Assembly: GCA_017542055.1 (NCBI GenBank)
Contig: JAFXXW010000006.1
Coordinates: 1-36,235, forward strand
Length of the DNA stretch: 36,235 nt
Direction of reading: 5' to 3'
From: Kiritimatiellia bacterium
GTDB taxonomy: Bacteria; Verrucomicrobiota; Kiritimatiellia; RFP12; UBA1067
Of the stretch, positions 1 through 36,235 are shown piece after piece. Both the position numbers and the translations under genes were made by a program. Positions within the stretch are counted from its first letter, which is position 1; each line of letters begins with the position of its first letter. The notes under the pieces were generated by a model. That model was given only the letters and a program-made list of their open reading frames with translations, was not told where the DNA came from and did not search any database.

Positions 1-432
1 GGAAAGATTTCGCAGATTGGCGGTTTTATGCGCATTGAAGACTTCGAGATCGCTGAAATGTATGGTGCGGAGAATTTGGATCTTGACAAGGCGGTCGGGC
101 GGTACATGACGGAAGATATTCCATTCCCCAATTCGGAGAACGTCAATGCCAACGAGCTTTTGCGTAAGATGGCGGTGTTTATCAAAGGCGAAACGGTTCC
201 GCTGTTTGGTACGGGAGATATGTTTTTCTATGACGGCACGGACTATAAGGTATGGATACAACGTAAGACTGGCGACAGCGATTATATCTCGTTTGGGCGC
301 GATCGTCTCGACCAGTTGCTGGGACGGTCCCGCTTTGATTGCTACAACCTTATCCTAGACTGGTGCTATGCAGAAGGCCTGGCGTCCAAGCCCGGTCGGG
401 ATGTTGTACCGCCAAGCGGCAAGTGGAGTTGA
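1..432 (+). CDS. Hypothetical protein, 5'-truncated by window edge
   Basis: The reading frame is open from the first base of the window to a TGA at 430-432, so the gene probably begins upstream. The first in-window ATG (position 28) has no convincing ribosome binding site. The visible part, about 143 residues, is acidic and mixed hydrophilic, with no membrane segment or signal peptide and no motif I recognise. A stretch around GTGDMFFYDGTDYKVW alternates aromatic and charged residues as in beta-strands. The last ~20 residues (Pro/Gly/Lys rich) look like a poor continuation of a folded domain, so the true end could differ. No function is assigned. A small ORF and a lipoprotein gene follow. Confidence 0.45.
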   Translation, partial: GKISQIGGFMRIEDFEIAEMYGAENLDLDKAVGRYMTEDIPFPNSENVNANELLRKMAVFIKGETVPLFGTGDMFFYDGTDYKVWIQRKTGDSDYISFGRDRLDQLLGRSRFDCYNLILDWCYAEGLASKPGRDVVPPSGKWS

Positions 433-463
433 TATAGCGATAATTCTAATTTTGGGAGATGCT

Positions 464-607
464 ATGGGATTGGTGAAGACGAGAAGGTTGGCTGCGATGC
501 AAAAACAGCAGAAGGCGAAGATGGCGAGGGGGAATGTGAAAATGTGCAAGTATCCAATACCAATAACCAATACCAATTTAAAAGGTAACGAAAGGAGCAA
601 AGGATGA
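464..607 (+). CDS. Possible small basic protein, coupled to lipoprotein gene
   Basis: This 47-codon ORF starts at ATG 464, five bases after a GGGAG ribosome-binding sequence (454-458). It ends with a TGA that overlaps the ATG of the next gene (ATGA, 604-607), the same coupling used by many real gene pairs in this window. The product is strongly basic (many Lys, Arg and Gln), has no signal peptide, and resembles no family I know. Near its 3' end lies an imperfect 13-bp tandem repeat built from CCAATA units (553-578). It could be a leader peptide, a real small protein, or chance. The coupling and ribosome-binding site are the only support. Confidence 0.3.
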   Translation: MGLVKTRRLAAMQKQQKAKMARGNVKMCKYPIPITNTNLKGNERSKG

Positions 608-960
608 AAAAGGTAGTGATGGTGGCGATGATGGGGCTGCTGGCGGGGTGCGGGTTGTTCCGTAGCGAAGAGCCGAGGATCGAGGTGGACAATGCGATGG
701 TGGTGGTGACGCCGGGACACGATTTGCGTTCGGCGGTGGTGCAGGCGGCCACGCACAGACGTTGGAGCGTGCAGGCGATGGCGAACGGCGACATCCGGTG
801 CCAGATTGTGCAGCGGAAGAACGTGGTGACGATCGATATCGTGGTCAAGAGCGACACCACTTATGCCATCAGGTTCGTTGAGAGCAACATTCCCAATCGC
901 AAGTACAACCAGTGGATCAACAATCTGCAACGTGAAATCGCCAAGTGGGCCACCAGGTGA
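604..960 (+). CDS. Small lipoprotein of unknown function
   Basis: The 118-residue product begins with a textbook lipoprotein signal: MKK, a hydrophobic core, then the lipobox LLAGC with the lipidated cysteine at residue 16. It should be processed by signal peptidase II and anchored in the envelope. The mature domain of about 100 residues has alternating beta-type stretches (for example RIEVDNAMVVVTP and VVTIDIVVKSDTTYAIRF) and ends in a basic helix; I do not recognise the family. AAGGAG lies six bases before the ATG (592-597), so the start is well supported. It overlaps the preceding small ORF by four bases. It is followed by a copy of a G-rich intergenic repeat and then the promoter of the antitoxin gene. 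Confidence 0.75.
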   Translation: MKKVVMVAMMGLLAGCGLFRSEEPRIEVDNAMVVVTPGHDLRSAVVQAATHRRWSVQAMANGDIRCQIVQRKNVVTIDIVVKSDTTYAIRFVESNIPNRKYNQWINNLQREIAKWATR

Positions 961-965
961 GGGGA

Positions 966-1001
966 TTGCTTCCGCTACGGGGAGTCTAGGAGTTTGGGAG
1001 T
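966..1001 (+). repeat. Copy A of dispersed G-rich repeat
   Basis: TTGCTTCCGC (966-975) is followed by a 22-bp core at 980-1001 (GGGAGTCTAGGAGTTT, then GGGAGT). The core is identical to the one at 2144-2165 and related to copies at 3185-3206 and 6782-6795. It lies between the lipoprotein gene and the next promoter. Confidence 0.7.
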
Positions 1002-1039
1002 TTTGGAGGGGGAGAGAATGTGAAAGTTTAAAGTTGGGG

Positions 1040-1069
1040 TTGACATGTGGGGGTAAAATATGATATAAT
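1040..1069 (+). promoter_or_regulatory. Consensus sigma-70-type promoter for dinJ-like gene
   Basis: A perfect -35 (TTGACA, 1040-1045) is followed by an 18-bp spacer and an extended -10 (TG at 1061-1062, TATAAT 1064-1069). This is the closest match to consensus of the eight similar promoters in the window. Confidence 0.85.
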
Positions 1070-1092
1070 ATACAATGTATTGGTAATGTATT
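1070..1092 (+). promoter_or_regulatory. Candidate autoregulatory operator
   Basis: Immediately after the -10 is an ATACA-A-TGTAT inverted repeat (1070-1080). The octamer AATGTATT is then repeated at 1074-1081 and 1085-1092, a period of 11 bp or about one helical turn. RelB/DinJ-family antitoxins are DNA-binding and commonly repress their own promoter, so this is a plausible operator. Confidence 0.4.
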
Positions 1093-1113
1093 ACACAGGT
1101 CAAGGAGGCGGCA

Positions 1114-1407
1114 ATGATAACCACGATGAGGATTGATGATGCGCTAAAGCGCGAATCGGATGCCATATTCAGCAATTTGGGGCTGAATATGTCGTCGGCG
1201 ATTACTATTTTCCTTAAGCAGGTAGTGCGCACGAAGGGGATTCCGTTTGAGTTGAAATGTGGTGCGACGGAGTTGCCGGTATCGCGTGAACAGGTTCGGG
1301 AAGCGGTGCGGGCGATGAGGGCGGCAAATGGTCGCGACTGGAACGAGGAGGAAGTCAATTCGGAAATCGCGGCAGCGAGGAGGAGCCGGCGCAAAATGAG
1401 AAACTAG
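1114..1407 (+). CDS. RelB/DinJ family antitoxin, no adjacent toxin
   Basis: The 97-residue protein opens with the ribbon-helix-helix layout of the RelB/DinJ family: MITTMRIDDALKRESDAIF (beta strand plus helix), then NLGLNMSSAITIFLKQVV and the family signature GIPFEL at about residues 43-48. The basic, charged C-terminus (residues 60-97) would be the toxin-binding region. AAGGAGG (1102-1108) fixes the start. In this family the antitoxin normally precedes a RelE/YafQ-type ribonuclease toxin, but the next gene is a dipeptidase 40 bp downstream and no toxin ORF fits in between. It is therefore an orphan antitoxin, either domesticated as a repressor or the remnant of a module. It has its own very strong promoter and a possible operator. 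Confidence 0.8.
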   Translation: MITTMRIDDALKRESDAIFSNLGLNMSSAITIFLKQVVRTKGIPFELKCGATELPVSREQVREAVRAMRAANGRDWNEEEVNSEIAAARRSRRKMRN

Positions 1408-1429
1408 GTCAGACCTAAATTCTCATTTT
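1393..1429 (+). terminator. Nested hairpin after antitoxin gene
   Basis: Perfect 10-bp arms AAAATGAGAA (1393-1402) and TTCTCATTTT (1420-1429) enclose a second inverted repeat TAGGTC-A-GACCTA (1405-1417). The structure overlaps the stop codon of the antitoxin gene and ends just before the ribosome binding site of the next gene. It could be a (possibly bidirectional) terminator, a protein-binding palindrome or an mRNA processing site. The U-tract is short, so termination is not certain. Confidence 0.5.
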
Positions 1430-1446
1430 AGGAGAGGAGAGAAAAG

Positions 1447-2124
1447 ATGAAGAAGTGGGCGATGGCGATTTTGGCGGTGATAGGGCTGCTGGCGGGGTGT
1501 GCGCGGACGGAGGAGGGGCGAGAAGGCTTCGTGGAGCTGGCGGAGGCGGTGCCGGATGTTATTTTGGAGATAAGGTACTATTCGACGTACAACTTCACGG
1601 GCGAGCGGATCGACGGATATGAAGAGCCTTGTGCGTTGCTGACGAAAGAGGCGGCGGAGGCGCTCAAGGCGGCGAGCGACGACTGCGTGGGGCGGGGATA
1701 CCGGCTCAAGGTATACGACGCCTACCGTCCGCAAAGGGCGGTGGCGCATTTCGTGCGTTGGGCGGCAGACCAGGACGATACGCGCATGAAGCAGCCGTTC
1801 TATCCGGAGCTCGACAAGTCGGTGCTGTTCGAGCAGGGCTATATCGCCGAGCGGTCGGGACATAGTCGGGGGAGCACGGTGGACCTGACGCTGTTCGATA
1901 TGCGGACTGGGAAAGAGGTGGATATGGGAGGCACGTTCGACTGGTTCGGGGAGCGGTCGCATCCGGATTGCCAAGAGGTCACCGGCGAACAGTTCGCCAA
2001 CCGGATGATGCTTAGGGATATCATGGTGGCGCACGGCTTCAGGCCCCTCGCCGAGGAATGGTGGCACTTCACGCTCGAAAACGAGCCCTACCCCGACACT
2101 TACTTCGACTTCCCGGTGAAGTAA
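1447..2124 (+). CDS. D-alanyl-D-alanine dipeptidase, lipoprotein form
   Basis: This is a zinc peptidase of the VanX/DdpX type (peptidase M15D), which cleaves D-Ala-D-Ala. Visible motifs are DAYRP (Arg94, transition-state arginine of VanX), SGHSRGSTVD (zinc ligands His139 and Asp146) and EEWWH (catalytic Glu204 and zinc ligand His207). The N-terminus carries a lipobox LLAGC with Cys18, so the enzyme should sit in the envelope. The VanX of vancomycin resistance is cytoplasmic. A role in peptidoglycan turnover or scavenging of D-Ala dipeptides is therefore more likely than resistance, and no vanH or vanA ligase gene is nearby. Length (225 residues) is normal for the family. AGGAG-rich sequence at 1430-1440 precedes the ATG. 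Confidence 0.88.
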   Translation: MKKWAMAILAVIGLLAGCARTEEGREGFVELAEAVPDVILEIRYYSTYNFTGERIDGYEEPCALLTKEAAEALKAASDDCVGRGYRLKVYDAYRPQRAVAHFVRWAADQDDTRMKQPFYPELDKSVLFEQGYIAERSGHSRGSTVDLTLFDMRTGKEVDMGGTFDWFGERSHPDCQEVTGEQFANRMMLRDIMVAHGFRPLAEEWWHFTLENEPYPDTYFDFPVK

Positions 2125-2143
2125 AGGGTAAAAACGTATAGCT

Positions 2144-2165
2144 GGGAGTCTAGGAGTTTGGGAGT
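2144..2165 (+). repeat. Copy B of dispersed G-rich repeat
   Basis: This 22-bp core is identical to copy A (980-1001). It lacks the TTGCTT-CGC part and ends eight bases before the ATG of the transporter gene, so its last GGAG (2161-2164) probably serves as the ribosome binding site. Confidence 0.7.
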
Positions 2166-2172
2166 CGAGGGG

Positions 2173-3060
2173 ATGAGTATCGAGGCGTGGACGGGGTGGA
2201 TATTGGCCAGTGCGACGATGCTGGCGCTGTATGATTTGGCCAAGAAGGCGAGCGTGCGGGACAATGCCGTTTTGCCGGTGTTGCTCATTTCCACCACTTT
2301 CGGCTTTGTCGCCTATTTGGCCGGATTGGGGGCGGGCGGACGGTTGGGGGCGTTGGGCGAAATCGCAGGACCGGTGCTCGTACTGGGGCTGGCGAAGAGC
2401 GCGATCGTGGGGACCTCGTGGGTGTTCACGTTTTGCGCGCTAAGGACGCTGCCGATCACGATCGCGACGCCGATTCGCGCGTCCGCGCCGGCGCTGGTGC
2501 TGTTGATCGCGGTGCCGCTGTATGGCGAAATTCCGTCCGTCCTGCAGGGGCTGGGGATGGCGATAGTGCTGGCGGGCTACTTGGCGTTTTCGTGGGCCGG
2601 GCGATACGAGGGAATCGATTTCTTCCGGAATCGCGCGGTGTGGTGCGCGATCGTGGGGGCGGTGTTTTCCGCATTGTCGGCCATTTGGGACAAGTACGTG
2701 TTCCAGGTGCGCGCCTTGCCGGTGGAGTCGGTGCAGTTCGTGTTCCAGGCGGGACTGGTGGCGTTCTATGCGTTGGCGCTGGTCGGGTCGAGGGCGATGG
2801 GCGTAGGGCGCGAGGAGTTCGGGTGGCGCTGGACGATTCCGCTCGTCGGCATTTTGCTGGCGGGGGCGGACTGGCTGTACTTCAAGGGGCTGGCGCATCC
2901 CGGGGTGCCGGTTTCGGCCGCTTCGCTGATGCGGCGCTTTTCGGTGGTGCTGACGTTCCTGTTAGGGGCGCGGTTTTTTAACGAGACGAATCTGGTGCGC
3001 AAGGGCATCGCGCTCGCGGCGATAGTGTCGGGCGTGGGGTTGATGTGTCTGGCCAAATGA
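2173..3060 (+). CDS. EamA/DMT family transporter
   Basis: This 295-residue integral membrane protein has about ten hydrophobic segments arranged as two homologous halves, typical of EamA drug/metabolite transporters. The end of the first half (residues ~77-138, including LRTLPITIATPIRASAPALVLL) and of the second half (SAASLMRRFSVVLTFLLG) both show the conserved helix that follows the family's substrate pocket. Substrate cannot be told from sequence; family members export metabolites or amino acids or take up nucleotide-sugar-like compounds. I chose ATG 2173 over the in-frame TTG at 2158, because GGAG at 2161-2164 is well spaced from it. That ribosome binding site lies inside repeat copy B. 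Confidence 0.82.
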   Translation: MSIEAWTGWILASATMLALYDLAKKASVRDNAVLPVLLISTTFGFVAYLAGLGAGGRLGALGEIAGPVLVLGLAKSAIVGTSWVFTFCALRTLPITIATPIRASAPALVLLIAVPLYGEIPSVLQGLGMAIVLAGYLAFSWAGRYEGIDFFRNRAVWCAIVGAVFSALSAIWDKYVFQVRALPVESVQFVFQAGLVAFYALALVGSRAMGVGREEFGWRWTIPLVGILLAGADWLYFKGLAHPGVPVSAASLMRRFSVVLTFLLGARFFNETNLVRKGIALAAIVSGVGLMCLAK

Positions 3061-3080
3061 CGATTTTGGTCCGCGGCCTC

Positions 3081-3109
3081 TTGCATTCGCGCCGAAAATA
3101 TGATATAAT
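3081..3109 (+). promoter_or_regulatory. Promoter of the redox operon
   Basis: TTGCAT (3081-3086), 17-bp spacer, extended -10 with TG at 3101-3102 and TATAAT at 3104-3109. It is followed by a leader of about 180 bases containing the inverted-repeat element at 3171-3264. Confidence 0.75.
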
Positions 3110-3170
3110 ATCCTTGTCTTGAAAAAGAAACACGTATTGAACAGAATGATAAAGCTTTACTGCGAAGAGG

Positions 3171-3264
3171 TTGCTTTCGCATCTGGGAGTCTTGGAGTTA
3201 GGGAGTAGGAAGATTTTTCGAGGGCTCGGTTCCCAAGCTCCAGAACTCCCAGTAACGAAAGCAA
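3171..3264 (+). repeat. Copy C: 94-bp element with inverted arms
   Basis: Left arm 3171-3204 and the reverse complement of 3231-3264 match at 27 of 34 positions, including a perfect 9-bp outer arm (TTGCTTTCG / CGAAAGCAA), and enclose a 26-base loop. Each arm contains the G-rich core seen in copies A, B and D. In RNA this would fold as a long hairpin in the leader of the redox operon. It resembles a miniature element, but I see no clear target-site duplication. The leader also contains a 20-codon ORF from ATG 3146 that runs into the element and stops at 3206-3208; it is probably not a gene. Confidence 0.7.
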
Positions 3265-3293
3265 TCTAATATGCACATTTAAGGAGGACTGAT

Positions 3294-3851
3294 ATGAAGA
3301 AGAATCTTGGTGTGAAGAACTGGATGTTCCCGATGCCGGTATTGATGATCGGCACGTACAACGAGGACGGCACCCCCGATGCGATGGTCGCCGCTTGGGG
3401 CGGGATTACGCTGGAGGACGAGATAACGATCTGCATCGACACCGCGCACAAGACTTGGGGCAACATCGCCGCACGAAAAGCGTTTACGGTCGCGTTTGGC
3501 ACGGCGGAGACAGTCAAGGCATGCGACTATCTCGGCATTGCGAGCGGCAATAAGACGCCTGACAAGGTGGCGAAGAGCGGGCTAACCGTCACCAAGAGCG
3601 AGTTGGTGGATGCGCCGGTCATCAACGAGCTGCCGCTGGTTCTTGAATGCAAGCTTGTTTCGATGAACGAGGAGAACTGCAACGTGGTGGGCAAAATCGT
3701 CAACTGCGCGGTTGAAGAGTCCGCTATGACCGATGGCACTCCGGATGCGGGCAAGATGAAGCCGATCTGCTTCGACACCTGCCAGCATGTCTATCGTCTT
3801 ATGGGCGAAGTCGTGGCTCCGGCGTTCTCCTGCGGCAAGGAATTGATATAA
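3294..3851 (+). CDS. Flavin reductase-like FMN-binding protein
   Basis: This 185-residue protein belongs to the flavin reductase-like split-barrel family. The N-terminal MKKNLGVKNWMFPMPVLMIGTY and DGTPDAMVAAWGG segments form the FMN-binding barrel of that family, followed by HKTWGNIAARKAFTVAFG and a C-terminal half with NVVGKIVNCAVEES. Members bind FMN and either reduce flavin with NAD(P)H or act as small flavoproteins in anaerobic redox chemistry; substrate is not predictable. AAGGAGG (3281-3287) is six bases before the ATG. It is the first gene of a six-gene redox operon, with the next start codon directly abutting its stop. Confidence 0.85.
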   Translation: MKKNLGVKNWMFPMPVLMIGTYNEDGTPDAMVAAWGGITLEDEITICIDTAHKTWGNIAARKAFTVAFGTAETVKACDYLGIASGNKTPDKVAKSGLTVTKSELVDAPVINELPLVLECKLVSMNEENCNVVGKIVNCAVEESAMTDGTPDAGKMKPICFDTCQHVYRLMGEVVAPAFSCGKELI

Positions 3852-4559
3852 ATGGAATTCACGGACAAAGTGGTGGTCGTCACCGGTGGGGCGCAGGGCA
3901 TTGGTAAATGCTGTGCCGAGTGCTTCCGTCGAGAAGGAGCGACTGTTTGCATCATTGATATCCAGCAGGGGCCGTGGTTTGTCGGCGATATTGCCGTCAA
4001 GTCCGTCCTCGAACGATTTGCCGCCGAGGTCATCGCCAAAAGCGGACACGTCGATGTGCTGGTGAATAACGCGATGCCGCTGTTCAAGGGCATCGACGAA
4101 TGCACGTACGAAGAGTTCGTGAACGCCCAAGCGGTAGGCGTGGCCGCTCCGTTCTATCTCGCAAAACTCTTCAAAGACCACTTTGCCAAAGGCGCATCCA
4201 TCATCAACATCTCGTCATCCCGCGACAGGATGAGCCAGCCTCAGACGGAGAGCTACACGGCAGCGAAGGGCGGAATAGCCGCGCTTACACATGCGCTCGC
4301 CGCGAGTTTCGCGGGACGCGTCCGCGTCAACTCGATCTCGCCGGGATGGATCGATACGGCGGGCAAGACTTACGATGGGCCCGACGCTTCGCAACATTTC
4401 GCAGGGCGCGTCGGCAATCCGCGCGACATCGCGGACATGGTTCTCTACCTCGCCTCGAACAAGGCGGGATTCATAACGGGTGAAAACATCTGTATCGACG
4501 GCGGTATGACACGTAACATGATCTACCACAATGACAACGGTTGGCGACTGGAGCAATGA
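3852..4559 (+). CDS. SDR family NAD(P)-dependent oxidoreductase
   Basis: This is a classical short-chain dehydrogenase of 235 residues. It has the Rossmann cofactor motif TGGAQGIG (11-18), NNAM at 72-75 (NNAG in most members), a serine cluster at 121-123, and the catalytic YTAAK with Tyr135 and Lys139. The substrate-side ISPGWIDT and C-terminal GFITGENICIDGG are also typical. It should oxidise or reduce an alcohol/carbonyl substrate in the cytoplasm; specificity is unknown. Its ATG follows directly on the stop of the flavin reductase-like gene, and its TGA overlaps the ATG of the CrcB reading frame, so the three are translationally linked. Confidence 0.88.
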   Translation: MEFTDKVVVVTGGAQGIGKCCAECFRREGATVCIIDIQQGPWFVGDIAVKSVLERFAAEVIAKSGHVDVLVNNAMPLFKGIDECTYEEFVNAQAVGVAAPFYLAKLFKDHFAKGASIINISSSRDRMSQPQTESYTAAKGGIAALTHALAASFAGRVRVNSISPGWIDTAGKTYDGPDASQHFAGRVGNPRDIADMVLYLASNKAGFITGENICIDGGMTRNMIYHNDNGWRLEQ

Positions 4560-5479
4560 ACGCACTATTTGTCTTTATTGGCGGTGGGGCAGGAAGTGTT
4601 CTGCGATATCTGATCGGGCTGTGGATCGGGTCGGCTATGTTTCCCTGGGCGACGCTGGGCGTGAACGCCGTCGGCAGTCTGGCGATAGGTCTCTTTGGCG
4701 GTTGGGCGGTGCGCTTGGGGTGGAGCGAGACGGTGCGGCTGGCGTTGATCGTCGGGTTGTGCGGGGGCTTCACCACTTTCTCGACTTTCTCCAAGGAATC
4801 GCTTGCGTTGATGACGGCAGGGCGCTATGGTGCGTTGGCGGCTTATGCGGTAGGCAGCGTGGCGTTGGGCGTCGTCATGGTGGCGGCAGGATGTTTTATC
4901 GGTCAAGGCAAACAGGAGGCAACGATGGAAAACGAGACGGTATATAGTTTTACGGTCAAGGGACGGGGCGGCACCACGCTCGACCTGGCTACGCTCAAGG
5001 GGAAGGTGCTCCTTATCGTGAACACCGCCACCGGTTGCGGCTTCACTCCGCAGTACGAAGGTTTGGAGCAGCTATACGGCAAGTATCGCGACCGGGGACT
5101 CGAGATTCTCGACTTCCCGTGCGATCAGTTCGGGCATCAGGCGCCCGGGAGCGACGATGAAATCCACCAGTTCTGCGCGCTCAAGTACAACACGTCTTTC
5201 GACCAGCTCGCGAAGATCGAAGTGAACGGCGCAGGGGCCGAGCCGCTCTACCAGTTCCTCAAGGCGACGCGACCGAAAGACGATGCGCCGGAAGCGGATA
5301 TCGTCGGGCTGAGGGAACTGCTCGCCAAGCACGGGCTCATCGGCGCGGAGGCCCCGGGCGACATCGAATGGAACTTCACCAAGTTCCTGATCGGCCGAGA
5401 CGGGAAGGTGGTGAAGCGTTTCCATCCCACCACCCCGCCCGAAGCGATAGCGAGAGAAATCGAACCACTACTGAACTAA
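4556..5479 (+). CDS. CrcB fluoride channel fused in frame to glutathione peroxidase
   Basis: One uninterrupted frame of 307 codons joins two complete proteins. Residues 1-123 are a full CrcB/Fluc fluoride exporter, with four membrane helices, GGGAGSVLRY near the N-terminus, ATLGVNAVGS, and the channel signature GGFTTFSTFSKE. From residue 124 comes a full glutathione peroxidase (see the separate entry). There is no stop at the normal CrcB end (after ...GQGKQEAT). The ATG at 4556 overlaps the SDR stop (ATGA). Fluc channels work as dual-topology dimers, so a permanent soluble fusion would be odd. An intact ribosome binding site and ATG for the peroxidase lie inside the frame. Either a natural read-through fusion or a lost CrcB stop codon explains this. 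Confidence 0.8.
   Translation: MNALFVFIGGGAGSVLRYLIGLWIGSAMFPWATLGVNAVGSLAIGLFGGWAVRLGWSETVRLALIVGLCGGFTTFSTFSKESLALMTAGRYGALAAYAVGSVALGVVMVAAGCFIGQGKQEATMENETVYSFTVKGRGGTTLDLATLKGKVLLIVNTATGCGFTPQYEGLEQLYGKYRDRGLEILDFPCDQFGHQAPGSDDEIHQFCALKYNTSFDQLAKIEVNGAGAEPLYQFLKATRPKDDAPEADIVGLRELLAKHGLIGAEAPGDIEWNFTKFLIGRDGKVVKRFHPTTPPEAIAREIEPLLN
4925..5479 (+). CDS. Glutathione peroxidase-type thiol peroxidase (internal start)
   Basis: This 184-residue domain could be made alone from ATG 4925: AGGAGG (4914-4919) lies five bases upstream. It has the family's catalytic features: peroxidatic Cys38 in ATGCGFTPQYEGL, Gln68 in FPCDQFG with the second cysteine Cys66, and the WNFTKF tryptophan and asparagine near the C-terminus. 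Bacterial members with Cys instead of selenocysteine usually take electrons from thioredoxin and reduce hydrogen peroxide or alkyl hydroperoxides. A ~25-residue stretch before WNFTKF is rich in Leu, Ala and Lys, as in many bacterial homologues. It may be translated separately, as the C-terminal half of a CrcB fusion, or both. Confidence 0.85.
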   Translation: MENETVYSFTVKGRGGTTLDLATLKGKVLLIVNTATGCGFTPQYEGLEQLYGKYRDRGLEILDFPCDQFGHQAPGSDDEIHQFCALKYNTSFDQLAKIEVNGAGAEPLYQFLKATRPKDDAPEADIVGLRELLAKHGLIGAEAPGDIEWNFTKFLIGRDGKVVKRFHPTTPPEAIAREIEPLLN

Positions 5480-5500
5480 AGTCAGCAAGGAGCCGAAACG

Positions 5501-6116
5501 ATGAAAGTTTTGATGATTAACGGCAGTCCGCGCAAGGATGGGAACACCGCGCGGGCACTTAAGGAAATTGCCGACACGCTCAAGGCGGAGGGGGTCGAAA
5601 GCGAGATCTTCTGGCTTGGCGCAAAGCCGGTGCGCGGTTGCATCGCTTGCGGACAGTGCAGCGCGAAGGGTCTTGGCCGCTGCGCATTTGACGATGACGC
5701 AGCAAATCGCATAATCGAAAAGCTCGCAGACGCCGACGGGATAATACTTGGTTCGCCGACCTATTATGGCCAGCCCAACGGCGCATTGCTGGCGGTGTGG
5801 CAGCGCGTATGTTTTGCCGGAGGCGCCGTGGTGCGGGGGCAAGCCGGCCGCCAATGTGGCGATTTGCCGGCGCGGAGGTTCCTCGGCGGCGTTCCAGACG
5901 ATGAACATGCCGTTCGAGATGCTGAATTGCCCGCTCGTCACGTCGCAGTACTGGAATGTAGCCTTCGGAAGAGAGCCGGGCGAATGCGCCCAGGACACCG
6001 AGGGAATGCAGACCATGCGCACGCTCGCCCGCAACATGGCGTGGCTCCTCAAATCCATCAAGGACAATCCGCGTCCGGCGCAGGAGCCCTGGCAACCCAT
6101 GCACTTCATACGATAA
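5501..6116 (+). pseudogene. Flavodoxin/NADPH-dependent FMN reductase family, frameshifted
   Basis: The first ~111 codons encode a flavodoxin-fold FMN protein: MKVLMINGSPRKDGNTARAL (phosphate-binding loop), GCIACGQC (iron-sulfur-flavoprotein-like cysteine pair) and GSPTYYGQPNGALLAV. Homology then jumps to the +1 frame (KPAANVAICRRGGSSAAFQTMNMPFEMLNC through to the stop at 6116). Removing one G from the run of five at 5835-5839 restores a single ~204-residue protein, so this is either a recent inactivating insertion or a homopolymer sequencing error. Both halves are otherwise undamaged. AAGGAG at 5487-5492 supports the start. It is a distant tandem relative of the next gene. The native product would be a cytoplasmic FMN-dependent reductase. 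Confidence 0.8.
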
Positions 6117-6174
6117 AGAAAACAGGGTGTTCATGCAACCGATGCCAATCGACTACGATAAGGAGATAGTGCAA

Positions 6175-6690
6175 ATGAACATACTTATTCTGCAAGGGTC
6201 GCCGCGCAAGAGCGGCAACACGGCTTGGATGGCCGAGGAGTTCCGCAAGGCGGCGGAAGCGGCAGGACACCGGGTGACGCTGGTGGACGTGGCGCACAAG
6301 AAGATCGCGGGGTGCCTCGCGTGCAACTATTGTCACGGCAAGGGGAATGGCGCATGCGTCCAGCAAGACGACATGCAGGCGATATATCCGCTCCTCCAGG
6401 AGGCGGAAGTGCTGGTGCTCGCTTCGCCCATCTACTACTTTACGATGTCGGCGCAGATCCAGGCGCCGATTCAGCGCGTCTACAACATGAACAAGCCGCC
6501 GAAGGTGAAGAAGATGGCGCTGCTGCTCTCGTCGTATTCGCCCGGCGTGTACGATGGCGCGATCGGCGAGTATCAGGGCATCCGGCGCTACTGGAGCGTG
6601 GAGGATGGGGGAATCGTCACCGCCCGAGCCGACGAGCAGCAGACGGAAGCGACGCGCACTAAGATTGTCGCGTTGGTGAAGAAGTTGTGA
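6175..6690 (+). CDS. Flavodoxin family/NADPH-dependent FMN reductase
   Basis: This 171-residue flavodoxin-fold protein has MNILILQGSPRKSGNTAWMAEEF as the FMN phosphate loop. The segment GCLACNYCHGKGNGACVQQDDM has a cysteine arrangement like that of iron-sulfur flavoproteins and related reductases, and LASPIYYFTMSAQIQAPIQR forms the flavin-binding middle. Members use NAD(P)H to reduce FMN, quinones or other electron acceptors. I place the start at ATG 6175 (AAGGAG at 6160-6165) rather than at the in-frame GTG 6127, which has no ribosome binding site. It is a paralogue of the frameshifted gene just upstream and could back it up. Confidence 0.85.
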   Translation: MNILILQGSPRKSGNTAWMAEEFRKAAEAAGHRVTLVDVAHKKIAGCLACNYCHGKGNGACVQQDDMQAIYPLLQEAEVLVLASPIYYFTMSAQIQAPIQRVYNMNKPPKVKKMALLLSSYSPGVYDGAIGEYQGIRRYWSVEDGGIVTARADEQQTEATRTKIVALVKKL

Positions 6691-6694
6691 TGGG

Positions 6695-6795
6695 TTGCTT
6701 TCGCTCGGGGCCTTGCGGCTGCTGCGCAGTTCGTGCTTCGCACTCACCCAACCCGACGCCTACGGCGCGGGCGAATCAGCGGGGAGTCTTGGAGT
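6695..6795 (+). repeat. Copy D of dispersed G-rich repeat, with long insert
   Basis: TTGCTTTCGC (6695-6704) is identical to the left end of copy C. GGGAGTCTTGGAGT (6782-6795) matches the core of copies A-C. The ~77 bases between them are GC-rich with small palindromes (TGCTTCGCA; GGGTTG/CAACCC at 6692-6697 and 6749-6754). The core merges into the AGGAGG ribosome binding site of the next gene. Confidence 0.55.
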
Positions 6796-6809
6796 ATAGG
6801 AGGAGAAAA

Positions 6810-7199
6810 ATGACCACAAAGGAAAGACAGGAACGGGGCGCGGCGCTGAAGCGCGAGATGAACTGCTGCCAGGCGGTGCTGGTGGCGTTTGCCGACCGGC
6901 TGGGCAAGAGCGAAGAGGAACTCAAGCGGCTAGGGTCGGGTTTCGGGTCGGGCATGGGCACGATGGAAGGAACATGCGGGGCGCTCGTCGGGGCGATCAT
7001 GGTTTCGTCGATGCTGTCGCCGCCGGGCGAGGCGGCCAAGAACTCGCGCGCCATCATGCCGCGCTTCAAGGAACTCTGCGGCGGGGCGACGATCTGCCGG
7101 GAACTGAAGGGTATCGGCACCGGCAAGGTGCTGTGCAGCTGCGAAGACTGCGTGCGCAACGCCATCCTCGCAGCGGAAGCGACGGTGGCGAGGGGATAA
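6810..7199 (+). CDS. C_GCAxxG_C_C family redox-active protein
   Basis: This 129-residue protein has the spaced cysteine pattern of the C_GCAxxG_C_C family: NCCQAVL, then GSGFGSGMGTMEGTCGALVGAIMV, then CGGATICREL, and finally LCSCEDCVRNA. Members are small and putatively redox-active, often found near electron-transfer genes in anaerobes; their exact reaction is unknown. AGGAGG (6799-6804) is well placed before ATG 6810, so the upstream extension to 6687, which would read through repeat copy D, is rejected. It closes the redox operon that starts at 3294, and its cysteines fit a role alongside the peroxidase and the flavin proteins. Confidence 0.85.
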   Translation: MTTKERQERGAALKREMNCCQAVLVAFADRLGKSEEELKRLGSGFGSGMGTMEGTCGALVGAIMVSSMLSPPGEAAKNSRAIMPRFKELCGGATICRELKGIGTGKVLCSCEDCVRNAILAAEATVARG

Positions 7200-7205
7200 T
7201 TGTGC

Positions 7206-7235
7206 TTGACTTTTCCGGCGGGAATATGATATAAT
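7206..7235 (+). promoter_or_regulatory. Promoter of tRNA-Arg/queA unit
   Basis: TTGACT (7206-7211), 18-bp spacer, TG at 7227-7228 and TATAAT at 7230-7235. The tRNA begins 21 bases after the -10, so a short 5' leader is expected. Confidence 0.85.
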
Positions 7236-7256
7236 ATCCATATTGTCCCAATAAAC

Positions 7257-7333
7257 GGGTTTGTAGCTCAATTGGACAGAGCGACAGTTTCCTAAACTGT
7301 AGGTTCCGGGTTCGATCCCCGGCAGACCCACCA
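7257..7333 (+). tRNA. tRNA-Arg (CCT)
   Basis: The cloverleaf is complete: 7-bp acceptor (GGGTTTG/CAGACCC), D arm GCTC...GAGC, anticodon stem ACAGT/ACTGT with loop TTCCTAA (anticodon CCT, reads AGG), and T arm CCGGG-TTCGATC-CCCGG. CCA is encoded. queA starts 13 bases after the CCA, so the two probably share a transcript. Confidence 0.95.
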
Positions 7334-7346
7334 AACGGAGCGCGGA

Positions 7347-8429
7347 TTGAAGACATCGCAATTTTGGTATCCCTTGCCGGAGCGGCTGATCGCCCAGCAT
7401 CCGGCGGAAAAACGCGGCACCGAAAAGATGCTGGTGCTGCATCGCGATACGGGAGTGCTGGAGCATCGGCATATCGGGGATTTTCCGGACTACATCACGC
7501 CCGACGACCTCTTGGTGGTTAACGACACCAAAGTGTTTCCCGCGCGTCTGATCGGCAAGTGGGAAGATTCCGACGGCCAACTGGAAGTGCTGATGGTCAA
7601 CGCCGCGCCGGAAGCCGAAACCGAGCGCGAGCTGGTGTGGAACTGCATTTTGGGTTCGGGCCGGAAATGTCGCGAAGGGCAGATCGGCGTGTTCGGTCCC
7701 CGGGGCGAACTGAAAGTGAAACTGCTGAAACCGCTTTCCGGCATCGGCATGTGGAAGGTGGAGTTTCTGTGCGAGCGGCCCCTCATGGACCTCCTGGACG
7801 AATTCGGCCACACGCCCGTGCCGCCTTACGTCAAGCGCGAAGGCACCCGCGAAGAGGAGCTGGAGGATCGCGAGCGCTACCAGACCATCTACGCCAAGCA
7901 CGTGGGGAGCGTGGCCGCGCCCACCGCGGGGCTGCACTTCACCGAGGAGATTTTCCGCCGGCTCGACGAGAAGGGCGTCAAGCGCGTGGCGGTGACGCTG
8001 CACGTGGGTCCGGGCACGTTCCGGCCGGTCAAGGCCGAGAACATCGAAGACCACCAGATGGACTTCGAGGCGTTCACCGTTCCGCCGGAGGCGGCCGAGG
8101 CCATCAACGCGTGCAAGGCGCGGGGCGGCAGGGTGTTCTGCTGCGGTTCCACAACGGTGCGCACGTTGGAGACGGTGGCCAGCCGCGAAGGCGCGCACGC
8201 CGGGGAGTTGATAGTCCCGGGGAGCGGGGCCAGCAACATTTTCATCTATCCGCCCTATCGTTTCAAGGTGTGCGACGCCATGCTCACCAACTTCCATCTG
8301 CCGCAGTCGACGCTGCTCATGATGACGAGCGCGTTGGCGGGTCGCGAGCGCATGCTGTGCGCCTACGCGATGGCGGTGAAGGCGGAGTACAAGTTCTTCT
8401 CCTACGGCGACTGCATGCTGATTGTTTGA
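7347..8429 (+). CDS. queA: S-adenosylmethionine:tRNA ribosyltransferase-isomerase
   Basis: QueA transfers and isomerises the ribosyl group of SAM onto preQ1 at position 34 of GUN tRNAs, giving epoxyqueuosine. The 360-residue protein matches the family end to end: N-terminal FWYPLPERLIAQHPAEKRG, DDLLVVNDTKVFPARL, GHTPVPPYVKREG, VAAPTAGLHFTEEI, VGPGTFRPVKAENIEDHQMDFE, and C-terminal NFHLPQSTLLMMTSALAGRE. The start is TTG 7347, with GGAG six bases upstream; no ATG is available near it. It follows tRNA-Arg and probably shares that promoter. The last step of queuosine synthesis is covered by queH at 12957 in the same window. Confidence 0.95.
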   Translation: MKTSQFWYPLPERLIAQHPAEKRGTEKMLVLHRDTGVLEHRHIGDFPDYITPDDLLVVNDTKVFPARLIGKWEDSDGQLEVLMVNAAPEAETERELVWNCILGSGRKCREGQIGVFGPRGELKVKLLKPLSGIGMWKVEFLCERPLMDLLDEFGHTPVPPYVKREGTREEELEDRERYQTIYAKHVGSVAAPTAGLHFTEEIFRRLDEKGVKRVAVTLHVGPGTFRPVKAENIEDHQMDFEAFTVPPEAAEAINACKARGGRVFCCGSTTVRTLETVASREGAHAGELIVPGSGASNIFIYPPYRFKVCDAMLTNFHLPQSTLLMMTSALAGRERMLCAYAMAVKAEYKFFSYGDCMLIV

Positions 8430-8437
8430 TTTTCCAG

Positions 8438-8466
8438 TTGCAATTCTTTCCGAAATTTGATATAAT
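8438..8466 (+). promoter_or_regulatory. Promoter of the sialic-acid unit
   Basis: TTGCAA (8438-8443), 17-bp spacer, TG at 8458-8459 and TATAAT at 8461-8466, nine bases after the queA stop codon. It should drive the N-acetylneuraminate lyase gene and the genes after it. Confidence 0.75.
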
Positions 8467-8527
8467 ACTCTCAACCGACGGAACTTTTCCAACCCAACAA
8501 CAACAGCAAATCCTCAAGGAGCGAAAA

Positions 8528-9418
8528 ATGAAAAAGCTGAAAGGTCTGGTAGCTGCGGCGCATACGCCGTTCAATCCCGATGGTAGCGTCAACCTGGCGC
8601 TCATCCCCAAGCAGGCGGAAACGCTGATCAAGCAGAAAGTGGTGGGCGTGTACATTTCCGGCACCACCGGCGAAGGCATCTGCTGCTCAATCGAAGAGCG
8701 CAAGGCCGTGTTCGACGCGTGGGTGAAGGCCGCCAAGGGCAAGCTCATCCTCATCGCGCACATCGGCGCGCTGGCGCTCCCCGACGTGCAGGAACTGGGC
8801 GCTTACGCCGTGAAGTGCGGCATGGACGCCACCTCCATCGTTCCCCCCAACTTCTTCAAGCCTGGCTCCATCGACGCGCTCGTCGCCTACCTCAAGGAAG
8901 CGCTCAAGACGTCCGAGAAGCTGCCGTTCTACTACTATCACACCGGCATGAGCGGCGTGAACTTCGACATGCAGAAGTTCCTGGAAGCGGCCGACGGCAA
9001 GATCAAGAATCTCGCGGGCATCAAGTTCAACTATCCCGACCTCTACATGTTCCAGCGCTGCCAGCGTTGCTGCGGCGGCAAGTACGACATCACCTGGGGC
9101 GTCGACGAATGGTTCTCGGGCGCGGTGGCGATCGGCGCGGAGAGCGCGATCGGGTCGACCTACAACTATTCGGCCGGCATCTACTACAAGATCTGGGAAG
9201 CCGTCAAGAAGGGCGACATCGCCAAGGCGAAGGCCGGCATGAAGAAGGTCTGCGACATCGTGGACATCCTGGTGCAGTACGGCGGCGTGGCCGGCGGCAA
9301 GGCCATGATGAAGGTGTGGGGACTCGACATGGGCGGCGTGCGTCTGCCCAACGTGTCGCTCACCGAAGAGCAGAAGGCCGATTGCGTGGCCCGTCTCAAG
9401 AAGATCGGCTACAAGTAA
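8528..9418 (+). CDS. nanA: N-acetylneuraminate lyase
   Basis: This TIM-barrel class I aldolase of the DapA/NanA superfamily is 296 residues. It carries GTTGEG (45-50, carboxylate-binding), the tyrosine run before HTGMSGVNF (Tyr137 as proton shuttle) and the Schiff-base lysine in LAGIKFNYPDLYMF (Lys166). The YYYH-then-GVNF pattern and the Asp after the lysine resemble N-acetylneuraminate lyases more than dihydrodipicolinate synthases. The reaction splits sialic acid into ManNAc and pyruvate. AAGGAG (8516-8521) sets the start. The epimerase two genes downstream can convert the ManNAc product, which supports the assignment. Confidence 0.88.
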   Translation: MKKLKGLVAAAHTPFNPDGSVNLALIPKQAETLIKQKVVGVYISGTTGEGICCSIEERKAVFDAWVKAAKGKLILIAHIGALALPDVQELGAYAVKCGMDATSIVPPNFFKPGSIDALVAYLKEALKTSEKLPFYYYHTGMSGVNFDMQKFLEAADGKIKNLAGIKFNYPDLYMFQRCQRCCGGKYDITWGVDEWFSGAVAIGAESAIGSTYNYSAGIYYKIWEAVKKGDIAKAKAGMKKVCDIVDILVQYGGVAGGKAMMKVWGLDMGGVRLPNVSLTEEQKADCVARLKKIGYK

Positions 9419-9425
9419 TCCGGCG

Positions 9426-10103
9426 GTGATTCTGGTGGCGGCGATTCTGGCGGCGACGGCTCCCTTCCTGGACGAAGCGGAACTGAAGCGCCAGTACGAC
9501 GCCACCAGCGTCTATGCCATCTACAACACGAAAAGCGCGGACGAGTACACCAACACGCAAAATCCGCTGGCGGCGGTGATGGGCGTGTGCAAGCATTACG
9601 GCAAACTTCCCCCGGCCGCCGCCAAGATGCAGAAGGACAAGCAGGGCGGCGACAAGGAGTGGATCAGGGTGCTCAACAAGCTGGTGAAGTCGGCCGGACT
9701 GCGCGACGCCAATTTCGGCCAGCTGAACAAGTGGAAGACCAACTTCTCCCGCCACTTCAAACTCAAGGACGCCAAGAAAGACCTGGTGGAGGTGGAGAAC
9801 GATCTCACCTTCCGGAGCGAGGCGAAGCGGATCGAGGCGTGGCTCTCCGAGAAAAGTCCGGTGCTGTGGGTGCGCGAGGCCACCGGCGACGAGCAGGACG
9901 ACGACAACAAGCGCATCAACGGCGGGAAGCCCTTTCCCCTCACCATCGCCCTCATCGACGGCGTGGACGACGAAGGGCGCTATCACGTGGTGTGGCCGCG
10001 CGGCAACGACCGGCGCTACAAGAACGTGAAGAACGGCTGGTACAAGCCGCAAGACCTTTTCTACGACGTAAAACGTTCAATCCTAATCTATTGGAGGCCC
10101 TAA
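9426..10103 (+). CDS. Unrecognised, probably exported protein in sialic-acid unit
   Basis: This 225-residue ORF starts at GTG 9426, seven bases after the nanA stop, and ends one base before the epimerase ATG, so it belongs to the same operon. The N-terminus is a short hydrophobic stretch ending ATA, like a brief signal peptide. I do not recognise the family. Two segments faintly resemble a papain-like C39_2 fold: TQNPLAAVMGVCKHYG, where family members would have Cys followed by a helix and tyrosines, and GRYHVVWPRGND, where they would have the catalytic His. The expected cysteine position holds Asn, so if the comparison is right this would be a non-catalytic version. It is conserved enough in codon use and fit to be a real gene. 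Confidence 0.65.
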   Translation: MILVAAILAATAPFLDEAELKRQYDATSVYAIYNTKSADEYTNTQNPLAAVMGVCKHYGKLPPAAAKMQKDKQGGDKEWIRVLNKLVKSAGLRDANFGQLNKWKTNFSRHFKLKDAKKDLVEVENDLTFRSEAKRIEAWLSEKSPVLWVREATGDEQDDDNKRINGGKPFPLTIALIDGVDDEGRYHVVWPRGNDRRYKNVKNGWYKPQDLFYDVKRSILIYWRP

Positions 10104-10104
10104 A

Positions 10105-11271
10105 ATGAAATATTGGCAAGACTGGAACAAGAAATACGTGACCGAGCTCACCGGCAACATCATGCCGTTCTGGATGAAGCACGGTTGGGACCGCAAAAAC
10201 GGCGGCGTGTACACGTGTCTCGATCGCGACGGCACGATCATGGACACCACTAAGTCCGTCTGGTTCCAGGGTCGCTTCGGGTGGATGGCGGCCTACGCCT
10301 ACAACCACATCGCGAAGAACAAGGAATGGCTCAAGGCGTCCAAGAGCTGCTGCGAGTTTCTGGAGAAGTACTGCTTCGATCCCAAGGACGGCCGGGCCTA
10401 CTTCGAAATCACGGCCGACGGCGTGGGGCTCCGGAAGCGTCGCTACGTCTTTTCCGAATGCTTCGCGGCCATCGCCTATGCGGAATATTCGCTGGCGTCT
10501 GGCGACAAGACCTGGGGCGTGAAGGCGGTGGAGCTTTTCAAGCGCATCCGCAAGTTCGTGGCCGAGGGCGAGAAGTACATGCCGTCCAAGTACGAAAAGA
10601 GTCTGCAGGCGCAGGGCCACTCGCTCACGATGATTCTCATCAACGTGGCCAACGTCCTCAAGCAGATTTCGGACGATCCCGTGCTGGACGAGCAGATCAC
10701 CACGTCGATCGGGCTCCTCACCAAGTACTTCATCCATCCCGAGTTCAAGGCGCTCCTGGAGATGGTGGGGCCCAACGGAGAATTCATCGACACTTTGGCG
10801 GGCCGCGTGATCAATCCCGGCCACTGCATCGAGACGAGCTGGTTCCTGATGGACGTGGCGATGGATCGCGGCGACAAGGCGCTCGTGAAGACGGCGCTCA
10901 AGATTCTCGATTGGTCGTGGGCGTGGGGCTGGGACAAGAAGTACGGCGGCATCATCAGCTTCAAGGATTGCCGCAACCTGCCGCCCCAGTGCTACGAGCA
11001 GGACATGAAGTTCTGGTGGCCGCAGTGCGAGACGATCATCGCCACCGCCTACGCCTACAAGCTCACCGGCAACGAGAAGTACATGAAGTGGCACAAGCTC
11101 GTTTCGGACTGGGCGTGGAAGCATTTGAAGGACAAGAAGTTCCCCGAGTGGTACGGGTATCTGCATCGCGACGGCACGGTGGCGCAGCCGGCCAAGGGCA
11201 ACATCTTCAAGGGTCCGTTCCACATTCCGCGCATGCTGGTCAAGATGTACGACCTCACGCGGGACATGTAA
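10105..11271 (+). CDS. N-acylglucosamine 2-epimerase (AGE/RnBP family)
   Basis: This (alpha/alpha)6-barrel epimerase of 388 residues interconverts ManNAc and GlcNAc. Family landmarks are DTTKSVWFQGRFGWM near the N-terminus, VINPGHCIETSWF (a histidine essential in the renin-binding proteins), FWWPQCETIIA, and KGPFHIPRM at the C-terminus with the second essential histidine. Located two genes after the sialic-acid lyase, it completes the route sialic acid to ManNAc to GlcNAc. GGAGG at 10093-10097 is seven bases before the ATG. Epimerases of this family also act on other sugars, but the neighbouring lyase argues for N-acyl sugars. Confidence 0.9.
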   Translation: MKYWQDWNKKYVTELTGNIMPFWMKHGWDRKNGGVYTCLDRDGTIMDTTKSVWFQGRFGWMAAYAYNHIAKNKEWLKASKSCCEFLEKYCFDPKDGRAYFEITADGVGLRKRRYVFSECFAAIAYAEYSLASGDKTWGVKAVELFKRIRKFVAEGEKYMPSKYEKSLQAQGHSLTMILINVANVLKQISDDPVLDEQITTSIGLLTKYFIHPEFKALLEMVGPNGEFIDTLAGRVINPGHCIETSWFLMDVAMDRGDKALVKTALKILDWSWAWGWDKKYGGIISFKDCRNLPPQCYEQDMKFWWPQCETIIATAYAYKLTGNEKYMKWHKLVSDWAWKHLKDKKFPEWYGYLHRDGTVAQPAKGNIFKGPFHIPRMLVKMYDLTRDM

Positions 11272-11868
11272 GTGCTCCTAGACGCGCATTATCACGACAG
11301 CGCGGCGCCTTCGTGGTGCCGGATGGGTGGGCGGCTCTTCGTGGGCGCCCACCCTTGGTACCTCGGCGACTTCGACGAAGCGGAGCTGGTGGGGCGACTG
11401 GAGGCCGACGCGACTTTGGGCGTGGGGGAGATCGGGCTCGACCGGCTCAAGGAGCGCACGATCAGTCCGGAAATGCGTCGAGTATTTATGCGGCAACTCG
11501 TGATCGCCGCCTACTTCCGGCGTCCGGTGGTGCTGCATGGCGCCAAGTGCTGGGGCGAGGTGGTGGAGGCGTGCAAGGCGTTCAAGGGACAGATTCCAGC
11601 GTTCCTCTTTCACGGCTTTTCCCGGAGCGACGGACTCTTGAAGGACATCGTCGAGTTGAACGGTTTCGTTTCCGTGGGGCCCGCCATCCTCAACGACCAT
11701 GCGGAAAACTATCGCAAACTCGTGGGGATTGTTCCGCGCGAGCGGATATTGGTGGAGACGGACAACACCCCGGAGCGTCATAACGACCTCGCGGCCATCT
11801 ACCGGAAGGTGGAGGAGCTGTACGGCATCACGCCGGAGGAGATAAAGGAGAATTATGGACGATTTTGA
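11272..11868 (+). CDS. TatD family metal-dependent hydrolase, short form
   Basis: This TIM-barrel amidohydrolase-like protein has 198 residues, against about 260 in typical TatD. Metal-binding landmarks are visible in order: DAHYHD at 5-10, GAHPWYL, GEIGLD, PVVLHGAK, LFHGFSRS and VETDN near the C-terminus. TatD proteins are 3'-5' exonucleases/DNases or related phosphoesterases. The short length comes from compact loops, since all motif blocks are present. It starts at GTG 11272 directly after the epimerase stop, and its end overlaps the next gene by 14 bases. It may have no functional link to sialic acid. Confidence 0.82.
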   Translation: MLLDAHYHDSAAPSWCRMGGRLFVGAHPWYLGDFDEAELVGRLEADATLGVGEIGLDRLKERTISPEMRRVFMRQLVIAAYFRRPVVLHGAKCWGEVVEACKAFKGQIPAFLFHGFSRSDGLLKDIVELNGFVSVGPAILNDHAENYRKLVGIVPRERILVETDNTPERHNDLAAIYRKVEELYGITPEEIKENYGRF

Positions 11869-12262
11869 GCTTTGCGGCATCGAGACGATCGCGCGCGGCG
11901 TCTGCATCAAGGCGGGGAAGATTCTCCTTTGCCGGGCGAAGGGCGGCGCGACCACCTATCTGCCGGGCGGACACATCGAGTTCGGCGAGACGGGACGCGA
12001 GGCGCTGGTGCGCGAAGTGAAGGAAGAGCTGGGGGTGGAGTCCAAGACCGGCAAGTTCCTGGGCGCGGTGGAAAACGCGTTTCTGCAGAAGGGTAAGCGT
12101 CACGCCGAGATCAATCTCGTTTACGAACTTATGCTGGACGGTATGCCGGAGCAGGCCCAAGAGGATTGGATCGAATTCGTATGGTGGCCGCTCGACCGGA
12201 TAGGGGAGGCGCACGTGCTGCCTAAGGCGTTCGAGCAGCCGGAGGGACCTTTCGCGCCATGA
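11855..12262 (+). CDS. NUDIX hydrolase
   Basis: This 135-residue pyrophosphohydrolase has a complete Nudix box, GGHIEFGETGREALVREV followed by KEELGV (residues ~38-61), which binds magnesium and cuts nucleoside-diphosphate-X bonds. The flanking beta strands (ARGVCIKAGKILLCRAKGG, RHAEINLVYELML) are normal for the fold. Substrate is unknown; related small proteins act on nucleotide sugars, oxidised nucleotides or ADP-ribose. The start lies within the end of the TatD-type gene, after AAAGGAG (11844-11850), and the stop overlaps the next ATG (ATGA). It is therefore translationally coupled on both sides. Confidence 0.9.
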   Translation: MDDFELCGIETIARGVCIKAGKILLCRAKGGATTYLPGGHIEFGETGREALVREVKEELGVESKTGKFLGAVENAFLQKGKRHAEINLVYELMLDGMPEQAQEDWIEFVWWPLDRIGEAHVLPKAFEQPEGPFAP

Positions 12263-12960
12263 AAAACATGGTAGTTATTCCCACCTACAACGAAAAAGAG
12301 AACGCGGAGGCGATGGCGCGGGCCGTGCTCGACGTGTTGCCGGAAGATTCCGGCATTCTCTTCGTGGACGACAATTCGCCGGACGGGACGGGAAAAATCG
12401 TCGACGAGCTGGCGCAAAAGGATCCGCGCATCCGGGTGCTCCATCGCGAACGCAAGGAGGGCTTGGGCCGCGCGTACATCGCGGGATTCAAGCGGGCGCT
12501 GGAATTGGGGGCGGAGCGGATAGTGGAGATGGACTGCGACTTTTCCCATCCGGTCCAGAGTCTTCCCGCGCTAATAAAGTCGGACGCGGACGTGACGATC
12601 GGGTCGCGCTACGTGAGGGGTGGCAAGTGCGTGGGCTGGCCGTTCAAGCGTTGGCTCGTTTCGCGCCTGGGGGGATTGTACATTCGCTTCATGACGGGGC
12701 TTCCGGTCAAGGATCCGACGGGTGGCTTCAAGGCGTTCCGCCGCGAGGTGCTGGCGGGCTTCGACTGGGGGAAGGTGAAGTCGATGGGCTACTCCTTCCA
12801 GCTGGAGATGAATTATCTCATGTGGAAAGCGGGGGCGACCATTCGCGAAGTGCCCATCGTCTTCACCGAGCGCCGGGCGGGGAAATCGAAAATCACTCCC
12901 CAAATCGCCCGGGAAACGCTGGCGATCGTGCGCGGGCTCAGTCGGTTCCGGCGAAAATGA
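12259..12960 (+). CDS. DPM-type polyprenyl-phosphate glycosyltransferase (GT2)
   Basis: This GT-A glycosyltransferase of 233 residues is of the dolichol/polyprenol-phosphate mannosyltransferase type. It starts with MVVIPTYNEKENAE, followed by FVDDNSPDGTGKIVDELAQ, EGLGRAYIAGFKRAL, the metal site in VEMDCDFSHP, and DPTGGFKAFRREVL and RRAGKSKI near the end. It should transfer a sugar from a nucleotide donor to a membrane polyprenyl phosphate at the inner face of the membrane. There is no C-terminal membrane domain, as in Dpm1-like enzymes. It overlaps its neighbours by four bases on both sides. Confidence 0.88.
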   Translation: MKNMVVIPTYNEKENAEAMARAVLDVLPEDSGILFVDDNSPDGTGKIVDELAQKDPRIRVLHRERKEGLGRAYIAGFKRALELGAERIVEMDCDFSHPVQSLPALIKSDADVTIGSRYVRGGKCVGWPFKRWLVSRLGGLYIRFMTGLPVKDPTGGFKAFRREVLAGFDWGKVKSMGYSFQLEMNYLMWKAGATIREVPIVFTERRAGKSKITPQIARETLAIVRGLSRFRRK

Positions 12961-13472
12961 AAGTGCTGCTCCATAGTTGTTGCGGACCCTGCGCCAGCGC
13001 CTGCGTGCCCCGGCTCAAAGCCGAGGGACACGAGGTGGTGATGTTTTTCGCCAACTCTAACATCGACACTGAGGCCGAATACGAAAAACGACTCGCCGCC
13101 GCGCGGCAACTGGCGGAGGCGGAGGGGGTGGAACTGGTCCCCTTGCCGTACGATCACGCGGAGTGGCTCCGGGAGGTGGCGGCGGGACTCGAGGACGCGC
13201 CGGAAAAGGGCGCGCGCTGCCAAAAGTGCTTTAGGTACAATCTCGAGAAGACGGCCGAGGCCTGCGGGAAAATGGGGCTCGACGCATTCGCCACCTCGCT
13301 GACCGTTTCGCCCCACAAGGTGTCGAGCATGGTCTTCGCCGCTTCGGACGATCCCAAATTCATGAAGGCGGACTTCAAAAAGCGCGAAGGATTCAAAGAG
13401 TCGCTCCGGCGCGCGGCGGAGTTGGGGCTTTACCGCCAGAGTTATTGCGGCTGCGAATTTTCCAAACGATGA
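12957..13472 (+). CDS. queH: Epoxyqueuosine reductase QueH
   Basis: This 171-residue enzyme is of the QueH (formerly DUF208) family, which reduces epoxyqueuosine to queuosine in tRNA and replaces the cobalamin-dependent QueG. Cysteine motifs match the family: HSCCGPC (Cys8, Cys9, Cys12), RCQKCFRYNLEKTA in the middle, and YCGCEFSKR at the C-terminus, which supply iron-sulfur and metal sites. FFANSNIDTEAEYEKRL and TSLTVSPHK are typical too. It overlaps the glycosyltransferase before it and ruvC after it by ATGA junctions. It acts in the same pathway as QueA at 7347. Confidence 0.92.
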   Translation: MKVLLHSCCGPCASACVPRLKAEGHEVVMFFANSNIDTEAEYEKRLAAARQLAEAEGVELVPLPYDHAEWLREVAAGLEDAPEKGARCQKCFRYNLEKTAEACGKMGLDAFATSLTVSPHKVSSMVFAASDDPKFMKADFKKREGFKESLRRAAELGLYRQSYCGCEFSKR

Positions 13473-13966
13473 TAGTGCTGGGGGTAGATACTTCGCTCCG
13501 GTCCACCGGGTATGGCGTGTTGGAAACTCAGGGGTCGCGACTGGTGGCGCTCGACTATGGCCGCATCCGGAACGACCCCAAACTACCGCTTTCGGCGTGT
13601 CTCAAGCACATCCACGCGAAGATTGCGGAACTGATCGCCAAGTATCGGCCCGACGTGGTGGCGACCGAAGAGGTGATCTACGCCAAAAACGCCTCCACGA
13701 TGCTCATTCTGGGCGAGGCGCGAGGCGCGGTGATAACCGCCGCGTCGATGGCGGGCGTTCCGGTTTTCGAGTACGAACCCAGGCGAATGAAGCGCGCCGT
13801 CTGCGGCAACGGCATGGCGGAAAAGGATCAGATCCAACGCATGGTGAAGACGCTCTTAAGTCTCCCCGAGCCGCCCCAGAACGACGCCGCCGACGCGCTG
13901 GGTCTCGCCATCGCCCACGCCCATTCCACCCGCTACGCCGCGCTAAGCGCGGACCAACCCATTTGA
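13469..13966 (+). CDS. ruvC: Holliday junction resolvase RuvC
   Basis: RuvC is a dimeric endonuclease that resolves Holliday junctions. The 165-residue protein has the RNase H-like fold and the four acidic catalytic residues in the expected places: Asp7 in LGVDTSLRSTGYGV, Glu67 in ATEEVIYAKN, and Asp139 and Asp142 in QNDAADALG. The first motif reads DTSLR where many bacteria have DPGSR. The start is ATG 13469, which overlaps the queH stop; an in-frame upstream start (13445) would lie inside queH and is less likely. ruvA and ruvB are not in this window. Confidence 0.92.
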   Translation: MIVLGVDTSLRSTGYGVLETQGSRLVALDYGRIRNDPKLPLSACLKHIHAKIAELIAKYRPDVVATEEVIYAKNASTMLILGEARGAVITAASMAGVPVFEYEPRRMKRAVCGNGMAEKDQIQRMVKTLLSLPEPPQNDAADALGLAIAHAHSTRYAALSADQPI

Positions 13967-13970
13967 ATTT

Positions 13971-14666
13971 ATGTTGCACGTAATCGCCACTCCCATCGGC
14001 AATCTGGCCGACCTTTCCCCCCGCGCCCTCGACGCGTTCAAGTCGGCAAGTCTCATCGCCTGCGAAGACACCCGTCGCACTTGGCAGCTCCTTACGCATT
14101 TCGGCATTCCGCGTCCCGAGATGGTCTCGTACCGGCAGGGCAACGAAGAGCGGGTGACGGAGTCCATCCTGCGCGCGCTGGAGTCGGGTCGCGAGGTGGC
14201 GCTCTGTTCGGACGGCGGGTATCCGGGCATTTCCGATCCCGGATTCCGGCTGTTGAGGACGTGCGCGCAAAAGGGGGTGGCGTACGAGGTGATTCCGGGG
14301 GCGAGCGCGGTCAACGTGGCCTTGTTGATGAGCGGACTTTCCACCAGTTCTTTCACTTTTCGCGGGTTTCCGCCCCGGGGTCCGGGCGCCATCCGCAACT
14401 GGTTGGCCGAGGACAAGGACAAGGAGCATACGCTCGTCATGTTCGAGTCGCCTTTCCGGGTGGGGGCCACGCTGGAAGCCGCCTTCGAGGTGCTGGGCGA
14501 TCGCGAAGCGGCGGTGTGCATCGAACTCACCAAACTGCACGAGCGCGTGTCTCGGGGCTACCTGGGAGACCTCGTGCGGGAATATAAGGACGCCAAGGTC
14601 AAAGGCGAGGTTGCCATAGTCATTGCCGGCGCCAATCCCAAATTCGCCCGATCGGATGCAAACTAA
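13971..14666 (+). CDS. rsmI: 16S rRNA (cytidine-1402 2'-O)-methyltransferase
   Basis: RsmI is a tetrapyrrole-methylase-fold enzyme that methylates the 2'-O of C1402 in 16S rRNA. The sequence shows the family's strong N-terminus, VIATPIGNLADLSPRAL, CEDTRRTWQLLTHF, SDGGYPGISDPGFRL, EVIPGASAVNVAL, and TFRGFPPR. At 231 residues it is shorter than the usual ~280 and lacks most of the C-terminal helical domain, but the catalytic domain is complete. The ATG lies four bases after the ruvC stop. Confidence 0.92.
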   Translation: MLHVIATPIGNLADLSPRALDAFKSASLIACEDTRRTWQLLTHFGIPRPEMVSYRQGNEERVTESILRALESGREVALCSDGGYPGISDPGFRLLRTCAQKGVAYEVIPGASAVNVALLMSGLSTSSFTFRGFPPRGPGAIRNWLAEDKDKEHTLVMFESPFRVGATLEAAFEVLGDREAAVCIELTKLHERVSRGYLGDLVREYKDAKVKGEVAIVIAGANPKFARSDAN

Positions 14667-15639
14667 GTCGCCCGAGCTGGACTGGCCAATCCACTATTTC
14701 CGGGCGGTGGCGATTTTGGCCATCATGGCCACCCACGCCTACAGTCTGTGGGGCCATGCGACCACGGTACGCATATTTTTCCACAGTTCTTCCGCGTTTT
14801 TCCTCTTTATTTCCGGTTATCTCGCCCAGTATCTCGAATTCCGGCGGCGTACGGGATGGCTAAAGTACTATCGCAAGAAGCTCGAGAACGTAATCGCGCC
14901 TTTCCTTGTTTTTTCGCTGCTTTTCGGCATCGGTCGGCCAGGTTACGGCGTGACGATGGACTTTTGGCGCGAGGTTTTGCTGGGGCGCATGCAGGTGCAA
15001 TTTTGGTATATTCCCTTTGTGACCTTGCTTTTTTTGGCGACGCCGGGACTCTGCCGCCTCTCCAATCGGACGCTTAACTGGGTGTTCGGGCTCTCGGCCA
15101 TCCTCTTTTTCGCCTTTCCCCATCGCCCCGAAGGCTTTATGTTGGCTTGGCCGGATACGTTCCATCTCTATGCTTATTTCACGGTTTTTTACTTGGCAGG
15201 CTTTGTTTACTGCCGTTTCCGGACGGTACTCGACCAGCTGACGCGTCGCTATTGGTACGTTACGTTGGCGCTGGCAACGCTGTTCACGTGCCTCGTCGCT
15301 TTCCCGGGGCGGTCGCAGCTGCTGGCGGACGGCTACGATCTGTTCGTGGGGCTGCAGCGCTTTTGCGTCATTTTCCTGGTGCTACCGGCGCTAAGACTCC
15401 TTCCGCGGGAGATTTGGCTGCTCGACCGGTTGGCCCGGCACAGTTTCACCCTCTATTTCGTGCATGTCGGCTTTTTCTTTATCCTATGGCCGCTTCATGA
15501 CTGGTTGGTAGATCGGCTGTCTTGCCCGATCGTGCTGACCGAGCTTGCCTTTTTTGCCGGCGCCACATTGCTGCTGCTCGTGGCCGCGATTCTCGTCAAG
15601 CCCCGGCTCGGCCGCTGGGCCCGGCCCCTCCTGGGCTAG
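14656..15639 (+). CDS. Acyltransferase 3 family membrane protein
   Basis: This 327-residue protein has about ten membrane helices. The N-terminal HYFRAVAILAIMATHAYSLWG matches the acyltransferase-3 family motif containing the conserved catalytic histidine. The family transfers acyl groups (acetyl, succinyl and others) to cell-surface glycans. The C-terminal helices include RLARHSFTLYFVHVGFFFI, another typical family block. The start is ATG 14656, inside the end of rsmI (11-base overlap). The substrate is unknown, possibly an envelope polysaccharide. Confidence 0.82.
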   Translation: MQTKSPELDWPIHYFRAVAILAIMATHAYSLWGHATTVRIFFHSSSAFFLFISGYLAQYLEFRRRTGWLKYYRKKLENVIAPFLVFSLLFGIGRPGYGVTMDFWREVLLGRMQVQFWYIPFVTLLFLATPGLCRLSNRTLNWVFGLSAILFFAFPHRPEGFMLAWPDTFHLYAYFTVFYLAGFVYCRFRTVLDQLTRRYWYVTLALATLFTCLVAFPGRSQLLADGYDLFVGLQRFCVIFLVLPALRLLPREIWLLDRLARHSFTLYFVHVGFFFILWPLHDWLVDRLSCPIVLTELAFFAGATLLLLVAAILVKPRLGRWARPLLG

Positions 15640-15660
15640 GCAAGACTTTGAAGTTTTTGC

Positions 15661-15699
15661 TTGATTTTCGGCCGGAAATATGATATAATATCATATAAT
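15661..15699 (+). promoter_or_regulatory. recA promoter with tandem -10
   Basis: TTGATT (15661-15666), 17 bp, TG at 15681-15682 and TATAAT (15684-15689). A second TATAAT follows at 15694-15699, ten bases on, with no -35 at normal spacing. No SOS-box-like palindrome of the E. coli or Bacillus type is obvious. Confidence 0.8.
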
Positions 15700-15724
15700 A
15701 CTTTTTCAAACTGGAGAAGAGAAG

Positions 15725-16753
15725 ATGGCAAAGACGACCAAAACTACCGGCAACACCGCTTTGGAAGCGGTAATGAACCAAATTCGCAAGGAATTTGGCG
15801 AGATGGCCATTATGCGCCTGGGCGACCAGGAGGTCAAGGACGTGCCGGTGATTTCCACCGGGGCGCTGAGTTTGGATTTGGCGCTGGGCGTGGGGGGCTT
15901 GCCGCGCGGCAGGATCGTGGAGTGCTACGGCCAGGAGTCGTCCGGCAAGACTACGCTGGCGCTGCATGTGGTGGCCAACGCGCAGAAGGCGGGCGGCACG
16001 GCGGCCTTCATCGACGCCGAGCACGCGCTGGATCCGGGTTACGCCCGGAAGATCGGGGTCAATCTGGACGATCTCATCGTGAGTCAGCCGGGTTCGGGCG
16101 AAGAGGCGCTTACCATTTGCGAGGCGCTGGCGAAGAGCGGGGCGCTGGACGTGATCGTGGTGGATTCGGTGGCGGCGCTCACGCCGCAGGCGGAAATCGA
16201 CGGCAACATGGGCGACAGCCACATGGGGTTGCAGGCGCGGCTGATGAGCCAGGCCATGCGCAAGCTGACGAGCGTTCTCGCCAACACCAAGACGCTTTGC
16301 ATTTTCACCAACCAGGTGCGCGACAAGATCGGCGTGATGTTCGGCAATCCCGAGACGACGCCCGGCGGCAAGGCGCTCAAATTCTACGCCTCGGTCCGGT
16401 TGCAGGTGCAGAAGATCGGCGCCATCAAGGACACCAAGACGGGCATGATCATCGGCAACCGCACGCGGGTCAAGGTGGTCAAGAACAAGGTGGCCGCGCC
16501 CTTTGCGGACGCGGAGTTCGACATCTACTACACCTGCGGCATTTCCTGGGAGGGCAGCGTGATCGAGGCGGCGCTGCCGCGGGGAATCGTGAAGCAGTCG
16601 GGCAGCTGGCTCAGCTACGGCAACGATCAGCTGGCGCAGGGCATGATGGGCGCCATCGAACATCTGCGCAACCATCCGGAAATTACGGCGGAAATCGTGG
16701 AGAAGATCAAAACGACGCCAGTCAATCCGGATCTGGTCAAGAAGAGCAGGTAA
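15725..16753 (+). CDS. recA: Recombinase RecA
   Basis: RecA forms ATP-dependent filaments on single-stranded DNA for recombination and SOS induction. The 342-residue protein aligns along its whole length: Walker A GQESSGKT (69-76), catalytic glutamate in [10 protein letters not shown], Walker [15 protein letters not shown], and L1/L2 DNA-binding loops including [19 protein letters not shown] and [28 protein letters not shown]. Two oddities are visible. Walker A has Gln70 where nearly all RecAs have Pro, and the C-terminus ends NPDLVKKSR without the usual acidic tail. tRNA-Ser begins 14 bases after the stop. Confidence 0.97.
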
Positions 16754-16767
16754 AGGTTTTTCCGGCA

Positions 16768-16855
16768 GGAGAGGTGGCGGAGCGGTCGATCGCGGCGGTC
16801 TTGAAAACCGTTGACCCGAAAGGGTCCGGGGGTTCGAATCCCTCCCTCTCCGCCA
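16768..16855 (+). tRNA. tRNA-Ser (TGA)
   Basis: This class II tRNA has acceptor GGAGAGG/CCTCTCC, anticodon loop CTTGAAA (anticodon TGA, reads UCN), a long variable arm (GACCC-GAAA-GGGTC), T arm with TTCGAAT, and encoded CCA. It lies between recA (14 bases before) and proS (31 bases after) with no promoter of its own visible, so it is probably processed from the recA-proS transcript. Confidence 0.95.
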
Positions 16856-16886
16856 AAGCTCGAATAGCGTAAAAAGGTACGAAGAC

Positions 16887-18593
16887 ATGAAGTGGTCCAA
16901 AGCATTGATCCAGACGTTGCGGGAGAGTCCGCAGGACGCGGAGATAGAGTCGCACAAGCTGCTGGTGAGGGCGTCGCTGGTGCGGAAGGTGGCCGGGGGG
17001 CTGTATGCGTATTTGCCCCTGGGGATGCGGGTGTTGAAGAAGATCCAGCAAATCGTGCGCGAGGAGATGGACCGGGCGGGGGCGCAGGAGACGGTGTTGC
17101 CCATCATGCAGCCGGCGGAACTGTGGCAGACGACCGGTCGCTGGGAGACGATGGGCCCCAACATGTTCAAGCTCAAGGATCGCGCCCAGCGCGACGTGGC
17201 TTTGGCGCCGACGGCCGAGGAAGAGGTGACCGATGTCGTCAAGGGCATGGTCAACTCCTACCGGCAGCTGCCGGTCATCGTGTACCAGATCAACTGGAAG
17301 TTCCGCGACGAGACGCGTCCGCGCTTCGGGCTCATGCGCTCCAAGGAATTCCTGATGAAGGACGCGTATTCGTTCGACGTGGACGCCGAAGGGCTGGAGA
17401 AGAGCTATTGGACCATGTACGAAGCCTACACTCGCGTGTTTGCGCGGTGCGGTCTCAAGGCGGTGCCGGTGCAGGCCGACGGCGGCGACATGGGCGATAG
17501 CCTCACGCACGAGTTCCACGTGCTGGCGGACGCGGGCGAAGACGGCATCGCTTTTTGTCCGCGTTGCGGTTACGCGGCCAATCTCGAGAAGGCCGAGCGC
17601 CAGCCGAATCGTCGCGCCGGCGTCGAATGCCCGGTGGTCGGGAAAGTGGCCACACCCAACGCCAAGACGATCGAAGAAATCAGCGCGTTCATGGGCGAGA
17701 CGCCCGACAAGTTCGTCAAGACGCTCGTGTACGTGGCCGACGGCAAGCCGGTATTGGTGTGCGTGGCGGGCGATCGCGACGTCAACGAGATCAAGCTCAA
17801 GCATTTCCTTGGCGCCAAAACGGTGGAACTGGCCCCGCCGGCGATCGTGGAAGAAGTCACCGGGGCGCCGGTGGGCTTTGCCGGACCCGTCAAGCCGGCC
17901 AAGGCGGTGCAAATCGTGGCCGATCTCGATCTCGAAGGCGCGGCGGACGTGATCGTCGGCGCCAACCAGGCGGATGCGCATTTGAAGCACGTGGACCTCA
18001 AGCGGGACGCCCAAGTGGGCGCTTACGCCGATTTGACCATCGTCAAGGCGGGCGACGTCTGCACGCGGTGCGGCGAAAAGATGACTATCAAGCGCGGCAT
18101 CGAAGTGGGCCAGGTGTTCAAACTCGGCACCAAATATTCCGGCGCGTTCAAGGCCGCCTACAAGACGGCGGAGCTCAAGGAAGAAACGATGCTCATGGGC
18201 TGCTACGGCATCGGCATCAGCCGCACGTTGCAGGCGATCATCGAGCAGAGCCACGACAAGGACGGTATCGTGTGGCCGGCGAGCGTAGCGCCCTACCAGG
18301 TGGTGATCGATTTGCTGGATCCGTCCGTCCCCGAAGCGGCCGCCGTGGCCGGCAAGCTGGAGTCGGAGCTGGAGGCGGCGGGCGTGGACGCGATCGTGGA
18401 CGACCGCGAAGAGCGCCCCGGCGTCAAGTTCAAGGACGCCGATCTCATCGGCTTCCCGGTGCGTGTGGTGGTGGGAATGAAGGGTTTGGCGAATGGCGGC
18501 GTGGAAGTCAAGCGTCGCGCGGACGACAAGAGCCGTATGAAGGTGGTGCCGCCGGCAAGCGCGGTGGAGGCGATCAAGGAGATGCTGAAGTGA
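16887..18593 (+). CDS. proS: Proline--tRNA ligase, bacterial type
   Basis: This class II aminoacyl-tRNA synthetase of 568 residues has the bacterial architecture. The N-terminal catalytic block includes LVRKVAGGLYAYLPLGMRVLKK (motif 1 region), RPRFGLMRSKEFLMKDAYSF (motif 2) and GCYGIGISRTLQAI (motif 3). An inserted YbaK-like editing domain (about residues 250-385) can remove mischarged Ala-tRNA. The C-terminal anticodon-binding domain is complete. Cysteine pairs FCPRCGYAAN and CTRCGEK flank the editing insertion. The start at ATG 16887 is supported by family alignment. The stop overlaps the hisS GTG. Confidence 0.96.
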   Translation: MKWSKALIQTLRESPQDAEIESHKLLVRASLVRKVAGGLYAYLPLGMRVLKKIQQIVREEMDRAGAQETVLPIMQPAELWQTTGRWETMGPNMFKLKDRAQRDVALAPTAEEEVTDVVKGMVNSYRQLPVIVYQINWKFRDETRPRFGLMRSKEFLMKDAYSFDVDAEGLEKSYWTMYEAYTRVFARCGLKAVPVQADGGDMGDSLTHEFHVLADAGEDGIAFCPRCGYAANLEKAERQPNRRAGVECPVVGKVATPNAKTIEEISAFMGETPDKFVKTLVYVADGKPVLVCVAGDRDVNEIKLKHFLGAKTVELAPPAIVEEVTGAPVGFAGPVKPAKAVQIVADLDLEGAADVIVGANQADAHLKHVDLKRDAQVGAYADLTIVKAGDVCTRCGEKMTIKRGIEVGQVFKLGTKYSGAFKAAYKTAELKEETMLMGCYGIGISRTLQAIIEQSHDKDGIVWPASVAPYQVVIDLLDPSVPEAAAVAGKLESELEAAGVDAIVDDREERPGVKFKDADLIGFPVRVVVGMKGLANGGVEVKRRADDKSRMKVVPPASAVEAIKEMLK

Positions 18594-19819
18594 GCGAAAA
18601 ATTGAGTTTCGAGGCGCCGCGCGGCATGCGGGATTTCTATCCCGAAGACATGGTGTGGCGCGAGAAGGTTTTCGGGGCCATGCGCGAGAGCGCCAAGGCC
18701 TGGGGCTTCGAGCCGTACGACAGTTGCGTGGTGGAAAGCTACGAGCTGCTGTCGCGCAAGGCCGGCGAGGAGGTGGGCGAGCAGATCTACCACTTCTTCG
18801 ACAAGTCGGAGCGCCATATCGCGCTGCGGGCCGAGATGACGCCCACGTTGGCGCGCATGGTGGCGCAACGGCAGAAGGAGCTGGCTTTTCCGCTCAAGTG
18901 GACCACGATCGCGCAGTGCTTCCGCTACGAGCGCATGACCAAGGGTCGCAAGCGCGAGCACTACCAGTGGAACTGCGACATCATCGGCGAAGATTCCATT
19001 CTGGCCGAGGTGGAGGTGCTGGGTTGCGCGGTGGACGCGCTTAAGCGGATGGGATTGACGACGGACGACTTCAAGGTGCACGTGAGCTCGCGCAAGTTTC
19101 TGGGCGAGCTGCTGAAAAACAGCGGCATCGCGGAAGACCGGCACGCGCAGGTGTTTCTGGCGCTCGACAAGCGCGGCAAGATGCCGGACGAGTCCATCGC
19201 CGAAATGCTGAAGGACGGCGGCCTCGCCGAAAACGAAGTGGCGGCCACGTTCCGGATAATGGACACCAAGGACTTTTCCGGCAGCCCCGAGCTGACGGAA
19301 CTTTTCCGCAAGGCGGAGATCGCCGGGTTCGCGGACGCGCTGCAGTTCGACATCGGGGTGATCCGGGGGCTCAGCTACTACACCGGCGTGGTCTTCGAGT
19401 GTTTCGACACCAAGGGCGAATTCCGGGCCATCTTCGGGGGCGGGCGTTACGACAACCTCCTCACCACGATCGGCGGCGAGCCCACGAGCGCGGTGGGGTT
19501 GGGCTTCGGCGACGTGGTGGTGACCGAGCTGTTGAAGTCCCGGCTGGGCGAGAGCGCGGTGCGGGAAATGCAAGGCACTGCCGTAGGATTCATGACGGAC
19601 GCGGAGGCGGACGCGGCGGTTAAGCTGGCGTACGCGCTGCGGTCGCGCGGCGAAAAGGTGGACCTCTCACTCAAAGCGCAGAAGCCCAAGAAGTTTTTCT
19701 CGCACGCGGAAAAGTCGGGCGCGGCCAAGGCGGTGTTCCTGGGCCCGGACGACGTGGGCGCGGGCAAGGCGCGGCTCAAGGATCTGGCCACCCGGCAGGA
19801 GACGGAGATTTCGCTATGA
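18590..19819 (+). CDS. hisS: Histidine--tRNA ligase
   Basis: This class II synthetase of 409 residues has FEAPRGMRDFYPEDM at the start, the motif 1 region through DKSERHIALRAEMTPTLARM, motif 2 WTTIAQCFRYERMTKGRKREHYQWNCDIIG, the histidine-binding block GLSYYTGVVFECF, and motif 3 in GGGRYDNLLTTIGGEPTSAVGLGFG. A C-terminal anticodon-binding domain of about 90 residues follows. The start is GTG 18590, overlapping the proS TGA as GTGA; no other start fits the family N-terminus. Its TGA overlaps the next ATG. Confidence 0.95.
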   Translation: MSEKLSFEAPRGMRDFYPEDMVWREKVFGAMRESAKAWGFEPYDSCVVESYELLSRKAGEEVGEQIYHFFDKSERHIALRAEMTPTLARMVAQRQKELAFPLKWTTIAQCFRYERMTKGRKREHYQWNCDIIGEDSILAEVEVLGCAVDALKRMGLTTDDFKVHVSSRKFLGELLKNSGIAEDRHAQVFLALDKRGKMPDESIAEMLKDGGLAENEVAATFRIMDTKDFSGSPELTELFRKAEIAGFADALQFDIGVIRGLSYYTGVVFECFDTKGEFRAIFGGGRYDNLLTTIGGEPTSAVGLGFGDVVVTELLKSRLGESAVREMQGTAVGFMTDAEADAAVKLAYALRSRGEKVDLSLKAQKPKKFFSHAEKSGAAKAVFLGPDDVGAGKARLKDLATRQETEISL

Positions 19820-20892
19820 AGCGGGCGGGGGCGGTGTTGGCGGCGATGTTGGCCGGAAGCGCGCTCGCGGCGGATTCCACCGCGGCGCTATTGAGTCTGC
19901 TCAACTCGCGGGCGGCGGGGTCGCCCAAGGTGTACAAGGAGTCGCTCGCGATCGTCAAGGCCGACGCGGAAAAGGGCAAGGCGCTGCAGCAGTTCGTGTA
20001 CGCGGTGGCGTGCCCCAAGGACGAAAAGGCCAAGGAATATCTGGCGGCCAGCCGGCCCAAGATCGAGGCGCTGGCGGAAAAGAAGAACAACGCGCTGGCG
20101 TGGTATCTCCTCAGTCTCGAAACCCAGGACATGGCCGCGCTCAAGAAGGCGGTGGACGGCGGCAACGTGCAGGCGCTGAACGCCTGGGGGACGATCATGC
20201 ACAACAGCGTGATGACGGCGCCCGACATCGACGAGAAGCGGCGCGAGGAGGTGAACAAGGCGGTGTTCGACGTGTTTCGCCAGGCGGCGGTGAAGAACGA
20301 CCCCAACGGACTCTACAACCTTGGCATGTGCTACATGAACGGCATCGGGTGCGAGCGCGATCTCAAGCTCGGCGTCAATGCGTTCAAGACGGCGGCCGAG
20401 CGCGGCCATCCGGAGGCCATCAACAATCTGGGCGGATGCTATCGCGACGGACTGGTGGTGGAGCGCGATCTGGAAAAGGCGGCCAAGTGGTTCAAGGTGT
20501 CGGCGGATTTCGAGAACATGTACGGTCGGCTCAATTACGGACTCGCGCTGCAAAACGGCGAGGGCGTGGAGCAGGACGAAAAAGCGGCTTTCGCCTATTT
20601 CAGGCTGGCGGCGGAAGAGGGCGCGCCGGAGGCGATCAACCTGCTGGCCGTGTGCTACGTCAACGGCCGGGGCGTGCCCAAGGACGAAAAGAAGGCGGTG
20701 GAGCTATTCAAGGAAAGCGCCAAGCAGGGCTTTCCGCCCGCGATGGAGAATCTCTGCGAGTGCTACGGCGAGGGTCGCGGCGTGAAAGCGGACGCGATGG
20801 AGTCGATGGTGTGGAAACTGCGCGCCCGCGCGGCCAACGGCGACAAGGCGTCGGCCAAGTGGTTGGAACAAAACGGATACAAGCCGCTATGA
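19816..20892 (+). CDS. Exported Sel1-repeat (TPR-like) protein
   Basis: This 358-residue protein has an N-terminal signal peptide (MKRAGAVLAAMLAGSALAAD). The second half carries five consecutive Sel1-like repeats of about 36 residues (roughly 150-340), each with the pattern A-x-x-x-LG-x-C-Y-x-x-G-x-G-V-x-x-D-x-x-K-A-x-x-x-F-x-x-A-A. Such alpha-solenoids bind partner proteins; no catalytic site is visible. It is wedged between hisS and ymdB with ATGA overlaps on both sides, so it is translated with housekeeping genes. The partner is unknown. Confidence 0.85.
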   Translation: MKRAGAVLAAMLAGSALAADSTAALLSLLNSRAAGSPKVYKESLAIVKADAEKGKALQQFVYAVACPKDEKAKEYLAASRPKIEALAEKKNNALAWYLLSLETQDMAALKKAVDGGNVQALNAWGTIMHNSVMTAPDIDEKRREEVNKAVFDVFRQAAVKNDPNGLYNLGMCYMNGIGCERDLKLGVNAFKTAAERGHPEAINNLGGCYRDGLVVERDLEKAAKWFKVSADFENMYGRLNYGLALQNGEGVEQDEKAAFAYFRLAAEEGAPEAINLLAVCYVNGRGVPKDEKKAVELFKESAKQGFPPAMENLCECYGEGRGVKADAMESMVWKLRARAANGDKASAKWLEQNGYKPL

Positions 20893-21668
20893 AACTGTTG
20901 ATGGCAGGCGACGTGGTGGGAGGTCCCGGACGCAAGATTTTCGCCCGGGAAGTGAAGAAGCTCAAATCTTCGCACGCGATCGACGCATGCATCGTGAACG
21001 GCGAGAACGCGGCGGCCGGCAGCGGCATCACCTCGGCGCTCGCCAAGGAACTTTTCGACGCGGGGGCGGACGCCATCACCCTGGGCGACCACACGTGGGG
21101 GCAAAAGGAGTTTGCGGGACAGATCGGCGGAATCGAAAATCTGGTGCGGCCCTGCAACTTCGCCAAGGAATGTCCCGGCAAGGGGTGGACTTTGGTGACG
21201 ATGCCCACTTTCCGTTTTGCGGTGGTCAACGTCATGGGCCGCACGTTCATGGCGCCGTGCGACTGTCCCTTCAAGGCGATGGAGGAAACGCTCCGGGCCA
21301 TTCCCAAGGACGTGCCGGTGTTCGTCGATTTCCACGCCGAGGCCACGAGCGAAAAGATCACTTTCGGCCGGTATTTCGACGGACGGGTCACCGCCATCTG
21401 CGGCACCCATACGCATGTGCAGACGTCGGACGCGATGGTGCTGCCCGGCGGCACGGCGTATTTGACCGATTTGGGGATGTGCGGACCTTACGTGAGCAGC
21501 ATCGGACGCAAGCTGGAGCCGGTGACGAAGAAATTCCTGACCGGCATGCCGGGCAAGTTCGAGGTGGCGGACGGTCCCGCCACGCTGGAAGGGGCCGTCA
21601 TCACGTTCGACCCCGGGACGAAAAAGGCCACGCAAATTGAACTTTGCCGGATACGAGATAGCGAGTAA
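20889..21668 (+). CDS. YmdB family metallophosphoesterase
   Basis: This 259-residue calcineurin-like phosphoesterase is of the YmdB type (TIGR00282-like). Metal-binding motifs are in place: MAGDVVGGPGRK at the N-terminus, VNGENAAAGSGIT, LGDHTWGQKE, FVDFHAEATSEK and GTHTHVQTSDA. Bacillus YmdB hydrolyses 2',3'-cyclic nucleotides and affects biofilm and motility gene expression; the role here is unknown. ATG 20889 overlaps the stop of the Sel1 gene, and the last 32 bases overlap the start of the CCA-adding enzyme gene. Confidence 0.9.
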   Translation: MKLLMAGDVVGGPGRKIFAREVKKLKSSHAIDACIVNGENAAAGSGITSALAKELFDAGADAITLGDHTWGQKEFAGQIGGIENLVRPCNFAKECPGKGWTLVTMPTFRFAVVNVMGRTFMAPCDCPFKAMEETLRAIPKDVPVFVDFHAEATSEKITFGRYFDGRVTAICGTHTHVQTSDAMVLPGGTAYLTDLGMCGPYVSSIGRKLEPVTKKFLTGMPGKFEVADGPATLEGAVITFDPGTKKATQIELCRIRDSE

Positions 21669-22941
21669 AATCCGCGAGCTGGGCGGCCGGGCGCTGCTGG
21701 TGGGCGGCTGCGTGCGCGACCGGTTGCGCGGCGAAGACAATCCCAAAGACGTGGACCTGGAAGTCTTCGGGGTAATGCCCGAGCGGGTGCTGGCGGCGTT
21801 TCCTGGCGCGAACACGGTGGGAAAGTCGTTCGGGGTGATCAAGGTGGGCAATGCCGATATCGCGTTTCCCCGCCGGGAGACGAAGACGAGCCCCGGCCAT
21901 CGCGGATTCGCGATCGAGTGCGATCCTTTTTTGCCGCTAAAAGCGGCGGCGGCCCGGCGCGACTTCACGGTGAACGCCATCTATCTCGATCCGCTCACGG
22001 ACGAACTGCTGGATCCCTACGGCGGCGCGGAAGACCTGCGGGCCGGACGGCTCCGGGCGGTGTCGGAACATTTCGCGGAAGATCCTTTGCGGGTGTTGCG
22101 CGGGATGCAGTTCATCGCCCGGTTCGATTTGACGCCCGCGCCGGAACTGATCGCCACTTGCCGGACCATGACGCCGGAAAACTTGCCCCCGGAGCGGCAG
22201 TTCGAGGAGTGGGAGAAGCTGCTCCTCCAGGGCAAGAAGATTTCCCAGGGGCTCGAATTTCTGCGCGCGACCGGGTGGGTGGAGTATTACCCGGAACTCG
22301 CCGCTTGCATCGGCTGCGAGCAGGATCCGGAGTGGCATCCCGAGGGCGACGTGTGGAATCACACCTTGCAGTGTCTGGACCGGATGGAGACGGATGAAAT
22401 CGAAGTGGCGTTGGCGGTGCTCTGCCACGATTTCGGCAAGCCCTACTGCACCAAGTTCGATCCGGAGAAGGGCCGCATCCGAAGTCTCGGGCACGACACG
22501 ATCGGCGTGGAGTACGCGCTGAGGTTTTTGCGTCGCCTCACAAACGAAGAAAAGATCCTCAAGGCCGTGCCGCCGCTGGTGCAATACCACATGGCGCCCC
22601 ACGCCTACTATCGCGACGGCGCTTCGGACGCGGCGGTGCGCAGGCTGGCGGCGAGGGTCGGGCGGATCGATCGGCTTCTCGCGGTGGCGCGGGCCGACGG
22701 AGCGTCGGAGGCGGCGCTGGACTGGTTGCGCCGGAAGTCGGAGTCGCTGGAAGTGGCGGCGAACGCGCCAAAACCCATTGTTTTGGGGCGTCATTTGCTG
22801 GCGGAGGGCTTCCGGGCGGGTCCGGAGCTCGGCGAGATTTTGCAGGCCACCTACGAGGCGCAGCTGGATGGCGAGTTTTTCGACTTGCCAAATGGCGTAA
22901 AATATGCTATAATATATAGTAAACAGCATAAAAACATCTAA
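21637..22941 (+). CDS. CCA-adding enzyme / tRNA nucleotidyltransferase with HD domain
   Basis: This 434-residue class II nucleotidyltransferase has LLVGGCVRDRLRGEDNPKDVDLEVFG (nucleotide-binding loop and the two metal aspartates), ARRDFTVNAIYLDP, and EDPLRVLRGMQFIARF. An HD phosphohydrolase domain follows, with LAVLCHDFGKP and LGHDTIG. It adds or repairs the 3' CCA of tRNAs, although all six tRNAs here already encode CCA, which points to repair. The start is TTG 21637, chosen because the nucleotide-binding motif begins only ~20 residues later; it lies inside ymdB. The last ~20 codons contain the gyrA promoter. Confidence 0.88.
   Translation: MNFAGYEIASKIRELGGRALLVGGCVRDRLRGEDNPKDVDLEVFGVMPERVLAAFPGANTVGKSFGVIKVGNADIAFPRRETKTSPGHRGFAIECDPFLPLKAAAARRDFTVNAIYLDPLTDELLDPYGGAEDLRAGRLRAVSEHFAEDPLRVLRGMQFIARFDLTPAPELIATCRTMTPENLPPERQFEEWEKLLLQGKKISQGLEFLRATGWVEYYPELAACIGCEQDPEWHPEGDVWNHTLQCLDRMETDEIEVALAVLCHDFGKPYCTKFDPEKGRIRSLGHDTIGVEYALRFLRRLTNEEKILKAVPPLVQYHMAPHAYYRDGASDAAVRRLAARVGRIDRLLAVARADGASEAALDWLRRKSESLEVAANAPKPIVLGRHLLAEGFRAGPELGEILQATYEAQLDGEFFDLPNGVKYAIIYSKQHKNI
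22885..22913 (+). promoter_or_regulatory. gyrA promoter inside the CCA-enzyme gene
   Basis: TTGCCA (22885-22890), 17 bp, TG at 22905-22906 and TATAAT at 22908-22913. It is entirely within the coding sequence of the upstream gene, where it encodes residues around GVKYAIIYSK. The base after TG is C instead of the A seen in the other seven promoters. Confidence 0.7.
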
Positions 22942-22953
22942 GAAGCGGTTACG

Positions 22954-25397
<2,444 letters not shown>

Positions 25398-25401
<4 letters not shown>

Positions 25402-26018
25402 TCAAAGGCGCGGTGTTCGATTTCGGCGGGGTCATGACGGCCTCGTCCTGGCCGCTCGAATTGAAGGCGGCCACCGACGAACTCGGGATCGGCTGGGAGG
25501 ACGTCATCCTCGCCGGCTTCTCGGCGCATCGCCTTGAATACGACCGGGGCACCCTCACGCTAAGCGAACTTTACGATCGCATCCTGGGCGACGCCGGCAT
25601 CCAATTGAGACCATCGGATCGCGCCCGGGTGGAGGCGGCGGACACGGCCAGCTGGCTTGCCCGCAACGAAGCCACCTTGGCGTGGATGCGCCGGCTCGCG
25701 GCGAGGGGACTTAAAATCGGCATTCTCACCAACATGCCGCCCGGCTTCGCGCCGCTCTTCCGGGAGCGCTACGCCGACTTCGTGTCGCTCGCGGACGCGG
25801 TGGTCGTTTCGGGCGAGGAGCATCTCGTCAAGCCGATGCCGGAAATCTACCGCTTGCTGGAGCGCAGGATTGCTCTCAAACCGGAAGAGCTCTGTTTCGT
25901 GGACGACCTCGAGAAGAATTGCGCGGCCGCGCGCCAATGCGGCTGGAGCGCGGTGCGGTTCGAGGGCGTGGAGCGGACGGAAGCGGCGCTGGACGGACTT
26001 TTGGGGCGAGCGGAATGA
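25398..26018 (+). CDS. HAD family hydrolase
   Basis: This 206-residue haloacid dehalogenase-like hydrolase has motif [10 protein letters not shown] (the nucleophile aspartate in DFGGV, a known variant of DxDxT), motif II ILTNM, motif III lysine in [10 protein letters not shown], and motif [12 protein letters not shown] helical cap of about 80 residues sits between motifs I and II. It probably dephosphorylates a small cytoplasmic phosphoester; the substrate is unknown. It is coupled to gyrA before it and to the radical SAM gene after it by ATGA overlaps. Confidence 0.88.
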
Positions 26019-26878
26019 ACTGCCAGCTTTGTCCGAGGCGATGCGGAAAGCGTCCCGGCTACTGCGGCGCCGGCGAGTGCGCGCGGGTGTTCCGGTGGGG
26101 TCCGCATTTCGGCGAGGAGCCGCCCTTGACGGGGGAACACGGGTCGGGCTGCGTCTTCTTTTCGCGTTGCACCATGCGCTGCGTATACTGCCAAAACTCG
26201 CCCTGGAGCTGGCGGGGCGCGGGCGAGGACAAGACGGTGGACGAACTCAAAGCCATCTTGCGGACGCTGGCCGTGGAAGACCAGTGCGAAAACTGGAATC
26301 TCGTTTCGCCCACGCCGTATCTGCCGTTCATCCGGGAGGCGGCGGCGGGACTCAAGTCCGAGGGCGTCAAGCTGCCGTTCGTCTGGAACTCGTCGGGCTA
26401 CGAGAGGGTGGAGACGCTGAGGGAGTATCGCGGGCTTTGCGACTTCGCGCTTTTCGATTTGCGCTACGCCAGCGACGCGACGGCGCTCAAGTACAGCGCG
26501 GCCCCCAACTACGTGGCCACGGCGCGCGCGGCGTTGGAATGCGTCGCCGGCGAACTGTGCGGACTCGACCGCACGATCTGTCGCATCCTGGTGCTGCCGG
26601 GCCATCACGAGGAAGCCATCGAGAACCTCGCGTGGGCGGCCGCCACCTTGGGCCCGGACGCGATGGTGTCGGTGATGGCGCAGTACACTCCGGCCTATCT
26701 GGCCCAATCGATTCCGCCTTTGGATCGCAAGGTCACGGCCGAAGAATACGCCGAAGTGGCCGAGGCCGCGGAGGACTTCGGACTGGTGCGCGGCTGGGTG
26801 CAGGACCTGGCCGCCGCCGACCCCGAACTCGCGCTGCTGGGCGAGAACATGGGCGCGGGACACGGCCCCGTAAAATAA
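26015..26878 (+). CDS. PflX-like radical SAM protein (COG1313 type)
   Basis: This 287-residue radical SAM protein has the iron-sulfur triad CTMRCVYC (Cys52, Cys56, Cys59). An N-terminal cysteine cluster [20 protein letters not shown], followed by HFGEEPPLTGEHGSG, is typical of the PflX family, which is often annotated as a putative pyruvate-formate-lyase-activating enzyme. The true substrate of PflX proteins is unsettled. The rest of the barrel (LPFVWNSSGYE, LPGHHEE, QYTPAYLA) fits the family. It ends the gyrA unit and precedes the tRNA promoter region. Confidence 0.88.
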   Translation: MNCQLCPRRCGKRPGYCGAGECARVFRWGPHFGEEPPLTGEHGSGCVFFSRCTMRCVYCQNSPWSWRGAGEDKTVDELKAILRTLAVEDQCENWNLVSPTPYLPFIREAAAGLKSEGVKLPFVWNSSGYERVETLREYRGLCDFALFDLRYASDATALKYSAAPNYVATARAALECVAGELCGLDRTICRILVLPGHHEEAIENLAWAAATLGPDAMVSVMAQYTPAYLAQSIPPLDRKVTAEEYAEVAEAAEDFGLVRGWVQDLAAADPELALLGENMGAGHGPVK

Positions 26879-26918
26879 GGCCAGGAAAGCCCCTCGAAAA
26901 AATTTTTCATTTTCCCTA

Positions 26919-26948
26919 TTGACTTTTGGGGTCAAAATATGATATAAT
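26919..26948 (+). promoter_or_regulatory. Promoter of tRNA-Gly-Lys-Phe unit
   Basis: TTGACT (26919-26924), 18 bp, TG at 26940-26941 and TATAAT at 26943-26948. An A/T tract at about 26896-26915 sits where an UP element would be. About 40 bp are nearly identical to the promoter at 27287-27316. Confidence 0.9.
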
Positions 26949-26971
26949 ACTCACCATCTGCACGGGATAAG

Positions 26972-27047
26972 GCGAGCTTAACTCAGTTGGTAGAGTGCCA
27001 CCTTGCCAAGGTGGTTGTCGAGGGTTCGAGTCCCTTAGCTCGCTCCA
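26972..27047 (+). tRNA. tRNA-Gly (GCC)
   Basis: The cloverleaf is complete: acceptor GCGAGCT/AGCTCGC, anticodon stem CCACC/GGTGG with loop TTGCCAA (anticodon GCC), T arm with TTCGAGT, discriminator T and encoded CCA. Confidence 0.97.
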
Positions 27048-27075
27048 ATCCTTTCCCGGCGCGGATGTGGTGAAT

Positions 27076-27151
27076 GGGAGCGTAGCTCAGCTGGTAGAGC
27101 AAGTGACTCTTAATCACTGGGTCCAGGGTTCGAATCCCTGCGCTCCTACCA
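27076..27151 (+). tRNA. tRNA-Lys (CTT)
   Basis: Acceptor GGGAGCG/CGCTCCT (first pair G-U), anticodon stem AGTGA/TCACT with loop CTCTTAA (anticodon CTT), T arm CAGGG-TTCGAAT-CCCTG, encoded CCA. Confidence 0.97.
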
Positions 27152-27169
27152 TTCCCCCATCCAACTTTC

Positions 27170-27245
<76 letters not shown>

Positions 27246-27286
27246 CTCCTCCCCGGCGCGCCAAATCATTTTTTCCATTTTCCCTA

Positions 27287-27316
27287 TTGACTTTTCGGGT
27301 CGAAATATGATATAAT
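27287..27316 (+). promoter_or_regulatory. Promoter of tRNA-Val/fructose-bisphosphate aldolase unit
   Basis: TTGACT (27287-27292), 18 bp, TG at 27308-27309 and TATAAT at 27311-27316, with a T-rich tract upstream. It is a near copy of the promoter at 26919-26948. Confidence 0.9.
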
Positions 27317-27331
27317 ATACGCCAATTGCAA

Positions 27332-27408
27332 GGGCTATTAGCTCAGTTGGTTAGAGCGCTTCCTTGACATGGAAGAGGTCAGTGGTCCGAATCCACTATA
27401 GCCCACCA
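27332..27408 (+). tRNA. tRNA-Val (GAC), T-loop with C at position 55
   Basis: Acceptor GGGCTAT/ATAGCCC, anticodon stem CTTCC/GGAAG with loop TTGACAT (anticodon GAC), T stem AGTGG/CCACT, encoded CCA. The T loop reads TCCGAAT, so the position normally U55 (pseudouridine) is C. The other five tRNAs here have TTC. The aldolase gene starts 22 bases after the CCA. Confidence 0.93.
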
Positions 27409-27430
27409 TCTAAAACAGGAATAACCAAAT

Positions 27431-28429
27431 ATGACTAGCTACAAGGAACTTGGCTTGGTTAACACCAAGAAGATGTTTGCAAAGGCCGTCAAGGGCGGCT
27501 ATGCGATCCCCGCGTTCAACTTCAACAACATGGAGCAGATGCAAGCCATCGTCCAGGCGGCGGTTGAGACGAAGAGCCCCGTGATCATGCAGGTGTCGAA
27601 GGGCGCGCGCAAGTACGCGAACCCCACGATTCTCCGTTACATGGCGCAGGGCGCGGTGGAGTACGCCAAGGAGCTCGGCTGCAAGAAGCCGCAGATCGTG
27701 CTGCACCTGGATCACGGCGACACGTTCGAGACTTGCAAGAGCTGCATCGATTCCGGTTTCAGCTCGGTCATGATCGACGGCTCGCATCTGCCGTTCGCGG
27801 AAAACATCAAGCTGACCAAGAAGGTGGTGGCCTACGCGCACAAGCATGACGTCACGGTGGAAGCCGAGCTGGGCGTGCTGGCGGGCGTGGAAGACGAAGT
27901 TTCCGCCGCCGAGAGCCACTACACCAAGCCCGAGGAAGTGGTGGAGTTCGCCACCAAGACCGGTTGCGATTCGCTGGCCATCTCCATCGGCACCTCGCAC
28001 GGCGCCTACAAGTTCAAGCCGGAGCAGTGCAAGCGCGACCCCAAGACGGGCGTCCTCGTGCCGCCGCCCTTGGCGTTCGACGTGTTGAAGGCCATCGAGA
28101 AGAAGCTCCCCGGTTTCCCGATCGTGCTGCACGGCTCCTCCAGCGTGCCGCAGGACGAGGTGAAGACCATCAACGAAAACGGCGGCAAGCTGCCTGACGC
28201 GGTGGGCATCCCCGAGAGCCAGCTGCGCAAGGCCGCCAAGAGCGCGGTGTGCAAGATCAACATCGACAGCGACTCGCGCCTGGCGATGACCGCGGCGATC
28301 CGCAAGCACTTCGCCGAACATCCCGATCATTTCGATCCGCGCCAGTACCTCACTCCGGCGCGCGAGAACATGAAGAAGATGTACATCCACAAGATCGAGA
28401 AGGTGCTCGGCTCCAATGGCAAGCTCTAA
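27431..28429 (+). CDS. Class II fructose-bisphosphate aldolase
   Basis: This zinc-dependent aldolase of 332 residues cleaves fructose-1,6-bisphosphate in glycolysis and makes it in gluconeogenesis. Family motifs are GGYAIPAFNFNNMEQMQAI at the start, LHLDHGDTFETCKSCID (zinc histidine and catalytic aspartate), SSVMIDGSHLPFAENI, VEAELGVLAGVED, ISIGTSHGAYKF (zinc ligand), VLHGSSSVP and INIDSDSRLAM. It resembles the longer class II subtype with an extended C-terminal tail. It probably shares the promoter of tRNA-Val. Its end overlaps purM by 14 bases. Confidence 0.93.
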   Translation: MTSYKELGLVNTKKMFAKAVKGGYAIPAFNFNNMEQMQAIVQAAVETKSPVIMQVSKGARKYANPTILRYMAQGAVEYAKELGCKKPQIVLHLDHGDTFETCKSCIDSGFSSVMIDGSHLPFAENIKLTKKVVAYAHKHDVTVEAELGVLAGVEDEVSAAESHYTKPEEVVEFATKTGCDSLAISIGTSHGAYKFKPEQCKRDPKTGVLVPPPLAFDVLKAIEKKLPGFPIVLHGSSSVPQDEVKTINENGGKLPDAVGIPESQLRKAAKSAVCKINIDSDSRLAMTAAIRKHFAEHPDHFDPRQYLTPARENMKKMYIHKIEKVLGSNGKL

Positions 28430-29465
28430 TTCCGCCGCCAAGTCGGCGTACGCGCAGGCGGGGGTGAACATCGACAACAAGATGAGCGCCCTCAAGGCCA
28501 TCAAATCGATGGTCGGCAGCACCAAGACGGCCAACGTCATCGGCGGCATCGGCAGCTTCGGCGGGCTCCACAAGGCGCCCACCGGACGCGACATGATTCT
28601 CGTCGCCTCCACCGATGGCGTGGGCACCAAGCTCAAGGTGGCGGCCATGATGAACAAGCACGACACGGTCGGGCAGGACATCGTCAACCACTGCGTCAAC
28701 GACATCCTGGTGCAGGGCGCCAAGCCGCTCTTCTTCATGGACTACGTGGGCGCGGCCAAGTTCGACGGACCCCAGTTCCAGCAGATCGTCTCGGGCCTGT
28801 GCAAGGCCTGCAAGGAAAACCATCTGGCGCTCCTCGGGGGCGAGACGGCCGAAATGCCGGGTCTCTACCCCCACGGCGAGTACGATCTCGTAGGCACCAT
28901 CGTCGGTTGCGTCTCCAAGAAGAACCTCATCACCGGCAAGTCCATCCGGGCGGGCGACGTGATGATCGGGCTGCCCTCGGGCGGCCTCCAGACCAACGGC
29001 TTCTCGTTGGCGCGCCGGGTCATTTTCGACCTCGGCCAGCACACCTGGCAGGACAAGCTCCCCGGCACCAACCAGACGTTCGGCGAGGCGCTTCTCGCGG
29101 TGCACCGCAGCTTCTTGCGTCCCGTGGGCAAGCTCATGGAACGCAAGGTGAAGATCAACGGCATGGCCCACATCACCGGCGGCGGCTTTCCGGACAATCT
29201 GCCGCGCGTGCTGCCCAAGGCGGTCAACGCGGAGATCGACCGGTCCAGCTGGGAAGTGCCCACCATCTTCAAGTACATCCAGAACCAGGGCAAGGTGGAC
29301 ACGGAAGAGATGTACCGCGTGTTCAACATGGGCATCGGTTTCGTCATCATCGTCCCCAAGAACCAGGTGGAAAAGGCCACCAACATCCTGAAGGCGCAGC
29401 ACCAGTCCTACAGCATCATCGGCGTGATCCGCAAGGGCAAGGGCGTCGTGACCTACGTCAACTAA
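28416..29465 (+). CDS. purM: Phosphoribosylformylglycinamidine cyclo-ligase
   Basis: PurM (AIR synthetase) closes the imidazole ring in purine biosynthesis, using ATP. The 349-residue sequence has SAYAQAGVNIDNKMSALKAI, GGIGSFGGLH, ASTDGVGTKLKVAAMM, GQDIVNHCVNDILVQGAKPLFFMDYVG, GGETAEMPGLY, GLPSGGLQTNGFSLARRV and HITGGGFPDNLPRVLP, all standard. The start is ATG 28416, inside the end of the aldolase gene. Placement between glycolytic genes is unusual for a purine gene but the overlap shows co-translation. Confidence 0.95.
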   Translation: MASSNSAAKSAYAQAGVNIDNKMSALKAIKSMVGSTKTANVIGGIGSFGGLHKAPTGRDMILVASTDGVGTKLKVAAMMNKHDTVGQDIVNHCVNDILVQGAKPLFFMDYVGAAKFDGPQFQQIVSGLCKACKENHLALLGGETAEMPGLYPHGEYDLVGTIVGCVSKKNLITGKSIRAGDVMIGLPSGGLQTNGFSLARRVIFDLGQHTWQDKLPGTNQTFGEALLAVHRSFLRPVGKLMERKVKINGMAHITGGGFPDNLPRVLPKAVNAEIDRSSWEVPTIFKYIQNQGKVDTEEMYRVFNMGIGFVIIVPKNQVEKATNILKAQHQSYSIIGVIRKGKGVVTYVN

Positions 29466-29495
29466 CTTCAAACCAAACCTAAGGAAGCACAAAAA

Positions 29496-31442
29496 ATGGC
29501 AACTACCCCTAAATTCGCCAACGCCAAAGTAGCGGCGTGGGTGGACAAGTGGAACAAGATCTGCACCCCCGACAAGATCGTGGTGGTGAAGGGCACCGCG
29601 GCCGAGCACAAGGCCATCTGCGAGATGATGGTGAAGAACGGCCAGTTCATCAAGCTGAACCAGAAGCTCCGTCCGGGCTGCTATCTGGCCCGCTCGCACG
29701 AGAGCGACGTGGCGCGCGTCGAGGGCCGCACCTTCATCTGCTCCAAGCGCGAAATCGACGCCGGCCCCACCAACCACTGGATGGATCCCGTCGAGATGAA
29801 GAAGAAGATGGAGAAGGCGTACAAGGGCTGCATGAAGGGCCGCACGATGTACGTCATCCCGTTCGCCATGGGCCCCATCGGCAACCCGATCACCCAGTAC
29901 GGCATCGAAATCACCGACTCGCCTTACGTGGTGGTCAACATGAACATCATGACCCGCACGGGCGACGCGGTGATCAAGCACCTCGGCAAGACGGGCGACT
30001 TCATCCCCTGCATCCACTCAGTGGGCGCGCCGCTCAAGAAGGGCCAGAAGGACGTCGCGTGGCCCTGCGCCAAGCGCATCGAGGACAAATACATCACCCA
30101 GTTCCCCGAAGACCGCGAAATCTGGTCGTTCGGTTCGGGCTACGGCGGCAACGCGCTCCTGGGCAAGAAGTGCTTCGCGCTGCGTATCGCCTCCAAGCTG
30201 GCCAAGGACGAGGGCTGGATGGCCGAGCACATGCTCATCCTGACGCTCACCTCGCCGGAAGGCAAGAAGTACCACGTCACGGCGGCGTTCCCGTCCGCTT
30301 GCGGCAAGACCAACCTCGCCATGATGCTGCCCAAGCTCCCCGGCTGGAAGCTGGAGACCATCGGCGACGACATCGCGTGGCTCAAGCCCGGCGAAGACGG
30401 CCGCCTGTACGCCATCAACCCGGAGAACGGCTTCTTCGGCGTGGCGCCCGGCACTTCGATGGATTCCAACCCCAACGCGCTCCACTCCTGCACCAAGGGC
30501 ACCATCTTCACCAACGTGGTGTTGACGCCCGACGGCGACATCTGGTGGGAAGACATGGGCATCAAGGCGCCTAAGGAAGGCGTCGACTGGAAGGGCAATC
30601 CCTGCTACGTCTGCGCCGACGATCCCTATCGCATGGGTCCCAAGCCCGGCATGACCAAGAAGGAGATCAAGGAAGCCGGCTACGTGGCCGCGCACAAGAA
30701 CAGCCGCTTCACCGCTCCGGCGCAGAACTGCCCGGTGCTGGACAAGGACGGCTTCAACGGCGTGTACGAAGGCAAGCCCGTGGGCGTGCCGATCGACGCG
30801 ATCCTCTTCGGCGGGCGCCGTCCCAGCACCATCCCGCTGGTGAACGAGGCCAAGAGCTGGACCCACGGCGTGTTCATGGGCTCGGCCGCCGGCTCCGAAA
30901 TCACCGCCGCCGTCATCTCCGACAAGATCGGCCAGGTGCGTCGCGATCCGATGGCCATGCTGCCGTTCTTCGGCTACAACGTGGCGGACTACTTCCAGCA
31001 CTGGCTGGAGATGGAGCGCACCAGCGCCGACGCCACCAAGCTGCCCAAGATCTACTTCGTCAACTGGTTCCGCAAGACGCCCAAGGGCGAATTCATGTGG
31101 CCCGGTTTCGGCGACAACAGCCGCGTGCTGAAGTGGATCTGCGACCGCATCGAGGGCAAGGTGGGCTGCGTCAAGACGCCCATCGGCAACCTCCCCAAGG
31201 CGGCCGACATCAGCCTGGAGAACAACACCGGCAAGGACGTGGTCAATCCCAAGTTCCTCAAGGAGATCGTCAAGGTCGACAAGGCCGGCTGGCTCGAGGA
31301 AATCAAGACCATCGGCGAAAGCTACGACGAGTACGACGCCAAGGCCTCCAAGGACAACCAGACCAAGTCCACCACCGCTCGCCGCGTGCCCAAGGCGCTG
31401 CGCGAGATTCTGGCTTCGGTGACCGCCGAACTCAAGAAGTAA
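29496..31442 (+). CDS. pckG: Phosphoenolpyruvate carboxykinase (GTP)
   Basis: This is a GTP-dependent PEPCK (648 residues; the ATP type is about 540 and unrelated in length). It interconverts oxaloacetate and PEP. Motifs are YVIPFAMGPIG, FGSGYGGNALLGKKCFALRI (metal site), P-loop AAFPSACGKTN, IGDDIAWL (metal), NPENGFFGVAPGTS with the redox-sensitive loop region, and PLVNEAKSWTHGVFMGS. In fermentative anaerobes it often runs towards oxaloacetate, conserving energy on the way to succinate or propionate; the direction here is unknown. A weak ribosome binding site (AAGGAA) precedes the ATG. It is followed by pfk after ten bases. Confidence 0.96.
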   Translation: MATTPKFANAKVAAWVDKWNKICTPDKIVVVKGTAAEHKAICEMMVKNGQFIKLNQKLRPGCYLARSHESDVARVEGRTFICSKREIDAGPTNHWMDPVEMKKKMEKAYKGCMKGRTMYVIPFAMGPIGNPITQYGIEITDSPYVVVNMNIMTRTGDAVIKHLGKTGDFIPCIHSVGAPLKKGQKDVAWPCAKRIEDKYITQFPEDREIWSFGSGYGGNALLGKKCFALRIASKLAKDEGWMAEHMLILTLTSPEGKKYHVTAAFPSACGKTNLAMMLPKLPGWKLETIGDDIAWLKPGEDGRLYAINPENGFFGVAPGTSMDSNPNALHSCTKGTIFTNVVLTPDGDIWWEDMGIKAPKEGVDWKGNPCYVCADDPYRMGPKPGMTKKEIKEAGYVAAHKNSRFTAPAQNCPVLDKDGFNGVYEGKPVGVPIDAILFGGRRPSTIPLVNEAKSWTHGVFMGSAAGSEITAAVISDKIGQVRRDPMAMLPFFGYNVADYFQHWLEMERTSADATKLPKIYFVNWFRKTPKGEFMWPGFGDNSRVLKWICDRIEGKVGCVKTPIGNLPKAADISLENNTGKDVVNPKFLKEIVKVDKAGWLEEIKTIGESYDEYDAKASKDNQTKSTTARRVPKALREILASVTAELKK

Positions 31443-31452
31443 GGAGGCTCCC

Positions 31453-32814
31453 ATGGCTTCGCTCGAGATCATCGCCGCCAACCCGGAAAAATATTCCTGC
31501 TCGGTGAAACGGCTGGGGGAATGCAAGATTCCCTCGCCCGTCCACCACGCTGAATTCGTCGAGGAAGGGGAGCGCATCCTCTCCACCGAAAACGAACAGA
31601 CGGCCGTCGATCTCGAGAAGAAGCTCGGACACCTGCCCGGATTCGAACGGGCAGGTGCCCACAAGCACATTTTCCACGACCCCAGCTGGACGCGGGTGGG
31701 GATCGTCACGGCCGGCGGCCTCTGCCCCGGCCTCAACAACGTGATCAAGGGTCTGGTGGAAATCCTCACCTACGATTACGGCGTCAAGAACATTTACGGC
31801 ATCCGCTACGGCTACGCGGGGCTCAATCCGGCTTTCGGCTACCAGCCCATCATGCTCAACCCCGACGTGGTGGACACCATCCACGAGCTGGGCGGCACCA
31901 TCCTCGGTTCCAGCCGCGGCCAGCAGCCAACCGAGATCATCGTGGATACGCTGGTTAGGATGAACATCAACATCCTCTTCTGCGTGGGCGGCGACGGCTC
32001 GCTCCGTTGCGCGCGCGACGTGGCCGACGAGTGCATCAAGCGCAACCTCAACATTTCCGTCGTGGGCATCCCCAAGACGATCGACAACGACCTGCAGTTC
32101 GTGGGCCGTTCGTTCGGTTTCGAGACGGCCGTGGCCGAAGCGGCCAACGTCATCCGCAACGCCCACGTGGAAGCCAAGGGCACCGCGGGCGGCATCGGCC
32201 TCGTCAAGGTGATGGGGCGCGATTCGGGCTTCATCGCGGCGTACGCGTCGCTCGCTAACCCGGTGGTCAATTTCTGTCTCATCCCCGAGCAGCCGTTCCG
32301 GCTCGAAGGCCCCAACGGACTTTTCGCCGCGCTCGAAAAGCGCTTCCGCAACGGCAAGACCCACACCGTGATCGTGGTGGCGGAGGGCGCCGGACAGGAG
32401 ATGTTCAAGGACGTGCCCGACGTGCGCGACGCCTCCGGCAACATCCTCAAGAAGGACATCGGCGAGTACCTCAAGCGCGCCATCGAGTGCCACATGAAGA
32501 GCCGGAACATCAAGAGTTCCGTCAAGTATTTCGATCCTTCCTATATCATCCGCTCCTGCGCCGCCAAGGGCACGGACGCCATTCGCTGCTACATGCTCGC
32601 CCGGAACGCGGTGCATGCGGCCATGGCCGGCCGCACCAACTGCGTGGTGGGCAACCTGGGCGAATCGTACGCGCTGGTGCCGATCAATCTCGCCACCATC
32701 GAGCGCCAGACCGTCAACCTCCGGGGCGACCTGTGGCGCGGCGTGCTGGACGCCACCGGCCAGGAATACTACTTCAACCCCAACGCCGAGGCGCTGGGTA
32801 TCATGGCTCCCTGA
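31453..32814 (+). CDS. 6-phosphofructokinase of the PPi-PFK lineage
   Basis: This 453-residue phosphofructokinase has an N-terminal extension of about 75 residues before VGIVTAGGLCPGLNNVIKG. The active site shows GGDGS (179-183) and PKTIDND (207-213). In this superfamily Gly at the second position of GGDG favours ATP, while the Lys of PKTIDND is typical of pyrophosphate enzymes. The Gly/Lys combination occurs in the long ATP-dependent enzymes related to PPi-PFKs, such as trypanosomal PFK. ATP is thus the likelier phosphoryl donor, but pyrophosphate cannot be excluded. AAGGAGG precedes the ATG. It lies with aldolase and PEPCK in a central-carbon unit. Confidence 0.88.
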   Translation: MASLEIIAANPEKYSCSVKRLGECKIPSPVHHAEFVEEGERILSTENEQTAVDLEKKLGHLPGFERAGAHKHIFHDPSWTRVGIVTAGGLCPGLNNVIKGLVEILTYDYGVKNIYGIRYGYAGLNPAFGYQPIMLNPDVVDTIHELGGTILGSSRGQQPTEIIVDTLVRMNINILFCVGGDGSLRCARDVADECIKRNLNISVVGIPKTIDNDLQFVGRSFGFETAVAEAANVIRNAHVEAKGTAGGIGLVKVMGRDSGFIAAYASLANPVVNFCLIPEQPFRLEGPNGLFAALEKRFRNGKTHTVIVVAEGAGQEMFKDVPDVRDASGNILKKDIGEYLKRAIECHMKSRNIKSSVKYFDPSYIIRSCAAKGTDAIRCYMLARNAVHAAMAGRTNCVVGNLGESYALVPINLATIERQTVNLRGDLWRGVLDATGQEYYFNPNAEALGIMAP

Positions 32815-32823
32815 CCCGAGGCG

Positions 32824-33600
32824 ATGGGCGGCCACGCGAGAGGTCCCCGCGAGATGCTGGGCGGGGGCGAATGGATTTACGGACGCAATCCCGTGGAGGA
32901 GGCGCTGGCCGCCGGCCGGCGCACCTGCACCGAAGTCATCCTGCCGCCCAACGATCTCCTGGACGATCAGCTCCAGCGCATCCACGACGAGTGCGCCTCG
33001 CGCCACGTGATGATCCGGCACATGGACCGCGTCCAGCTCGACAAGCTTACGCATTACGGCCACCATCAAGGCGTGGCGCTCAAGACCACCGGCTATCCCT
33101 ATGTCGGCTTCGACGAGATCCTGCGCGAGGTGCACGACAATCCCGACGCGCTCGTGGTGGTGCTGGACCATCTGGAGGACCCGCAGAACGTGGGCGCCAT
33201 TTTGCGCACGGCCTGCGCGGCGGGCGTGACCGGCGTGGTGGTGGCCGAAGATCGCGCCTGCGGCGTGACCCCGGCGGTGGTCCGGGCGTCGGCGGGCGGC
33301 AGCGAATACCTTAAAGTGGCGCACGTGGTCAATCTTCCGCGCGACATCGAGGACCTCAAGGAGGCGGGGCTCTGGTTTACCGGGCTCGACTGGGGCAAAG
33401 ACTCCAAGCCCTACACCGAAATCGACTTCAAAGGTCCCGCCGGACTCGTGATCGGCGCGGAAGGCAGCGGCATCTCCCGGCTCGTGCGCGAAAAGTGCGA
33501 CTTCATCGCCCACCTGCCCATGCCCGGCGGCTTCGAGTCGCTCAACGCGGCGGTGGCCGCCTCCATCACGCTTTACGAAATTCTCCGCCAACGCGGATAA
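32824..33600 (+). CDS. rlmB: TrmH/RlmB family 23S rRNA 2'-O-methyltransferase
   Basis: This SPOUT methyltransferase of 258 residues has an N-terminal substrate-binding domain (WIYGRNPVEEALAAGRR...) and the knotted SAM-binding domain with VVVLDHLEDPQNVGAILRTACAAGVTGVVVAE, VIGAEGSGISRLVREKCD and IPMPGG-like LPMPGGFESLNAAVAASITLYE. The order and motifs match RlmB, which methylates G2251 of 23S rRNA; a TrmH-type tRNA methyltransferase is a less likely alternative. The start could be ATG 32824 or the in-frame ATG 32854, since only residues after the latter are conserved. Confidence 0.9.
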   Translation: MGGHARGPREMLGGGEWIYGRNPVEEALAAGRRTCTEVILPPNDLLDDQLQRIHDECASRHVMIRHMDRVQLDKLTHYGHHQGVALKTTGYPYVGFDEILREVHDNPDALVVVLDHLEDPQNVGAILRTACAAGVTGVVVAEDRACGVTPAVVRASAGGSEYLKVAHVVNLPRDIEDLKEAGLWFTGLDWGKDSKPYTEIDFKGPAGLVIGAEGSGISRLVREKCDFIAHLPMPGGFESLNAAVAASITLYEILRQRG

Positions 33601-33619
33601 CCTCCACAAGGAGCCACCT

Positions 33620-34786
33620 ATGTCATACACCTGGAACGTCGCCACGAAAGTTCTCTTCGGAGCGGGCAAGCTCAAGGAACTGCATCAAGAGACGCTGCCC
33701 GGCCAGAAGGCGCTTGTCGTCATCTCCAACGGCAAATCCACCCGGCTCAACGGCTCGCTGGACGCGCTTTTGAAGGAGCTGGAGCTCGCGAAAGTGGAGC
33801 ACGTGCTCTTCGACCGGATCGAGGCCAATCCGCTGGAACCGACGGTGCAGGCGGGCGTCGAGTTCGGCCGGGCCGCCCAAGTGGACTTCGTGATCGGGCT
33901 TGGCGGCGGGAGCGTGATGGATTCCGCCAAGGCCATCGCCGCCACGATTCCGCAGGACGGGGGCCGCGTGTGGGACTACATGGCCACCGGCACCGGCGAA
34001 CATCGTCCGCTTGAAGCCAAGCCGCTCCCCACCGTGGCCATCACCACGAGCGCGGGCACCGGGTCGGAAGTGGACGGCGGCTCGGTCATCACCAGCCCGG
34101 TGACGCACGAGAAGGCGGCGTTCATGGGGCCTTGCCCGGTGCTGGCCATCGTCGACCCCGTCCTCATGCTCACGGTGCCGCCCAAGTTCACGGCCTACCA
34201 GGGCTTCGACGCGCTCTTCCATTCCACCGAAGGCTTCATCTCCAAATACGGCAACGAGATGGCCGCGCTCGTCCAGCGCGAGGCGATCCGCAACATCGGC
34301 CGGAGTCTGCCTATCGCGGTGGCGGACGGCAAGAATCTCGCGGCGCGCACGGACGTGGCCTTCGCCAACACTTTGAGCGGCTACTCGATGGAAGCCTCCA
34401 GCTGCACGAGCGAACATTCGCTGGAGCATGCGCTGTCGGGCGAGCATCAGGACCTGCCGCACGGCGCGGGCCTCATCATGATTTCGCTCGCCTACTATCG
34501 CCACTTCATCGAGCGGGGCGCCTGTCCCGAAAAATTCGTCGAGATGGCCAAGCTCCTCGGCAAGGAGGACGCCACCCGGCCTGACGACTTCCTCGTGGCG
34601 CTCGCCGATTTGCAAAAGGCGTGCGGCGTCGACCATCTCAAGATGAGCGACTACGGCATCTCGCCCGACGAGTTCCCCCGGATGGCGCAATTGGCCCGCT
34701 CCGCCCTCGGCGCGCTCTTCGATTGCGACCCGCTCCCGCTCTCCGACGACGATATCGTCCAAATCTTCACCGACTCCTACCGGTAA
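33620..34786 (+). CDS. Iron-containing alcohol dehydrogenase
   Basis: This group III metal-dependent alcohol dehydrogenase has 388 residues. The NAD(P)-binding part has LGGGSVMDSAKAIA and TTSAGTGSEVDGGSVIT. The metal site is made of aspartate and histidines in FTAYQGFDALFHSTEGF, SEHSLEHALSG and LPHGAGL. It resembles the butanol/1,3-propanediol/lactaldehyde dehydrogenase branch and would reduce an aldehyde to an alcohol to recycle NADH during fermentation; the substrate is not determined. AAGGAG lies eight bases before the ATG. It ends the carbon-metabolism run. Confidence 0.92.
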   Translation: MSYTWNVATKVLFGAGKLKELHQETLPGQKALVVISNGKSTRLNGSLDALLKELELAKVEHVLFDRIEANPLEPTVQAGVEFGRAAQVDFVIGLGGGSVMDSAKAIAATIPQDGGRVWDYMATGTGEHRPLEAKPLPTVAITTSAGTGSEVDGGSVITSPVTHEKAAFMGPCPVLAIVDPVLMLTVPPKFTAYQGFDALFHSTEGFISKYGNEMAALVQREAIRNIGRSLPIAVADGKNLAARTDVAFANTLSGYSMEASSCTSEHSLEHALSGEHQDLPHGAGLIMISLAYYRHFIERGACPEKFVEMAKLLGKEDATRPDDFLVALADLQKACGVDHLKMSDYGISPDEFPRMAQLARSALGALFDCDPLPLSDDDIVQIFTDSYR

Positions 34787-34793
34787 TTTTTCG

Positions 34794-35921
34794 TTGCCTC
34801 CCCGCCCGCGAGTTTCCCGCGCCGAGCCGCGCCTGCCGCAACCGGGCCGACTCGTGGCGTTGCCGGTCGACCGGGCGCGCGGCGTCTTCGATCGCTGGCT
34901 GCGGGACGAACGTCTCGTCGACCGGATCGCGGCGCTGTCCTTCGCGCAGCATTCCGCCTTGGCGCGATCGGTCGGCTGGCTGCAGGCGCGCTGGCACGAA
35001 GAGGGCGAACTCACCGTCGCGCGCTTTCTCGCGTACGATTCGGTGTGGGAGGTGAATCCTTTCGAAGTGGGCGCGCGGCGACCGATGACCCGCCGGGCCT
35101 TTGCCGACTTGCGCGCGCGGATTTTGCGACTTTTGGACTTGCGGCGACTGTTGCGGCGACCGTGCCTCGCGCTCTCCAACGGCGAGACGCGTCGGGTGCT
35201 CTTGGCGCGCGCCTTGCTCAAGCAGCCGTCGATTCTCCTCCTGGACGATCCGGCCGCGGGTCTCGACCCCGCCCAGCGCGAGAAGCTCAAAAGCATCGTC
35301 CAGGCGCTTTGCCGGCGCGGCGTGGCCGTCGCGATGAGTTATCGCCATCGGGACGAAGTGCCGGGCGTCGCCGCGCCGCGCGCTGCGCGGCCGGAACCGA
35401 TTCCTGCAGCGTCCCCAAGCGCGTCCCGTCCGGTGGTGGAGATTTCCGATTTGACGCTGATGTTGGGCGCGCGACGGCTTTTCGACCGGCTGTCCTGGAC
35501 GGTGCGCGAGGGCGAACGGTGGGTGTTGCGCGGCGCCAACGGAGCGGGCAAGTCCACGCTGTTGTCGCTCGTGAGCGGCGACAATCCTTTCGCTTACGCC
35601 TGCGACGTCAAGGTGTTCGGCCAGGTCCGGGGCGAGGGCGCCACCTTGGACGCGGTGCGCCGGCGCATCGGCATGGTGAGCGCGGAGATGCAGGCGTACG
35701 AGGGGAAGAGTCCGGCGGCGCTCTTGGACGCGGCGCTCGCTCCGGGGCACGATCTCCTCCTTTTGGACGAACCTTTCATGAACATGTCCGCCCGCGAGCG
35801 CGCCGCGGCCAAGCGTCGCCTCGCGTCATACTTGGATCGACACCCCCGCACCGCCGCCATCCTCGTTTCGCACCGCCCGGACGACCTCCCGCCCCGCTTC
35901 ACCCGCCTCTTCACGCTGTAA
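34794..35921 (+). CDS. ModF-like double ABC ATPase with complementary degenerate halves
   Basis: This 375-residue protein has two ABC domains related to ModF/PhrA-type soluble ABC proteins. Domain 1 (about 1-200) has no Walker A but keeps a signature motif LSNGE (127-131) and Walker B ILLLDD, with Asp for the catalytic Glu and no H-loop His. Domain 2 (from ~213) has Walker A GANGAGKST (247-255), Walker B LLLLDEP (321-327) and H-loop SH (360), but the helical subdomain and signature motif are missing: only ~25 residues separate the Q-loop region from Walker B. One composite ATP site (domain 2 Walker A/B plus domain 1 signature) could still work; the other cannot. The start is TTG 34794. There is no membrane segment. 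Confidence 0.75.
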   Translation: MPPRPRVSRAEPRLPQPGRLVALPVDRARGVFDRWLRDERLVDRIAALSFAQHSALARSVGWLQARWHEEGELTVARFLAYDSVWEVNPFEVGARRPMTRRAFADLRARILRLLDLRRLLRRPCLALSNGETRRVLLARALLKQPSILLLDDPAAGLDPAQREKLKSIVQALCRRGVAVAMSYRHRDEVPGVAAPRAARPEPIPAASPSASRPVVEISDLTLMLGARRLFDRLSWTVREGERWVLRGANGAGKSTLLSLVSGDNPFAYACDVKVFGQVRGEGATLDAVRRRIGMVSAEMQAYEGKSPAALLDAALAPGHDLLLLDEPFMNMSARERAAAKRRLASYLDRHPRTAAILVSHRPDDLPPRFTRLFTL

Positions 35922-36071
35922 GTCGATACTCTCCCGCGAGTACGGGTCCGTGCCGTGTCCCATCGTGGCGTAGTACTTGCCTTTTCCGGCGGAGTTGGCC
36001 CCGCCGATGCGCTTAAGGGCGAAGGTGATTTCCTTGCACCGATTTATCCGCTTGGCTTGATGAATGTTCAT
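35826..36071 (-). CDS. Possible small minus-strand protein
   Basis: This is the only minus-strand ORF with gene-like signals: ATG at 36071 preceded by AGGAGGA (36074-36080), and upstream of that a four-palindrome array. The first ~50 codons (MNIHQAKRINRCKEITFAL, then IGGANSAGKGKYYATMGHGTDPYSRES) look protein-like and I do not recognise them. The remaining ~30 codons are antisense to the end of the ABC gene and look like chance, so the gene may be truncated by a deletion. An 81-residue product would be basic at the N-terminus. Alternatively the array belongs to a gene beyond the right edge. Confidence 0.4.
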   Translation of the reverse strand: MNIHQAKRINRCKEITFALKRIGGANSAGKGKYYATMGHGTDPYSRESIDLQREEAGEAGREVVRAVRNEDGGGAGVSIQV

Positions 36072-36235
36072 AGTTCCTCCTAGAAAAATTCGGTACTGCA
36101 CGGACGCTTTTTCAAAGTCTGGTAGACTTTGCGAAAAATCTACTAGACTTTTGGGAAAGTGTAGTAGACTTTTGCAAAAGTCCCCTATACTTTGAACTTT
36201 GCCCCCCGGAGAGATCGATTTCTCCCCGGGAGGCC
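35922..36235. other. Right-end region without a plus-strand gene
   Basis: These 314 bases hold the start of the possible minus-strand ORF, the palindrome array at 36114-36193, and an imperfect GC-rich inverted repeat at about 36204-36230 around an ATCGAT centre. No TGATATAAT-type promoter is present on either strand. The sequence is more AT-rich than its surroundings from 36080 to 36200. Confidence 0.6.
36114..36193. promoter_or_regulatory. Array of four palindromes with 21-bp spacing
   Basis: Four inverted repeats follow one another, with centres at 36122, 36143, 36164 and 36185, exactly 21 bp apart. Unit 1 (36114-36130) is a perfect 7-bp repeat AAAGTCT-GGT-AGACTTT. Unit 2 (36134-36152) and unit 3 (36156-36172) each differ at one arm position. 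Unit 4 (36177-36193) keeps AAAGT...ACTTT. The shared form is AAAGTCTAsTAGACTTT. Twenty-one base pairs is two helical turns, so all four lie on one face of DNA, as expected for cooperative binding of a dimeric regulator. Confidence 0.75.

Follow-up and report, generated by a model that had tools for sequence, protein, structure and literature searches.

What binds the palindromes close to the end of this contig, and which gene do they serve? The window, by which we mean the whole stretch of 36,235 nucleotides analysed from a Kiritimatiellia bacterium, forms the end of contig C12 in a 1.35-Mb genome of 31 contigs (G000; genomes, contigs and loci are designated here by G, C and L numbers). At 36114-36193 it harbours four palindromic units at exactly 21-bp spacing, AAAGTCTGGTAGACTTT, AAAATCTACTAGACTTT, AAAGTGTAGTAGACTTT and AAAGTCCCCTATACTTT, whose centres (36122, 36143, 36164 and 36185, respectively) and equal spacing are as given in the first-pass annotation. 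The consensus proposed there, AAAGTCTAsTAGACTTT, describes palindromes that are indeed present, but none of the four units carries it exactly. The arms pair at 7 of 8 positions in each of units 1-3 and at 5 of 8 in unit 4. Table 1 lists the features of the locus.

Table 1. Features at the right end of the window, from the contig end inwards
Feature	Position	Strand	Remarks
GC-rich inverted repeat GGGGAGAAATCGATCTCTCCGGGG	36200..36235	.	Adjoins the array; contig end here
Unit farthest from HU-like start codon	36177..36193	-	AAAGTATAGGGGACTTT on minus strand
Palindromic unit	36156..36172	-	AAAGTCTACTACACTTT on minus strand
Palindromic unit	36135..36151	-	AAAGTCTAGTAGATTTT on minus strand
Unit nearest HU-like start codon	36114..36130	-	AAAGTCTACCAGACTTT on minus strand
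Ribosome binding site AGGAGG	36076..36081	-	4 nt before ATG; read directly
HU-like gene, first 51 codons only	35919..36071	-	Truncated
ABC-type ATPase gene	34794..35921	+	Convergent with the HU-like remnant, which it abuts

The phased-palindrome score of the array is 26 out of 32, compared with a mean of 17.1 and a maximum of 19 for 20 dinucleotide shuffles, and TRF independently recovered it with periods of 21 (score 69) and 42 (score 102). For comparisons between loci we used a combined score, S, made up of palindromic matches and of the resemblance among four units spaced at a constant period, which overlooks arrays with irregular spacing; the window array reaches S = 1.61. An Rfam scan gave no match at the gathering score and one sub-threshold chance match. 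A CRISPR array was ruled out by the 4-bp linkers and the absence of cas genes. The neighbouring genes code for PEPCK, PFK, a SpoU methylase, Fe-ADH and an ABC protein.

The first-pass annotation correctly placed the array just upstream of a minus-strand ORF with a strong ribosome binding site (start at 36071), and held that no gene explains it. That ORF turns out to be what remains of the 5' end of an HU-like gene. Over its first 51 residues it matches the N-terminal part (residues 6-51 region) of a 266-residue protein from G072 (50% identity, E = 8e-9), which is of the HU-DNA_bdg kind (PF14848); with a complete HU domain absent and 51 codons remaining, the ORF itself has no Pfam match. Its frame continues antisense into the ABC gene to 35826, and as the match ends where the frame enters the 3' end of this convergent gene, the HU-like gene is truncated. 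Between the array and the ATG of this broken gene there is no clear promoter.

A pattern search allowing up to three mismatches revealed a second array of the window motif in G000, on contig C9, 200 bp from the contig end. It is followed, 12 bp on, by the last ~38 bp of the same HU-like gene (score 69, against at most 29 in 300 shuffles), and to judge from its sequence this copy is another deletion derivative. With 51 codons left in the window and a 3' end on C9, both G000 arrays of this motif thus sit on HU-like gene remnants. The same genome also codes for three intact C-terminal halves of this HU-like protein, which lie at the ends of contigs C20, C14 and C3. These copies have 196-229 bp in common, ending at about the stop codon, beyond which their flanks are unrelated; this indicates a multi-copy gene, dispersed in the genome, whose copies interrupted the assembly. 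Gene and array were dispersed as a unit, whose decay leaves solo arrays; the copies in the window and on C9 are remnants of this kind. Because the window gene is cut to 51 codons, its array can act only as a candidate site for the intact paralogs on C20, C14 and C3, or be a relic.

The nearly identical G075 genome, with 23 differences over 3357 bp (0.7%), carries the orthologous array on C95, with just two changes, both in one linker, and another array upstream of argG on C4. The window, C9 and G075:C4 arrays consist of four units each in the same order, and the AAAGTATAGGGGACTTT unit, an asymmetric TAGGGGA variant, holds the same position in each of these three paralogs, indicating that the distinct arrays descend from one. 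Across them, 55 of 68 palindrome, 3 of 12 linker and 8 of 19 flank positions are invariant, which bears out the initial observation that arms are conserved and linkers free. The module that was suspected to go on beyond the window edge does so in G075:C95, where an internally deleted DUF3987 gene is found about 290 bp past the array. Of the further copies expected in the genome and its relatives, those in G000 and G075 exist, but the motif is not genus-wide: among 58 genomes drawn from the genus, it occurs only in these two. An exact-consensus scan of genome contigs returned 42 stretches, those inspected being single sites, mostly in unrelated taxa, except G075:C4. A junction-pattern scan of viral contigs yielded 25 matches and no array; all look like single chance junctions, and many fall in coding-like sequence.

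Other features of G075 are recorded here. Tandem and inverted GGTTTCGCATT / AATGCGAAAC repeats lie between the DUF3987 end and the array on C95 (L071, 3450-3600), and a remnant of them lies upstream of the C4 array (L072, 4610-4650). Genes for a sigma-70-like factor and then a serine/threonine kinase (L072, 2932-4438) are located just upstream of the latter array, which precedes argG. On C1, a second, degenerate array of AAAGTCTACGCG in 22-bp steps is found beyond an HU-like gene's own array (L154, about 8920-9010), and its half-site resembles the window motif.

To define the protein family, we used a profile of ten HU-like proteins, nine of which match PF14848 HU-DNA_bdg at E<=0.01 (best, 2.1e-11), the first member scoring 39.4 against a cut-off of 30. 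One member matches DUF4469, and PDB 4fmr is a weak profile match to the HU-like proteins. The array-adjacent proteins thereby resemble the group of the HU/IHF superfamily that combines PF14848 with a DUF4469-like C-terminal domain, of which 4fmr is a solved example. Searches of NCBIfam, PHROGs and PADLOC gave no match, and no relatives turned up in viral contigs, queried with a single protein, or in phage or plasmid collections. The Treponema denticola protein TDE_2259 harbours the same two Pfam domains, PF14848 and DUF4469; it is treated as a non-specific HU-type binder, with no arrays reported, and its gene is numbered adjacent to that of the BspA protein TDE_2258 (PMC12724145). Genes for BspA-type leucine-rich surface proteins are also found beside one of our HU-like genes (L112, 2544-4424; G072:C4) and beside a solo array (L179, 12317; G070:C34).

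Phased palindromes, differing in sequence, came to light upstream of nearly all the other HU-like genes initially inspected. Of 162 genomes examined from the order, which are draft metagenome genomes with collapsed repeats, 54 encode relatives of the profile. Among the 64 HU-like genes with enough upstream sequence to be scored, a few near-identical copies included, 32 are preceded by a phased palindrome array at S>=1.25 and 37 at S>=1.15; without seven profile members, six of them positive, the former proportion is 26 of 57. Arrays were found neither downstream of the same genes (0 of 61) nor in intergenic upstream control regions (0 of 128), and S = 1.25 is reached by 5 of 896 windows of 440 bp taken at random from the genus, some of these being real arrays themselves. 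All 32 positive genes belong to the window's own family (f1), in several genera; for HU-like genes of f3, the order's next family, and of one more distant family, S is below 1.1 in 12 of 13 cases and borderline, at 1.20, in the other. The half of the HU-like genes devoid of an array by S includes tandem second copies and distant members. The period of the arrays is 21-24 bp, mostly 22-23 bp, and 21 bp in the window. The HU-like genes examined look monocistronic and occupy varied chromosomal settings, and several have a good sigma-70-type promoter (e.g. TTGACT-17-TATAAT) after the array and before the start codon.

The window array is apparently one case of a family of gene-specific DNA-site arrays that is undescribed as such; the literature searched, with most subscription journals outside its scope, yielded no description of gene-specific palindrome arrays. 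The operator-type interpretation of the first-pass annotation stands in that the sites lie upstream of one gene family and recur in the genome and its relatives, but a gene does account for the array. Likewise, phased palindromes upstream of an HU-like gene are the common layout among the relatives, but the motif changes from gene to gene.

The motifs are diverse (e.g. AAAAGGTGnCACCTTTT, AAATAGTACTATTT, CGCCTnAGGCG), and the consensus palindromes include CAAAAGGTGnCACCTTTTG, TAAAAGGTCnGACCTTTTA, TTTGCGGTCnGACCGCAAA, AAAAATAGTACTATTTTT, ATTTGTCAGCTGACAAAT, AAGTCGCCTnAGGCGACTT, AAATTGATGnCATCAATTT and TCGGGTCATATGACCCGA. In G070 alone, the HU-like genes account for at least six motifs unrelated to one another, and a DUF3987 gene has a further one. 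Motif similarity tracks protein identity over 38 gene-array pairs (Mantel r = 0.375, permutation p = 0.0002), also for pairs from different genomes only (r = 0.33, p = 0.0002). G031 and G146, of different genera, have the same palindrome and proteins that are 75% identical; AGTACT is common to G022 and G130, with proteins 47% identical; and two same-genome paralog pairs at 65-66% identity have unrelated motifs. Aligned residues 41-60 are among the least conserved in unrelated-motif paralog pairs (30-40%), compared with 50-95% in motif-sharing pairs.

Segment by segment, over 52-59 non-independent pairs at least 30% identical, identity in HU-domain residues ~40-66 is the best predictor of motif similarity (r = 0.70), followed by the rest of the HU domain (r = 0.47). 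The C-terminal domain is the weakest (r = 0.26; between genomes 0.16, p = 0.14), the contrast between segment and C-terminus being modest (bootstrap P = 0.03). Vertical inheritance of gene and array would also yield part of the motif-protein correlation. Co-inheritance alone would produce an overall correlation, but not its concentration in residues ~40-66, which is expected if the encoded protein reads the array. We consider it probable that each array is the binding-site array of the HU-like protein encoded directly downstream, with its own palindrome sequence per gene and a role in autoregulation. Judging from sequence, the array is most likely where the adjacent HU-like protein binds.

Arrays also occur away from HU-like genes. 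A solo array in G070 (C34:32317) was copied from an HU-like locus on C46 (150 bp, 94% identity), and in G017 a single motif, CTGGACTTCGAAGTCCAG (22 bp), forms two arrays that have no HU-like gene next to them (L182, 472; L183, 5069; G017:C39), one of the two adjoining uvrA-like coding sequence. Such solo arrays, like the one preceding argG in G075, may serve as secondary targets or be relics. An array of TTTGGTGCGCACCAAA palindromes (22 bp) was also noted near a sugar-transferase gene (L073, about 260; G076:C128), with no HU-like gene seen nearby. Other arrays accompany DUF3987 genes. They lie directly upstream of such genes, rather than of HU-like genes, in L109 (G022:C103, 1940-2090) and L172 (G070:C34, around 9145), with motifs TACCCCTAGGGGTA and AAAGTCCTAGGACTTT at 23 bp, and less palindromic direct-repeat arrays of 22-23 bp lie downstream of DUF3987 genes in L169 (G061:C61, 6881) and L171 (G011:C226, 5190). 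In the deleted DUF3987 genes of G075:C95 (L071, 3601-3927, minus strand) and G000:C24 (end of L106), N-terminal LTQVPGFLGEVTD is fused to C-terminal WATRFVTHVSAS, the G000 copy also having an in-frame TAG; fuller copies are found at the ends of contigs C15 (G000) and C2 (G075). The internally deleted genes have the appearance of non-autonomous forms derived from a multi-copy gene.

This linkage at some loci makes a connection with a mobile element plausible, and the arrays might be replication-origin iterons or another cis-acting site of an element encoding the DUF3987 (P-loop) protein. The deleted gene near the G075 array, the arrays accompanying DUF3987 genes in G022, G070, G061 and G011 and the breakage of the assembly by copies of gene and array are in keeping with such an element. 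Against it, most inspected HU-like loci have arrays but lack a DUF3987 gene in the several kb examined, the DUF3987 genes of G002, G027, G079 and G032 have no array, and the HU-like protein is without viral, phage or plasmid relatives in the collections searched. As a sole explanation DUF3987 is incomplete, and we regard this reading as unlikely.

A separate shared regulator, for which the HU-like genes would merely be targets, could account for the solo arrays, including that upstream of argG, and would be expected to impose one motif per genome. Instead, each gene has a motif of its own, six or more unrelated ones occurring in a single genome, and the motifs covary with the encoded HU domain, making such a regulator a slightly more doubtful proposition than the mobile-element site. 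The arrays might also be selfish palindromic repeats of the dispersed, REP/MITE-like kind, or hairpins in RNA, with no protein-binding function, as their dispersal and the copying of the array alone in G070 would allow. This we hold to be the least probable of the three, given their strict position upstream of one gene family (32 upstream, none downstream), the fixed two-turn period with free linkers and constrained palindromes, and the lack of an Rfam family for the array; moreover, the promoter follows the array in several cases, so that the array need not be transcribed.

If the HU-like protein does bind its own array, one dimer would occupy each palindrome, and with units two helical turns apart, 4-8 dimers would be aligned on one face of the DNA. 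We infer that their assembly may be cooperative, on or adjacent to the promoter, and that they may thereby fix how strongly the gene encoding them is expressed; repression is likelier than activation, though only by analogy. The sequence divergence among paralogous arrays would prevent cross-regulation within one genome.

Autoregulated repressors with multiple phased operators offer a parallel, in that helically phased palindromes of dimer size precede the gene of the regulator itself. Classical examples are helix-turn-helix proteins, whereas here the protein would be HU-fold, the units number 4-8 and the motif differs between paralogs within one genome. Plasmid iterons and par centromere arrays are likewise made up of sites of 17-23 bp in tandem, next to the gene whose product binds them, but the HU-like arrays apparently lack a Rep or ParA partner. 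Burroughs and colleagues reportedly described, in 2017, lineage-specific expansions of the HU superfamily, with multi-copy HU-domain proteins carrying extra C-terminal domains, as the proteins studied here do; they are said to have proposed that such proteins act against mobile elements and are not known to have reported cognate DNA-site arrays.

HU proteins are textbook low-specificity DNA packers. With somewhat less assurance than for the binding-site reading itself, we lean towards a broader view in which HU-fold proteins, unlike canonical HU, would read specific palindromes, each paired with a phased operator array particular to it. A single genome would then house six or more such pairs, mutually orthogonal, as mobile gene-plus-array units, new specificities arising via the helix1-turn-helix2 region of the HU domain. 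If this is true, and dozens of HU-like paralogs are each neighboured by a sequence-specific site array of their own, the specificity of HU domains could be read straight from genome sequence, as protein-motif pairs are available, and these bacteria would offer a natural collection of orthogonal regulator-operator pairs. It would also provide a concrete route to testing the role of multi-copy HU-like proteins in gut bacteria.
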